In this document: positions 1 through 57,428 of the stretch, piece by piece
Position numbering within the stretch: position 1 is the stretch's first letter
Layout: each line of letters opens with the position of its first letter
NCBI GenBank assembly: GCA_017455525.1
Contig: JAFTAP010000058.1
Span: 1-57,428 of the forward strand
DNA from: Lachnospiraceae bacterium
Lineage (GTDB): Bacteria > Bacillota > Clostridia > Lachnospirales > Lachnospiraceae
DNA length: 57,428 nucleotides
Direction: 5' to 3'
Position numbers and translations under genes: made by a program
Notes under the pieces: generated by a model
Database searches by the model: none
The model's input: only the letters and a program-made list of their open reading frames with translations
What the model was told of the DNA's origin: nothing

Positions 1-10
1 ATGTTTTACC

Positions 11-141
11 ATGTTCGGGCGGGGCGCACGACATCCAGTGGATGTCGGTTTTGCGCTGACCGAAGCGGAGCGAAGACCACAAGTTCCAAATCCTATTTGT
101 GCAAGCACAATCGGATTTGTACCTTTTGACCCTAGCATCAT
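11..141 (-). repeat. Composite hairpin repeat, left copy
   Basis: Intergenic element read on the minus strand. First comes a long imperfect hairpin with apex GTGCTTGCAC (plus-strand complement at 99-108) and a GGGTCA arm (complement 127-132). Then comes a second hairpin, GACATCCAGTGGATGTC at 30-46, with perfect 8-bp arms around one central base and outer GCGCA/TGCGC arms (24-28/52-56). Bases 78-141 are an exact 64-bp inverted copy of 57293-57356. The same two-hairpin order recurs at 36089-36240. Confidence 0.8.
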
Positions 142-196
142 ATAATGATTTCAGGGTCAGCAGCAGATGTATTATGTAAAATCAGAAAAAAGATCT

Positions 197-436
197 ATGA
201 CAATATGTAAAAAATGCTTCCTCCGCGATCTTGCGGAGGAGGATCAGAAGGATCTGAAGAAATATCTTGCTGCAATAAAGCCAAATGACAGGGCGCCGGA
301 AGCTTTGTATGAAGAGAGGCTTTCTGTCTGTCGTGAATGTGACAAGCTTAATGAAGCGACCTGCGAAGCCTGCGGATGCTATGTGGAATTTAGGGCTTAC
401 GCAAGAGACAGTCATTGTCCGAAGAAGAAGTGGTAA
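197..436 (+). CDS. Small Cys-rich protein (DUF6171-like)
   Basis: Encodes about 79 residues with three cysteine clusters (CKKC near the N-terminus, CREC in the middle, CEACGC near the end) and a late single Cys. The pattern suggests a small cytoplasmic metal-binding protein, probably zinc. It resembles the short Clostridia family DUF6171, whose function is unknown to me. The start is uncertain: ATG 197 gives the compact form beginning MTICKKC, while an in-frame ATG at 167 would add ten residues; neither has a strong ribosome binding site. It stands alone between a repeat element and a convergent regulator gene, with a shared inverted repeat after the stop. Confidence 0.6.
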   Translation: MTICKKCFLRDLAEEDQKDLKKYLAAIKPNDRAPEALYEERLSVCRECDKLNEATCEACGCYVEFRAYARDSHCPKKKW

Positions 437-476
437 AACAAATGCATGCCCGCTATGGAGCATGCATTGCTGTTTT
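435..476. terminator. Bidirectional terminator
   Basis: Perfect 9-bp arms AATGCATGC (441-449) and GCATGCATT (460-468) are flanked by AAAACA and TGTTTT, giving a U-run in either direction. It lies between two convergent genes, so it probably ends both transcripts. Confidence 0.65.
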
Positions 477-512
477 CAAACGAACCATGCGGTTGTCACA
501 GAAATATCGTTA

Positions 513-1430
513 TTACTCTAACGGTTTATACCCTATCCCTACCGCTATATCCTGAGCATAGTTGCCGAAGGTCTTGCCAAAGATCGTAAGCCCGCCTACA
601 TGCTCGGAATCATCCTCTACCGCAAATTTTAATTTCAATGAGCTGCTGCTTGTCAGGTCGAAATCATTTATCGTGACATCCGAAATTTTTCTCCCGTCAA
701 CAAAGAAGCCGTAGCGGTTAAGCAGCAGGAGCTTCAAAAGACCGTACTGATTCCAGTTCGGATACCACCAGTCGGGCGTAAAGATGCCCAGCACGTCGCC
801 GAAATCACCGGGGGAGGTCCACTCTCCGAGGCGCACATCGTTAAGATAGAAGCGTATGTCGCTGGGCCAGTTGCTGTTCACCCCGGGGGCCTCTGAGGAC
901 AGCTCGGCTTCTATCATAAGCTCTGTAATTCGCTGTCCCTGCGGGATGAAGTTTGGTATATCGTATTCGACATAGCCCTTCGTGAACCAGAGAATATCAG
1001 CATCATATCTGTCAGGATGCGAGAAATATCTAGGGTCGTCTACCTCTCCTATCATTGCATCATGAGTGGATAGACCGCAGGTAGGGTAGACCTCGTGATC
1101 CGTAAAATGCCCGACCTTTATCTCCGTGCGGTACATATTCTCGGCCGGTTCCCTTTTCTCTACGTCTATCAGTATCTTGTCTATATTCACGGAGCATATC
1201 TTCTGATTGCCGTGGCTTGCTGACTCGCTCGAGGTCGTGACTATGCCGCAGGCTTCGAGCTTCTTTATATGAGAAGTTAGAGCCCCGTTTGATATATTGA
1301 GCCTTGAAGCAAGCTCGTTCATATTCATCCCGCGCTCTGTGAGCAGCAGATTTACTATCTTGACTCTGATATCAGAGCCTAATGCTTTGAAAAGCTCCAG
1401 TCCGTCATCGAGGCTTTCTATATGCAGCAT
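513..1430 (-). CDS. ArsR-type regulator of arabinan genes
   Basis: A 305-aa protein with an N-terminal ArsR-like winged helix-turn-helix: residues about 10-90 include FKALGSDIRVKIVNLL, the recognition helix region LNISNGALTSHIKKLE and a wing. The remaining 200 residues form a large Trp/Tyr-rich, mostly beta-looking domain (WWYPNWNQYG, WPSDIRFYLN) that I do not recognise; it is likely the ligand-binding part. It is divergent from the sugar importer and hydrolase operon starting at 1991, so it probably controls that operon and responds to an arabinose-containing ligand. Short ArsR proteins are about 100 aa, so this is a three-fold longer form. The HTH assignment is firm; target and ligand are inferred from position. 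Confidence 0.8.
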   Translation of the reverse strand: MLHIESLDDGLELFKALGSDIRVKIVNLLLTERGMNMNELASRLNISNGALTSHIKKLEACGIVTTSSESASHGNQKICSVNIDKILIDVEKREPAENMYRTEIKVGHFTDHEVYPTCGLSTHDAMIGEVDDPRYFSHPDRYDADILWFTKGYVEYDIPNFIPQGQRITELMIEAELSSEAPGVNSNWPSDIRFYLNDVRLGEWTSPGDFGDVLGIFTPDWWYPNWNQYGLLKLLLLNRYGFFVDGRKISDVTINDFDLTSSSSLKLKFAVEDDSEHVGGLTIFGKTFGNYAQDIAVGIGYKPLE

Positions 1431-1474
1431 ATCTTTACTCCTCTAATAACGCCAGTTTATTATCTGACTTAGTC

Positions 1475-1592
1475 CGGTACGGCACCAGATGCGCATGGCG
1501 CATCTAAACGGTGCTCATAATGTGCCACTGGCACATTATGCAGGGCTGATACCGTAACCGCCTAAAATACAGGCGCTAACGGTATCATGCTC
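1475..1592. repeat. Multi-hairpin intergenic element
   Basis: Three adjacent hairpins: AGATGCGC/GCGCATCT (1487-1494/1498-1505) inside GGCACC/GGTGC arms; a perfect 12-bp-arm palindrome centred on CCACTGG (1516-1540); and GATACCGT/ACGGTATC (1548-1555/1579-1586) enclosing CGCCT/AGGCG. The middle hairpin shares the CCASTGG core with four other loci in the window. It lies just upstream of the ArsR-type gene, in its probable 5' leader. Confidence 0.75.
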
Positions 1593-1710
1593 CTAAAATA
1601 TAGCTTTTTGAGAATACAAGAGGCAATTTACGAAAGGTCTGCCACCTGTTTGCTTTAGGTTTTGCCTATTTACTTTAGTATAACATTAAAATAAAAGCAG
1701 TCAATATTTA

Positions 1711-1883
1711 TTTTAGAAAAATCTAAAATTATTTTTAAAATTCCGAAAACGATTAAGTCGGCTTTGTCAAAAATCACAAAAATATCTTTTTGCGAATCAG
1801 CTTTTTGTCAAAAACGCATAAAATAAGGGCATGTTGTGACGGCGACAGACTCAAAAATAAAATAATTCAAAAAAATCTAAAAT
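1711..1883. promoter_or_regulatory. Candidate operator repeats
   Basis: The 13-mer AAAAATCTAAAAT occurs exactly at 1717-1729 and 1871-1883. The first copy is part of the inverted repeat TTTTAGA/TCTAAAA (1711-1717/1722-1728). The second ends six bases before the -35 box of the importer promoter. This suits binding by the divergent ArsR-type regulator; that link is inference. Confidence 0.45.
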
Positions 1884-1888
1884 AATTA

Positions 1889-1918
1889 TTGACATATGGA
1901 TAAGGTGTAGCTTATGAT
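1889..1918 (+). promoter_or_regulatory. Promoter of the AraNPQ-like operon
   Basis: TTGACA (1889-1894) and TATGAT (1913-1918) are separated by 18 bp, in an AT-rich region upstream of the solute-binding protein gene. Close to the sigma-A consensus. Confidence 0.7.
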
Positions 1919-1990
1919 GTTTATCAGAGACTTGAAAAAATCTCCGAAACAGTTGTATAGAGAAGGCAAAAAACAGGAGGGAAGAGAACT

Positions 1991-3463
1991 ATGAAAAAGA
2001 AGTTAGTCAGCATACTGATCTCAGTAGCTATGACTGCAACCATTCTCGCAGGCTGCGGAAGCAGCGCGGCGACCTCTGACGCAGGAGCAGCTTCGGCTGA
2101 TTCAGGCGAGACAGCGGACGCGGGCGATGATGCAGCGGCAGATGCAGGTGATGACGCTGCGGCTGAAGACGCAGGCGATGAGGCGGCTGATGAGGTAGAG
2201 GCTGTCACCGACACGACAGGACCTGACGATGGCACGCCTTTGGAGCTTTGGACATTCGTCGAGCTTCACGGAACCTTCTATCGCGATATGTGCGACAAGT
2301 GGAACGAGGAGAATCCCGACAAGCAGATCAAGCTCACGACGGTTACATATCCTTACGGCGACATGCATCAGAAGATGATCATGAGCTTACAGACAGGCAC
2401 GGGCGCTCCCGATATCTGCGACGTAGAGGTAGGACAGTTCCCTAACGTGGTGGCATTCCTGACAGACGGACTTGTACCTCTTAATGATTATATAAAACCT
2501 TATGAGGCTACGATGGTTAAGTCCCGTCTTGACACCTATGCAGGCGAGGATGGCAATTACTACGGCGCTCCTTTCCACGTTGGCGCGACGCTTATGTATT
2601 ACAATCTCGCCGCTATGGAAGAGGCAGGTCTTTCACAGGCAGACATAGATGCAGTCGAGACTTGGGATCAGTGGGTAGCTCTTGGAGAGAAGTATCTTGA
2701 CGGTATCGGACGTCCTGATGGCAAGTATTGGACATCTGTTGATACGGGCGGAACAGACTGGATGTGGCTCGCTATGGCTGAGTACGGCGAGGACTGGACC
2801 GGAGGTTTCGAGGGTCCCGCTAACGTACAGCTTGATTCTGTAAAGAAGATGCTCACTATGCAGCAGGATTGGCTTTCAAGCGGTCTCGCTGAGGTTTCTC
2901 CTGACGGACATATAGACCTTGAGGCAGGCTTCCAGAATATACTTGACCATAATATCGTATCATTCCCGAAGGCTGCATGGTACATGAGCCGCTTCCTCAA
3001 CTACATGCCTGAGGAGGAGGGCAACTGGTATCTCGCTCCCTGCCCGGTATTTGAGTCAGGTCAGGGTCACTCCGTAGGTATCGGCGGTACCGGCACGGTA
3101 GTATCACAGCAGTCAGCAAATGGCGATCTTGCTGCAGAGTTCATATGCTGGGCTAAGATGGGTGAGGAAGGCGAGAAGTATATCTGGGAGAATCTCGGAT
3201 TCGACGTCTGCAACACCGCATACTGGACAGATGATGCTTTCGCACATGACGACAGCAATCAGTACAATAAGTTCTTCCGCAACTATCCTTACGATGTTCT
3301 TAACGACGTAAAGGACGGCATAGGCAAGATTTCTGTAGTAGCTATAAGCCCTACGATCAATGAGTACTTCTGCACGACGACGGCAAATGAAGTCCTTGAG
3401 GACGGCATGGACGTGGACGAGGCTCTGCAGGAGTTCCAGGAAGCTGTAGATCTTGAGCAGTAA
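1991..3463 (+). CDS. araN: Arabino-oligosaccharide-binding lipoprotein
   Basis: Extracellular solute-binding lipoprotein (490 aa) of an ABC sugar importer. The signal peptide ends in the lipobox LAGC (Cys22), followed by an acidic Ala/Asp-rich tether of about 50 residues before the folded family-1 binding domain. The segment from ELWTFVELHGTFY through TYPYGDMHQK closely resembles, from memory, Bacillus AraN, the arabinosaccharide-binding protein. Start: ATG behind a strong AGGAGG. Two permease genes and two arabinan-type glycosidases follow. No ATPase gene is present here, so a shared MsmX-type ATPase encoded elsewhere is likely, as known for AraNPQ. Sugar specificity is inferred from similarity and neighbours. 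Confidence 0.85.
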   Translation: MKKKLVSILISVAMTATILAGCGSSAATSDAGAASADSGETADAGDDAAADAGDDAAAEDAGDEAADEVEAVTDTTGPDDGTPLELWTFVELHGTFYRDMCDKWNEENPDKQIKLTTVTYPYGDMHQKMIMSLQTGTGAPDICDVEVGQFPNVVAFLTDGLVPLNDYIKPYEATMVKSRLDTYAGEDGNYYGAPFHVGATLMYYNLAAMEEAGLSQADIDAVETWDQWVALGEKYLDGIGRPDGKYWTSVDTGGTDWMWLAMAEYGEDWTGGFEGPANVQLDSVKKMLTMQQDWLSSGLAEVSPDGHIDLEAGFQNILDHNIVSFPKAAWYMSRFLNYMPEEEGNWYLAPCPVFESGQGHSVGIGGTGTVVSQQSANGDLAAEFICWAKMGEEGEKYIWENLGFDVCNTAYWTDDAFAHDDSNQYNKFFRNYPYDVLNDVKDGIGKISVVAISPTINEYFCTTTANEVLEDGMDVDEALQEFQEAVDLEQ

Positions 3464-3496
3464 TTTATTCTGAATCATAGTATTTCAGATATCCAT

Positions 3497-3530
3497 AGGG
3501 GCTGTCGCATGGCAGCCCCTTGTTTTTCAA
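3497..3530 (+). terminator. Intra-operon attenuator hairpin
   Basis: Stem AGGGGCTG (3497-3504) with CAGCCCCT (3513-3520), followed by TGTTTTT, between the binding-protein and permease genes. Such a hairpin commonly makes the binding protein more abundant than the permeases, either by partial termination or by protecting the upstream mRNA end. Confidence 0.7.
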
Positions 3531-3547
3531 AAGAGGGGTAAATAAAA

Positions 3548-4465
3548 GTGGAGAAGAAAAAACAGGGAAACGCATTCACGAGATTCATATATTCTCAGAA
3601 GACGGCGCCTTATGTGTTCGTGCTGCCTTTTATTTTAAGCTTCTGCATTTTCTGGATTTATCCGATGTTAAGCACCATCACGATGAGCTTCCAGAATATA
3701 AAGCCTGCAGGAGCCGAGTGGGTGGGCTTGAGCAATTACGCCAAACTTCTGAAGGACGGAGTGTTCCATCAGGCGGTCCGTAATTCCGTGATGTACATGG
3801 TGCTTACTCTTATATTATTACTTCCGTTCCCTATGCTCTGGGCAGTGCTGATAGACAGCAATTTAGTCAAGGCAAAGGGCGTATGGAAGGCCGTGCTTTA
3901 TGTGCCGGCGCTTACTTCAGTCGTTATTTCAGGTACTCTTTTCAGGCTTATGTTCTCCGAATATAAGACGGGCTTTATGAATCAGGTGCTCGCTTTCTTC
4001 GGTCAGCCTGCTGTGAAATGGCTTAAAATGTATCCGACATCATATTTCGCTCTGCTCCTGCTCTGCTGCTGGAGATGGACGGGCGTTAACATGCTCTATT
4101 TCCTGTCGGGACTTAAGAATATAGACGCCGCACTCTACGAGTCGGCTGACATCGACGGTGCTACCGCATGGCAGAAATTCCGCTATGTGACGGTACCCTT
4201 ATTAAAACCTACGATAATCTACGTGCTCACGATATCGATCTATGCGGGACTCGCAATGTTCCTTGAGAGCTTCATGCTGTGGGCAGGAAATTCCTCGCCT
4301 AATAATATCGGACTTACGATAGTAGGCTATCTGTATAAGAGAGGAATAGAGAAGAATCAGATGGGCTACGCTTCCGCCGTAGGACTCGTGCTGCTGGTTG
4401 TCGCACTGATAATAAATATGGCGCAGCTAATAGCTACAGGCACGTTTAAGAAGGAGGAGAGATAA
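3548..4465 (+). CDS. araP: ABC sugar permease, AraP-like
   Basis: Integral-membrane permease (305 aa) of the MalF-type family, with about six hydrophobic segments and the cytoplasmic EAA loop that contacts the ATPase (ALYESADIDGATAWQKFRYV, about residues 197-216). The start is GTG behind AGAGGGG. The stop codon overlaps the next gene's ATG by one base (TAATG), indicating translational coupling. It pairs with the following permease to import arabino-oligosaccharides delivered by the upstream lipoprotein. Family assignment is secure; the specific name rests on the AraN-like neighbour. Confidence 0.82.
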   Translation: MEKKKQGNAFTRFIYSQKTAPYVFVLPFILSFCIFWIYPMLSTITMSFQNIKPAGAEWVGLSNYAKLLKDGVFHQAVRNSVMYMVLTLILLLPFPMLWAVLIDSNLVKAKGVWKAVLYVPALTSVVISGTLFRLMFSEYKTGFMNQVLAFFGQPAVKWLKMYPTSYFALLLLCCWRWTGVNMLYFLSGLKNIDAALYESADIDGATAWQKFRYVTVPLLKPTIIYVLTISIYAGLAMFLESFMLWAGNSSPNNIGLTIVGYLYKRGIEKNQMGYASAVGLVLLVVALIINMAQLIATGTFKKEER

Positions 4466-5349
4466 TGGCTAAGTATAAAGAAAAGCAAACTATCGGCGGC
4501 GCAAAGCATACCGTCCTCTCCGTACTTGCGACTGCGTTTTTCGTAGTGCTGTCGTGCCTTATAGCATTTCCGCTTTTTGCGGGCTTGCTTGCATCCTTCC
4601 GTCCGGGCAGGGAGCTTATAAGGAAGGGACTTTCCATAGACCTTGATTTCAGCACGATGACGCTTGATAACTATATCTACATCTTCGGCGGAAGAGGGGG
4701 TAAAGAGGACTCCGCGAAGTATTTCATGTGGTTCAAGAACAGCCTGTTCCTTACCTTTATAACGGTCATAGGGACGCTGCTTATCTGCTATTTCATAGCT
4801 TATGGTTTGTCTATGTATGACTTCAAGCTGAAGAATTTCTTATTCTTCCTTGTCATAGCGACGATGATGGTGCCCTTTGAGATACTGATGCTTCCTTTGT
4901 ATCAGGAGATAATAAATTTAAAAATGATAGACACGACCTGGGGCGTGGTGCTGCCGGGGCTTTGCGCGGCGGGCACGATATTCTTCTTCAGGCAATACAT
5001 GCAGGGCCTGCCGAAGGAGCTGCTTGATGCGGGGCGTATAGACGGGGCTAATGAGTATCGTATCTGCGTGCAGATAATGATGCCTATAACGAAGCCGGCT
5101 TTCGCTTCTATGGCTATACTCTGCGCCATGGGTTCATGGAATAACCTGCTCTGGCCGATGCTCGTGTATCGTTCATCAACGAAGTTCACGCTGCCTATAG
5201 GACTGAACACGCTGCTTACGCCGTATGGGAATAACTACGACGTGCTGATAGCGGGCTCGATGTTCTCGATACTTCCGGTGCTGGTCGTATTCCTGATATT
5301 CCAGAAGTATCTTATTGATGGGATGACAGCTGGGGCTGTGAAGGGGTGA
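4465..5349 (+). CDS. araQ: ABC sugar permease, AraQ-like
   Basis: Second permease subunit (294 aa) of the MalG type: six hydrophobic segments, with the EAA loop KELLDAGRIDGANEYRICVQ in the second half. A strong AAGGAGG lies before the ATG, which overlaps the preceding stop by one base. Its stop codon lies inside the left arm of a 25-bp perfect hairpin (5346-5370), so termination of translation and that structure are physically linked. The usual C-terminus (YLIDGMTAGAVKG) is complete. Confidence 0.85.
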   Translation: MAKYKEKQTIGGAKHTVLSVLATAFFVVLSCLIAFPLFAGLLASFRPGRELIRKGLSIDLDFSTMTLDNYIYIFGGRGGKEDSAKYFMWFKNSLFLTFITVIGTLLICYFIAYGLSMYDFKLKNFLFFLVIATMMVPFEILMLPLYQEIINLKMIDTTWGVVLPGLCAAGTIFFFRQYMQGLPKELLDAGRIDGANEYRICVQIMMPITKPAFASMAILCAMGSWNNLLWPMLVYRSSTKFTLPIGLNTLLTPYGNNYDVLIAGSMFSILPVLVVFLIFQKYLIDGMTAGAVKG

Positions 5350-5370
5350 AACGTCCAGTGGACGTTTCAC
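5346..5370. repeat. CCAGTGG-core hairpin over araQ stop
   Basis: Perfect palindrome with 12-bp arms (5346-5357/5359-5370) around a single central G, core CCAGTGG. The araQ stop codon TGA (5347-5349) is inside the left arm. No U-run follows, so it is not an ordinary terminator. A second, weaker pairing CCCGC/GCGGG follows. Confidence 0.8.
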
Positions 5371-5383
5371 GCCCGCGTTTATG

Positions 5384-5560
5384 AGCGCTATGCGCGAATG
5401 CGGGCCGGGGCGTTCCGGTAACGAACAAGTAAAGTAACAAAAAGCGCTATGCGCGAATGCGGGCCGGGGCGTTCCGGTAACGAACAAGTAAAGTAACAAA
5501 AAGCGCTATGCGCGAATGCGGGCCGGGGCGTTCCGGTAGCGAACGAGTGAAGAAACGAAA
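5384..5560 (+). repeat. Three 59-bp tandem repeats
   Basis: Three adjacent 59-bp units start at 5384, 5443 and 5502 with AGCGCTATGCGCGAATGCGG. Units 1 and 2 are almost identical; unit 3 has several changes in its last third. Each holds a GCGC-TAT-GCGC hairpin and a GTTC-CGGTAAC-GAAC inverted repeat. They fill the 280-bp gap between araQ and the GH43 gene. No open frame of interest was seen in the gap. Confidence 0.9.
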
Positions 5561-5629
5561 TCATAACAAGCTAAGTCCTGCGTAATTAGGAGTAGTCGGA
5601 CACTATAGATTTTTTAAGGAGATATTGGA

Positions 5630-6580
5630 TTGGATAAAGAGTTAAAATACAACACACCATGGATTTTGCAGAGAGCGGACCCGTATGTTTACAGGCATAC
5701 CGACGGGACTTATTACTTTACGGCATCGATGCCTGCCTATGACAGCATAGTGCTGAGGAGGTCGAAGAGCCTGTGGGGACTTGCAGATTCATCGGAAACG
5801 GAAGTTTGGCATAAGCATGAGTCGGGTCCCATGAGCGAGCATATCTGGGCACCGGAGCTGCATTATCTTGACGGTCACTGGTTCATTTATTTTGCGGGCG
5901 GCGAGAAAGAGGATATATGGAAGATACGCCCTTACGTGCTTGAGTGCAAGGACGAGGACCCGATCACGGGGACCTGGACAGAACTTGGCAAGATGCAGAG
6001 GGCGGATGAGGACGATTTTTCATTCGAGGATTTCTCGCTTGACGGCACGGTATTTGAGAATAAGGGAAAGCACTACTACGTATGGGCGGAGAAGACCGGC
6101 GTGGGTAAGAAGGTGAGCAATCTTTACATAGCGGAGATGGAGAATCCGCATAAGCTAAAGACCGTACAGGTACTGCTTACTACGCCTGATTATGACTGGG
6201 AGCGGGTAGGCTTCTGGGTGAATGAAGGACCCGCTGCGATACACAGGGGCGGGAAGATATACCTTACTTATTCCGCAAGCGAGACAGGCGCAGCTTATTG
6301 CATGGGGATGCTAAGTATCTCCGAGGATGCGGACTTGCTTGATCCGAGGGCGTGGACTAAAGAGAGGTATCCCGTGCTTAAGACTGATGAAGCAAAGGGT
6401 ATCTATGGTCCGGGGCATAATTCCTTCACGGTGGACGAGGACGGAAACGATATCTGTGTCTACCATGCAAGGCAGGAATCAAAGATAGAGGGCGACCCGC
6501 TGTATAATCCCAACCGGCATGCGCAGCTTATGAAGCTTCGCTGGGATAAGGACGACAGACCTGTCTTTTCCTATGATTGA
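5630..6580 (+). CDS. GH43 family arabinosidase/xylosidase
   Basis: Glycoside hydrolase family 43 protein (316 aa), a single five-bladed propeller domain with no signal peptide, so cytoplasmic. Likely catalytic residues: base Asp17 in QRADPYVY, Asp138 in SLDGTVFE and acid Glu199 in VNEGPAAI. TTG start with AAGGAG eight bases upstream. It lies between the oligosaccharide importer and a GH51 arabinofuranosidase, so it probably trims imported arabino- or arabinoxylo-oligosaccharides. The exact linkage cannot be read from sequence. Confidence 0.85.
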   Translation: MDKELKYNTPWILQRADPYVYRHTDGTYYFTASMPAYDSIVLRRSKSLWGLADSSETEVWHKHESGPMSEHIWAPELHYLDGHWFIYFAGGEKEDIWKIRPYVLECKDEDPITGTWTELGKMQRADEDDFSFEDFSLDGTVFENKGKHYYVWAEKTGVGKKVSNLYIAEMENPHKLKTVQVLLTTPDYDWERVGFWVNEGPAAIHRGGKIYLTYSASETGAAYCMGMLSISEDADLLDPRAWTKERYPVLKTDEAKGIYGPGHNSFTVDEDGNDICVYHARQESKIEGDPLYNPNRHAQLMKLRWDKDDRPVFSYD

Positions 6581-6628
6581 TATGTAACCGTCACAGCGAC
6601 ATTACTGGTTTTATGGAGGTATTTTTCA

Positions 6629-8134
6629 ATGGCAAAACTGGTTATAAATGAGAATAACAAGCAAGGCACTATAGCGCCTGAAATATACGGGCATTTCTCG
6701 GAGCATCTTGGAAGATGCATCTATGAGGGGCTTTATGTAGGAGAAAATTCAGATATCCCGAACGTGAACGGCATGAGGACAGATGTTGTCAATGCCCTTA
6801 AGGAGATCAAAGTGCCCGTGCTGCGCTGGCCGGGTGGCTGCTTTGCCGATGAGTATCATTGGAAGGACGGCATAGGCGACAAGAGCAAGCGCAAGAAGAT
6901 GATAAATACACACTGGGGCGGAGTGACAGAGGACAACAGTTTCGGCACGCATGAGTTCATGGAACTCTGTAAGCAGATAGGTTGCAAGACCTATATAAAC
7001 GGAAACCTCGGCAGCGGTACGGTACAGGAAATGTCGGAGTGGGTTGAGTACATGACCTTTAACGGAGTTTCTCCTATGGCTGAGCTTCGCAAGCAGAACG
7101 GACATGAGGAGCCCTGGACGGTTGATTATTTCGGAGTAGGAAATGAGAACTGGGGCTGCGGCGGCAACATGACTCCCGAACACTACGGAAATGAATACCG
7201 CCGTTATCAGACCTATGTGAGACAGTACAATGAAGACCATCCGATAAAGAAGGTAGCCTGCGGAGCGAACGTGGCGGATTTCTTCTGGACGGAGGGAGTG
7301 CTGAAGACCTGCTTTGCTAACGTGCCTGAGCAGTTCCACGGCTTCATGGATTTTATTTCCCTGCATTATTATACGCATCCTGACGGATGGGAGATAAAGG
7401 GAAGCGCAACAGATTATGATGATGAGGCCTGGTACAGGACGCTTAATAAGGCGCTTTACATCGACGAGCTTATTCGCAGGCATGGTGCGATAATAGATCA
7501 GTTTGATCCTGAGAAGAAGATAGGGCTTTCTGTTGACGAATGGGGCACATGGTTCACGGTCGAGCCGGGCACGAATCCGGGCTTCTTATATCAGCAGAGC
7601 ACGGTAAGAGACGCTCTTGTAGCAGGCATAAACCTTAACGTATTCAATAAGCACTGTGACAGGGTTAAGATGGCTTGTATAGCACAGATGATCAACGTGC
7701 TGCAGGCGGTTATTCTGACCGATGGCGAGAAGATGCTTAAGACACCTACATGGCATGTATTCCATATGTACAGGCATCATCAGGGAGCAGAGCTTTTGGA
7801 GAGTTCACTGTCCGGAGTATCGGACACCGGCATCGGTGAGTGGACAGTGCCTGAGATCACGGAGTCGGTGTCAGAGAAGGACGGCATGATCACGATTACC
7901 CTGAGTAACCTCTCGCTTACGGACGATAAGGACTTGACTATACATTTTGCGGAGGATAAGCTTTATAAGGTTGAGGAAGCGAATGTAGTCACAAGCGGCG
8001 ACGTGCACGACATGAATACCTTCGATGCGCCGGATACCGTTAAAGAGGTGGCATTCACTGACCATAAGGCTGACGGAAATGATATATGCGTCAAGCTTCC
8101 CAAGGCTTCGGTGGTGGAGCTTCGCGTTAAGTGA
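6629..8134 (+). CDS. abfA: GH51 alpha-L-arabinofuranosidase
   Basis: Cytoplasmic exo-acting alpha-L-arabinofuranosidase (501 aa, the normal family length) releasing L-arabinose from imported oligosaccharides. The N-terminal (beta/alpha)8 barrel carries the clan A acid/base Glu173 (GNENWGCG) and nucleophile Glu at about 304 (SVDEWGTW); the C-terminal beta domain covers roughly residues 385-501. The ATG follows TGGAGG. It completes the module of importer plus GH43 plus GH51. No araA/araB/araD genes are in the window, so arabinose catabolism must be encoded elsewhere. The next gene, 40 bp downstream, encodes a c-di-GMP/LamG protein. Confidence 0.95.
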
Positions 8135-8174
8135 TTTTAAGGCTTGACTTAAATAATAATTGTGGGGGAAATCC

Positions 8175-10133
8175 ATGACTGGAAACGATGGCAGGGACTA
8201 TCTGACAGGCATATATAACAGGAAGTGGCTTTTTGAGGACTGCCCGGTGACGGATGAGTCCGGGCAGTTCAGTGTCATATACATGGATCTCGATAACTTC
8301 AAGGCGGTGAATGACCTCTACGGGCACGAGGAGGGCGACCGTGTATTGAAGTATACCGCCGAGGCTATAAAGGGCAGCGCGGAGGATGGTTATCCCGTGA
8401 GGATGAGCGGGGACGAGTTCGTGCTTGTGCTGCCCGGAGACAGGACCAGGGAGAATCTTACTGAAATATATAAAAACATAGTACGCAAGATAGCAGAAGG
8501 GCAGAAGACTGAAGCGGGACTTGCGCTTATTTCATTAAGTGCGGGAGCCATAACCAGGCAGGGAGAGGGCCAGAGCCTTCAGGAAGTCATGAATCTCGGC
8601 GATAATGCGATGTATATGGCAAAGCACGCCGGCAAACGGAGATGCGTCTTTTACGAGGACATCAAGGACAAGGCTGAGCATGACAAGCGGATAGAGGACG
8701 AGGCGCCTCAGGCGATAAAGGATGACTGCTTTGTATTAAGGCTCAATCCTCTGCTTAATATGCAGAACGGCATGCTTGAGCAGACGCGGGTTATCGCTGT
8801 CTGGGTCAGAGCTGACGGAAGAGAGCTGATGCCCGGAGAATACAGGCCGATACTTGAGAGCAACGGATATATACGGATGCTTGATACCTATCTTCTGGAG
8901 AAGCTTTTCCGTATGCTTGCCGATATGGATATTTCAGGCTTTGAAGCGCAGAATATAAGATTCAGCATGGAGATGTCATGGCTTCATTTCCTTGATCGCA
9001 AGCTTGAGAACGTGCTTTTGGAGTATTCCGGGAAATATAATGTTCCGCTTTCTGCCATAGATATTTCGATAGCGGAGCGGGCGCTTACCGCAAGGAATAT
9101 AGACAGGCTTATCTTTGGTATGAAGCAGTTATCGGAGCACGGCGTCAGCATGTCTATGAAGAACTTCGGCTCTAATTTCATATCAATAAGGTATTTAAAT
9201 GCCGTTCCTGTGCAGGCCTATATGTTTGATTCAAAGTGGCTCACGGCAAGCCTTGAGGACGAGAAGAACCGGAGGCTCGTGAAGTCGGTAATAAGGCTCA
9301 CGAAGAATGCTCATAAGATGGTTGTTGCCATAGGTGAGACTGAAAAGCTTGACAGGAGGTTTCTCGCTGACTGTGGCTGTGACGCAATAGGAGATAATGC
9401 TAAGCAGGAGTTTTATGAAGCCGGAGTATATGCTGATATCATTGAGGAAAAGATACCTACTAACAGCAGCGTAATATATGATTTTAACGGCAATCTTAAA
9501 GACAGGCTTGGAAGGTATGAGGGTCGTTTCGATGGCATAGGCATAACATTTGCCAGGGGAGTCACGGATAATAGCGGTGCCGTGCATTTTGCCGGCGGGG
9601 ATATCGGGAAGAATGTGATAGAGCTCCCGAAGGAGATATTCGCGCGCAACAGTTATACTATCGCGCTTTGGGTATATCCCGAGAAGGAGATGAACTGGAG
9701 CAGCGCAGTTTACGCTAGGTTCGACGGTGGTTTTATTTCTTTCGTCCCTTATACTAATGCGGACGACGGCATAAGCGTATTCAGGATCAGCGTAGACAGC
9801 GAGGGATTTTTTGATACTTCATGCAGGGCTATAAAGCTTAATGCATGGAGCCATCTGTGCTATGCATACGATGCTGACAGCGAGACGGTCAGGAGCTATA
9901 TAAACGGAAGAAAGGGAGTGGTCTTTAGCGGCAACATGCCCACGATGATAGGCTGCCGTAAGGTGCTTCTCGGAGGCGATCCTTTCCAGAAGTCGTATGT
10001 AGGCTCGATATCGTCTCTTTGCATATACGACTACGCCCTGTCTGATTCCGCTGCGGAAGAGCTTTATCAGGGCTACACGAAGGAGCCGGGCTTTCGCGGG
10101 TTAAAGGAAGATTACTGGATGGATACGGAGTAG
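8175..10133 (+). CDS. Degenerate GGDEF-EAL protein with LamG domain
   Basis: A 652-aa protein without signal peptide or membrane segment. Residues about 5-160 are a diguanylate-cyclase fold with SGDEF in place of GGDEF and no clear RxxD inhibitory site. Residues about 180-420 are an EAL fold that has lost its catalytic set: EAL replaced by VWVR, SVNMS-type Asn by SMEMS, DDFG by KNFG, and the late EGVE/QG region scrambled. The last 190 residues are a LamG/concanavalin-like jelly roll (VIYDFNGNL... YTIALWVYPE ... VLLGGDPFQ). The first half may still make c-di-GMP; the EAL part is at best a sensor. ATG 8175 behind GGGGGAA is preferred to an in-frame TTG at 8160. Located just behind abfA, so it may sense intracellular sugars. 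Confidence 0.85.
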   Translation: MTGNDGRDYLTGIYNRKWLFEDCPVTDESGQFSVIYMDLDNFKAVNDLYGHEEGDRVLKYTAEAIKGSAEDGYPVRMSGDEFVLVLPGDRTRENLTEIYKNIVRKIAEGQKTEAGLALISLSAGAITRQGEGQSLQEVMNLGDNAMYMAKHAGKRRCVFYEDIKDKAEHDKRIEDEAPQAIKDDCFVLRLNPLLNMQNGMLEQTRVIAVWVRADGRELMPGEYRPILESNGYIRMLDTYLLEKLFRMLADMDISGFEAQNIRFSMEMSWLHFLDRKLENVLLEYSGKYNVPLSAIDISIAERALTARNIDRLIFGMKQLSEHGVSMSMKNFGSNFISIRYLNAVPVQAYMFDSKWLTASLEDEKNRRLVKSVIRLTKNAHKMVVAIGETEKLDRRFLADCGCDAIGDNAKQEFYEAGVYADIIEEKIPTNSSVIYDFNGNLKDRLGRYEGRFDGIGITFARGVTDNSGAVHFAGGDIGKNVIELPKEIFARNSYTIALWVYPEKEMNWSSAVYARFDGGFISFVPYTNADDGISVFRISVDSEGFFDTSCRAIKLNAWSHLCYAYDADSETVRSYINGRKGVVFSGNMPTMIGCRKVLLGGDPFQKSYVGSISSLCIYDYALSDSAAEELYQGYTKEPGFRGLKEDYWMDTE

Positions 10134-10177
10134 GGATGACTGATTCAGGGATTTAACCTTTATATGCGGATTTAGGC

Positions 10178-10205
10178 TTGATTTTATGTCCCAATCATGT
10201 AAAAT
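10178..10205 (+). promoter_or_regulatory. Candidate pckA promoter
   Basis: TTGATT (10178-10183) and TAAAAT (10200-10205), 16-bp spacer, about 55 bp before the pckA start. A reasonable but not perfect sigma-A site. Confidence 0.45.
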
Positions 10206-10258
10206 ATATTATTGCGTTGTAAACAGTATTTTATTATTTAAGAAAAGGGGTTTATAGA

Positions 10259-11872
10259 ATGGCAAACGTAGATTTAACTAAGTATGGCATCACTGGTGCA
10301 ACCGAGATCATCCACAATCCTTCATTCGAGTTTCTCTATGAAGAGGAGATGAAGAGCGACCTTACCGGCTTTGATAAGGGCGTACTCACAGAGCTTGACG
10401 CGGTAAATGTCATGACAGGTGAGTTCACAGGAAGGTCACCTAAGGACAAGTACATCGTCATGGACGAGAACTCCAAGGACACCGTATGGTGGAACAGCGA
10501 TGAGTATCCTAATGACAACCATGTTATGAGCGAGGAGACATGGGCTGCAGTCAAGGACATAGCTAAGAATGAACTTTCCGGCAAGAGGCTTTTCGTTGTG
10601 GACGCATTCTGCGGAGCGAATAAGGACACCAGGATGGCTGTCCGTTTCATCATGGAGGTCGCATGGCAGGCTCACTTCATTAAGAATATGTTCATACAGC
10701 CTACGGACGAGGAGCTTGAGAAGTTCGAGCCCAACTTTGTTGTATACAATGCTTCTAAGGCAAAGGTTGAGAATTACAAGGAGCTTGGTCTTCGTTCAGA
10801 GACCTGCGTAGCATTTAATATCACAAGCCGTGAGCAGGTTATAATCAATACATGGTACGGCGGAGAGATGAAGAAGGGTATGTTCTCAATGATGAACTAC
10901 TATCTGCCTCTCCAGGGTATCGCTTCTATGCACTGCTCGGCTAATACCGATATGGATGGCAAGCACACCGCTATATTCTTCGGTCTTTCCGGCACAGGTA
11001 AGACAACTCTTTCCACCGATCCCAAGAGGCTTCTCATCGGTGATGACGAGCACGGCTGGGATGACGAGGGCGTCTTCAACTTCGAGGGCGGCTGCTATGC
11101 TAAGGTTATAAATCTTGATAAGGATTCAGAGCCTGATATCTACAACGCTATCAAGAGGAACGCTCTTCTTGAGAACGTAACCGTAGATGCTAACGGCAAG
11201 ATTGATTTCGCTGATAAGTCCGTTACGGAGAATACCCGTGTGTCATATCCTATCGAGCACATCGAGAAGATCGCAAAGAACGTGAATAAGATCTCATCCG
11301 GTCCTCAGGCTGATAATGTTATCTTCCTTTCAGCTGACGCATTCGGAGTTCTGCCTCCTGTATCTATTCTTGATCCTGAGCAGACACAATATTACTTCCT
11401 TTCAGGCTTCACGGCTAAGCTTGCAGGTACGGAGAGAGGCATCACGGAGCCTACTCCTACGTTCTCTGCCTGCTTCGGACAGGCGTTCCTTGAGCTTCAT
11501 CCTACGAAGTACGGCGAAGAGCTTGTCAAGAGGATGAAGAAGAGCGGAGCCAAGGCTTATCTTGTAAATACAGGCTGGAACGGCACAGGCAAGAGGATCT
11601 CGATAAAGGATACCAGAGGCATAATCGACGCTATCCTTAACGGCGATGTGCTAAAGGCTCCTACGAAGAAGATCCCTTACTTCAACTTCGAGGTTCCTAC
11701 GGAGCTTCCTGGCGTTGATTCAGGCATACTTGATCCCAGAGATACATATGCTAATGCTTCCGAGTGGGAGGAGAAGGCAAAGGATCTTGCTGGAAGGTTC
11801 ATAAAGAACTTCAAGAAGTATGAGGGCAACGAGCACGGTAAGGCTCTTGTAGCGGCAGGTCCTCAGCTTTAA
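10259..11872 (+). CDS. pckA: Phosphoenolpyruvate carboxykinase (ATP)
   Basis: ATP-dependent PEP carboxykinase (537 aa), interconverting oxaloacetate + ATP and PEP + CO2 + ADP. In anaerobic gut and rumen Firmicutes it often runs toward oxaloacetate. Visible motifs: substrate loop [11 protein letters not shown] near residue 59, the P-loop [11 protein letters not shown] at about 241, the metal-site region GDDEHGWDD just after it, and the [11 protein letters not shown] region. ATG behind AAAAGGGG. Monocistronic: its own promoter is likely upstream and a terminator follows. Confidence 0.97.
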
Positions 11873-11915
11873 TCAATAAAAGCACTTAGAGGTGCGGTTT
11901 TATAATTGATTTATT

Positions 11916-11955
11916 CGGGTGCAGGTGTTATTATTCATCTGCACCCGTTTGTTTT
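11916..11955 (+). terminator. Terminator of pckA
   Basis: Arms CGGGTGCAG (11916-11924) and CTGCACCCG (11939-11947), followed by TTTGTTTT, a good intrinsic terminator after pckA. Confidence 0.8.
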
Positions 11956-11985
11956 GAGTAATTGGGAAGCGATGGAGAAAAGGAT

Positions 11986-12936
11986 TTGAAGAATAAGAGC
12001 AGGATTGCGTATATTTGCAGCTTGATATCGATTGTTATTGCGTGCTTGTGTGCATGTGGGGATATATATTATGGGCAGAACGAAGTAAGCGATGAGCTGG
12101 TAGAGATTTTCGAGGATGAAGAGCAGATTGCGGAAAATCCTGATGCTGGTATATCGAATTCCTCTATGGCGTCTGAAAAAGGCGCTTCTGAAGTGATTGG
12201 TTCCGATGGAGAAAATGCTAAAGCCGATCAAGGGGATATAGCAGTTGAAGTGACTGCAGAGCCGGAGAGTGATGAAACTGATGAAGTTTACTTTGGGGAG
12301 ACAGATGCGACCATTGTTCCGCATGGTTCGCTTTACCCGGAAGGCTTTGATGTAGATGCCATACCGGAATACAGCGGGAAGAAGTATGTTTTCATAAATG
12401 ATAACGAACCATATTTTACAAAAAATGATATGAGCACGGAGGCTTTTGAATATTATTCGGCGCTTGACGGACTGGGAAGATGCGGAACCGCTTACGCTAA
12501 TATTTGTCCGGAGCTTATGCCTACGGAGAGAAGAGGGGATATAAGTGAGATACACCCAACAGGCTGGAAGCAGAAGAGATATGACGGAATCGTGGATGCC
12601 GATCCGCCGTACCTATACAACAGGAGCCATTTGATAGCTTATAAGCTTGCGGGCGAGAATGCGAATGTATACAATCTGATAACAGGCACGAGGTATTTCA
12701 ATGCTGATGGTATGTCCTATGTCGAAGACCGGGTTTATCAGTATGTGAAGGATACAGGGAATCACGTTTTATACAGGATAACGCCCGTGTTCTTTGATGA
12801 TGAGCTTGTTGCCAGGGGTGTTTTGATGGAAGCCAAGAGCGTGGAGAATGACAAAATCTGCTACTGCGAGTTCGTTTATAATGTACAGCCGGGGATATAT
12901 ATTGATTATGCTGACGGGAGCAATAAGATTGAATAA
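11986..12936 (+). CDS. Secreted DNA/RNA non-specific endonuclease
   Basis: About 316 aa. An N-terminal hydrophobic segment ending in a Cys (CLCAC) looks like a lipoprotein signal or anchor. An acidic low-complexity tether follows, then a C-terminal NucA/EndA-type beta-beta-alpha-metal nuclease domain with YNRSHLIAYKL and YNLITGTRYFN. In this family the His of the (D/N)R(G/S)H motif is the general base and a downstream Asn binds Mg, both present here. Likely a cell-surface or secreted nuclease for nutrient DNA or competence. Start uncertain: TTG 11986 has GGAGA upstream; an in-frame TTG at 11962 would add eight residues. Confidence 0.75.
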   Translation: MKNKSRIAYICSLISIVIACLCACGDIYYGQNEVSDELVEIFEDEEQIAENPDAGISNSSMASEKGASEVIGSDGENAKADQGDIAVEVTAEPESDETDEVYFGETDATIVPHGSLYPEGFDVDAIPEYSGKKYVFINDNEPYFTKNDMSTEAFEYYSALDGLGRCGTAYANICPELMPTERRGDISEIHPTGWKQKRYDGIVDADPPYLYNRSHLIAYKLAGENANVYNLITGTRYFNADGMSYVEDRVYQYVKDTGNHVLYRITPVFFDDELVARGVLMEAKSVENDKICYCEFVYNVQPGIYIDYADGSNKIE

Positions 12937-12980
12937 TGGCACAAAGAAACAGTTGCCCTGCGTCATTGATTCAATCTTAT
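12923..12980. terminator. Inverted repeat between convergent stops
   Basis: Perfect 12-bp arms ATAAGATTGAAT (12923-12934) and ATTCAATCTTAT (12969-12980), 34-bp loop, spanning the stop codons of two convergent genes. No U-run, so termination is only a possibility. Confidence 0.4.
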
Positions 12981-13144
12981 AATGTCAGATCCTTGACATT
13001 TACTCCAAGTGTGGCAAGCCGTGCCGCCGATACTTTGATTTCATAATCAAGCACAGGGTTTTCCTGTTCCTTGTTTGCACTTTTGATACGCTGAAGCATA
13101 GAATAGTTGTTTATTTCAGATACTTCCATTTCCTGTGGTGTCAT
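12977..13144 (-). CDS. Hypothetical 55-aa protein
   Basis: A small gene on the minus strand. Translation begins MTPQEMEVSEINNYSM and ends RLATLGVNVKDLTL. A near-perfect AAAGGAGG ribosome binding site lies just before the ATG, with a candidate promoter further upstream. The product is charged, mostly helical in appearance and has no cysteines or membrane segment. I do not recognise the family. Convergent to the nuclease gene and divergent from the EAL-LamG gene at 13269. Confidence 0.65.
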   Translation of the reverse strand: MTPQEMEVSEINNYSMLQRIKSANKEQENPVLDYEIKVSAARLATLGVNVKDLTL

Positions 13145-13168
13145 AGGCTCGCCCTCCTTTTTTATTTT

Positions 13169-13198
13169 ATTTTAACATATAGTATGAAATATTTACAA
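13169..13198 (-). promoter_or_regulatory. Candidate promoter of the 55-aa gene
   Basis: Minus strand TTGTAA (13198-13193) and TAAAAT (13174-13169), 18-bp spacer, about 25 bp before the start codon. Confidence 0.45.
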
Positions 13199-13268
13199 AT
13201 TAGTTTAATTGTTATGCTCCAATGTGTTAAAATAACGGTAATCAGATTTTTCATCAGGGGTATTTATT

Positions 13269-14792
13269 TTGAGCGGGCATATTACCGAGAATAGGGAATA
13301 TATCACGAAGATTGTCGAGTCGCAGATGGAGCAGGCTTTTGCGGACGGCGAATTTAAGGTGTATCTCCAGCCTAAGGTGAATATGGTCACGGACAAGCTT
13401 GCGGGAGCGGAGGCTCTTTCGAGATGGGTGAGACCTGGAGAGGGCGTCAGGATGCCTGATATGTATATCCCTGTCATGGAGAATAACGGCTATATTTCAA
13501 AGCTCGACTTATATATGTTCGAAGAGACCTGCAAGGCTAAGGCTTCCTTTGTCGGGAGACCCTGCGAGCATGTGGTTGTTTCCGTGAATATGTCGCGCAT
13601 ACATCTGTATAACGAGGATTTTCCTGAGACTCTGGCAAGCATTGCGGATAAGTACGGAGTGCCTCACTCAGAGCTTGAGATTGAGGTCACGGAGAGCGCT
13701 TATTTTGATGACGCGAAGGAGATGATACAACGGATCGAAGATATACAGAATAAGGGCTTTCCCGTGTCGATAGATGACTTTGGATCGGGCTATTCAGCTC
13801 TGAACATGCTTAAGGACATGACCGTTGATGCGGTTAAGCTGGATCTGGTATTCCTTAAGGATTCCTACGATTCAAAGAAAGGAAAGACGGTTCTAAGGTC
13901 TGTGATCTCCATGTGCAGGGATCTTAAGATGGAGGTTATCTGCGAGGGCGTGGAGAAGAAGGAGCAAGTTGACCTTCTGGTTAAATGCGGCTGTCAGATT
14001 GCGCAAGGGTTTTATTATTCCAAGGCTGTGCCAATAGAGGATTTCGTGTCCTTTGCTGATGAGCATATGACGAATGTGCATAATAGCTGCACGTTCCATT
14101 TTGACGGGAACCTTGACTCGGACGTGGAGGGGATATCGGCGGGGTTCGTTAGAGAAGGGAAGACTTACTCTACGGCAGAGAAGGCTTTGGGGTCTGCTAA
14201 GCGAAGCAAGGATGCGGAGTATGTGGATGGTATTTTTGAGGGAAAGAAAGCACTTTATCTTCCGGGAGGCAGGCAGGAGAGCAATGTCGCCGAGATAAAT
14301 CCCGATGTCATATCGAATGACAGCTATACTGTGGCGTTCTGGCTTAAGACTGAGAGGAACATACCATGGTCGTCTGTCATATATATAAAGTTTGAGACAG
14401 GCTTCGCTTCATTCAATCCTGCGGCGTGGGAGGGGCATTCGTCATATCGGATAAGGGATTCTAGAGAGGTGAACGGCTGGTATGATACGAGCACTTTTCA
14501 GCTGGAAGAAGGCGTATGGTGGCATGTGGTGCTGTCGTACAATGCCCAGAAGGATCAGGCGATGCTTTTCATAAATGGCGACGTGGCGAGCGTAAGTGAG
14601 GATGTGAGGACGAATCGTTACGTCAAGAGAGTGGTGATAGGCGGAGATGTATTCCAGCCTTCATATAATGGAGCCGTGTGCGAGCTTATTTTCTATAATG
14701 AAGCCGTGGACTATGACTTCGTTTCCAAGCTTTTTGAAAGCTATATTTCGAGAGAGGATTTTGCGGGGGAGCCGTTAAAAAGGCTTGTCTGA
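13269..14792 (+). CDS. EAL phosphodiesterase with LamG domain
   Basis: A 507-aa cytoplasmic protein: residues about 15-265 are an EAL domain and about 275-500 a LamG jelly roll. The EAL catalytic set looks complete: EALSRW, SVNMSR, EVTES, DDFGSGYSAL, VKLDLVFL, EGVEK, QGFYYSKAV. It should therefore hydrolyse c-di-GMP to pGpG. The LamG part (FHFDGNLDS ... YTVAFWLKTE ... VVIGGDVFQPS) matches that of the protein at 8175-10133, so the two are paralogues. TTG start with AGGGGT seven bases upstream. No signal peptide or TM segment, so the LamG domain is intracellular. Three bases separate its stop from the next ATG, suggesting coupling to the ASKHA protein. Confidence 0.88.
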   Translation: MSGHITENREYITKIVESQMEQAFADGEFKVYLQPKVNMVTDKLAGAEALSRWVRPGEGVRMPDMYIPVMENNGYISKLDLYMFEETCKAKASFVGRPCEHVVVSVNMSRIHLYNEDFPETLASIADKYGVPHSELEIEVTESAYFDDAKEMIQRIEDIQNKGFPVSIDDFGSGYSALNMLKDMTVDAVKLDLVFLKDSYDSKKGKTVLRSVISMCRDLKMEVICEGVEKKEQVDLLVKCGCQIAQGFYYSKAVPIEDFVSFADEHMTNVHNSCTFHFDGNLDSDVEGISAGFVREGKTYSTAEKALGSAKRSKDAEYVDGIFEGKKALYLPGGRQESNVAEINPDVISNDSYTVAFWLKTERNIPWSSVIYIKFETGFASFNPAAWEGHSSYRIRDSREVNGWYDTSTFQLEEGVWWHVVLSYNAQKDQAMLFINGDVASVSEDVRTNRYVKRVVIGGDVFQPSYNGAVCELIFYNEAVDYDFVSKLFESYISREDFAGEPLKRLV

Positions 14793-14795
14793 CGC

Positions 14796-16340
14796 ATGAC
14801 TGTACTCGATTACCTCAGAGAGAATAATATAGGGATAAATGCACCCTGTGGCGGAAACGGCACTTGCGGGAAATGTTTGGTGTCTGTTGACGACGGCGAG
14901 CCTGTGCTTGCCTGCAGGACGGAATATAGCAGGGGGATGTCCGTACGAGTCTTGAATGAGCCGGGGCAGATGACAGTGCTAGGCGTGAAAGAGAGAACGA
15001 ATGGTAGTGAAAATAATAATAATAATAAAATAAGCACCTACAAAGAGGATAGCGGTCGATATGGAATAGCGATTGACATAGGCACAACTACGATAGCGAG
15101 TGCTATATGCGATACGGGCTCTGGCAGGATAATTGCTGAGGAGACAAGGATAAATTCAAATGTTTCATTCGGAGCAGATGTTATATCACGAATAAAGGCG
15201 GGCTCTGAAGGGCATGGAGAAGAAATGAGGGTGAGACTGCTTGAGGATATAAGAGCAGTTGTTTTTTGTCTATGCAGAGGAATAAAAGCGATTGATATAA
15301 TTGCTCTTGCAGGCAATACAACGATGATACACACTCTGATGGACTACGATTTAACACCTCTTGGGAAGCATCCATATATTCCGAAGAATAAAGGAATTAT
15401 CAAAGGCGTAGCGAGCGATATATTAAATATAAAATCGAACGATATGCTAGAAATAGAATATTCGCAGTGTGTTATTTTTCCAAATGCGGCTGCTTTTGTA
15501 GGGGGAGATATAACATCTGGTTTGTATCATCTGTTATCAGAGTACAAGATGAGAAAAGAAACGGAGAATGTTGAGATTAGTGGTTTAAGAGCGCATGATA
15601 TGGAAAAAGCCAATAAGGTAATAGGCTTTATGGATTTGGGTACTAATGGCGAAATGGCATTGATTATTAATGATATAATATATGCTGCGTCCTCTGCCGC
15701 TGGTCCTGTGTTTGAAGGCGGAGGCATTAGCTGTGGGATAGGTTCGGTAACTGGCGCTATAAATCATGTGAAGATTGAAGAAGTATGTGATGGTCGGGCT
15801 AAAGTGTCGTATTCCACTATAGGAAATGAAGTAAGTGTAAAAGGAATATGCGGATCAGGCGTTATTGATTGTGCAGCCGAGATCTTTAGGACGGGGTTAT
15901 GTGATGAGCATGGGACTTTTACTAATGAAGGAAAGGATATTGCGATCGCGAAGTATCCCGACAGGTCTTCTGTATTCTTTACACAGGACGACATGAGGCA
16001 GGTTCAGCTTGCAAAGGCGGCAATATCAGCGGGATTTGAAATTCTATGTAAAGAAGCAGGCATTGCCTATAAAGATATTGATACGTTATATCTTGCGGGC
16101 GGTATGGGCTATTCTTTGGAGGTGGCATCTGCCGTAAAGATTGGATTAGTACCCAAGGAGTTAAAAGACCGCATAGTTTCTATTGGTAACAGCTCGTTAA
16201 AAGGCGCAATTGATTTTATTACAAGTGATATTGATAAAGAAACAAGTGCGTTGGACGATATTATTTCAAGGTGCAGGGTTATAGAGCTTGCTGAAGATCC
16301 TGAGTTTCAGGATAAATATATCGGGCATATTGATTTTTAA
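14796..16340 (+). CDS. 2Fe-2S ferredoxin/ASKHA ATPase (DUF4445-type)
   Basis: A 514-aa protein of the RACE-type family (reductive activators of corrinoid-dependent enzymes). N-terminal 2Fe-2S ferredoxin domain with ligands in APCGGNGTCGKC plus VLAC (residues about 17-43); a short Asn-rich linker (about residues 70-77); then an ASKHA ATPase domain with phosphate loop IAIDIGTTTIA, GDI, DLGTNGEMAL and the late LAGGMGYS. In the family, ATP-driven conformational change lets a low-potential cluster reduce Co(II) cobalamin. No corrinoid protein or methyltransferase is nearby. The start is three bases after the EAL-LamG stop and lacks a clear SD, so translation is probably coupled. Sequence beyond 15000 is noticeably AT-richer than the flanking genes. 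Confidence 0.85.
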   Translation: MTVLDYLRENNIGINAPCGGNGTCGKCLVSVDDGEPVLACRTEYSRGMSVRVLNEPGQMTVLGVKERTNGSENNNNNKISTYKEDSGRYGIAIDIGTTTIASAICDTGSGRIIAEETRINSNVSFGADVISRIKAGSEGHGEEMRVRLLEDIRAVVFCLCRGIKAIDIIALAGNTTMIHTLMDYDLTPLGKHPYIPKNKGIIKGVASDILNIKSNDMLEIEYSQCVIFPNAAAFVGGDITSGLYHLLSEYKMRKETENVEISGLRAHDMEKANKVIGFMDLGTNGEMALIINDIIYAASSAAGPVFEGGGISCGIGSVTGAINHVKIEEVCDGRAKVSYSTIGNEVSVKGICGSGVIDCAAEIFRTGLCDEHGTFTNEGKDIAIAKYPDRSSVFFTQDDMRQVQLAKAAISAGFEILCKEAGIAYKDIDTLYLAGGMGYSLEVASAVKIGLVPKELKDRIVSIGNSSLKGAIDFITSDIDKETSALDDIISRCRVIELAEDPEFQDKYIGHIDF

Positions 16341-16422
16341 TCGTGTGGTTTTTATTGCACATCTTAAAGAGCTTTGCTATTATTCTTGAAGCTAATTTAT
16401 TTTAAGGACGGAGGATGAGACT

Positions 16423-18021
16423 TTGGGCTCGGATATTTCTAAAGAGATAAATAAAAGGAGAACATTCGCTATTATATCTCACCCTGATGCGGGTAAGACT
16501 ACTCTTACGGAAAAGTTCTTATTATATGGGGGACAGCTCAATACGGCGGGCTCCGTCAAGGGCAAGGCTACGGCGAAGCATGCGGTGTCGGACTGGATGG
16601 ATATCGAGAAGGAGAGAGGAATATCGGTGACCTCGTCTGTATTACAGTTCGAGTATGGCGATAAATGCATAAATATCCTTGACACTCCGGGGCATCAGGA
16701 CTTCTCGGAGGATACTTATAGGACGCTTATGGCGGCGGATAACGTTGTGATGGTCATAGATGCGGCGAAAGGCGTGGAGCCGCAGACGAGGAAGCTTTTT
16801 AAAGTCGTGGCAAGGCGGGGGATACCTATCTTTACCTTCTTTAACAAGATGGATCGCGACGCTCTGGATTCCTTTGAGCTTATAGATCAGGTGGAGCATG
16901 AGCTTGGGATAGAGACGACTGCCGTGACATGGCCTATCGGCTCAGGTAAGGAGTTCAAGGGAGTATACGACAGGAATACAAAGCAAGTGGTATTATTCTC
17001 TGATACCCAGAAGGGAACGAAAGAGGGCAAGGAAGAATTCATCCCGATAGATGACAGGGAAAGGCTTATCGAAGCGATAGGCGAGGAAAAATACGAGCTG
17101 TTATCATCAGAGATAGAGCTTCTTGACGGAGCTTCCGCCGAATACGATCAGGATGCGGTGTCACACGGAAAACTATCGCCGATTTTCTTTGGTTCTGCTC
17201 TTACTAATTTCGGAGTGGAGAGCTTCCTGCAGTATTTCCTTAAGATGACGACCTCGCCTCTGCCCCGGATGTCGGATCAGGGACTTATCGATCCTGTGGA
17301 GAAGCCTTTTTCCGCTTTTGTTTTTAAGATTCAGGCAAATATGAACAAGGCTCACAGGGACAGGGTTGCTTTCATGCGGATATGCTCAGGGAGATTCACG
17401 GCGGGCATGGATGTATGGCATATGCAGGGGAATAAGGAAGTGAGGCTCTCCCAGCCACAGCAGATGATGGCGGATGACAGGCACATGGTTAGCGAGGCCT
17501 ATGCCGGAGACATCATAGGCATCTTCGATCCGGGGATTTATTCCATAGGAGACACGCTCTGCATGCCGTCGGATAAGTTCAAGTTCGGGGGCATACCGAC
17601 CTTTGCGCCGGAGCATTTCGCAAGGGTTCGTCAGGTTGACACGATGAAGCGCAAGCAGTTCGTGAAGGGCATCATGCAGATAGCGCAAGAGGGCGCGATA
17701 CAGATCTTCGAGGAGCCGCAGGGAGGCATGGAGGAGGTAATCGTGGGCGTCGTAGGAGTTCTGCAATTCGACGTGCTGAAATACAGGCTTGATAATGAGT
17801 ATAATGTCGAGATCCACATGGAACAGCTTCCTTATGAATATATCAGATGGATAAAGAATAAGGATGTGGATCTGGATAAAATAACGGGCACTTCTGACAT
17901 GAAGAAAATAAGAGATCTAAAGGGCAACCCATTGTTATTATTTGTCAATTCATGGAGCGTAGGCATGACGCTGGACAGGAATGAGGGGCTGATCCTGGAA
18001 GAGTTCAAGGAGAATGATTAA
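16423..18021 (+). CDS. prfC: Peptide chain release factor 3
   Basis: Translational GTPase RF3 (532 aa), recycling RF1/RF2 from post-termination ribosomes. G1 HPDAGKTTL, G2/switch I region with RGISVTSSV, G3 DTPGHQDF and G4 FNKMDRD are intact, followed by the RF3 domains II and III. TTG start with GGAGGA suitably spaced. Free-standing, ahead of the asp23-nusB operon. Confidence 0.97.
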   Translation: MGSDISKEINKRRTFAIISHPDAGKTTLTEKFLLYGGQLNTAGSVKGKATAKHAVSDWMDIEKERGISVTSSVLQFEYGDKCINILDTPGHQDFSEDTYRTLMAADNVVMVIDAAKGVEPQTRKLFKVVARRGIPIFTFFNKMDRDALDSFELIDQVEHELGIETTAVTWPIGSGKEFKGVYDRNTKQVVLFSDTQKGTKEGKEEFIPIDDRERLIEAIGEEKYELLSSEIELLDGASAEYDQDAVSHGKLSPIFFGSALTNFGVESFLQYFLKMTTSPLPRMSDQGLIDPVEKPFSAFVFKIQANMNKAHRDRVAFMRICSGRFTAGMDVWHMQGNKEVRLSQPQQMMADDRHMVSEAYAGDIIGIFDPGIYSIGDTLCMPSDKFKFGGIPTFAPEHFARVRQVDTMKRKQFVKGIMQIAQEGAIQIFEEPQGGMEEVIVGVVGVLQFDVLKYRLDNEYNVEIHMEQLPYEYIRWIKNKDVDLDKITGTSDMKKIRDLKGNPLLLFVNSWSVGMTLDRNEGLILEEFKEND

Positions 18022-18110
18022 GTGTGATATAGAGTCTGATTAAAAATAGTTGGTGGCGGGACAGATAGAAGCATATACCAAGAATAGAAAATCTATAAAA
18101 ATTCAATACA

Positions 18111-18122
18111 TTGTGGTATACT
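18111..18122 (+). promoter_or_regulatory. Extended -10 promoter upstream of asp23
   Basis: TGGTATACT (TATACT at 18117-18122) is an extended -10 box; no good -35 is seen. It would drive the asp23...recN operon through a leader containing the hairpin repeat at 18177-18270. Confidence 0.45.
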
Positions 18123-18176
18123 TTTTAAGATGTGCTTTAAGCAATGAATTTTTATTAGCTTAAAGTAAATTATGAA

Positions 18177-18270
18177 AACAGAGACGGGCATCAGGACTCC
18201 GTCTGCTTACGCAGTTCTATGCGTAGCTGCAGTCGGTGCTAAGCAAACGTCCACTGGACGTTTAGCACCA
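18177..18270 (+). repeat. Hairpin element in the asp23 leader
   Basis: Contains TACGCA/TGCGTA and then a hairpin with perfect arms AAACGTCCA/TGGACGTTT (18245-18253/18255-18263) around one C, enclosed by GGTGCT/AGCACC (18235-18240/18264-18269). Same CCASTGG core as the other elements. It ends about 15 bp before the asp23 SD. Confidence 0.75.
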
Positions 18271-18297
18271 CCTAATGCCAGATTCCGGAGGGATGTT

Positions 18298-18705
18298 ATG
18301 AGTAATAAGAAGGATACGGCGGATAAGAAGACCAAGATTCATACCCTTGATTCCACGAACACGGGTGATGTGAAGATTGCGGATGATGTCGTGGCGGCTA
18401 TAGCGGCTATAGCGGCTGGCGAGGTAGAGGGCGTGTCCGCTATGACAGGGAATATAAGTGATAAGCTGATGAATACTGTCGGGCTTAAAAACGGTGCGGG
18501 ATCAGGCGTGAGAGTGGATGTCGCAGGAAATATGGTGCGCATCGATATAGCGCTTGTGATAAGGTACGGTCACAATGTCATGGAGACTTCCAAGAAGGTA
18601 CAGGATAAGGTAAAGAACTCCATCGAGACTATGACCGGGCTTAACGTGACCGACGTGAATATAAGGATAACCGGCGTGAATAACGAAATCAGGTCTGATA
18701 AATGA
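18298..18705 (+). CDS. Asp23/Gls24 family protein (YqhY-like)
   Basis: A 135-aa protein of the Asp23/Gls24 envelope-stress family, with the characteristic core VKIADDVVAAIAAIAAGEVEG and a C-terminal VNIRITGV strand. Position directly ahead of nusB matches B. subtilis YqhY, linked there to fatty-acid (acetyl-CoA carboxylase) control. ATG 18298 with CCGGAGGG is the true start; an in-frame upstream ATG at 18172 would translate the hairpin repeat and is rejected. The stop overlaps the nusB start (ATGA). Confidence 0.88.
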   Translation: MSNKKDTADKKTKIHTLDSTNTGDVKIADDVVAAIAAIAAGEVEGVSAMTGNISDKLMNTVGLKNGAGSGVRVDVAGNMVRIDIALVIRYGHNVMETSKKVQDKVKNSIETMTGLNVTDVNIRITGVNNEIRSDK

Positions 18706-19145
18706 TCGGACGCAGCGCCATAAGGGAGCATGTCTTCGTTCTGCTTTTCGAGTCGATGTTCAGCGACAAGGAGGAAATGAAGGCGCAGGTCGGAAGCTAC
18801 TTCGACTGCCTTGATAAGCCGATAGATGAGGAGAGCGCAGCCTATGTCGGGTTCAGGTTCCATGAGGTCGAAGAGAGACTGCCGGAGATAGACGCTCTTA
18901 TCGAGGAGAAAAGCACGGGTTGGAAGATAGGCCGCATAGGGAAGGTGGAGCTTTCCATATTACGGCTTGCGGTGTTTGAGATCATCTATGATGAAGCCGT
19001 GCCTGTGGGGGTAGCTATCAATGAAGCCGTGGAGCTTGCGAAGAAATACGGACAGGAGCAGGCAGGGGCTTTTGTTAACGGAGTTTTGGCGAAGTTTGCT
19101 AAAGAAAATGGTGAGGAAGCCGATAAATCGGAGCCTCGGAAGTGA
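18702..19145 (+). CDS. nusB: Transcription antitermination factor NusB
   Basis: NusB (147 aa), an all-helical RNA-binding protein that with NusE/S10 recognises boxA in rRNA leaders and promotes antitermination. Typical N-terminus IREHVFVLLFESMF and C-terminal VAINEAVELAKKYG ... FVNGVLAKFAK. Starts inside the asp23 stop codon (ATGA overlap). Confidence 0.95.
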   Translation: MIGRSAIREHVFVLLFESMFSDKEEMKAQVGSYFDCLDKPIDEESAAYVGFRFHEVEERLPEIDALIEEKSTGWKIGRIGKVELSILRLAVFEIIYDEAVPVGVAINEAVELAKKYGQEQAGAFVNGVLAKFAKENGEEADKSEPRK

Positions 19146-19175
19146 TGCTTGCGGTCTATAGGACAAGGCTGTCTC

Positions 19176-20459
19176 ATGGCTAAGGTTTATTCCGTAACTC
19201 AGATCACATCTTACCTTAAGGGGCTTATAACCCGTGATCCGCTGTTATCTTTTGTTTCTGTAAGCGGAGAGCTTTCCAATGTAAAATATCATGTTTCGGG
19301 ACATATTTATTTCACTCTTAAGGACGAGGGAGCACAACTTGCGGGCGTAATGTTTTCTTCGGACACAGGAGGGCTTGACTTCAGGCTTGCTGAAGGCATG
19401 AAGGTTAATGTCACGGGAAGCATCGGGATATACGACAAGGCTGGCACATATCAGATTTACGCAAGGAAAATTACAAAAGAGGGCAGGGGAGAGCTGTATG
19501 AGAGATACCTTAAGCTTAAGGACGAGCTTGAGGATATGGGGATGTTCGCAGATGAATATAAGCAGGCGATCCCGGAGTATATTAAGCGTCTCGGTGTAGT
19601 CACTGCATCAACCGGGGCTGCCGTGAGGGATATAATAAATATAACCAGACGGAGAAACCCTTATGTCGAGATAATCCTTTATCCCGCCAAGGTTCAGGGC
19701 GAGGGTGCAGCCGAGTCGGTTGCGAGGGGAATAGAGGTGCTTAACAGGACAGGCGTGGATGTGATAATCGCAGGCAGGGGCGGCGGTTCGATAGAAGACC
19801 TTTGGGCTTTTAACGAGGTGATTGTAGCGGAAGCCATCTTTCATTCGAGAACTCCTGTAATATCGGCTGTAGGTCATGAAACGGATACGACAATAGCTGA
19901 TTTCGTAGCGGACCTAAGAGCGCCTACGCCCTCGGCTGCAGCGGAGCTTGCTGTCTATGATTACGGGCAGTATCTTGAAAGGCTTGATTCATACAGGGCG
20001 GAGCTTAGGGGTGCTATAGGTAATCATATAGTGCGTGACAGACTTAAACTTAAGGAAGCGGAGTCGGAGCTTAAGAAGAAGCGGCCCGATGCCGTGATAG
20101 CCGCTAAGAAGCTGCGGCTTGCTGACATAGAAAACGGGCTTAGGCGGCTGATGTCTGACAAGCTGTCGGAGAATAAAGACCATATGGCAGAGTCAGGGCG
20201 GAGAATGCGTGATGCCATGCATAAAAAGCAGTCAGACAGAAGGCACAGCATAGTCATATACGCAGAGAAGCTTAAGGGTGTGTCGCCATTAGAGAAGCTT
20301 ACGCAGGGATATTCTTATGTTGCAGATGAAAATGGGAAGAATATAAGAGATGCGTCTTTATTATCAGTGGGGGACAGGATAAATATATATATGTTAAACG
20401 GTAGGGTGAAATCTGCTGTTACAGAAGTTGACGGCTCATACGGACTAAATAAGAAATAA
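19176..20459 (+). CDS. xseA: Exonuclease VII large subunit
   Basis: XseA (427 aa): N-terminal OB-fold (KVYSVTQITSYLKGLI ... YHVSGHIYFTLKD), catalytic core with the hallmark GRGGGSIEDLWAFNE, VISAVGHETD and LRAPTPSAAAEL, then a long charged coiled coil. Degrades ssDNA from both ends together with several XseB copies. ATG 19176 gives the standard MAKVYSVTQ start; an in-frame TTG at 19149 has no support. Unusually the next four genes are a Wadjet system, and xseB follows only after 7.8 kb. Confidence 0.95.
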   Translation: MAKVYSVTQITSYLKGLITRDPLLSFVSVSGELSNVKYHVSGHIYFTLKDEGAQLAGVMFSSDTGGLDFRLAEGMKVNVTGSIGIYDKAGTYQIYARKITKEGRGELYERYLKLKDELEDMGMFADEYKQAIPEYIKRLGVVTASTGAAVRDIINITRRRNPYVEIILYPAKVQGEGAAESVARGIEVLNRTGVDVIIAGRGGGSIEDLWAFNEVIVAEAIFHSRTPVISAVGHETDTTIADFVADLRAPTPSAAAELAVYDYGQYLERLDSYRAELRGAIGNHIVRDRLKLKEAESELKKKRPDAVIAAKKLRLADIENGLRRLMSDKLSENKDHMAESGRRMRDAMHKKQSDRRHSIVIYAEKLKGVSPLEKLTQGYSYVADENGKNIRDASLLSVGDRINIYMLNGRVKSAVTEVDGSYGLNKK

Positions 20460-20463
20460 ACAG

Positions 20464-21474
20464 ATGGGAAGATACAAGACCACATACGACAGCCTGATAG
20501 GGAATAAAATATTTGCTTCATATGCAGAAGAGGCGGGGTATATTAAGGAGCTTATCTTGAAAGGAACAATATCACCGATCAAGAGCTCAGGTACTAACGG
20601 GAAGAAGCCTGCCATGTTCAAGCGTTACTGGGTTTATACCCAGGATATGGATTATTCGGAATATCTTGAAGAGATAAAATATAAGCTCTCGACAAGGATT
20701 AGAATTGATTATTATAGGGAGCATCCCGATGTATATGTAAGAGAAAGGAATTTTGTATTAAGGCTTGATGACTATATCCGCAATAGAGGAGATCAGTTAG
20801 AGGTTCAGATTTCGGAGAATGAGAGAAGTTTTGCCATATGGGGGATGGAAAAATTCTTATCGGGAAAATACATAATACGAGGTGATCATAGGATCAGCGC
20901 GACTGATATCTTGAAGCATTGCGGAATAAGTATCGAGGAGCTCAATATATATCAGACGAACGAGCCATTTGCATATTACTCGAAGGATAAAACGATTCCT
21001 CAGTATATACTGATACTTGAAAATCTTGACCCCTTTTATGGGATGCGGAATCACCTCATGTCCGGCGAAAATTCAATTCTCGGAGTGCCGATTGATACGC
21101 TTATATATGGCGGAGGGAAGAGAGTGCTTAGTTATTTTGAAAATTTTGACCTTTTCGCCGAGGAGCATATCAAGTCGAGGGAGAATAAGTTCTATTATTT
21201 CGGAGATCTTGATTATGAAGGAATAGGGATATATGAGAGGTTCGCAAATAAAATGAAGGGCGTAATAGAAATCGAGCCTTTTAAGGAAGCATATCTGGAG
21301 CTGATAAAGGATGCCGACATAGAGGAATTGCCCTTTGCCAAGGAGAATCAGAACAGGAATATAGGAAATACATTCTTTGATTGGTTTGAAGCGGGACAAG
21401 CGGAATATATGAGGAAGCTTCTGGAAACAGGAAGATATATACCGCAGGAAAAGCTGACCATACTTTCTTATTGA
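20464..21474 (+). CDS. jetD: Wadjet nuclease subunit JetD
   Basis: A 336-aa protein with the JetD/DUF2220 pattern. The N-terminal half is an arm-like domain; the C-terminal half has the TOPRIM-like metal motif in YYFGDLDYEGIGIYERF (about residues 241-257). In Wadjet, JetD cleaves circular DNA once the JetABC SMC motor has extruded it. The gene starts four bases after the xseA stop with no strong SD, so translation is probably coupled to xseA. Family recognition is from the TOPRIM motif together with the three MukFEB-like neighbours. Confidence 0.85.
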   Translation: MGRYKTTYDSLIGNKIFASYAEEAGYIKELILKGTISPIKSSGTNGKKPAMFKRYWVYTQDMDYSEYLEEIKYKLSTRIRIDYYREHPDVYVRERNFVLRLDDYIRNRGDQLEVQISENERSFAIWGMEKFLSGKYIIRGDHRISATDILKHCGISIEELNIYQTNEPFAYYSKDKTIPQYILILENLDPFYGMRNHLMSGENSILGVPIDTLIYGGGKRVLSYFENFDLFAEEHIKSRENKFYYFGDLDYEGIGIYERFANKMKGVIEIEPFKEAYLELIKDADIEELPFAKENQNRNIGNTFFDWFEAGQAEYMRKLLETGRYIPQEKLTILSY

Positions 21475-21481
21475 GGCGCGA

Positions 21482-23098
21482 ATGCAGTACGATTTTTTGA
21501 AAAATTTCCCTCAAAGGATGAAAAATGTAGGGTTATATGCGACTCTTGCAGGAAATATCACTTCAAGGACAAAATGGAACGAGTATGGATTTGAGAAGAA
21601 TAACGAGAGGATTAACATCGTTTTTTCCATACTTTTATTTATCATGGAAAAATCTCTTCGTGAGGAGATCTGCACGATAGATGATATAACCGTATTTATT
21701 GATGACATAAATGATGCTTACTACCATAAGGAGCTAAGCTATGACGACTGCATGTCGCTCGCTGATTTTATTGTGGACGTCGTTCTCTCAAATGAGGGAA
21801 GGCAGATGTTTTTTGACGGGTTTGATTATGAGCAGGACGCATACCACATAATGAATATAAGGTATATAAGGAACAGGATAGTCTATAGCGAAGGAGATGT
21901 AAGGAGGACTTCATACCTGCTGACTGATGACGGATATAATCTTCTGCTTTCTACCCTTGAGGTCGAGAGTAACCTCCGCATCAGCATACAGGAGATGATA
22001 TTCAGGCTGCATCTTGAAAAGCAGAGCTATGATAAGGCGGTTGACGATATAAGGAATATATTCCATCATATCAGGATACAGTATCAGAAGATCGTGGACG
22101 CCATGCAAAGGGTCAGGAAGAATGCGCTTGATTATTCTGTGGGAGAATATAATTCGATACAGGAGGAAGACCTTGACGTGGTAGCCGAGACGAAGAATAA
22201 ATTCGAGGGCTACAGGGAATTAGTCAGTAACAGGGTAAATGAGTTCGAGGAAAGGAATATAGACGCAGCAGGACTTTCAAAGGAAGATGAGGAGAAGCTT
22301 AAAAACCTGAAAAGAATAGGGGAATATCTTGACAGGACTATAGACGAGCATCAGAAGATAATGAGCAGGCACATGGATCTGAAGGAGCTGTATACGAAGG
22401 AGCTTGAAAGCCTCTCCCAGTTCACGAGGATCAAACGTTTTTCACTTAGGAATGACGTATATGACAGGCTGCTTGATAATCCGGATGCGATAGGCGATCT
22501 GAATATGATCTTTGCGCCGCTTTTCAGATCCGATACGGACAAGATATATAATACTGACAAGGCGTTCATGCCTCACAGGCTAAACAGGAAAAAGAAAGAG
22601 GAACAGACTTCAGAAAACATTGAATTTGACGAGGTCTTATGGGAGGCTGAGCAAAAAAAGCTTAGGGAGGAGAAAAGGAAGAGATATGAATCAAGTCTCG
22701 GCTTTATTATCAGAGAGGTATGCGAGAATGGTTCTGTTACTTTAAGCGCTATCAGAGAAAAGGTCACAGGAGATGCGGAGCTTATCGATATGCTTATACC
22801 TGATATAGATATTTTCAAAGAAGTCATGGTGGAGCTCCTTAGAGAAAAGCATATGGATATAGATGAATTAAAGACTGAAAGAGGCGAGGTGATCTCTGAT
22901 TCTGATGAGATATTCGAGCTGAACTACATGCTTTTAGACCTTCTTGAAAAATATGACAGAGAGGGGAGCATAAAAGGCATATTTATCGAAAAGCTTGAAA
23001 ACTCTGAAAAGGTTGTATTCGAGAATGTAAGGACAAGGGACGGCGTAATGAGAAACATAAGATGTTCAGACGTGAGGATAAAAGCAGATGGCATATGA
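21482..23098 (+). CDS. jetA: Wadjet subunit JetA (MukF-like kleisin)
   Basis: A 538-aa, highly charged and largely helical protein lying between JetD and JetB. By position and size it is the kleisin-like JetA, likely of the DUF5716-type found in Clostridia (recalled, not searched). The N-terminus resembles a winged helix bundle; residues about 170-300 are coiled coil (IDAAGLSKEDEEKLKNLKRI region); the C-terminus has another winged-helix-like part (ISDSDEIFELNYMLLDLLEKY). It bridges the JetC ATPase heads. ATG behind GAGGCG; it overlaps jetB by 11 bp. Confidence 0.8.
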   Translation: MQYDFLKNFPQRMKNVGLYATLAGNITSRTKWNEYGFEKNNERINIVFSILLFIMEKSLREEICTIDDITVFIDDINDAYYHKELSYDDCMSLADFIVDVVLSNEGRQMFFDGFDYEQDAYHIMNIRYIRNRIVYSEGDVRRTSYLLTDDGYNLLLSTLEVESNLRISIQEMIFRLHLEKQSYDKAVDDIRNIFHHIRIQYQKIVDAMQRVRKNALDYSVGEYNSIQEEDLDVVAETKNKFEGYRELVSNRVNEFEERNIDAAGLSKEDEEKLKNLKRIGEYLDRTIDEHQKIMSRHMDLKELYTKELESLSQFTRIKRFSLRNDVYDRLLDNPDAIGDLNMIFAPLFRSDTDKIYNTDKAFMPHRLNRKKKEEQTSENIEFDEVLWEAEQKKLREEKRKRYESSLGFIIREVCENGSVTLSAIREKVTGDAELIDMLIPDIDIFKEVMVELLREKHMDIDELKTERGEVISDSDEIFELNYMLLDLLEKYDREGSIKGIFIEKLENSEKVVFENVRTRDGVMRNIRCSDVRIKADGI

Positions 23099-23816
23099 AT
23101 ATGATGAGATAAAAGCAAGTCAGGAGATATTCTATTCACTTCTTAAGAACCATTCATTAGAGGAAGAGAAGGAGCCGGCTTTATTTAACGCATACCTTGA
23201 GAACGACAGGGTGCAGGTGCTTGTGAAGAGTCAGGGAGAAGCCGCTGATAGTATAGTAGAAAGGTATGGAAGCGTCATCTACCTGATCCCTAAGGAAGAG
23301 AATACGTATCTTGGCTATTCAAAAACCGAACTTAAGGAAAGGCTCTGCAAATCGCAGGCAACGGAGAAGGATTATTATCTTTCCCAATTCGTTATACTTA
23401 TCCTCTTCATGGAGTTTTACGACGGACAGTCCGTGAGCAGCAAGACGAGAGATTATATAAAATTTGGCGAGCTGCAGAATATAATCTCGGAGAGGCTTAA
23501 GGAGGGATGTGACAGATACAGCGAAGAGGAACAGGAACAGCAGGGAATGGCGTTTACTGCCATGATGGAGGCGTATGAGGCTTTAAGATCCGAGGAGGTA
23601 GTGAACCGTAAGAAGACGACCAAGGAGGGGTTTTTATACAATATCCTTAAATTTCTGGAGGATCAGGGCCTTATTGATTATATAGAACGTGACGAGACGA
23701 TAGAGACCACGAAGAAGCTGGATAATTTCATGGACTGGAATATCTTAAACAGTAATAATTACGACAGGGTAAGGAAGCTTTTCAAAGAGGAAGAAACCAT
23801 AAATGGGAACGATTAA
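23088..23816 (+). CDS. jetB: Wadjet subunit JetB (MukE-like)
   Basis: A 242-aa protein with winged-helix character, corresponding to the KITE subunit JetB (MukE-like). Visible: a beta-alpha region VIYLIPKEENTYLGYSKTEL, helix-rich middle with FVILILFMEFYDG, and a C-terminal wing DQGLIDYIERDETIETTKKL. It overlaps both neighbours (11 bp with jetA, 14 bp with jetC), which indicates fixed stoichiometry by coupled translation. Low sequence conservation means the call depends largely on context. Confidence 0.78.
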   Translation: MAYEYDEIKASQEIFYSLLKNHSLEEEKEPALFNAYLENDRVQVLVKSQGEAADSIVERYGSVIYLIPKEENTYLGYSKTELKERLCKSQATEKDYYLSQFVILILFMEFYDGQSVSSKTRDYIKFGELQNIISERLKEGCDRYSEEEQEQQGMAFTAMMEAYEALRSEEVVNRKKTTKEGFLYNILKFLEDQGLIDYIERDETIETTKKLDNFMDWNILNSNNYDRVRKLFKEEETINGND

Positions 23817-26800
23817 TTCAGTAAGGCTCATAAATATAAACTACAATAACAACGCCATCAGGATAAACGATGAGACGCTTCATTTTAACGGAGAGAGCAC
23901 CTTGGTCTCACTTATGAACGGCGGCGGGAAGTCGGTCATGATTCAGATGCTCACAGCCCCTTTTGTCCATGCTAAGTACAGGAATGTGAAAGACAGGCCC
24001 TTTGACAGCTACTTTACCGGATCGAGGCCGTCTTTTATATTGATCGAGTGGCTGCTTGACGGTGACGCCGGGAAGCTTATGAACGGCTTCATGATAAGGC
24101 GTAATCAGGAGGATAATGAAGAAAATCCTAATATGCTGGATATAATGGGCGTGATAAGCGAATATGACAGACCATGCCTGCATGATATAAACAATCTCCC
24201 GGTCTTGGAAAAGACCAAGAAGGAAATCACCTTAAAAACGTATCTTGAATGCAGAAATCTCTTTGAAAGCCTGAAGAAAGACCGCGATAAACGTTTTTAC
24301 TGTTACGATATGAATCAGTACGCCCAGTCAAGGCAGTACTTCGATAAGCTTCGTGAATATAAGATTGATTTCAGGGAATGGGAAGAGATAATAAAAAAGG
24401 TCAATGAGAACGAGTCAGGCCTGTCGTATCTTTTTGCAGACTGCAAGGACGAGAAGGGACTGATAGAAAAATGGCTGTTAAAGTCGGTAGAGAAGAAGCT
24501 CGATCCTGAAGGCGTAAAGATCAGGAATTTCAGAGATATAACCGGCAAATATATAAGACAGTACAGAGATAATGAGTCTAAGATAAAGCAAAGGGATAAT
24601 ATCGAGCTTTTCAAGGATAATGTGGTTAATGACGGGGAGAGGATAAGCGCAAAAACCTTAGCTGCAGATTATACGGAAAAGATCACCGCAAGAGAAGTAA
24701 GCGCTGAACGTATAGCGGATTTCAGGGATCATATAGAAAGCTTCAGCACTGCGACATCTCGCCATATAGCTGAGCTTGATGCGGATATTGAGACAGCTGA
24801 GGATGATATAAAGCATATTGACTACGAGAGATACTCCTATGAAATATATGAAGTGGATGAAGAACGCAGGATAAAGACGGATGAAAGCAATCTTACGCGG
24901 ATGGAGCTTGATCAGGCAGAATCAAGGCTTAAGGATGTCTTAAAGAAGCTGCATATATTAGAGTGCGCGAAAAGACGAGAGGAATGTGATGAGGTAATCT
25001 CGCAGTATAACGATAAGAAGTCAAGGCATGCGCTATGCATGAAAGAGAATGAGGATCTGACGCCAAGGCTTGAGGCTTTAGGAAGGGCGCTATATACCTA
25101 CTATGAAGAGGCTTGCAGGAAACTTACTGACAGGGAAAAATCCATACTGGCAGATAAAGAAGAAAAATCAGGCGACAGGGCAGCAAAGCAGGCTCTCCTT
25201 GTAGAAACAGGGGAAGCCCTTGATAAAAAGATTGAAGAGATAGGACGTCTTAGCGGAGCCATAAACAGCTTTTCGAAGCGGGAGGATGAGTTTAATGATT
25301 TTTATCATACCGGGCTTACAAGAAATGTCCTTGGTAGGTATGAGGATGGCATATTGGACGTCATGCTGTCAGAAATAAAGAGGGATATCCTTGCTGCAGA
25401 GGATGAGCGACGTCAGATAGCAGCAGATAAGGATCTTGCTGAGCGACAGAGAAATAAGCTCCTAAGTGATCGTGAAAGTGCGATCGTTACACAGACAAGG
25501 CTGGAGGGAGAGCTTCGTGAGGCAGAGAGGGAGCTTGTGTCGCTAGAGGATGAGAAGGGAGTCAGGGAAGATATATTAAGATTCCTGCAGCTTGACAAGG
25601 CAAAGCTTTTCGATAAGAGTGCCATCATAAGCGCACTTGATGGAAGGCTTGGTCAGATAGATGCTGCAATAAACGAGGAGAACGAGCGGCTGAATCTGCT
25701 CCTTAAGGAGCTTAAAGCGCTTACGGAAGGTGAGATAATGGAGCTTCCTAAAGCTTTGCAGGATGACCTTGAAAAGCTGGGACTTGATATGACCTCCGGC
25801 ATGAAATGGCTTAAGAATAACGGTTACTCGAAGAAGAAAAATACAAGCCTCGTGCGGAAGAATCCTTTCCTGCCATATGCCCTTATTCTTACGGATAACG
25901 AGTTTTCAAGGCTTAAGGAACAGGACGAAATATATACTTCTCTTCCGGTACCGATAATTTCAAGAGACCGGCTTGAAGACGGGATAGTCAGCGGAAACGG
26001 TAAAGTAGTGGAGCTGGAAGGAATAAACTTTTACCTGAACTTTAATGAGGCTTTTTTAGATGAGGAACTGCTTGCCCGGATGATAGAGAATAAGAAACGC
26101 GAGACAGAACGGGCCAGGGGAGTGATCGAAAACAGGAAGAACGAGCGCAAAGAGTATAATGAAAAGCGAGGCATAATAAATAATCAGAAACTCACATACG
26201 AAAAATATGAAGGGGCGGCTTCAAAGAAAAAAAGCCTTGCGGATGAGGCAGAGGAAGCTGCGGAAAATATAAAAAGCTTAACTGAAATGTCTGAAGAAAA
26301 CGAGAGGCAGATTGCTTCCTATGCCGATAAGATAAAGGAGTATGACAAGGTTATCGGAATGCTAAAAAGCAAAGAAGAGGGTCTGGTGAGATTCTCAAAG
26401 CATTACGCGGATTACTTAGATGCACTTGAGAGAAAAAACAGGGCATCTGAGGAGGCAGAGGAGCTTAGAAGCAGGAAGCGTCTTACAGAGGAAGTGATTG
26501 ACAGGCTCATGCGCAAGATCACTGAGCTTGACAGGGGACTTTTAGACGTAAAAGGGGAGATAAAGGATAACGAGAAGCGTATTTCTGCGTATGCTCCATA
26601 TAAGGAAAAGAAGACAGACAAAGCACTGTATAGCGCAGATATAGGTGAGATCGAGTCTGAGTTTAAGACGATAAAGGAAAAATATACAGGGGAGCTGTCT
26701 GAACTTGAGAAGGATATGCAGCGCCTTGATGAGATGATAAAGTCAGAGAGTAAAGAACTTGGGAGGCTAAAGAAGAAATATGTGTTAACGAATGTTGATA

Positions 26801-28221
26801 TCAAGGATGTGAAGTATGATGAGGTACAAGACGATGATCTTAGCATAAAGGAGAAGGAGCAGGCTGAGATAAGAAGGAATAAGGCCGAGGAGCTGCATAT
26901 TATCGAAAAAGCTATAGTAAAGCTTGAGCAGAGAAGAGCCGATCTTATGGAAAACATGAGAAAAGATACGGGATATGATGAGGCACTCCCGATAGAAAAC
27001 ATTGCGGATTCCGATTTCGGAGCCAGAAAAAACAGACTTTTAGATCATAAAAAAGGACTCATTACTGAGCGTGACGGATTAAATGAGAAGAACGGACGAT
27101 ACAGGAGCATGCTTGATTCTCTCGGCGAATATGAAGAGATGAAAGTGACTAAGCCCGTGCAATGGGAGTGCGATCTTCATGAACTTTCAGCTGAAAGACT
27201 TAAGAGCATGCTGGGCGATCTTAAGCATGATTACAACAGAGCGGGAGCTGATATACAGCGTTGCCGCAATGCGCTCTCAGACAGGCTGAATGAGATATTG
27301 AATATCCCCGGATTATCTGATGCGTATTATCGTAAGCCGGTGGAGGCAATGATTAGGCTTCTGGACTCTCCGAAGGAAGTATTGGAGCAGATCGAGATAA
27401 CGGTGCAGTCGTATGACACGCTCATGGAAAAGATCGCAGTGGATATATCAATGATAGAGCGTGAGAGGGATGAGATAATAAGCGAGCTTTTAGAGTATAC
27501 TGAAAACGTTAATGCGGGACTTGGAAAGATAGACAGTAATTCTGCAATATCAGTCAGGGATCAGAGAGTGAAAATGCTTCAGATAACCGTACCCGACTGG
27601 CAGGAGAATAAGGAGACATACTCGCTGAAACTAAAAGACCATATAGAAGCACTCACTAAAGCCGTGATAGAGATCCTTAATAAGAACGAGAATCCAGAGG
27701 AATACATAGGATTAAAGGTGAATGTAAGAACGCTTTATGATGTTGTCGTAGGCATAGGAAGCGTGGGAATACAGATATACAAGGTTGAGAAACAGAGAGC
27801 CTATCAGATAACCTGGTCAGACGCCGCAAGAAACTCAGGTGGAGAAGGTTTTTTGTCAGCATTCATAATCCTTTCAAGCCTGCTCTATTATATACGAAAA
27901 GACGAGAACGACGTGTTCGCGCAAAGGAATGAGGGGAAAGTCCTGCTCATGGATAACCCTTTCGCGCAGACGAACGCAGAGCACCTGTTAAAGCCTTTAA
28001 TGGACATGGCGAAGAAGAATAATACCCAGCTTATCTGTCTTACCGGACTTGGGGGCGAATCAATATACGGGCGGTTTGACAATATATATGTGCTGAATCT
28101 CGTATCCGCAAAGCTTAACGGTGGCATGCAGTATTTAAGGACTGAGCACACCAAGGGGGCTGAGCCAGAAAATATGGAGGTGTCACAGGTGGAGGTTTAT
28201 GACCAGATAACCTTATTTTAA
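23803..28221 (+). CDS. jetC: Wadjet SMC ATPase JetC
   Basis: A 1472-aa SMC-like (MukB-type) ATPase. The N-terminal head has the P-loop LMNGGGKSVMIQM (about residues 36-48). Two very long coiled-coil arms of charged heptads flank a hinge region near residues 650-760. The C-terminal head has signature RNSGGEGFLSAFIIL and Walker B VLLMDNPFAQTN. The residue after the Walker B Asp is Asn rather than the usual catalytic Glu. Together with JetA and JetB it extrudes loops on circular DNA for JetD to cut, blocking plasmids. Gene order D-A-B-C and the NGGGKS/MDNPF motifs fit a type III-like Wadjet; subtype is tentative. Confidence 0.88.
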   Translation: MGTINSVRLININYNNNAIRINDETLHFNGESTLVSLMNGGGKSVMIQMLTAPFVHAKYRNVKDRPFDSYFTGSRPSFILIEWLLDGDAGKLMNGFMIRRNQEDNEENPNMLDIMGVISEYDRPCLHDINNLPVLEKTKKEITLKTYLECRNLFESLKKDRDKRFYCYDMNQYAQSRQYFDKLREYKIDFREWEEIIKKVNENESGLSYLFADCKDEKGLIEKWLLKSVEKKLDPEGVKIRNFRDITGKYIRQYRDNESKIKQRDNIELFKDNVVNDGERISAKTLAADYTEKITAREVSAERIADFRDHIESFSTATSRHIAELDADIETAEDDIKHIDYERYSYEIYEVDEERRIKTDESNLTRMELDQAESRLKDVLKKLHILECAKRREECDEVISQYNDKKSRHALCMKENEDLTPRLEALGRALYTYYEEACRKLTDREKSILADKEEKSGDRAAKQALLVETGEALDKKIEEIGRLSGAINSFSKREDEFNDFYHTGLTRNVLGRYEDGILDVMLSEIKRDILAAEDERRQIAADKDLAERQRNKLLSDRESAIVTQTRLEGELREAERELVSLEDEKGVREDILRFLQLDKAKLFDKSAIISALDGRLGQIDAAINEENERLNLLLKELKALTEGEIMELPKALQDDLEKLGLDMTSGMKWLKNNGYSKKKNTSLVRKNPFLPYALILTDNEFSRLKEQDEIYTSLPVPIISRDRLEDGIVSGNGKVVELEGINFYLNFNEAFLDEELLARMIENKKRETERARGVIENRKNERKEYNEKRGIINNQKLTYEKYEGAASKKKSLADEAEEAAENIKSLTEMSEENERQIASYADKIKEYDKVIGMLKSKEEGLVRFSKHYADYLDALERKNRASEEAEELRSRKRLTEEVIDRLMRKITELDRGLLDVKGEIKDNEKRISAYAPYKEKKTDKALYSADIGEIESEFKTIKEKYTGELSELEKDMQRLDEMIKSESKELGRLKKKYVLTNVDIKDVKYDEVQDDDLSIKEKEQAEIRRNKAEELHIIEKAIVKLEQRRADLMENMRKDTGYDEALPIENIADSDFGARKNRLLDHKKGLITERDGLNEKNGRYRSMLDSLGEYEEMKVTKPVQWECDLHELSAERLKSMLGDLKHDYNRAGADIQRCRNALSDRLNEILNIPGLSDAYYRKPVEAMIRLLDSPKEVLEQIEITVQSYDTLMEKIAVDISMIERERDEIISELLEYTENVNAGLGKIDSNSAISVRDQRVKMLQITVPDWQENKETYSLKLKDHIEALTKAVIEILNKNENPEEYIGLKVNVRTLYDVVVGIGSVGIQIYKVEKQRAYQITWSDAARNSGGEGFLSAFIILSSLLYYIRKDENDVFAQRNEGKVLLMDNPFAQTNAEHLLKPLMDMAKKNNTQLICLTGLGGESIYGRFDNIYVLNLVSAKLNGGMQYLRTEHTKGAEPENMEVSQVEVYDQITLF

Positions 28222-28254
28222 TCGGTGGAGTAAATAGGAAAGGCGGATTTATCT

Positions 28255-28515
28255 ATGGAGAATAAACAAAATAAGAAAAAGGAAAAAGCAAATACCGGAG
28301 CTGATCAGGAGATTAAGATGAGCATCGAGGAGAGCTTTGAGTATCTTGATGACGTGATAGAGAAGATGGAAGATCCTGAGGTGACGCTGGAGGAGTCTTT
28401 TTCGCTTTATGAGAAGGGAATGAAGGTGCTTAAGGAGGCGACTAAGGCGGTTGACGAGGTTGAGAAGAAGGTCAGACTTATCGACGATGACGGGAATACG
28501 GAAGACTTTGAGTGA
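28255..28515 (+). CDS. xseB: Exonuclease VII small subunit
   Basis: XseB (86 aa): a Lys-rich N-terminal tail, then the two-helix core SIEESFEYLDDVIEKMEDPE and TLEESFSLYEKGMKVLKEA typical of the family, and an acidic tail. Binds XseA to form exonuclease VII. It begins 33 bp after jetC, separated from xseA by the whole Wadjet block. Confidence 0.93.
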   Translation: MENKQNKKKEKANTGADQEIKMSIEESFEYLDDVIEKMEDPEVTLEESFSLYEKGMKVLKEATKAVDEVEKKVRLIDDDGNTEDFE

Positions 28516-28604
28516 GCATTGCGGTCTGATTTTGATTAAAGTACGCACAATGTGATAAGCTATATCTTGGCTTTGAGTTTTTATTTATTGATCCGGAGGC
28601 TTTT

Positions 28605-29504
28605 ATGAGTGAATCAGAGATGAAGGTTGCTCAGCTTAGGGCTGAGGAGATCATATACAGGTATCTGCCGGAGGAGAAGGGGTATCCTTCTACTGTGGTT
28701 TCTGCGATAAATTACTCGGTGAAGGCGGGGGGGAAGAGGATACGCCCGATCTTCATGTATGAGACTTATAAGATGTTCGGCGGGGATGACGAGGTCATAG
28801 AGCCTTTCATGGCTGCCATAGAGATGATACATAATTATTCTCTCGTGCATGACGATCTTGAAGCTATGGATAACGATGAGTTCAGGCGGGGACGCAAGAC
28901 TACGCATGTTATCTACGGTGAGGGCATGGCTGTGCTTGCGGGGGACGGCCTTCTTAACATGGCTTTTGAGACGGCTGTGAAGGCCTTTGACCTTTGCAGT
29001 AATAAGAAGGATACGGACAGAGTCATACGTGCCTTGAGGGTGCTGGCTGAGAAATCCGGACTTCAAGGCATGCTCGGAGGTCAGGCCTGTGATGTGGATG
29101 CAGAGCAGAAAAAGAAGCAGATCGATATCGATGAGCTTATGTATATCCATGAGAATAAGACCGGAGCGCTGATCCAGTCGGCTATGATGATAGGAGCGAT
29201 ACTGGCCGGAGCATCTTCTAAAGAAGTTGACATAATATCACAACTTTCGCTGCTTGTGGGCACTGCTTTTCAGATTGAAGACGACATACTTGATGTGGAG
29301 GGTGATGAGAAGGTTATAGGCAAGCGTGTCGGTTCCGATGAGAAGAATAATAAAACAACATACGTTACTCTCAAGGGACTGCAGGAAGCTAAAAAGGATG
29401 CTAGAGAGATGTCTGAAAAAGCGATAGAGCTTTTTGACGGCATAGGGAAAAGCAATGATTTCTTAAGAAATCTCATGTTATCAATGATAGGCAGGACTAA
29501 TTAG
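28605..29504 (+). CDS. ispA: Polyprenyl (farnesyl/geranyl) diphosphate synthase
   Basis: Trans-isoprenyl diphosphate synthase (299 aa) of the IspA type, condensing IPP with DMAPP/GPP. First Asp-rich motif VHDDLEAMDNDEFRRGR, second motif FQIEDDILDVEGD; GGKRIRP substrate site. Strong SD (GGAGG). Followed by dxs, so isoprenoid precursor and chain synthesis are co-expressed. Confidence 0.95.
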   Translation: MSESEMKVAQLRAEEIIYRYLPEEKGYPSTVVSAINYSVKAGGKRIRPIFMYETYKMFGGDDEVIEPFMAAIEMIHNYSLVHDDLEAMDNDEFRRGRKTTHVIYGEGMAVLAGDGLLNMAFETAVKAFDLCSNKKDTDRVIRALRVLAEKSGLQGMLGGQACDVDAEQKKKQIDIDELMYIHENKTGALIQSAMMIGAILAGASSKEVDIISQLSLLVGTAFQIEDDILDVEGDEKVIGKRVGSDEKNNKTTYVTLKGLQEAKKDAREMSEKAIELFDGIGKSNDFLRNLMLSMIGRTN

Positions 29505-29614
29505 ATTATGTCGATAGTTTACATAATATAGACTTCGACCAGAAGAACAACAAGCGTTTTGAAATTAAAAATTGGATCGGCTTTTAATAACAGGCGAAAC
29601 GGAGACGGTTTATT

Positions 29615-31525
29615 TTGATACTTGACAGGATTCATAAGGAAAATGACATAAAGAAGATCTCGAAGAGCGAGCTGCCGCGTCTTGCAGGTGAGATAAGGGA
29701 ATTTCTGATAGAAAAGGTCAGCGAGAACGGCGGGCATTTAGGGAGCAATCTGGGCGTTGTCGAGCTTACGATAGCACTTCACAGACAGCTTACGCTTCCG
29801 AAGGACAAGATAGTCTTTGATGTCGGGCATCAGGCTTATATTCATAAGCTCCTTACGGGCAGGCGCGAGGGCTTTGACACGTTAAGGCAGTTCGGCGGCA
29901 TGAGCGGATTTCCCAAGAGACATGAGAGCGAGTGCGATGTGTTTGACACGGGGCACTCAAGCACTTCGATATCGGTAGGACTCGGCCTTGTCAAGGCGAG
30001 GGACTTAAAAAAGGAGAATTATACCGTTGTATCCGTGATCGGAGATGGCGCTCTTACGGGCGGCCTTGCCTATGAGGGTCTCAATAACGCTGCAAAATTA
30101 AAGACGAATTACATCATAATACTGAACGACAACGATATGTCGATATCCGAGAATGTAGGCGGCATGTCGAAGTATTTACAGGGAATAAGGACTGCCGTTG
30201 GCTATCAGAATTTCAAGATAGGCATGGAGGAGTTCTTATTAAAGAGCATGCCGAAGGGCGATAAGGTGCTGGGGAGCCTGAAGAAGTTCAAAAGCTCGAT
30301 GAAGCAGCTCGTTGTTCCGGGAATGCTCTTTGAGGACATGGGGATAACTTATTTAGGCCCTGTTGACGGTCACGACATCAATGCAATGGAGAAGGTGATA
30401 AAGGAAGCGAAGAATATCCGTCACACGGTCATCATTCATGTCTGCACGGAGAAGGGCAAGGGCTATGCCCCCGCGGAGCGCCACCCTGCGAGGTTCCACG
30501 GCACGGGACCTTTTGACATAGAGACAGGTCTTCCGAAGAATCACAGCGGCATGGCAAGCTACACGGATATATTCTCGACGGTCATGATAAAGCTTGCCGC
30601 AAGGAATGAAGACGTTATCGCTATAACCGCCGCCATGCCTGACGGCACGGGGCTTAAGAGATACAGAAATATTTACCCGGAGAGGTTTGCGGATGTGGGC
30701 ATAGCGGAGGGACATGCCGTCACCTTTGCTGCGGGACTTGCGGTGGGCGGGATGAAGCCCATAGTCGCTATTTATTCTTCATTTTTACAGAGGGCTTATG
30801 ACGAGATACTTCATGATGTCTGCATAGGGAATCTGCCGGTCGTATTTGCCATAGACAGGGCAGGGATAGTCGGCGCGGACGGTGAGACGCATCAGGGAGT
30901 CTTTGATCTTTCATTCCTGTCCTCCATGCCGAATATGACGATAATGGCGCCAAAGAATAAATGGGAGCTCTCCGACATGATGAAGTTCGCTTTGACACTT
31001 GGCTCCCCTGTGGCGGTCAGGTATCCGAGAGCTACGGCGTACTGCGGGCTTGAGGAGCACAGAGAGGAAATAGAGCACGGCAGGAGCGAGGTAATATACG
31101 AGGAGAGCGATATTGCGCTCTTTGCAGTCGGCGCCATGGTGGAGACGGCAGAGCATGTAAGGGATCTATTGAAGGGGAGAGGATTCGACTGCTCGCTGAT
31201 AAACGCCAGATTCGTGAAGCCGATTGATGAGGATCTGCTTATTAGGCTTTCCGAGAGCCACAGGCTTGTCGTCACTATGGAGGACAATGTGCTTGCCGGG
31301 GGCTATGGCGAGCATGTGACGGAGTTTGCGGCGATAAGCGATTTGCGGACGGAGGTGCTTAATATAGCGATACCGGATGAATTCGTCCCTCACGGATCTA
31401 TAGAGGTGCTCAGGGAGAAGCTTGGCATGGACGCAGAGAGCATCACGGGCAGGATAATAAATAAGCTGCAGGCGATGGAAGATGACAAAGTGACGGAATC
31501 GCCGGAAAAGAATGATGTCGTCTAA
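29615..31525 (+). CDS. dxs: 1-deoxy-D-xylulose-5-phosphate synthase
   Basis: Dxs (636 aa), thiamine-diphosphate enzyme making DXP from pyruvate and glyceraldehyde 3-phosphate, first step of the MEP pathway. HLGSNLGVVELTIALH, FDVGHQAYIHK, the TPP motif IGDGALTGGLAYEGLNNA and transketolase pyrimidine domain DRAGIVGADGETHQG are all present. TTG start behind GGAGACGG. It overlaps tlyA by 14 bp. Confidence 0.97.
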   Translation: MILDRIHKENDIKKISKSELPRLAGEIREFLIEKVSENGGHLGSNLGVVELTIALHRQLTLPKDKIVFDVGHQAYIHKLLTGRREGFDTLRQFGGMSGFPKRHESECDVFDTGHSSTSISVGLGLVKARDLKKENYTVVSVIGDGALTGGLAYEGLNNAAKLKTNYIIILNDNDMSISENVGGMSKYLQGIRTAVGYQNFKIGMEEFLLKSMPKGDKVLGSLKKFKSSMKQLVVPGMLFEDMGITYLGPVDGHDINAMEKVIKEAKNIRHTVIIHVCTEKGKGYAPAERHPARFHGTGPFDIETGLPKNHSGMASYTDIFSTVMIKLAARNEDVIAITAAMPDGTGLKRYRNIYPERFADVGIAEGHAVTFAAGLAVGGMKPIVAIYSSFLQRAYDEILHDVCIGNLPVVFAIDRAGIVGADGETHQGVFDLSFLSSMPNMTIMAPKNKWELSDMMKFALTLGSPVAVRYPRATAYCGLEEHREEIEHGRSEVIYEESDIALFAVGAMVETAEHVRDLLKGRGFDCSLINARFVKPIDEDLLIRLSESHRLVVTMEDNVLAGGYGEHVTEFAAISDLRTEVLNIAIPDEFVPHGSIEVLREKLGMDAESITGRIINKLQAMEDDKVTESPEKNDVV

Positions 31526-32339
31526 AAAGAGGCTCGATATTCTGCTTGTTGAGCATGGCATAGCGTCTTCAAGAGAAAAAGCGAAGTCCATGATAATGTC
31601 GGGAGATGTCTATGTGGACGGTGTCCGTGAAGACAAGGCGGGCAGCAGCTTTCCTGATGATGTAGAAATAGAATACAGGGGAGAGAAGCTTCGGTATGTG
31701 AGCCGCGGCGGTCTGAAGCTTGAAAAGGCGGTAGCGGTGTTCGGGCTGATGCTTGACGGCCGTATCTGCATGGATATAGGCGCATCAACCGGCGGTTTCA
31801 CGGACTGCATGCTGCAAAACGGAGCGGCGAAGGTTTATTCCATAGATGTGGGCTACGGACAGCTTGCTTGGAGCCTTAGGAATGACGAGCGGGTTGTCTG
31901 CATGGAGAAGACTAATTTCAGATATCTTACAAGGGACGACATACCCGACACGCCTGATTTCGCATCAGTCGATGTTTCTTTTATTTCATTATCAAAGATA
32001 CTGCCGGCAGCGGCAGACATACTTTCCGATGATGGCGAAATGGTCTGCCTGATAAAACCGCAGTTTGAAGCCGGCAGGGAGCTTGTAGGGAAGAAGGGTG
32101 TCGTGCGGGAGCCTTCCGTGCATGAGAATGTGATCCGCCCCTGTCTTAAATATGCTGAAGATAACGGTTTTCAAATCCTAGGTCTTGATTTTTCCCCCAT
32201 AAAAGGTCCGGAGGGGAATATAGAATACTTAATGCACATTAAAAAGGGCGAAGTCGAAAGTAATTTTGCCAAATATATTGATGTACCGGCAGTTGTGAGC
32301 AAGGCACATGATGAATTGGCATCTAATGTGATCAAATGA
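31512..32339 (+). CDS. tlyA: TlyA family rRNA 2'-O-methyltransferase
   Basis: TlyA/YqxC protein (275 aa): N-terminal S4 RNA-binding domain (RLDILLVEHGIASSREKAK, about residues 6-65) and an FtsJ-like SAM methyltransferase domain with motif I MDIGASTGGFTDCML. Homologues methylate ribosomal RNA. Start ATG 31512 (or 31515) lies within dxs. Followed by a minus-strand insertion rather than directly by nadK. Confidence 0.92.
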   Translation: MMSSKKRLDILLVEHGIASSREKAKSMIMSGDVYVDGVREDKAGSSFPDDVEIEYRGEKLRYVSRGGLKLEKAVAVFGLMLDGRICMDIGASTGGFTDCMLQNGAAKVYSIDVGYGQLAWSLRNDERVVCMEKTNFRYLTRDDIPDTPDFASVDVSFISLSKILPAAADILSDDGEMVCLIKPQFEAGRELVGKKGVVREPSVHENVIRPCLKYAEDNGFQILGLDFSPIKGPEGNIEYLMHIKKGEVESNFAKYIDVPAVVSKAHDELASNVIK

Positions 32340-32351
32340 TTTCTGATATTT

Positions 32352-33557
32352 TCACTTTGTCTGTTTCGATCTTGATTTAATAAAGAGTATGCTTAAGATC
32401 ATGATTGCGGGGAATAGTCCGCCGGCGAGCATGCCTGACTGTAAGTTATCATTTTTTAGCTCCGTGACGAAGCCTACTACTGCGGGACCTGCGGAACCGC
32501 CGAGGTCTCCCGCCATAGCCAGCAGGGCGAACATAGCCGTACCGCCTGTAGGCAGTCTCTTTGACATTATGCTTATCGTTCCGGGCCACATGATCCCTAC
32601 CGAGAAACCGCAGAAAATACAGCCCGCAAGACTAAGCAGAGGATTATGCGACAGGGCGGCGAGTACGTAGCAGATAAGGCACAGCACGCCGGAGCCCAGC
32701 ATATACCTTGTCAGCTCGATTTTCTCGCCGTACTTTCCATAGATAGTCCGGCTTATTCCCATTGTCACCGCAAACATGCATGGACCGGCAAGGTCGCCTA
32801 CGGTCTTTTGCAGTCCGAGTGCTGATTCTACAAAAGCCGAAGCCCATTGAGCCATTGATAATTCCGAAGCCCCTGCGCATACCATAAGAATTATCCCTAT
32901 GAAAAACACCGGCGTCCTAAAAAGCCTTCCTATCGACATTCCCTCTCCGTCCCCGACGAGCTTTTCTATGGGGCATACGGCGAAATTATAGATGTTGTAT
33001 ATAGGAACCAACGCCCATATACATGAAAGCCATTTCCAATGCTCCACGCCGAAAACTGCAAAAAATACCGTGGATAACAGGATAACGCCCACGCTTCCCC
33101 AGCAGTAGAATGAATGCAGCAGGCTCATGACCGCTTCCTTATGGTTGAAAGGACATGCCTCTACTATCGGACTTGCAAGCACTTCGATAAGGCCGCTTCC
33201 CAATGCGTAGATGAGGACGCTTATTATTATGCCGATAAAAGGATCAGGTAATAAACCCGGCAGTACCGCAAGTCCTATAAGTCCTATTGCCGACGCTGCT
33301 TCCGAAACGACAGCGCAAACCCTGTAGCCTATCCTGTCAGCATATTTGGCGCATATCACATCGACTATAAGCTGCGTGAAATAAAACGTCGTGGAGATAA
33401 GAGCTATCTTCCCCAAAGGTATCCCATAGCTTTTATGGAAGGTGAGGAATAAAAGAGGCGCAAAATTAGCTGCGATCGCCTGTGTGATAAAAGCAAGATA
33501 ACACGCCAGAAGCGTCTGTCCGTATTTATTCTTTGTCTTCATACTATCTCTTTGCAT
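32352..33557 (-). CDS. MFS transporter
   Basis: Major facilitator superfamily permease (401 aa), about 12 hydrophobic segments. A loop after the second helix (AKYADRIGYRVC) matches the MFS signature region, and a symmetric second half carries SKRLPTGGTAMFALLAMAG. Substrate unknown; the adjacent LacI-type regulator suggests a sugar or other small carbon compound. Last gene of a three-gene minus-strand operon. The start could also be ATG 33542 (MKTKNKYGQ), which has a better purine-rich stretch upstream. Confidence 0.85.
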   Translation of the reverse strand: MQRDSMKTKNKYGQTLLACYLAFITQAIAANFAPLLFLTFHKSYGIPLGKIALISTTFYFTQLIVDVICAKYADRIGYRVCAVVSEAASAIGLIGLAVLPGLLPDPFIGIIISVLIYALGSGLIEVLASPIVEACPFNHKEAVMSLLHSFYCWGSVGVILLSTVFFAVFGVEHWKWLSCIWALVPIYNIYNFAVCPIEKLVGDGEGMSIGRLFRTPVFFIGIILMVCAGASELSMAQWASAFVESALGLQKTVGDLAGPCMFAVTMGISRTIYGKYGEKIELTRYMLGSGVLCLICYVLAALSHNPLLSLAGCIFCGFSVGIMWPGTISIMSKRLPTGGTAMFALLAMAGDLGGSAGPAVVGFVTELKNDNLQSGMLAGGLFPAIMILSILFIKSRSKQTK

Positions 33558-33584
33558 TTTCTGATTATAAACCCAAAGCTGTCA

Positions 33585-34592
33585 TTATGGTAGACATGAT
33601 ACGCTTTCTCTTACTTCAAGCTTCACGGGAAGGCATATACTGTCAGAGAAGCCGGGATCCCGTATCATCTTTACCAGAAGCTCCATCGCTTTCTTTGCAC
33701 GAAGGCTGTTGTCCTGATGTACGGATGTAAGCTCCGGCTCCGTATTCATGGATTCCTTGCTTCCGTCGAATCCGATAAGAGAAATATCGGAAGGAACGCT
33801 TACGCCGTGCTTTTTAAGGAAATTCAATAAGTCAATGGCGTAATAATCCGAGACAGCGAATACGGCAGTATGCTCCCTGATTACTGAAAGCCTTTCCTCA
33901 TAAAAAATATCCCTTTCTATTTTAGCCATTGGTATTTTCAGAAAATCAGCGCATATCCCAAGTCCCTCGCATAGCCCCCGGTATCTGTCAAGGTCCATGC
34001 ATATCTCGTTGTCGGCTATGCAAAGAACCTTTTCGTGTCCCATGCTTTTTAAGTAAGCTCCTGCCTGCCTTCCGCCGTCAAAGTCATCTATCTTTACATT
34101 GCTGATCCTGTTTTGCTCATTCATGTATCCGTCATATACAACGAAAGGCACTCTTATACGGTCTCTGAGCTCCTGATATTCGTCCTCGCAGAAGCCTAAA
34201 AGTATCATGCCGTTAAGATTCCACATTGAAGCAAACTTTACTATCTCCATGATGTCTTTTGCTTTTTTAAGCATCATGAAATATCCGCTTTGCTCAATCT
34301 CATCAGACAGGAAGTTGACCGCAGCGCAAACAAAAGGATCCTCAAGGACATGCCCTTCGTATTTTATATGATCGTTTACGATGACTCCTATGATCCTTGA
34401 ATCATTCCTCGCAAGCAGGGTCGCAGCCATATTGGGGATGTAGCCCCGCTCTTCAAGCCTTCGCTCCACCTTTTTTATGGTCTCTTCCGATACCTTTTTA
34501 GTCTTGCCGTGTATCACATTTGATACCGTGGCGGTACTGACGCCGAGCTCCTCGGCTATATCAACTATCCTTACTTTATTCTCATCCCACAT
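33585..34592 (-). CDS. LacI family transcriptional regulator
   Basis: LacI/GalR regulator (335 aa). The N-terminal HTH RIVDIAEELGVSTATVSNVI and hinge region (about residues 6-60) are intact, followed by a periplasmic-binding-protein-like effector domain with the family ending ISLIGFDGSKESMNTEPELTSVHQDN. It sits between a MATE and an MFS transporter in one operon and probably controls it in response to a transported ligand. Effector unknown. Confidence 0.93.
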   Translation of the reverse strand: MWDENKVRIVDIAEELGVSTATVSNVIHGKTKKVSEETIKKVERRLEERGYIPNMAATLLARNDSRIIGVIVNDHIKYEGHVLEDPFVCAAVNFLSDEIEQSGYFMMLKKAKDIMEIVKFASMWNLNGMILLGFCEDEYQELRDRIRVPFVVYDGYMNEQNRISNVKIDDFDGGRQAGAYLKSMGHEKVLCIADNEICMDLDRYRGLCEGLGICADFLKIPMAKIERDIFYEERLSVIREHTAVFAVSDYYAIDLLNFLKKHGVSVPSDISLIGFDGSKESMNTEPELTSVHQDNSLRAKKAMELLVKMIRDPGFSDSICLPVKLEVRESVSCLP

Positions 34593-34600
34593 AAGATCAC

Positions 34601-35920
34601 CTATTCAATAGTCTGCATCCATTTCCTGCTTCGGAAAATAAACACCGAGATAACAAGTCTTACCAGCTCTTCCTGTGATAATATAAAATATACCCATACT
34701 ATCGGGAAACGCAATACAAGCCCGGTTATGATCCCAAGAGGAACCCCGATAAGCCAGGTTCCGAGTATGTCTATGATCATAACATACTTCGTCTTTCCGC
34801 CGCTCCTTATGACGCCCCCGCCGAGGATCATGTTTGCGACTTTGACAGGAGCAAGTATGGCAAAAGCAGCTAACAGCCCTTTTCCTATATTTTTAACTTC
34901 TTCTTCTACATTATAAAGTTCAGCATAAAGCCCTCGTGACAACAGGAGAACAAAAGACAAGGCGACCGAACCGATGAAGCCGTACAGGCACAGCCTCTTT
35001 GATTCCTCATAAGCCTTCTCATATTCGCATTCTCCAAGTCTTTTGCCGATAAGTATACCGGCCGCCTGCGAAAGACCGGAAAGCGCTCCGATAAAGAGTC
35101 CCTGCAAGGGGGCTGTCAAAGACATGCCCGCAAGCTCTTTTGTCCCCATGTGTCCGTATATAAATGTATTCACGTTCTGACCGACACTCCATAAGAATTC
35201 ATTAACGACTACAGGCATAAGGATTACGGCATACTGTCTGCACTCTGCGGGGTTCATCTTCAAGTTAAAGTACAGGCGGCAGACTTTGTGATGGACCATT
35301 ATCATACAGATAAGACTTACCGCCTGTGAAGCTGCGCTTGCAATCCCCGCTCCATATATACCAAGCGACGGCATTCCTAATTTCCCGAATATGAGCAGAT
35401 AATTCAGTCCCGTATTGATCATGGCTGAGGCGGCGCTTACATAAAGCGGATACTGCGCATAGCCCTTGCATCTTATTTGCACCGCGAGGATCGTGGCGAT
35501 CCCCGACAGAGGATAAACAATGGATATTATCCTGATATATCCCTTAGCGGCATTTATTACATCAATATCCTTCGTGAATATCCCCGCAAGGATTGACGGA
35601 ATGAAGAAACATGCTGCCGACGTTACCAGAGCAATAAGAAGCATGACGGACAGGTTCACAGACATAGCCAGGTCTACTTTCTCATCATCTTCTTTTCCCA
35701 TGTATTGAGAAACCTGTATGCCTGCAACAGTCGCTATTGCTCCGCTGACACAGGTGAAAACAAAGCCCGGCTTGCCGCCTACTTCGATGGCAGCGATGGC
35801 GTTCTCGCCGAGTCGTCCGACCATGATCTCGTCAATAATAGAGAATGAAGACTGCAGCATAGCCTGAAAAGCTAACGGTACGGCAATCCTCATTGATTTC
35901 ATAAAAAAGGTATTTCTCAT
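34601..35920 (-). CDS. MATE family efflux transporter
   Basis: Multidrug and toxic compound extrusion-type transporter (439 aa), 12 predicted membrane segments in two similar halves (PLAFQAMLQSSFSIIDEIMV near the N-terminus; VVNEFLWSVGQNVNTFIYGH in the second). Start chosen at ATG 35920 (MRNTFF) because CAGGAGA lies eight bases upstream; an in-frame ATG at 35944 would put that SD inside the coding region. First gene of the operon MATE-LacI-MFS, which interrupts the tlyA-nadK order. Substrate unknown. Confidence 0.92.
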   Translation of the reverse strand: MRNTFFMKSMRIAVPLAFQAMLQSSFSIIDEIMVGRLGENAIAAIEVGGKPGFVFTCVSGAIATVAGIQVSQYMGKEDDEKVDLAMSVNLSVMLLIALVTSAACFFIPSILAGIFTKDIDVINAAKGYIRIISIVYPLSGIATILAVQIRCKGYAQYPLYVSAASAMINTGLNYLLIFGKLGMPSLGIYGAGIASAASQAVSLICMIMVHHKVCRLYFNLKMNPAECRQYAVILMPVVVNEFLWSVGQNVNTFIYGHMGTKELAGMSLTAPLQGLFIGALSGLSQAAGILIGKRLGECEYEKAYEESKRLCLYGFIGSVALSFVLLLSRGLYAELYNVEEEVKNIGKGLLAAFAILAPVKVANMILGGGVIRSGGKTKYVMIIDILGTWLIGVPLGIITGLVLRFPIVWVYFILSQEELVRLVISVFIFRSRKWMQTIE

Positions 35921-36077
35921 AACAGCAAGTCTCCTGTAAATCATCTAAATAATTATTCTCACAGAAAGCACGTATTTGCAATAGGTTAATCGCATAACCA
36001 TATAGCAGTATGTTTTCCTGTGCCATTCTATTTCGGACGCTTGATAACCCACCTAATAAATGTCAGTTACTTGTATT

Positions 36078-36316
36078 ATCATGATATCAGGGTCAAAAGT
36101 CCGAACACACTTCGTGCTTGCACGGAAGTGGGTGAGAGACTTTATGACCTGCCCCACATTGGTAAGACAGCCAGTGGCTGTCTTACGGATGCGCTTTGAT
36201 GCGCAATGCGCATCAGCATCCCGACGCATGAAGTGGGGCGCAAGCACCACGAGAATGCGAGATGTGGGAGGAGCGTGGGAGTACGAAGTGCGGAACGCTC
36301 CGGATATCGTGTTTTG
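36078..36316 (+). repeat. Composite hairpin repeat, internal copy
   Basis: Module 1: AGGGTCA ... TGACCT (36089-36095/36145-36150) enclosing CACTTC-GTGC-TT-GCAC-GAAGTG, apex GTGCTTGCAC at 36114-36123. Module 2: perfect 12-bp-arm palindrome with core CCAGTGG (36162-36173/36175-36186), enclosed by GCCCCAC/GTGGGGC. Further hairpins follow (GATGCGC-AA-TGCGCATC). Same order of modules as in the left copy at 11-141 read on the other strand. No gene seen in 35945-36386. Confidence 0.82.
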
Positions 36317-36386
36317 ACCTCGACAACATTATCATTAACAGGTTTATTATTGACATATCAGAATGTCCGTTAGAAAATATGAGATT

Positions 36387-37229
36387 ATGAAGAATTTTTA
36401 TTTGATAGTTAACCCGACGAGGGATATAGGGCTTGACGCGGCGAAGGAGATAGAGGGGTATCTGAAAGAGCGGGGCTGTGCTTACAGCACGCATATTGCG
36501 GCTTCAATCGACGGGGATGACAGGTATACCGACAGCAGCTTGATACCGCAGGGGACGGAGTGCATCCTTGTGCTTGGGGGCGATGGCACGCTCATACAGG
36601 CGGCGAATGACGTGGCGGAGCTTGATGTCCCTTTGCTTGGAATAAATACGGGAAGGCTCGGATATCTGACAGATGTCGAAAAGGAAGATATCATACCTTC
36701 GCTTGATGCGCTTATTTCTGATAAGTACACAGTTGACGAGCGGATGATGATAACGGGCGATATAGTATCGGGAGATCGTGTTATCGCAAGCGGGAGCTCG
36801 CTTAATGATATCGTCGTGCACAGGCAGGGCGATATGCGTGTCGTCGAATTTGATGTGTATGTCAATAAAAAGTTCTTGAAAAGTTATCGGGCTGATGGTA
36901 TCATAGTCTGCACACCGACAGGATCTACAGCGTACTCGCTGTCTGCGGGGGGCCCCATAGTGGAACCCGGATCTAAGCTTTTTATTATCACGCCGATATG
37001 CCCGCATACCTTGAATAGCCGCTCGGTGGTGCTTTCAGCGGAGGACGAGATTTATATATCAACCGGGAAGAAGGACATAGCGGCTGCTTTCGATGGCAGG
37101 GGGATCACGGCACTGCCTGAGGACGGAGGCGTCAGGATCACTAAATCAGAGAAGGTCACGAAGATAGTCAGACTGCATGACAACAGCTTCCTCAATGTGC
37201 TTCATAATAAATTCAAGGACGAGGTGTGA
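36387..37229 (+). CDS. nadK: NAD kinase
   Basis: ATP-NAD kinase (about 280 aa), producing NADP. Family motifs: catalytic VLGGDGTLIQAAND, NTGRLGYLTDV, and TPTGSTAYSLSAGGPIVEP. Start preferred at ATG 36387 (MKNFYLIVNP, as in clostridial homologues); ATG 36363 would add eight residues. Part of the nusB...recN string. The upstream gap holds a repeat element. Confidence 0.95.
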   Translation: MKNFYLIVNPTRDIGLDAAKEIEGYLKERGCAYSTHIAASIDGDDRYTDSSLIPQGTECILVLGGDGTLIQAANDVAELDVPLLGINTGRLGYLTDVEKEDIIPSLDALISDKYTVDERMMITGDIVSGDRVIASGSSLNDIVVHRQGDMRVVEFDVYVNKKFLKSYRADGIIVCTPTGSTAYSLSAGGPIVEPGSKLFIITPICPHTLNSRSVVLSAEDEIYISTGKKDIAAAFDGRGITALPEDGGVRITKSEKVTKIVRLHDNSFLNVLHNKFKDEV

Positions 37230-37251
37230 GTAGCTTGTAAAAAGAAATATA

Positions 37252-37482
37252 ATGAATAAGCGGCAGATATCAAGAATATGTAATTTCATAGGCGCGGCTC
37301 TGGCAATCATTTTTGTTATAAAAATAATTTTTGATTATTTTGGTTATTCATCAGTATCTGACTCTGCACCCTATTATATATGGATTATTGCTGACGCATT
37401 ATATTTTATAATTCCGGCAATTTTATTAGTTGTTATCGGTATCTTTGTTAAAAAAACAGAAATGGATGATAAGCAATGCTGA
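37252..37482 (+). CDS. Small membrane protein, 76 aa
   Basis: Two hydrophobic helices (about residues 10-30 and 42-67) joined by a short polar loop, with a charged C-terminal tail ending in Cys. No family recognised. It lies between nadK and recN, the position where argR is normally found in Clostridia, and overlaps the recN start by seven bases. More AT-rich than its neighbours. Confidence 0.7.
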   Translation: MNKRQISRICNFIGAALAIIFVIKIIFDYFGYSSVSDSAPYYIWIIADALYFIIPAILLVVIGIFVKKTEMDDKQC

Positions 37483-39167
37483 TAAGTGAAAAAGTAAAAA
37501 ATCTTGCCTTGATAAAAGAAGCTGAGACTGAATTCGGTTCGGGGCTTAATATCATAACCGGTGAGACAGGGGCGGGCAAATCCCTTGTGATAGGCTCTGT
37601 GGAGCTGGCTCTTGGCGGTAAGGCAAAGAGCGATATCGTGCGGCACGGAGAGGAGGAAGCTTCTGTAGAGCTTGTATTCGAGGCTTCGACCGATCATGAG
37701 AGGGAGGAGATGGCTTCCCTTGATATAGATGTGGAAGATGATGCCCTCGTGATCATGACGAGGAAGATAAGAGACGGCAGGAGCACGGCTAAGATAAACG
37801 GCAATACCGTGAATGCGTCTATCCTGAAAAAGGCGGCTTCCGTTCTGATCGACATACATGGGCAGCGGGATCAGATGGGGCTTCTCGCAAAGAGAAATAT
37901 GTGCCGTATACTTGACAGGTATGCGGGCGAGGCGGTGAACGAGCCATTGAATAAGGTCGGGGAGCATTATAAAAAATACAGGGAAATTGAGGATGAGATA
38001 GCACAGGATATCTCAGATCCTGATGAATTAAAGAGAAGACAGGATTTATTAAGCTTTGAGGTGTCGGAGATAGAAAAGGCGGAGCTTGAAACAGGCGAGG
38101 ATGAAGAGATAGAGGGAAGGTATTCCCTTATGAAGAATTCCAGGAAGATAGCGGAGAGCCTGTCGGAAGCGCTTGGCGCTTTGTCAGAAAATGCGGGTGG
38201 GAATGTCTCTGATTACATAGGGAAGGCATCGGAGAGCTTATCTTCGGTGCAGGGAATTGATGATAAGACCGATTCGATCATCAGCCGAATTTCAGAGGTA
38301 GAGGCGCTTGTTGGGGATCTGTCAATAGATATAGGGGATGCGCTCAGGAGCATGGATTTCTCCGAGGAGGAATTTGCCGAAGTCGAGCAGAGGCTTGATC
38401 TTATTAATCATCTGAAATCAAAGTACGGCAAGACGATAGAGGATATATATGAGACTCTGGAGGAAAAGCAGGCGGAGCTTGAGAAGATTGAGGATCACGA
38501 TAATTATCTTGAAAGCCTTAAGGCAAAACTTGAGGAGGAAAAGGGCGTACTGCTTAAAGCCTGTAAGGAGCTTTCCGAAAAGAGGACAGACGCTGCAAGT
38601 AAGCTTCAGAAGCAGATGAAAGAGGCTATGTGCGATCTGAATTTTGAGAACGTGGAGTTTGAGATAGCGGTTAAAGCTGATCCCGATTCGCTCTCTTCAA
38701 ATGGCTACGACACCGTTGCTTTTCTTATTTCATTAAATAAAGGCGAGAAGCTGATGCCCTTGGAGGATGTAGCTTCAGGAGGAGAGCTTTCACGTATCAT
38801 GCTTGCGCTGAAGACCGTGCTTGCGGATACCGACGACATATCAACGCTTATATTCGATGAGATAGATACAGGCATTTCAGGCAGGACGGCGGAGAAGGTT
38901 GCGGAGAAGCTTTCGGTGCTTGCAAGGAGCAGGCAGGTCATAGCGATAACGCATCTGCCGCAGATAGCCGCTATGGCGGATCATCATTTCGTGATAGAAA
39001 AGACATCAGACGATTCATCTACTGAGACGAGCGTGAGGGAGCTTAAGGGTGATGAGCCTGTGGAAGAGCTCTCCCGCTTGCTTTCCGGTTCTAAAGTCAC
39101 CGACGCAGTTCGTGAAAACGCAAAGGAAATGCTTGCTTTCGCAAAGAAGTTCAAAACAAATAAATAA
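37476..39167 (+). CDS. recN: DNA repair protein RecN
   Basis: SMC-like repair ATPase (563 aa) acting early in double-strand-break repair. Walker A ITGETGAGKS near residue 34, coiled-coil arms about residues 150-370, signature ASGGELSRIML and Walker B LIFDEIDTGISG, then THLPQIAAMAD. Full length. Overlaps the small membrane gene. Confidence 0.96.
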   Translation: MLISEKVKNLALIKEAETEFGSGLNIITGETGAGKSLVIGSVELALGGKAKSDIVRHGEEEASVELVFEASTDHEREEMASLDIDVEDDALVIMTRKIRDGRSTAKINGNTVNASILKKAASVLIDIHGQRDQMGLLAKRNMCRILDRYAGEAVNEPLNKVGEHYKKYREIEDEIAQDISDPDELKRRQDLLSFEVSEIEKAELETGEDEEIEGRYSLMKNSRKIAESLSEALGALSENAGGNVSDYIGKASESLSSVQGIDDKTDSIISRISEVEALVGDLSIDIGDALRSMDFSEEEFAEVEQRLDLINHLKSKYGKTIEDIYETLEEKQAELEKIEDHDNYLESLKAKLEEEKGVLLKACKELSEKRTDAASKLQKQMKEAMCDLNFENVEFEIAVKADPDSLSSNGYDTVAFLISLNKGEKLMPLEDVASGGELSRIMLALKTVLADTDDISTLIFDEIDTGISGRTAEKVAEKLSVLARSRQVIAITHLPQIAAMADHHFVIEKTSDDSSTETSVRELKGDEPVEELSRLLSGSKVTDAVRENAKEMLAFAKKFKTNK

Positions 39168-39194
39168 TCATTATTAAGCGTATAACGGGTATTT

Positions 39195-39236
39195 TTGCAA
39201 AAATATTTTGTGTTGCAAATATGTGTTACTTATACT
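39195..39236 (+). promoter_or_regulatory. brnTA promoter with repeated TTGCAAA
   Basis: -35 TTGTGT (39208-39213), 17-bp spacer, -10 TATACT (39231-39236). Two TTGCAAA boxes (39195-39201, 39213-39219), 18 bp apart, overlap the promoter: a plausible site for autoregulation by the antitoxin. Confidence 0.5.
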
Positions 39237-39256
39237 ATGATTGAGGAAACAGATAG

Positions 39257-39520
39257 ATGGTTTTTGAGTGGGATGAAGAGAAGAACAGAAGGAATATAAA
39301 GAAGCATGGAATCTCATTTAACACGGCTGTGCTGGTATTTGGAGATGAAAACAGAATAGAATATTTTCAGTACAGAAACGGAGAGGAAAGATATGCGACT
39401 ATCGGAATGGTCGGAGACGTGATAGTCGTGGTACATACTATGAGAGATGATGCGTATAGGATAATAACGGCTCGTCCGGCAGTAAAAGATGAGATAGAGG
39501 AGTATTATGGGAACAGTTAG
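39257..39520 (+). CDS. brnT: BrnT family toxin
   Basis: An 87-aa RelE-fold ribonuclease toxin of the BrnT family: FEWDEEKNRRNIKKHGISF at the N-terminus is the hallmark, followed by RYATIGMVGDVIVVVHT and the C-terminal YRIITARPA. Known BrnT cleaves RNA and halts translation. It overlaps the next gene by 14 bp, the normal toxin-first brnTA order. Confidence 0.92.
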   Translation: MVFEWDEEKNRRNIKKHGISFNTAVLVFGDENRIEYFQYRNGEERYATIGMVGDVIVVVHTMRDDAYRIITARPAVKDEIEEYYGNS

Positions 39521-39836
39521 GGTCAAAATAAAAGAGGGGATGAAGCCTACCTCTGAACAGATAGCGGAAGTAAAGGCTGCTGCGGCAAGGCCTCATGTAT
39601 ATGATGAGGAATGCCCCCCCTTTTCAAAAGAGGAATTAAAGCAGTTCCGAAGGGTGAAGGAAATCAGGAAAGAAGAGAACGCATCAAACAGGAAGCAGAC
39701 GGTTACGCTCAGGTTAAAGCCACAGACGCTTGAAAGGGCTAAAAGCTTGGGAAAGGGATATACAAGCATATTGTCTCAGGTTATAGAAAATGTGCTGTCA
39801 GATCCCGGGAAGCTGAAGAGTTTGATGAATAACTGA
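39507..39836 (+). CDS. brnA: BrnA-like antitoxin
   Basis: A 109-aa protein: a disordered acidic N-terminal part (toxin-wrapping) and a C-terminal ribbon-helix-helix region QTVTLRLKPQTLERAKSLG followed by helix YTSILSQVIENVL. This matches BrnA antitoxins, which neutralise BrnT and repress the operon. Overlaps brnT by 14 bp. Confidence 0.85.
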   Translation: MGTVRVKIKEGMKPTSEQIAEVKAAAARPHVYDEECPPFSKEELKQFRRVKEIRKEENASNRKQTVTLRLKPQTLERAKSLGKGYTSILSQVIENVLSDPGKLKSLMNN

Positions 39837-39841
39837 TTTTC

Positions 39842-39871
39842 TTGCTTATTCTGTCATAAGTATAGTACAAT
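39842..39871 (+). promoter_or_regulatory. Candidate glgA promoter
   Basis: TTGCTT (39842-39847) and TACAAT (39866-39871), 18-bp spacer, about 70 bp before glgA. Confidence 0.4.
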
Positions 39872-39942
39872 ATTTAACGTATTTTGGAGCTTTGGGTGTT
39901 CCATGAAAGACGAGATCATTCCAATCGAGGGGGATATGTTTA

Positions 39943-41391
39943 ATGAAGAATATATTATTCATAGCATCTGAGGGAGTGCCTTTTATAAAGACGGGGGGAC
40001 TTGCCGATGTGGTGGGTTCGCTTCCGCAGTGCATAGATAAGAAATACTTCGACGTGCGGGTGATGATGCCGAAGTACATGTGCATGTATCAGGACAAGAA
40101 GGACATGATGAAGTATCTGACGCATTTCTACATGGACTTCAACGGCAGGAGCGAGTACGTGGGCGTGCTTGAGGCGGAGTACGAAGGAATAAAATATTAT
40201 TTCATTGACAATGAGTTTTATTTCAACGGAGACAAGCCTTACGGGGATATCATTTACGACCTTGAGAAGTTCATATTCTTTGACAAGGCGTCGCTTTCGT
40301 CGTTGCCGCTTATCGGATTCAAGCCCGACATAATCCACTGCCACGACTGGCAGACGGGTCTTATTCCCGTGTATCTTAAGGATTCCTTCAGGGGCGGTGA
40401 CTTCTTCAAGGATATCAAGTCTATAATGACGATACATAACCTTAAGTTCCAGGGGAATTATGACGTGCCCACTATTAAAGGTTTATCGGGACTTCCAGAT
40501 TATTACTTCACGCCGGACAAGCTTGAGGCATATAAGGATGCAAATATGCTAAAGGGCGGACTTGTATTTGCTGACGTGATAACGACGGTTTCCGAGACCT
40601 ATGCGGAGGAAATAAAGACGCCGTTTTACGGTGAGAAGCTTGACGGATTGCTCCGTTCCAGGACGAACGATTTGAGGGGAATACTTAACGGCATTGATTA
40701 CAGCGCATTCAATCCGGAGAAGGATAAGTATATTGCGAAGACCTACGATAAGAAGAATTTCCGAAAGGAGAAGGTGAAGAATAAGCTCGCCCTGCAGCAG
40801 GAGCTTGACCTTGAGCAGAATGAGAAGACGATGATGATAGGCATTGTAAGCCGTCTTACCGACCAGAAGGGCTTCGACCTTATCGCCTATGTGATGGAGG
40901 AGCTTTGTCAGGATAACGTGCAGATAGTCGTGCTTGGCACGGGCGATGATAAGTACGAGAATATGTTCCGCTACTTCGACTGGAAGTATGGGAATAAGGT
41001 CTCCGCGAATATCTATTATTCCGAGGAGCTTTCGCATAAGATATATGCGGCATCCGACGCTTTCCTGATGCCGAGCCTTTTCGAGCCTTGCGGGCTTTCG
41101 CAGCTTATGGCTCTGCGTTACGGCACGGTGCCTATCGTGCGCGAGACAGGCGGGCTTAAGGATACTGTAGAGCCTTATAATGAGTATGAGGGCAAGGGTA
41201 CGGGCTTCTCCTTTACGAACTACAATGCCCATGAGATGCTTGGAGCTATAAGGTATGCAGAGCGTATTTATTACGACAGGAAGCGTGAGTGGAATAAGAT
41301 CATAGACCGTGCTATGGACGCTGATTTTTCATGGCATGTGTCGGCGGATAAGTATACAGAGATGTACACTTGGATGATCGAAGGACAATAG
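39943..41391 (+). CDS. glgA: Glycogen synthase (ADP-glucose)
   Basis: GT5 glycogen synthase (482 aa), extending alpha-1,4-glucan from ADP-glucose. N-terminal ADP-glucose motif FIKTGGLADVVGSLP, HCHDWQTGLIPVYL, and C-terminal MPSLFEPCGLSQLMALRYG with the GGLKDTV loop. No other glg genes are beside it, so it is transcribed apart from a glg operon. The upstream gene pair is a toxin-antitoxin. Confidence 0.96.
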   Translation: MKNILFIASEGVPFIKTGGLADVVGSLPQCIDKKYFDVRVMMPKYMCMYQDKKDMMKYLTHFYMDFNGRSEYVGVLEAEYEGIKYYFIDNEFYFNGDKPYGDIIYDLEKFIFFDKASLSSLPLIGFKPDIIHCHDWQTGLIPVYLKDSFRGGDFFKDIKSIMTIHNLKFQGNYDVPTIKGLSGLPDYYFTPDKLEAYKDANMLKGGLVFADVITTVSETYAEEIKTPFYGEKLDGLLRSRTNDLRGILNGIDYSAFNPEKDKYIAKTYDKKNFRKEKVKNKLALQQELDLEQNEKTMMIGIVSRLTDQKGFDLIAYVMEELCQDNVQIVVLGTGDDKYENMFRYFDWKYGNKVSANIYYSEELSHKIYAASDAFLMPSLFEPCGLSQLMALRYGTVPIVRETGGLKDTVEPYNEYEGKGTGFSFTNYNAHEMLGAIRYAERIYYDRKREWNKIIDRAMDADFSWHVSADKYTEMYTWMIEGQ

Positions 41392-41447
41392 TTGCTGCAA
41401 AATGTGGGTTTTATGCCCGATGTTATGGAGATTAGGTTGACATAACT

Positions 41448-43298
41448 ATGGCTTTTGACGGAGTGACGGTTTGTGCCGCAGCCTTTGAGCTGCGGCATTT
41501 TCTGACAGACGGATACATATCGAAGATATCGGAACCGGAGCAGGGAGAGCTTCTTATTACCGTGAAGACAAGGGAATACGGCATTAAGAAGCTGTTGATC
41601 TCTGCCAATGCTTCCATGCCCTTTATATGCCTTACGGAGAAGAATCTCACGGCTCCGCTTAAAGCTCCGGCCTTTACCATGCTTCTGAGGAAGCACTTAC
41701 AAGGGGGGAGAATAATATCTGTCACGCAGCCTTCTCTGGAGCGAATCATAATGTTTGAGATAGAGCACAGGGATGAGATGGGAGACCTTGTGAGGAAGAA
41801 GCTTATCGTGGAGCTTATGGGGAAATACAGCAATATTATCTTCGCGGAGAGCAGAATAAGGGACAGTGAGCAAGGATTGTGCGATAATTCCGAGGACGGA
41901 AGAGCTGATGATAACAAATACGATTCAGTTTGCGGAGAGATTATAATAGACGCTATTCGCCGTGTTCCGCCGTCCATGAGCTCTGTGCGTACTGTGCTTC
42001 CGGGAGAGAGATACTTCATACCCGAAACACAGGATAAGGCAGATCCTTTCGTGGAGCGAGATTTTGAATTCTTTAGAAATCATGTGCTTGGCAGACCTAT
42101 GAATGTGATAAAGGCTATATACAGTACCTATACAGGGTTCTCGCCTGTGATTGCTTTGGAATTATGCCATAGGTCGGGGATAGATGGTAATGACAATGCG
42201 ACGTCTATTGCGGAGACTGATCTGAAGGCACTTTATGATAATTTCATTAAATTGACAGATAATTTAAGTGACGGAAATTTTTCTCCTGAGATAGTGTATG
42301 AGATGAACGGGGCTAAACCCAGAGAGTTTGCTGCAGTAAAGCTTACTATGTATGACGATCTCGAAAGGAAGAGTTTTGATTCGATTTCAGAGGTCATAGA
42401 GCGGTTTTATTCCGAAAGGAATGCATATAACCACATAAGACAGAAATCAGCGGATTTAAGGAAGATCGTGTCCAACGCCATAGAGCGCACGGCGAAGAAA
42501 TACGATATTCAGCGTAACCAGATAAAGGACACCGACAAGATGGATAAGTTCCGTGTGTATGCGGAGCTTATAAATACCTACGGTTATGATGTAGTGGACG
42601 GAGCGGATCATTTTGACGCCGTGAATTTCTATGACGGAAAGGAAATCCGTGTGCCGCTTGATCCCTCAATCTCCGTGCATGAGAATGCGAATAAATACTT
42701 CGCAAGATTCGAGAAGCTGAAACGCACCAAAAAGGCGGCTATGGAGCAGGCGGAGGAGAGCAGGCTTCAGCTGCAGCACCTTAAAAGCATAGAGGCTTCC
42801 TTTGAGACGGCGGAATCGGAAGAGGATTTGTTGCTTATATCGGAGGAGCTTAAAAGAACAGGCTATATTAAGAAGAATCCTATGAACTCAAAGAACCGCA
42901 AGGCTGGGAATAAGAGCGCTCCGCTGCATTTTATTTCATCAGACGGTTATGACATATTCGTGGGAAAGAATAATATCCAGAATGACGAGCTTACCTTTAA
43001 GACAGGGCATGGCAACGACTGGTGGTTTCATTCCAAGACTTATCCCGGCTCGCATGTGCTTTTGGTGGTAGGAAAGGGCGATCCTATGGTTGTGCCCGAT
43101 ACGAGCTTCAATGAGGCGGGCGCTCTTGCGGCACATTACAGCACGGGACGGGAGCAAGGCAAGGTTGATATTGACTATACTCTGATAAAGAACGTGAAGA
43201 AACCGGCCGGGGCTGTGCCGGGGTATGTGATTTATCATACGAATTATTCCATGACGGCGGGCACGGACATCAGCGGGATAAAAAAGGCTGATAGCTAG
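41448..43298 (+). CDS. rqcH: Ribosome quality control protein RqcH
   Basis: Rqc2/NEMF homologue (616 aa). NFACT-N domain (MAFDGVTVCAAAFELR onward), HhH region, coiled coil (about residues 285-480 with KRTKKAAMEQAEESRLQLQ), and NFACT-R domain with GNDWWFHSKTYPGSHV, the D(W/Y)WFH-type motif. In bacteria it binds stalled 50S-peptidyl-tRNA and adds C-terminal Ala tails. Older annotations call it fibronectin-binding protein A. Complete. Confidence 0.94.
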   Translation: MAFDGVTVCAAAFELRHFLTDGYISKISEPEQGELLITVKTREYGIKKLLISANASMPFICLTEKNLTAPLKAPAFTMLLRKHLQGGRIISVTQPSLERIIMFEIEHRDEMGDLVRKKLIVELMGKYSNIIFAESRIRDSEQGLCDNSEDGRADDNKYDSVCGEIIIDAIRRVPPSMSSVRTVLPGERYFIPETQDKADPFVERDFEFFRNHVLGRPMNVIKAIYSTYTGFSPVIALELCHRSGIDGNDNATSIAETDLKALYDNFIKLTDNLSDGNFSPEIVYEMNGAKPREFAAVKLTMYDDLERKSFDSISEVIERFYSERNAYNHIRQKSADLRKIVSNAIERTAKKYDIQRNQIKDTDKMDKFRVYAELINTYGYDVVDGADHFDAVNFYDGKEIRVPLDPSISVHENANKYFARFEKLKRTKKAAMEQAEESRLQLQHLKSIEASFETAESEEDLLLISEELKRTGYIKKNPMNSKNRKAGNKSAPLHFISSDGYDIFVGKNNIQNDELTFKTGHGNDWWFHSKTYPGSHVLLVVGKGDPMVVPDTSFNEAGALAAHYSTGREQGKVDIDYTLIKNVKKPAGAVPGYVIYHTNYSMTAGTDISGIKKADS

Positions 43299-43379
43299 CA
43301 TGGTTTCACACAAGCTTTGAAATATGTTATCATATGTTTTTAAGATTAAAGCAAAAACGACCAAGGAGAATATAAAATC

Positions 43380-43889
43380 ATGAGCTTAATAAACGACTGG
43401 CGTGATATGGCGTACAGCCCTACGGCGAATAAGGGCGATCTGCAGAGGCTGTGGCAGGATTATTTCCAGAAGGAGAAGGCTATCTATGCCGAGCTTCTAA
43501 AAAATCCTGATGAGGGAGTAAAAGGCACGGTGAAGGAGCTTGCCGAGAAGTATGATGTGACCTTGATGTATATGACAGGCTTCCTCGATGGGATCAATGA
43601 CTCCCTTAAAGCGGAGAACGACCTTGAAGAAATGACGGAGGATAGTGAGGTATCGCTTGATTTTGATAATGAGAAGCTTTTCAGGAACATGGTTGACGCC
43701 AAGGCGGACTGGCTCTATGAGCTTCCCGAATGGGATGATATTTATTCCAAGGAAGAGAGAGAAGAACTTATAAAGGATCAGAAGAAGAGCCATACTTTTG
43801 TGCGGGATGGCAGGAAGATAGGAAGGAATGAGCCTTGTCCTTGTGGCAGCGGCAAGAAATATAAGAACTGCCACGGCAGGGATTTATGA
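43380..43889 (+). CDS. SEC-C motif protein
   Basis: A 169-aa protein with a C-terminal SEC-C zinc site [19 protein letters not shown], as at the end of SecA, preceded by an acidic helical domain (about residues 1-140) I do not recognise beyond its frequent pairing with SEC-C in Clostridia. Probably a cytoplasmic ribosome- or SecB/translocation-associated factor. SD AAGGAG before the ATG. Confidence 0.8.
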
Positions 43890-43950
43890 GAAATAACGCT
43901 GCACATTGTAAGCGGTTTTAGTACGTTAACGTTAAAAACATGAATATCTG

Positions 43951-45864
43951 ATGAAATGGAATTTTGATTTTGAAATAGCGGCGCTGGCGTTTGAGTCTGT
44001 CCTGCTTATCTTTTATTTTGCAAAGAGGCATCTGCCGACCAAGAAGAACAGATACTTCATTCTTGCGATGACCTCGGGGTGCATCTCTACGCTTATGGAT
44101 ATGGTATCCGCATTTGCGGATGTCTACTGGCGCATGATCCCTATGGAGCTGCTCCATACCGTGAATATCTTTTATTTTGTATGTATCGCTACTAATGTGC
44201 TCCTCCTTTTCGTATATATCCTTTCCGTGACGGATCAGACAGATGTCATTAAGACGCCGCTTTTTGTTATATACTGCGTGCCTTATCTGCTGATGATAGT
44301 GATGGCGATAGCGACGCCCTTTACGGGGGCGCTTTATTACTTTGACAGCGCAGAAGGTTATATGCACGGGGCGACTTACCTTACTAATTATATCCTCAAT
44401 TCATTTTATCTCGTGCTGGGGGTGGTATATGTGATAGTATACCGCAAGAGGATAATCAGGATGCATCTGTATAGCATAGTGTCAATGTTCGTGGCACTTT
44501 GCGTGGGGGCGGTATTGCAGAGCCTTTTCTTCCCGTGGGTGCTGCTGACGAATGCGTTTTCATGCTTCGCAATGTGCATAGTTTACCTTTCATTGCAGAA
44601 TCCCGACCTTTATATAGATAAGGAGACAGGGCTTTTCAACAGGGACGGGTATCTTGAATACTTAAAGGAGCTTATGAGCGGCGGGACGGAGTTTTCATTT
44701 CTTGTGATATACCTCGATAATTACAGGTCGGTAAAGACCGTATTCGGAGAGGACAAGGCGTATAGGGGCTTACAGGAAGCGATAGGCTACGTGAGGAAGA
44801 ATTATTCCGACGACCATATTTTCAGATACAGCGACGATACATATATAGTGCTTACGCCCGCAAAGCTTGACGTGGAGCTTGCCATGGAACAGGGTAGGAA
44901 GAGGCTTGATTCGGGCTTCGTCATAGATGGCGAGCGCATACATTTCTCGGTAGTATTCGTCGTTATTCCTTATGACATGCTAAACGGCGATATTAAGCGC
45001 ACGCAGAGCATCCTTGACTACACGTTGAAGAATGTTGCGTCAGGGGCAAAGGGAAATATAATAGTTGATGATGAGCTTATAGTCAGCAGCAAGAGGAAGA
45101 ATGATATAGAGATAGCTCTTGAGAAGTCGATCGAGAAGAAGAGCGTGCAGATTTATTTCATGCCCATCTTCTCACCCATAACCGAGAAGATGGAGCGGGC
45201 GGAGGTGCTTGCGCGTATCTTTGACAGACAGGTGGGATTCATACCGCCGAGGGAGTTCATTGCTGAGGCGGAGCGGAACGGAAGCATCATAGCGCTCGGA
45301 CGGCATATATTCGAGAAGACCTGTGAGTTCATCAAGGATCAGGAGCCTGAGCTTTACGGCGTGGGAAGGATAAGCGTGAATCTGTCCGCAATGCAGCTTA
45401 TGCAGGAGGGTATGGCGGAGGAGTTCTTAAGCATAGCGAGTAAGAACGGCGTTTCGCTTGAGCGGATAAGCTTCGACATAGCGGAGGTAATAGATACCGA
45501 CCGTGACGGTATAGCGGAGGCGAATATGAAGCTTCTTTCGGAAGCGGGAGCGGAGTTCGCCTTAAATGGCTACGGAAGCGGCTATTCAAGTCTTGAGAAT
45601 ATAATGAAGCTTCCGATAAGCATGGTAAAGATTGACAGGGCATTAGTCATCTCTTATTTCGAGAAGGATTCCATGCTGCTTCCGGATGTCATAGAGATGT
45701 TCAGGAATCAGAAGCTGAAGATAGTTTTAGTCGGCGTCGAGACGAAGGACATGGCGAGAAGGCTTTCCGTGATGGGATGTGATTTCTTACAGGGATATTT
45801 CTACTCAAGGACGCTTCCGGCAAGGGATTTCGTGGCTTTGATGAAGAAAGCCGGAAACAGGTAG
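43951..45864 (+). CDS. 7TM protein with degenerate GGDEF and EAL domains
   Basis: A 637-aa protein: seven N-terminal membrane helices (to about residue 215, resembling the 7TM sensor region of some histidine kinases), a GGDEF fold whose signature is SDDTY (about residues 290-294), then an EAL fold. EAL is partly kept: EVLARI for EALxR, SVNLSA and VKIDRAL present, QGYFYSRTLP present, but DDFG is NGYG and EGVE is VGVE. Both enzymes therefore look inactive; it may act as a membrane c-di-GMP or nucleotide-responsive receptor. A perfect palindrome ACGTTAACGT (43923-43932) lies just upstream. Confidence 0.87.
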   Translation: MKWNFDFEIAALAFESVLLIFYFAKRHLPTKKNRYFILAMTSGCISTLMDMVSAFADVYWRMIPMELLHTVNIFYFVCIATNVLLLFVYILSVTDQTDVIKTPLFVIYCVPYLLMIVMAIATPFTGALYYFDSAEGYMHGATYLTNYILNSFYLVLGVVYVIVYRKRIIRMHLYSIVSMFVALCVGAVLQSLFFPWVLLTNAFSCFAMCIVYLSLQNPDLYIDKETGLFNRDGYLEYLKELMSGGTEFSFLVIYLDNYRSVKTVFGEDKAYRGLQEAIGYVRKNYSDDHIFRYSDDTYIVLTPAKLDVELAMEQGRKRLDSGFVIDGERIHFSVVFVVIPYDMLNGDIKRTQSILDYTLKNVASGAKGNIIVDDELIVSSKRKNDIEIALEKSIEKKSVQIYFMPIFSPITEKMERAEVLARIFDRQVGFIPPREFIAEAERNGSIIALGRHIFEKTCEFIKDQEPELYGVGRISVNLSAMQLMQEGMAEEFLSIASKNGVSLERISFDIAEVIDTDRDGIAEANMKLLSEAGAEFALNGYGSGYSSLENIMKLPISMVKIDRALVISYFEKDSMLLPDVIEMFRNQKLKIVLVGVETKDMARRLSVMGCDFLQGYFYSRTLPARDFVALMKKAGNR

Positions 45865-45887
45865 GGGGCAGATCTAAAATTATAGTG

Positions 45888-45916
45888 TTGACAAAATATA
45901 AGTTGTCGTGTATTTT
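45888..45916 (+). promoter_or_regulatory. infC operon promoter
   Basis: TTGACA (45888-45893), 17-bp spacer, TATTTT (45911-45916), upstream of the infC leader. Confidence 0.65.
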
Positions 45917-45922
45917 ATAGAA

Positions 45923-46047
45923 GTTATCAAGCAGAGCGTGGCTCTCACCCTGAGGCGGTTTTATTTATTCATGCCGTCAGGCGTTCATCTTTTATGGACT
46001 TAGTGGAGGACTGTGCTTTGCACGGTCTTCTTTGTGTTATAGGGAGG
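45923..46047 (+). ncRNA. infC-rpmI-rplT leader (L20-leader-like)
   Basis: A structured 5' leader of about 130 nt. A first hairpin pairs CTGAGGCGG with the later GCCGTCAG; a second hairpin has arms at 46006-46016 and 46020-46030 (two G-U pairs) followed by a T-rich stretch, an attenuator-type terminator just before the infC SD. In Firmicutes, ribosomal protein L20 represses this operon through such a leader. Covariation support cannot be tested here. Confidence 0.65.
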
Positions 46048-46055
46048 TAAAGGCG

Positions 46056-46565
46056 ATTAGCAACGATTATTTCATCAATGATCAGATACGCGACAGGGAG
46101 GTGCGTGTCATAGGGGCTGACGGAGCGCAGCTCGGAGTAATGTCAATAGCGGATGCAATGAAAGAGGCGGAGAAGGCGGAGCTTGACCTTGTGAAGATTG
46201 CCCCGAATGCGAACCCGCCGGTCTGCAAGATCGTTGATTACGGTAAGTTCAAGTATGAGCAGATACGTAAGGAAAAGGATGCGAGGAAGAAGCAGAAGAT
46301 CGTAGAGATAAAGGAGATCAGGATGTCTCCGAATATAGACAAGAACGATCTCAACACGAAGATGAGCGCAGCCAGAAAGTTTCTTGCTAAAGGAAACCGC
46401 GTGAAGGTGACCTTGAGGTTCAGGGGCAGGGAGATGGCTCATATGCATGACAGCAAGTATATACTGGATGATTTCGCCGAAGCTTTAAGTGACGTGGCGG
46501 TCGTGGATAAGCCTGCGAAGGTCGAGGGCAGGACCATGACGATCACTCTTGCGGAGAAGAAGTGA
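46056..46565 (+). CDS. infC: Translation initiation factor IF-3
   Basis: IF-3 (169 aa): N-terminal domain [20 protein letters not shown], linker, and C-terminal domain [17 protein letters not shown] ... TLRFRGREM. The start is the rare ATT codon at 46056: AGGGAGG lies at 46041-46047, eight bases upstream, and no ATG or GTG is suitably placed. AUU starts are known for infC and allow autoregulation because IF-3 rejects them. An in-frame TTG at 46032 would put the SD inside the gene. Confidence 0.95.
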
Positions 46566-46603
46566 CAGGCGATAATAGTTATATAATCAAGGAGGAAATG
46601 GAA

Positions 46604-46801
46604 ATGCCAAAGATGAAGACAAATAGGTCGGCAGCTAAACGCTTCAAGCTGACCGGGAGCGGAAAGCTTAAGAGGAATAAGGCGTACAAGCGTCACATTC
46701 TCACGAAGAAGTCTCCGAAGACTATCAGGAACCTTAGGAAATCAGCAATCGTTGATGCTTCTAACGAGAAGAACATGAAGAAGATTTTACCTTATATCTA
46801 A
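46604..46801 (+). CDS. rpmI: Ribosomal protein bL35
   Basis: bL35 (65 aa), very basic, beginning [18 protein letters not shown] and ending [12 protein letters not shown] 46604 preceded by AAGGAGG. Second gene of infC-rpmI-rplT. Confidence 0.97.
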
Positions 46802-46895
46802 AGGTAATATTGAGCAGAATATGAAAACAATGAAGCGTCATAAGAAATATGCTGCAAGCAATACCACTTATGACAAAAGATAGGAGGACGGAGAA

Positions 46896-47249
46896 ATGGC
46901 TAGGGTTAAAGGCGGAATGAAGGCGAGGAGAAGGCACAACAGGGTGCTGAAGCTCGCAAAAGGATACAGAGGAGCAAGGTCGAAGCAGTACAGGGTTGCG
47001 AAGCAGTCCGTGATGCGCGCTCTTGCATCATCATTTGCGGGAAGAAAGCAGAGAAAGAGGGATTTCAGAAAGCTCTGGATAGCGAGAATAAATGCAGCTG
47101 CAAGACTTAATGGCATGAATTACAGCAATTTCATGCACGGATTGAAGCTTGCAGAGGTAGACATCAACCGTAAGATGCTCTCTGATATAGCAGTAAACGA
47201 TGCCGAGGGCTTCAAGGATTTAGTGGAGCTTGCAAAGTCAAAGCTGTAA
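46896..47249 (+). CDS. rplT: Ribosomal protein bL20
   Basis: bL20 (117 aa), needed for 50S assembly; its free form represses the operon. Typical [20 protein letters not shown] and [22 protein letters not shown]. Confidence 0.98.
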
Positions 47250-47270
47250 TTGTATAATTTCAAATCGAAG

Positions 47271-47319
47271 CCGCATCAAGTCTGTGAAGGGCTTGAAGAA
47301 GCAATGAGGCTTGATGCGG
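47271..47319. terminator. Inverted repeat after rplT
   Basis: Arms CCGCATCAAG (47271-47280) and CTTGATGCGG (47310-47319), 29-bp loop, no U-run; may stabilise or end the rplT mRNA ahead of the tRNA. Confidence 0.4.
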
Positions 47320-47338
47320 ATTGATATTTCCATGATAT

Positions 47339-47422
47339 GCAGGAGTGGCGGAATTGGCAGACGCGCAGGCTTCAGGTGCCTGTGACCGCAAGGCCGTGTG
47401 GGTTCAAGTCCCATCTCCTGCA
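47339..47422 (+). tRNA. tRNA-Leu (CAG)
   Basis: Acceptor arms GCAGGAG/CTCCTGC, D-arm with GGCGGAATTGGCAGAC, anticodon stem CAGGC/GCCTG around loop TTCAGGT (anticodon CAG), long class II variable arm, and T-loop GGTTCAAGTCC. 84 nt with discriminator A; CCA is not encoded. A run of T follows immediately and should terminate it. Confidence 0.97.
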
Positions 47423-47454
47423 TTTTTTTTGTTTTTCAATATAGACAAAATAGT

Positions 47455-47481
47455 GGAAGCGGCCTTGGGTGGACCGCTTCC
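47455..47481. terminator. Hairpin downstream of tRNA-Leu
   Basis: Arms GGAAGCGG (47455-47462) and CCGCTTCC (47474-47481); no clear U-run. Possibly a backup terminator. Confidence 0.35.
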
Positions 47482-47665
47482 TGGAGAGTTAATTGGGGGA
47501 GAAAATAGTTTTTAGGTGTTCTTTCTTCCTTCAAACTATAAGAGTATTATATATAGGAAATGTGTTCAAATCGTGTTCAACTTATGGAGAGAGAGTGAAT
47601 AAGATATATATTTTCGTTTTCTTTTGAATTGCAATGAAGGCATTGATGGATTATGTGATAGCGAT

Positions 47666-48118
47666 ATGAAAGAGGGAATAAGGAAAGTACTAAGGATCAT
47701 AGCGGATATAGCGAAGTATGTACTGATTGGCGGGATATGCGGAGTGGCGTTGAATCTGCTTATCATGCATAGTCCTATACCAAGGATGTTTCCTGTTTAT
47801 ACAGAAAGTTTTGTGGGAAAGCTGTATTCGATTGACATAATATCGGGTTTTTTTCTGTACTGCCTTGTGGCTCCGGTATTGGAAGAGCTTATATTCCGCA
47901 TAGGGATATATGGATTTTTGTATAAGAGGCTGGGCTTTGCCGTCTCTGCGATAATGTCTTCGGGGTTATTCGCCGTCTACCACATGAATATGGTACAGGG
48001 GATTTACGCTTTTATCATGGGAATGCTTTTCTGCACACTCTACCACAGAGATCACAGGATACCCGTACCTATATTGCTTCACGCCGGAGCTAATCTCGCC
48101 GTATGGCTGCTGTGCTGA
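47666..48118 (+). CDS. CPBP family intramembrane metalloprotease
   Basis: About 150 aa, four to five membrane helices, with the CPBP/Abi motifs EELIFRIG (motif 1, EExxxR), FAVYHMN (motif 2, FxxxH) and HAGAN (motif 3). Glu-Glu and the His residues are the metal ligands of this Rce1-like family. Smaller than many members, close to the minimal core. Start uncertain: ATG 47666 or an in-frame TTG at 47624; neither has a strong SD. Substrate unknown; the family includes bacteriocin-immunity and CAAX-type proteases. Confidence 0.82.
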   Translation: MKEGIRKVLRIIADIAKYVLIGGICGVALNLLIMHSPIPRMFPVYTESFVGKLYSIDIISGFFLYCLVAPVLEELIFRIGIYGFLYKRLGFAVSAIMSSGLFAVYHMNMVQGIYAFIMGMLFCTLYHRDHRIPVPILLHAGANLAVWLLC

Positions 48119-48140
48119 TACAAAATAATAAACTCTATTC

Positions 48141-48169
48141 TGTACTTAGCAGCAATTTATGTGTATACT
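48141..48169 (+). promoter_or_regulatory. Promoter of the zinc-ribbon DUF4234 gene
   Basis: Extended -10 TGTGTATACT (TATACT 48164-48169) with a weak -35 TGTACT (48141-48146), 17-bp spacer. Confidence 0.5.
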
Positions 48170-48239
48170 AGAGGATATTGAATTCTTTTGAGACTTCAGT
48201 ATCCTTGTGTGACAGTTTTTATTTTAAGGAGGAAGAAAA

Positions 48240-48866
48240 ATGTTTTGTCCTAATTGCGGCTCTAATATTGCAGACGACACGAAGTTCTGCCCGAACTGCG
48301 GAGCTAACGTAGCTTCCGGTGCTAATGGTAATACGGGAAGCTATCAGAATGACTACAATGCGGGCAGTACAAATCAGCAGAATTACCAGCAGACGGACTA
48401 CAACCAGCAGAACTATCAGCAGTCAAACTATAGCCAAGGCTATGATAATCAGGGCTATCAGCAGCAGGGCTATGGCGGACAGGTATATCAGCAGACAGAT
48501 TACGGTTATGCGCCGATAGGCGGGGGCACGAACAGGAATATTGCCCTTTGCATAATCTTCTCAATTATCACCTGCGGCATCTATGGCATTTACTGGATGT
48601 ATGTGCTGAATGAAGAGATAAACAGCTTATCAGGCGAGCAGAACGGCACCTCGGGAGGACTTGTGATTTTGTTCTCAATAATAACCTGCGGCATCTATTC
48701 ATGGTACTGGCTCTACAGGATGGGTGAGAGGACGGATATAATCAAGCAGAATATGGGAAATCCGCCTTCGTCCTCGGCTATACTTTATCTGATACTCGGT
48801 ATCTTCGGGCTTGGGATCGTGGACTACGCACTGATGCAGGATACGATAAATAATGCGGTAGGATAA
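48240..48866 (+). CDS. Zinc-ribbon DUF4234 membrane protein
   Basis: A 208-aa protein: an N-terminal double-CxxC zinc ribbon (CPNCGSN ... CPNCGAN), a Gln/Tyr/Asn-rich low-complexity linker of about 60 residues (repeating QQ-N-YQQ-type units), and a C-terminal DUF4234 domain with three hydrophobic helices in which IIFSIITCGIYGIYW is repeated as LFSIITCGIYSWYW. Function unknown; this architecture is common in Clostridia. Strong AAGGAGG. Confidence 0.85.
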   Translation: MFCPNCGSNIADDTKFCPNCGANVASGANGNTGSYQNDYNAGSTNQQNYQQTDYNQQNYQQSNYSQGYDNQGYQQQGYGGQVYQQTDYGYAPIGGGTNRNIALCIIFSIITCGIYGIYWMYVLNEEINSLSGEQNGTSGGLVILFSIITCGIYSWYWLYRMGERTDIIKQNMGNPPSSSAILYLILGIFGLGIVDYALMQDTINNAVG

Positions 48867-48894
48867 ACACTCTGTCTACTGACCTTTATCGTCC

Positions 48895-49281
48895 ATGACC
48901 GATAAATTCAGGAAAAATATTTTAGGCTTTATCATAACCGGTGCGGCGCTTTTGGGCTATCTCCTTTTAAGACGCCTCACCGGCTTTTATATTCCATGCC
49001 CGTTCCGTTTGATCACGGGATTAAAGTGTCCGGGCTGCGGCGTGACTAAAATGATAGAAGCTCTTCTTATGCTTGATTTTACGCAGGCATACGAAGCCAA
49101 TCCCTTTCTGTTTGTCACCTTGCCGTTTCTTATATTCGAGATAATTTATGAATTTTTCTTACCACACAAAAACCTTGCCTTTAAGCGAATAAATACAGTA
49201 TTACTTTGTGCCTACTGTGCAGCTTTGATTATATTCGGCATAGCAAGAAACACAGAGCTAATAAAGGCAAGATTTATGTGA
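48895..49281 (+). CDS. DUF2752 membrane protein
   Basis: A 128-aa membrane protein with the DUF2752 signature CPFRLITGLKCPGCGVTKM (about residues 35-53) and three hydrophobic segments. Function unknown. Follows the DUF4234 gene by 28 bp, probably the same transcript; DUF2752 and DUF4234 proteins often sit together. Confidence 0.85.
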   Translation: MTDKFRKNILGFIITGAALLGYLLLRRLTGFYIPCPFRLITGLKCPGCGVTKMIEALLMLDFTQAYEANPFLFVTLPFLIFEIIYEFFLPHKNLAFKRINTVLLCAYCAALIIFGIARNTELIKARFM

Positions 49282-49376
49282 TAATGCAATTATAGAAAGC
49301 ATACGACAAAGTAAGCAGATTCCTGAATGCAAAATTGAAATCGCATTCAGAAATCTTACATTTCAAGCTATGCGGT

Positions 49377-49913
49377 TTATTGGTTATTAGCCATCTGTTT
49401 TACCTTCTGCAAGGCTTTATTAACCGGTGGCAGCGAGATGATGACAAGAGTTATCACCATTTCAAGCCCTATGTAAGCTATATTGTAGACTGCGGAATAA
49501 ACGACCGGCGCCCAGCCGTCAGGGGCGTACTCTCCGAAGAAAAGCCAGCCTGAAAGGAATGAAAACAGCCATCTGCCAAGGCAGCCAACCGCATACCCTG
49601 TCTGAAGCCCGAATTTCTTCTCCGCAAAGAAACCCGAAAGCCCAAGCGCTCCGAAGGCCAGCGGATAATCGACTATAACCTGTAAAGGATAGACTATATA
49701 AGGTCCCGTAACGAACTGCAGTATGCCGTAAGCTACAGCCGATATAAGCCCTGTCTTCCAGCCGTAGAAGTATCCCGGCAGACAGGCAAAGAGCATGGAG
49801 CATAACGTTACCGATCCGCCCATAGGCAGATGGATCAGCTTCACCATATTAGTAACGGTGGCGAGTGCTATACAGATAGCAGAAAAAGTAAGCATTTTGA
49901 CATTCTTAGACAT
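49377..49913 (-). CDS. thiT: Thiamine ECF transporter S component ThiT
   Basis: ThiT (178 aa), six-helix membrane substrate-binding subunit of an energy-coupling-factor importer, giving thiamine specificity. Recognisable by LIHLPMGGSVTLCSMLFACL and GPYIVYPLQVIVDYPLAFGALG, which include the thiamine-site residues of the family. A TPP riboswitch immediately upstream, overlapping the SD, confirms the role. The shared EcfAA'T module is not in the window. Confidence 0.95.
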   Translation of the reverse strand: MSKNVKMLTFSAICIALATVTNMVKLIHLPMGGSVTLCSMLFACLPGYFYGWKTGLISAVAYGILQFVTGPYIVYPLQVIVDYPLAFGALGLSGFFAEKKFGLQTGYAVGCLGRWLFSFLSGWLFFGEYAPDGWAPVVYSAVYNIAYIGLEMVITLVIISLPPVNKALQKVKQMANNQ

Positions 49914-49916
49914 AAT

Positions 49917-50007
49917 GACCTCCCTACGCCGGCATTATCCGGTTCAAGTAATAAGGGTCCCCGATTTGCTCGGGCTCTCAGCTATAATCAGCTCCCCCGG
50001 TATTTGA
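49917..50007 (-). promoter_or_regulatory. TPP (THI-box) riboswitch
   Basis: On the minus strand the conserved blocks appear in order: GGGGGAGC, GCTGAGAG, ATCGGGGACCCTT, and CCGGATAATGCCGGCGTAGGGA. The last block merges into GGAGG, the thiT ribosome binding site, seven bases before the ATG. Binding of thiamine pyrophosphate would therefore hide the SD (translational OFF switch). Confidence 0.95.
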
Positions 50008-50018
50008 TTGCACAGGAC

Positions 50019-50047
50019 AATATATTCCATACGCTTTAATTTGTCAA
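50019..50047 (-). promoter_or_regulatory. thiT promoter
   Basis: Minus strand TTGACA (50047-50042), 17-bp spacer, TATATT (50024-50019), directly upstream of the riboswitch. Confidence 0.8.
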
Positions 50048-50270
50048 ATGCTGAAAGAATACGAGAAGTGGTTGACATAAAATTAAGCCCGGGTCATTCT
50101 TTATTAAATCGAACTAAAATGTTAAAGAGTAAGTTAATTCTAAAGAGCAATAGGCATATGCTCTGTTTTGGCTACTGCCGGACGGACAGCCGCCTACTGT
50201 ATGGCGTACCGCAGCAAGTTCAAGGTCAGGTGGCAGGTATAAACGATTTATTCATATATTCCCGCAATAC

Positions 50271-50299
50271 TTGACGAACGCTTTACATAATTCTATAAT
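50271..50299 (+). promoter_or_regulatory. valS promoter
   Basis: TTGACG (50271-50276), 17-bp spacer, TATAAT (50294-50299). The expected start near 50306 leaves a leader of about 25 nt. The rest of the 50050-50270 gap shows only weak GC-rich inverted repeats near 50165-50215. Confidence 0.75.
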
Positions 50300-50330
50300 T
50301 TATAAGATTATGTTTTAATAGGAGAATTAT

Positions 50331-53006
50331 GTGATTATGAGCAAAGAACTCGCTAAAACCTACGATCCCAAGGGCATAGAGGATGCCCTTTATAAGAAGT
50401 GGGAAAAAAAGAAATATTTCCATGCTAAGCCTGACAGGTCGAAGAAGCCTTTCACTATAGTAATACCCCCGCCGAATATCACGGGGCAGCTTCACATGGG
50501 GCATGCCTTAGACAATACTATGCAGGACATACTGATCCGCTTCAAGCGGATGCAGGGCTATAATGCGCTCTGGCAGCCGGGAACCGACCATGCGAGCATA
50601 GCTACCGAGGTCAGGATAATAAATACGCTGAAGGAACAGGGCATAACCAAAGAGGACTTAGGGCGCGAGAAGTTCCTTGAGAAATGCTGGGACTGGAAGA
50701 AGGAATACGGCGGACGGATAGTCAGCCAGCTAAAGAAGCTCGGCTCTTCCTGTGACTGGGACAGGGAGCGCTTCACGATGGACGAGGGCTGCAACAGGGC
50801 GGTCAATGAAGTCTTTGTAAGGCTTTATGACAAGGGGCTTATCTATAAGGGACAGAAGATGATAAACTGGTGCCCTGTCTGCCTTACGACGATATCCGAT
50901 GCCGAGGTTGAATATGAAAATCAGAACAGCCACCTCTGGCACATCAAATATCAGATTATAGGAACCGATGACTACCTCACATTCGCTACGACAAGACCAG
51001 AGACTATGCTTGGCGATACGGCTGTCGCTGTGAATCCGAATGACGACAGATATAAAGACCTTGTCGGTAAGAAGGTTATGCTCCCGATAATGAACAGGGA
51101 GATGCCTGTAGTCGCTGACGACTACGTGGATATGGAGTTCGGGACCGGCGTCGTGAAGATAACTCCCGCACATGATCCTAACGATTTCGAGGTCGGAAAG
51201 AGGCATGATCTCGACATAATCAATATTATGAATGACGATGGCACGATAAATGAGAATGGCGGCAAGTACGCCGGAATGGATCGTTATGAGGCGAGGAAGG
51301 CTATCGTAAAAGAGCTTGACGAGATGGGGCTCCTCGTAAAGATAGAGGATTATTCTCATGATGTGGGAACGCATGACAGATGCCATACGACGGTAGAACC
51401 GTTAGTCAAGGAGCAGTGGTTCGTAAAGATGGACGAGCTTATACGCCCTGCCGTAAACGGCGTGAAGAACGGTGATATACGGCTCGTACCCGAGAATATG
51501 GAGAAGACTTACTTTAACTGGACGGATAATATAAGGGACTGGTGCATATCAAGGCAGCTTTGGTGGGGACACAGGATACCCGCCTATACCTGTGATAAAT
51601 GCGGAGAGCTTATAGTATCAAGGAATAAGCCCGATAAGTGCCCTAAGTGCGGGTGCAAAGCGGAGCATCTGATACAGGACCCCGATACGCTTGATACGTG
51701 GTTCTCGTCCGCACTCTGGCCCTTCTCGACGCTTGGCTGGCCTGACGAGACGGAGGAACTAAAATATTTTTATCCGACAGATGTCCTTGTCACAGGCTAT
51801 GACATCATATTCTTCTGGGTAATAAGGATGATATTCTCCGGCTATGAGCAGATGGGGAAGGAGCCCTTTAAGACGGTCTTATTCCACGGGCTTGTAAGAG
51901 ACGAAAAGGGACGCAAGATGTCAAAGTCCTTGGGCAACGGCATAGATCCCCTTGAGGTCATAGATAAGTACGGGGCAGATGCGCTCCGCTTCATGCTGAT
52001 CACCGGCAACTCTCCGGGAAATGACATGAGATTTTCTTACGAGAAGGTCGAGGCAGCGAGGAACTTTGCGAATAAGATATGGAACGCTTCGCGCTTCATT
52101 CTGTTAAACATGGACGGTAAGACCGTGACGAAGCCTGATATGAAGGATCTTGCGCCTGTGGACCGCTGGATACTCTCGAAGATGAACCGCATCGTAAACG
52201 AGGTCACGGAAAACATGGAGAAGTTCGAGCTGGGCGTCGCTGCGGCTAAAATCTATGATTTCATCTGGAGCGAGCTTTGCGACTGGTATATCGAGATGGT
52301 GAAGCCCCGGCTTTACAATACGGACGATAAGGAATCACAGAATGCGGCATTATACACGTTAAAGAAGGTGCTCATAACTTCGCTTAAGCTGCTGCATCCG
52401 TACATGCCCTTCGTCACGGAGGAGATTTACTGCACGATAAAGGAAGAGACGGATGACAATGACATGGACGAATCCATAATGATATCGGACTGGCCGGCAT
52501 ACGATAAGGAGTATGACTTTGCATCTGACGAGAAGAGCATAGAGATAATAAAGGAAGCTGTGAAGGGCGTAAGGAATGTCCGTTCCGGGATGAACGTACC
52601 GCCTAAGAAGGCGGCGGACGCTACGGTGGTATCAGATAATCAGGACGTGCTTGATTCCTTCAAGGCGGGAGAGCTTTATTTCAAGTCTTTGATAAATGCT
52701 CCGACTGTCACGTATCAGACCGATAAGGCGGGCATACCTGATGATGCGGTGTCGGTTGTCACGGGCGCAGCTACCGTTTATATTCCTCTCGCAGAGCTTA
52801 TAGATCTCTCCGAAGAGATAGCGAGGCTTGAGAAGGAGGAGAAGAGGCTTGAGGGCGAATTAAAGCGCTCTAACGCCATGCTTTCAAACGAGAAGTTCTT
52901 GTCAAAGGCTCCGGCGGAGAAGATAGCGGAGGAGAAGGAAAAGCTTGCGTCTTACGAAAAGATGATGTCCGAGGTCAGGGAAAGACTTGCGGGATTAAGA
53001 AAATAA
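50331..53006 (+). CDS. valS: Valyl-tRNA synthetase
   Basis: Class I aminoacyl-tRNA synthetase (891 aa). HIGH-type motif PPPNITGQLHMGHALDN, editing domain (TTRPETMLGDTAVAV), zinc site CDKCGELI ... CPKCGCKAE, KMSKS loop GRKMSKSLGN, and the C-terminal coiled-coil tRNA arm (LIDLSEEIARLEKEEKRLEG). GTG 50331 is six bases after AGGAG; ATG 50337 is a near alternative. Confidence 0.97.
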   Translation: MIMSKELAKTYDPKGIEDALYKKWEKKKYFHAKPDRSKKPFTIVIPPPNITGQLHMGHALDNTMQDILIRFKRMQGYNALWQPGTDHASIATEVRIINTLKEQGITKEDLGREKFLEKCWDWKKEYGGRIVSQLKKLGSSCDWDRERFTMDEGCNRAVNEVFVRLYDKGLIYKGQKMINWCPVCLTTISDAEVEYENQNSHLWHIKYQIIGTDDYLTFATTRPETMLGDTAVAVNPNDDRYKDLVGKKVMLPIMNREMPVVADDYVDMEFGTGVVKITPAHDPNDFEVGKRHDLDIINIMNDDGTINENGGKYAGMDRYEARKAIVKELDEMGLLVKIEDYSHDVGTHDRCHTTVEPLVKEQWFVKMDELIRPAVNGVKNGDIRLVPENMEKTYFNWTDNIRDWCISRQLWWGHRIPAYTCDKCGELIVSRNKPDKCPKCGCKAEHLIQDPDTLDTWFSSALWPFSTLGWPDETEELKYFYPTDVLVTGYDIIFFWVIRMIFSGYEQMGKEPFKTVLFHGLVRDEKGRKMSKSLGNGIDPLEVIDKYGADALRFMLITGNSPGNDMRFSYEKVEAARNFANKIWNASRFILLNMDGKTVTKPDMKDLAPVDRWILSKMNRIVNEVTENMEKFELGVAAAKIYDFIWSELCDWYIEMVKPRLYNTDDKESQNAALYTLKKVLITSLKLLHPYMPFVTEEIYCTIKEETDDNDMDESIMISDWPAYDKEYDFASDEKSIEIIKEAVKGVRNVRSGMNVPPKKAADATVVSDNQDVLDSFKAGELYFKSLINAPTVTYQTDKAGIPDDAVSVVTGAATVYIPLAELIDLSEEIARLEKEEKRLEGELKRSNAMLSNEKFLSKAPAEKIAEEKEKLASYEKMMSEVRERLAGLRK

Positions 53007-53071
53007 AAACCAGGCAAAGCTTTGCGGATATGAAACATCACGCAGGGCAGATTAGGAAATAAGGACAGACA

Positions 53072-53212
53072 ATGATCGATTTTGAAGAGGAACTGAAGAA
53101 ATTCCATCCCTCGCCTGAGGTGGAGGATGCGGAGAGCCAGATAAGGGCGCTTGATGTCACCGATATGGTCGACCTCATAGTACATCTGGAGGAGAGAAGC
53201 GTCGCCAGATGA
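53072..53212 (+). CDS. Hypothetical 46-aa protein
   Basis: A small acidic protein beginning MIDFEEELKKFHPSPE and ending VDLIVHLEERSVAR. Its TGA overlaps the next gene's ATG (ATGA at 53209-53212), strong evidence that it is translated and coupled to the zinc-ribbon TPR gene. AAGGAC lies upstream. No family recognised; helical in appearance, no membrane segment. Confidence 0.75.
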   Translation: MIDFEEELKKFHPSPEVEDAESQIRALDVTDMVDLIVHLEERSVAR

Positions 53213-54849
53213 GATGTTTTAATTGCGGGGCGGAGCTTACTGCGAATCCATTCTGCACGAACTGCGGCGCCGACATAAGAGAATACAGACGCATAATATG
53301 GACTTCGAACCAGTACTATAATGACGGACTGACGAAGGCGAAGGTGCGGGATCTTTCGGGAGCCGTGCTGTCATTGCGCGCCTGCTTAAAGCTGAACCGC
53401 ATGAATATAGAGGCGAGGAACCTCTTAGGACTCGTATACTTCGAGATGGGCGAGGCGGTTGCGGCTTTCTCGGAGTGGGTCGTATCAAAGAGCATGAAGC
53501 CGGAGAAGAATATAGCCGACGACTTCATGGAGACTATACAAGGAAACCCTTCAAGGCTTGATACGATAAATCAGTCGATAAAGAAGTATAATCAGGCGCT
53601 TCTTTATGCGAAGCAGGGAAGCCTTGACCTTGCCGTGATACAGCTTAAAAAGGTCCTGCATATGAATCCTAACCTTATCGTGGCATACGAGCTTTTAGGA
53701 CTTTTATATCTGCAGTCAGAGGAGTTTGCGAGGGCAAAGAGGATAATAAGCAGCGCCTTAAAGATCGACAGGAATAATACGAGGCTCCTTTATTATCTGA
53801 AAGAGGCGGAAGAAGGCATAGCCGCACGCTTTGCGAGTGAGCCGGCAGCTTCAAGACGCAGGAAATCAGGGAGCAGGACGAGTCAGGACGCCATAACCTA
53901 TACGAGCGGGAACGAGACTATAATCCAGCCCGTGAACTCAGTTGAGAGACATAGTTCCTCGGCTATATTTAACATACTTATAGGAGCCGTGGTGGGAGCC
54001 GCATTGATCTTCTTCCTCGTGCTTCCGGCACGTATCAGGAAGGCATCGGAGGATATGAATGCGCAGATAAAGGAAGTCAGCGATGAGCTCACCGTAAAGA
54101 ATGCCGACATAGAGGAGCAGGATAAGCGTATAGAAGCTCTGCAGACAGAAAATGACGAGCTTAAGGGAAGCCTCGGAGACCTTGCCGGAAGCTCCGGTAT
54201 GGCGGAGCGATATGATGCTCTTGCTGAAGCGGCGCTTAACTATATGCGAAATCCTGATGACGTGACGGGAACGGAAGCCTTGCTTTCAAGGATACCTATA
54301 GAGACGGTTTCGGGCAACGGTATGAGCCTTGCCATAAGCTCCAATACGGTGTCGAAGCTTGATCCCTCGATATATTCACAGGCGTTCCGTAATCTTTATG
54401 ATTATCTGGATAGCGACGTTGCGGTGAGGGCGGCAAGGACATATATAGACAGGGGTAAAGAAGAGCTTGAGAATGAGGAATACCAGCTTGCGATAGCGGA
54501 TCTCCTGCGCGCTACGGAGATAGCGCCTTCAAGTGATGAGGCACTATTCTATCTTGCGGAGAGCTATAAGGAATCGGGTGACAGCGTGCATGCGACCCAG
54601 GCGTACAGCAGGCTCGTGAATGAGATGGGAGACTCCGAGTATGCTGACAGGGCGAGGTCGAACCTGACTACGGGGGCCGCCACGGATAATGATGCTCAGA
54701 ATAATGATAATAACGACGATGCCGCCGGACATGAGGATGAAGGCGGTGATGACGAGGATACCGGAGCAGAGGATGAGGATGCGGCAGCACAGGCTCTTGC
54801 TATGCAGATACTTGCGGGAGCGGGAAATAACGGAGCCGGAGCGGAGTAG
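53209..54849 (+). CDS. Zinc-ribbon TPR membrane protein
   Basis: A 546-aa protein: N-terminal zinc ribbon (CFNCGAEL ... CTNCGADI), tetratricopeptide repeats (about residues 30-205, e.g. ALLYAKQGSLDLAVIQLKKV), one membrane helix (about 252-269), a coiled coil (about 275-330), a further TPR pair (about 405-480) and a very acidic Asn/Asp/Glu-rich tail. One TM with TPRs on both sides suggests a scaffold linking cytoplasm and cell envelope. Coupled to the 46-aa gene upstream and five bases ahead of the phosphoesterase-like gene, so the four genes 53072-57202 form one operon. Confidence 0.8.
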   Translation: MRCFNCGAELTANPFCTNCGADIREYRRIIWTSNQYYNDGLTKAKVRDLSGAVLSLRACLKLNRMNIEARNLLGLVYFEMGEAVAAFSEWVVSKSMKPEKNIADDFMETIQGNPSRLDTINQSIKKYNQALLYAKQGSLDLAVIQLKKVLHMNPNLIVAYELLGLLYLQSEEFARAKRIISSALKIDRNNTRLLYYLKEAEEGIAARFASEPAASRRRKSGSRTSQDAITYTSGNETIIQPVNSVERHSSSAIFNILIGAVVGAALIFFLVLPARIRKASEDMNAQIKEVSDELTVKNADIEEQDKRIEALQTENDELKGSLGDLAGSSGMAERYDALAEAALNYMRNPDDVTGTEALLSRIPIETVSGNGMSLAISSNTVSKLDPSIYSQAFRNLYDYLDSDVAVRAARTYIDRGKEELENEEYQLAIADLLRATEIAPSSDEALFYLAESYKESGDSVHATQAYSRLVNEMGDSEYADRARSNLTTGAATDNDAQNNDNNDDAAGHEDEGGDDEDTGAEDEDAAAQALAMQILAGAGNNGAGAE

Positions 54850-54854
54850 GTAAA

Positions 54855-55883
54855 TTGAAGCTTATTCATGTATCGGACATACATCTGGACATACCGTTCG
54901 GTGGGATGCTTCCGCCGGAGAAATCAGCGACGAGGAAGCAGGAGATAATATCTGCTTTCGAGCAGATGATAGAGTTCGCCGTATCGGAGGATGCGAAAGC
55001 AGTCCTGATCACAGGCGGTCTTATAGATGCGGAGCATATATCGAGGACTACGATAGACAGAGTCTATACGGCGATAAAGAGTGCCCAGGGTATAGAGTTT
55101 GTGCTGCTTCCGGGCAATTCTTATGAGTCCGCTTTCTTTTCGGTCGAAAAATATCTGCCCGATAATCTTAAGATATTAAGCGAGCTTGAAAAGAAGGTCA
55201 CTATAGATGACGTTGATATTTACGGCGTGTACGAGGCGACAAAGCTTCCTTTATTCGACGACAAGCAGTTAAATATCGTGCTTGCATCGGGGCTTTTGAA
55301 TCTAAGGGGCTTCGAGGAGCGTGGCATATCTTATTTAGGGCTTGGACTTGAGAGGACATACAGGCACGGTGAGCTTAAGGGAGGCGGTTATTTCTGCGCT
55401 CCGGGGTCTTTAGAGTCCCTTGCCTTTGACGAGGGCGGAAATAAGGGCTTCATGGAGATATACACGGTGGGAAAGCGGCTGTCGCCTGTGTTCGTGCGCA
55501 GCGGAAAGAGGCTCTGCTACGAGCTTGATCTTGATATAACGGGAGTCGGCGGCTCTGATGCCGTAGTCGAGAATGCGAGGCGGGAGCTTGGCGGCATGCC
55601 GGGAATAAACGGTGCGGCAATGGTTCATGTGAACCTTACAGGCACTATGGACTTGAATCACATCATAGATAATAAGGTGTTGGAAAAGGCTTTGGGCAGG
55701 GAGTACTTCGCAGTATCTGTCACGGACGAGATCGTATTCGACGTGGACGGAGAGAGCCTTACGGAGAATTCGTTAAGGGACCGCTTCATAAAGAGGGTCA
55801 GTGAGGGAAATGAGTCGCTTGACTTAAAGAAAGACATAATAAGGGCGGGTATAACCGCCATAACGGGAGGAGACGTATTTTGA
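54855..55883 (+). CDS. SbcD/Mre11-like phosphoesterase, degenerate
   Basis: A 342-aa calcineurin-like phosphoesterase fold of the SbcD/YhaO type (HVSDIHLD start; APGSLESLAFDEGGNKGF near the end of the domain). Only the first metal motif DxH is intact. GDxxD is TGGLID, GNHD is GNSYE, the later His-containing strand is VLASGLLN, and GHxH is GLERTY. At least four metal-binding positions are thus lost, so nuclease activity is unlikely. TTG start, six bases after the preceding gene. The next gene overlaps by four bases and encodes a degenerate SbcC-like partner. Confidence 0.8.
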   Translation: MKLIHVSDIHLDIPFGGMLPPEKSATRKQEIISAFEQMIEFAVSEDAKAVLITGGLIDAEHISRTTIDRVYTAIKSAQGIEFVLLPGNSYESAFFSVEKYLPDNLKILSELEKKVTIDDVDIYGVYEATKLPLFDDKQLNIVLASGLLNLRGFEERGISYLGLGLERTYRHGELKGGGYFCAPGSLESLAFDEGGNKGFMEIYTVGKRLSPVFVRSGKRLCYELDLDITGVGGSDAVVENARRELGGMPGINGAAMVHVNLTGTMDLNHIIDNKVLEKALGREYFAVSVTDEIVFDVDGESLTENSLRDRFIKRVSEGNESLDLKKDIIRAGITAITGGDVF

Positions 55884-57202
55884 GGATATTAAGTATCCAT
55901 ATAGATGGATTCGGAAATCTGAAAAATGCAGATTATGTTTTCTCACAGGGAATGAACATCAAAGAGATAGGCACTGTCTGGGACAGGTCTGCCATCTCTG
56001 AATTTATTATCGCAATGATATTCGGGCTTGACGGGCAGCAGAAGGTGAGGGCGCAGTACATACCGAGAGACGGAGCAAGCTTCGGAGGCTCCATGACTGT
56101 ATCCGCAGAGGGCAGGGAATACAGGATAACAAGGACTTTCGGCACTATGGACGCTTCCATGGATACCTGTAAGCTGACGTCCGAGATCGATGGCTCGCCT
56201 ATGGGCTTCGAGCCGAATTATTTCATGGGAGTGACGAGGGATCAGTATGTGAGGAACGCCACGATAATAGACGGCACGTCTTATGATGATTACTCCATGC
56301 ACGACAGGAACCTTCTTATGTCTCTTATCAATGCTGAGGAGGAGAGGACGTTGTCAAAGAGAAGCCTTGAGGCACTGCAGAGGGCGGAGACGAGGCTTAC
56401 CCGCGGAGGCTCAAGGGTTACCGAGGAGGCAAGGTACAAGGAGGAACAGAAGCAGTATGAGCTTCAGGAGGAATTAAAGCGCTGCAAGCAGAAGAGCGAT
56501 GACGTCAAGGTGCTCCGCGAACAGGAGGCGGAGGCGGTAAAGACGCTTGATGAGAAAAAAAATATAATGGATGAAGCCGAGGATAAGGTAAGTAAGGCAC
56601 AGAATGTAAGAAGGCAGAATACCCAGCATTTCTTAAGTCTTGCGCTGGCTCTCCTCTGTCTTATCGGGGGATTGGGACTCGTGCTTGCGGGAGTAGTATT
56701 CAGATTTGAGATGCCGGGAGCCGTGAATGGTTCCTTTGATACCATCTATGACGGCTTCCTGCTTTTGTTATTCGCCCTTTTCGTATTTTATTTCAGGAGA
56801 CAGTGGAGAAGGAGGCAGGAGAAGAAGCTGGATGCCTTGCGAGGCGCTGCCGATGAGAGCAGGCAGGAGTACGAGGCGGTGCTTGCGGTCGTGAATGGCA
56901 TAGGTGAGCAGATAAAGGAAGTCTCTATCGATGCGGACAGGGTAGGTGAAGCGTCGGACGCTTTGGAGAACTTTAAGCACAGGGTTGAGATAGAGAGGAG
57001 GCAGCTTCGGGTAATAAGAGGCGCAAGGAAATACATACAGGCCGCAACCGAGGAGGCGGGACATGAGTCGTCAAGGATAATGGAGGCTTTTTCAAGGGAG
57101 ATGCCTATGCTTATAGTCATGGACGTATTCTCTGATCATGCACTGGCGCGCGAGGTATTCGGCAGGACTGCGGACAGGTTTCAGGTTATTTATCTGACTT
57201 AG
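55880..57202 (+). CDS. SbcC/YhaN-like protein lacking Walker A
   Basis: A 440-aa protein with an SbcC/Rad50-YhaN-type start (RILSIHIDGFGNLKNADYVF) but GTVWDRSAISEFIIAMIFG where a P-loop GxxxxGKS should be. A coiled coil (about residues 160-245), two membrane helices (about 249-275 and 289-308), a second coiled coil and a short C-terminus follow. The C-terminus keeps only traces of the Walker B region (MLIVMDVFSDHALAREVF ... RFQVIYL) and no LSGG signature. ATP binding is therefore doubtful. TTG start with GGGAGGAGA, overlapping the phosphoesterase-like gene. Ends the operon. Confidence 0.78.
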   Translation: MRILSIHIDGFGNLKNADYVFSQGMNIKEIGTVWDRSAISEFIIAMIFGLDGQQKVRAQYIPRDGASFGGSMTVSAEGREYRITRTFGTMDASMDTCKLTSEIDGSPMGFEPNYFMGVTRDQYVRNATIIDGTSYDDYSMHDRNLLMSLINAEEERTLSKRSLEALQRAETRLTRGGSRVTEEARYKEEQKQYELQEELKRCKQKSDDVKVLREQEAEAVKTLDEKKNIMDEAEDKVSKAQNVRRQNTQHFLSLALALLCLIGGLGLVLAGVVFRFEMPGAVNGSFDTIYDGFLLLLFALFVFYFRRQWRRRQEKKLDALRGAADESRQEYEAVLAVVNGIGEQIKEVSIDADRVGEASDALENFKHRVEIERRQLRVIRGARKYIQAATEEAGHESSRIMEAFSREMPMLIVMDVFSDHALAREVFGRTADRFQVIYLT

Positions 57203-57292
57203 GCATTTTAAGGCTTTTGTGTAATTGAAATGGATTGCGGGAACTGTTACAATGCTTCAATAATGTTTTGATCGGCTTATTGTTTTAATATT

Positions 57293-57428
57293 ATGATGCT
57301 AGGGTCAAAAGGTACAAATCCGATTGTGCTTGCACAAATAGGATTTGGAACTTGTGACCCGCCCGAACATGAGGAAGTAGCAATTTGCGTAGCAAATTAG
57401 CGGATTCCGAATGGACGGAGCATGGCGA
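57293..57428 (+). repeat. Composite hairpin repeat, right copy (cut by window end)
   Basis: GGGTCA/TGACCC (57302-57307/57355-57360) encloses CAAATCC/GGATTTG and an apex GTGCTTGCAC (57326-57335). Bases 57293-57356 are the exact inverted copy of 78-141. The CCASTGG module of the left copy is missing; instead CCCGCCCGAACAT follows directly, then AATTTGC-GTA-GCAAATT. No gene seen after 57202. Confidence 0.8.

Follow-up and report, generated by a model that had tools for sequence, protein, structure and literature searches.

Why would bacteria keep a Mre11/Rad50-like gene pair in which both partners have lost their catalytic motifs? The question is raised by the right end of the window, i.e., the whole stretch of DNA analysed, a complete contig of 57,428 bp from a 2.72-Mb draft genome that is 93% complete. 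There, a row of five genes starting with valS (50331-53006) encodes an SbcD-like protein of 342 aa (hereafter D; 54855..55883, + strand, TTG start) and an SbcC-like protein of 440 aa (hereafter C; 55880..57202, + strand, TTG start). The two frames overlap by 4 nt, as they do in 12 of 12 orthologous pairs, and the coordinates and frames that an earlier note had given for this pair proved right. We consider it probable that the locus encodes a co-translated, membrane-tethered Mre11/Rad50-like pair that has turned into a non-catalytic scaffold.

Motifs and architecture of the two proteins

The phosphoesterase motifs I-V are DxH, GDxxD, GNHD/E, H and GHxH. Alignment with homologues revealed that five of the eight catalytic positions of D are replaced in all 12 full-length orthologues: the metal ligand Asp55 of motif II is Gly (55017..55019), the catalytic His89 of motif III is Ser (55119..55121), His145 of motif IV is Ser (55287..55289), and GHxH of motif V reads GLER, with Leu for His165 and Arg for His167 (55347..55355; all + strand). 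These replacements are identical in 12/12, the sole exception being a Met for Leu at position 165 in one orthologue. Retained are D8 and H10 of motif I and D58, the second Asp of GDxxD, while N88 of GNHD is Asn in 10 of the 12 and Ser in two. The earlier note had read GDxxD, GNHD and GHxH as degraded, which the alignment bears out, and the loss of motif IV comes on top. Its statement that only DxH is kept holds for D8 and H10, but "only" goes too far, given D58 and the frequent N88.

In C, the former P-loop (GTVWDRSA, 55970..55993, + strand) reads TVWDRSA where intact proteins read NGWGKST, and none of the 14 orthologues has G-K-[ST] in this stretch. Compared with intact congeners, about 60 residues, the signature segment among them, are absent or no longer recognisable (gaps of 4, 54 and 5). 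What is left of the C-terminal ATPase lobe, directly behind the missing signature segment, comprises the Walker B strand and the last strand (57104..57199, + strand). The Walker B strand is LIVMDV versus VILDDV, with one of the two acids kept, and the protein ends at QVIYLT, short of the last residues conserved in intact relatives. The description of C as lacking P-loop and signature and keeping a trace of Walker B was thus accurate. Judging from these residues, the head of C would be unable to bind ATP and D would be dead as a nuclease in the test tube.

D stays below the cut-offs of its families (29.3-29.9 bits against 77.65 for TIGR00619; 21.0 against 21.5 for Pfam Metallophos), and the YhaN-type Pfam family AAA_27 does not match C of the window, two relatives giving E values of 0.0026 and 0.00043, below the cut-off. 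As such weak family scores alone are no proof, kinship was taken from profile comparison with intact congeners. Using hhalign, D aligned to the intact congener profile over 337 of 342 columns (E 6.5e-49, probability 100), and C over 436 of 440 columns (E 1.7e-46, probability 100) to a congener profile that takes in P-loop-intact Cs of genomes with a damaged D; the main gap in C was the signature region. Against solved structures, the window profile of D gave weak Mre11 matches only (best E 0.022) and that of C nothing Rad50-like; the congener profiles of D and C match SbcD and Rad50 structures. The near full-length profile matches indicate that the predicted folds of both proteins survive.

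A membrane hairpin (56645..56797, + strand) with helices at approximately 256-274 and 287-306 lies between the coiled-coil halves of C. The earlier note had assigned two membrane helices; the first passes a plain hydropathy scan and is the only one to do so in the window protein, whereas the second fails there, passes in 4 of the 14 orthologues and corresponds in the alignment to helix two of intact relatives. In a scan of 75 C-like proteins, 72 proved to have one or more strong hydrophobic helices breaking up the coiled coil, the other three being two contig-end fragments and the C of genome G219. As intact proteins are among those with a hairpin, membrane attachment is not the new trait. Window C has no CxxC zinc hook (its only Cys residues are at 97, 202 and 260), the hydrophobic hairpin standing at the apex.

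The best conserved 15-residue stretches of C (168-191 and 351-366) flank the base of the coiled coil, the site of Mre11 binding in MR complexes. The C-terminal segment of D (55752..55880, + strand) aligns with the C-terminus of intact relatives, and the equivalent part of Mre11 binds the Rad50 coiled coil. We infer that D and C still bind each other. It is unlikely, in our judgement, that the old active sites have been rebuilt for another ligand. Such new chemistry would fit the identity of G55, S89, S145, E166 and R167 as well as D8 and H10 in 12/12, and conservation in the former P-loop stretch (28-42) reaches 0.89, above the 0.67-0.87 of the nine parts into which C was divided. However, the clade shows no variation at 168 of the 342 D columns, so that a few invariant columns are weak evidence, and without D55 and the four His the ligands left would be D8, H10 and N88.

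We tentatively class the pair as YhaON-like, on the general features of that system and the weak AAA_27 scores of relatives. YhaO/YhaN (SbcE) of Firmicutes, like the window locus, pair adjacent SbcD-like and SbcC-like genes, the latter for an ATPase whose coiled coil has a hydrophobic hairpin at its midpoint. In the 39 family genomes read, C comes after D. The likeness is by descent, D and C being homologous over their full length to the intact proteins of the same neighbourhood, and extends to the adjacent D-C order and the membrane hairpin (its second helix weak in the window). In contrast to YhaO/YhaN, the window pair lacks P-loop, signature and nuclease residues, and its C has 440 aa versus 544-974 aa in the 39 family genomes. 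With SbcCD/Mre11-Rad50 it shares the fold by profile, the D-C pairing and the DxH motif; it differs in having a hairpin instead of the CxxC zinc hook, in the loss of both active sites and in a D below the TIGR00619 cut-off. YhaN of B. subtilis is reported to be SMC-like and to act in break repair and competence. For B. pumilus, yhaO and yhaN are listed under LexA/SOS and are reported to be induced by H2O2 (PMC3896406). A LexA-type box in the exact form GAACNNNNGTTC is absent from the window. No doubly inactive Mre11/Rad50 pair was found in the literature searched, outside which most subscription papers lie, so this is weak evidence of novelty. A defence system was considered and rejected: PADLOC matched C weakly to JetC only (E 0.00039), and at E 0.01 neither D nor the TPR protein encoded upstream was matched.

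Selection on the doubly dead pair

The pair lacking both activities' motifs is common to 14 genomes (species) of one Lachnospiraceae genus. C is full-length in all 14 (438-440 aa) and D in 12; G231 has the first 166 aa and a 76-aa piece on another contig, and G212 the last 136 aa. The relatives include Lachnospiraceae bacterium AC3007 (L104), whose record carries no MAG label, and MAGs, and several named ones have rumen or goat-abomasum sources. Among these Lachnospiraceae homologues the losses are thus shared and the gene pair is kept, overlap included, the two points that the earlier note had wanted checked.

Codon models gave dN/dS values of 0.053 for D (n=12) and 0.064 for C (n=14) in this clade, next to 0.085 for the neighbouring TPR gene (n=12) and 0.042 for ValS (n=9). 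The values are no higher than those of intact congeners (D 0.064, C 0.073; n=7 each). For most pairs dS approaches saturation, an effect absent only from the nearest ones (dS ~0.5-1.2); the nearest of all, G216/G236, gave 0.035 for D and 0.039 for C (NG86) at dS 0.72 and 0.54, respectively. Relative to rpoB distance, protein distance within the clade was 3.04 for D and 4.07 for C, compared to 3.31 and 4.44 in the intact group (11 dead and 6 intact genomes). Change was faster between G230 and the clade (D 4.89, C 6.82 per rpoB distance): a burst of change at the transition was followed by ordinary constraint.

Shared losses and purifying selection together support the claim that the pair has been conserved while losing its catalytic motifs. 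A dN/dS near 1, which the earlier note had named as speaking against its reading, is far from what was found. It had also suspected a recent pseudogene should homologues beside the same neighbours retain the motifs. Such homologues with an intact D do exist (G210, G240, G215), but a loss common to 14 species, with divergence like that of the intact group, is old and maintained, and a pseudogene was rejected on both counts. That the genes are decaying, or an assembly artefact, is very improbable: the motifs and most of the C-terminal lobe are indeed gone, yet open frames of nearly equal length persist in 12 (D) and 14 (C) species, AC3007 included, at dN/dS of 0.05-0.06.

Apparent order of the losses within the genus

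Among 48 genomes of the genus, 38 have matches to both D and C, four to neither, two to D only (both at contig ends) and four to C only. Those with neither at the thresholds used are G203, G224, G225 and G227, which implies that the function is not required genus-wide. The four with C only (G220, G221, G237, G238) carry long frames of 888-926 aa and no match to window D.

D matches occur in 40 of the 48 genomes. In the 26 outside the doubly dead clade, a D of the native type is intact in 12 (that of G234 is cut at a contig end) and damaged in eight; a 94-aa fragment in G218 was left out of the reading. G230 retains motif I alone, G200, G202 and G245 retain D8 and H89, G228 retains D8, and G217 retains D8, H10, H145 and H167; the D of G219 (262 aa) keeps D8 and D55, and that of G223 has lost only H89 and H145. 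A longer family-type pair, intact as far as read, is found in G222, G213, G243 and G214, with a fragment in G207. In the five genus genomes that carry it (L114, L116, L118, L124, L125), this longer pair has a C of 774-791 aa and other neighbours and is perhaps a replacement by transfer.

The P-loop of C is intact in G230, G200, G202, G228, G217, G219 and G223 (first 191 residues); a C was not found in G245. NGWGK[ST]T is kept in 7/7 Cs read from damaged-D genomes, and the signature segment and DD Walker B in 6/6 for which the C-terminus was read. These pairs (G230, the G200 group, G217, G219 and, in part, G223) resemble the window in their lost nuclease residues and differ from it in keeping the P-loop, so the nuclease was damaged without loss of the ATPase, which is lost in the window clade only. 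The series suggests an origin from an intact membrane-anchored pair of that gene neighbourhood, which would have passed through a form with damaged nuclease and intact P-loop to the double loss. The losses therefore appear ordered, nuclease first and ATPase later, with nuclease damage apparently recurring in the genus. In the G200 group, purifying selection acts on the damaged D as well (dN/dS 0.064, n=4), the value for its C being somewhat higher (0.114, n=3).

G219 is another reductive path. Its locus (L127:3688-5693) encodes the 262-aa D with damaged nuclease and a C of 406 aa with intact ATPase motifs and no membrane helices. Since it has lost both the helices and ~80 D residues, neither is indispensable throughout the genus.

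On both gene trees, of D and of C, the window clade has G230 as its sister (100/99 and 100/100), long branches meeting in both; the rpoB tree puts G230 together with G222 and G213 in a trio that is sister to the clade (95/95). The damaged-D lineages are scattered on the rpoB tree, where the fewest unordered changes number three, G222 and G213 being left out of this count as they carry another type of pair. With irreversible losses, a hand count on the same tree gives five (window plus G230, the G200 group, G217, G219 and G223). A single damaged group was not rejected by the AU test on the D tree (p 0.27; 18 rows, without G219). Independent losses are favoured by the C tree, which sets G200, G217 and G219 apart from G230 and the window, and by the different catalytic residues retained in G217 and G223. 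In motifs II and V, G230 and the G200 group have residues in common, and their damage could share one origin or reflect exchange.

Outside the genus, all D motifs are kept in 38 of 39 family genomes and partly altered in one (G044), the 39 loci having been taken from 62 outside-genus genomes with a match. An order-wide search matched 62 of 295 genomes, the window's own included; among 29 loci of other genomes, 27 were readable, and the eight residues are kept in 27/27 (four of these genomes are also among the 39). Within the sample read, repeated nuclease damage as predicted from the residues is a feature of this genus.

Possible roles and the gene neighbourhood

The nuclease and then, it appears, the ATPase were lost under undiminished selection, which would mean that the pair is selected for something else, and we infer a scaffold or sensing role. 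In the non-catalytic scaffold that we favour, the SbcC-like chain would be anchored in the membrane by the hairpin that caps its antiparallel coiled coil and would carry a P-loop-less head, while the C-terminus of the SbcD-like chain would bind the coiled-coil base, this chain forming the body of the assembly. The pair would neither cut DNA nor cycle ATP; it may hold or recognise something at the membrane, be it a DNA structure or a protein, and cutting would be left to a separate canonical SbcCD where present. Speaking against a pure scaffold are D8, H10 and the one Walker B acid, which a scaffold need not keep.

A wider reading, which we regard as possible rather than probable, holds that this MR-type complex lost its nuclease in several independent events and its ATPase in one, each state being kept by selection, and that its job was never cutting: it would be a membrane receptor or tether, with the enzymes only as regulators. 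If so, the window clade would have an MR-type assembly without any catalysis. Related species offer a natural separation-of-function series of one membrane-anchored pair, which occurs intact, with a damaged nuclease or doubly dead; purifying selection has been measured in the first and last of these and in one group with a damaged nuclease. The series lets one ask directly what the pair, little studied so far, does besides cutting DNA, and it suggests that a Mre11/Rad50-like architecture can outlive both of its activities.

Pseudoenzymes often tune active machines, and the dead pair could likewise bind and regulate one, the simplest candidate being the cell's own canonical SbcCD. An SbcD above the family cut-off is present in five of the 14 clade genomes (G079, G206, G232, G241, G242), with motifs I-V in the four read, as in that of G230. 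We nevertheless think a regulatory partnership improbable: no canonical SbcD exceeds the cut-off in the other nine clade genomes, several of them incomplete, and the window's own assembly, at its 93% completeness, yields no further SbcD match. A YhaN-like C is matched once only in each of the 14, and dead and canonical D are probably too unlike for mixed dimers.

The genes around the pair differ between lineages. In G210, G240, G215, G223 and G219 the order is (valS-)FapA-46-aa ORF-TPR-glycosyltransferase-D-C-(S1 protein), except for parts beyond contig ends; G230 has FapA, the 46-aa ORF, TPR, D, C and the S1 protein, the glycosyltransferase being absent. The window clade lacks FapA, glycosyltransferase and S1 protein altogether and has a DegV gene 3' of C where the contig extends. 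Elsewhere in the genus, on the G200/G208 side, D-C lies beside the glycosyltransferase, two GTPases, EngB and Lon (names assigned by eye from sequence). Such variation would suit two proteins that still fold but work apart, their joint complex having been lost. This we hold to be quite unlikely, considering the constant 4-nt overlap, the 38 of 48 genus genomes with both genes, and the conserved D C-terminus and C coiled-coil base.

Directly upstream, a zinc-ribbon/TPR protein with one membrane helix (256-274) is encoded at 53209..54849 (+ strand; Pfam TPR, hydropathy), its stop 5 nt before the SbcD-like gene. It was considered as a dedicated third subunit and rejected: it adjoins D-C in the window clade, but is matched in 47 of 48 genus genomes, among them the four without D or C. 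Given its presence in nearly all of them, linkage is no evidence of a complex, and the TPR protein is a neighbour rather than a proven partner.

A 46-aa ORF (MIDFEEELKKFHP...; 53072..53212, + strand) overlaps the start of the TPR gene. According to tblastn, it precedes that gene at 19 genus loci including the window, with 51-98% identity in the other 18; it is too short for the usual length limits, yet conserved in the genus. At the contig end (57294-57428) lies a Clostridiales-1 RNA (RF01699), cut by that end. At least 40 long copies of it occur in the draft genome (40 of 101 candidate places scored); they are 104-149 nt long, nearly all 99-100% identical and in many cases at contig ends. This highly multiplied, near-identical RNA probably broke the assembly. 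A TPP riboswitch (RF00059) is found at 49904-50008 on the - strand.
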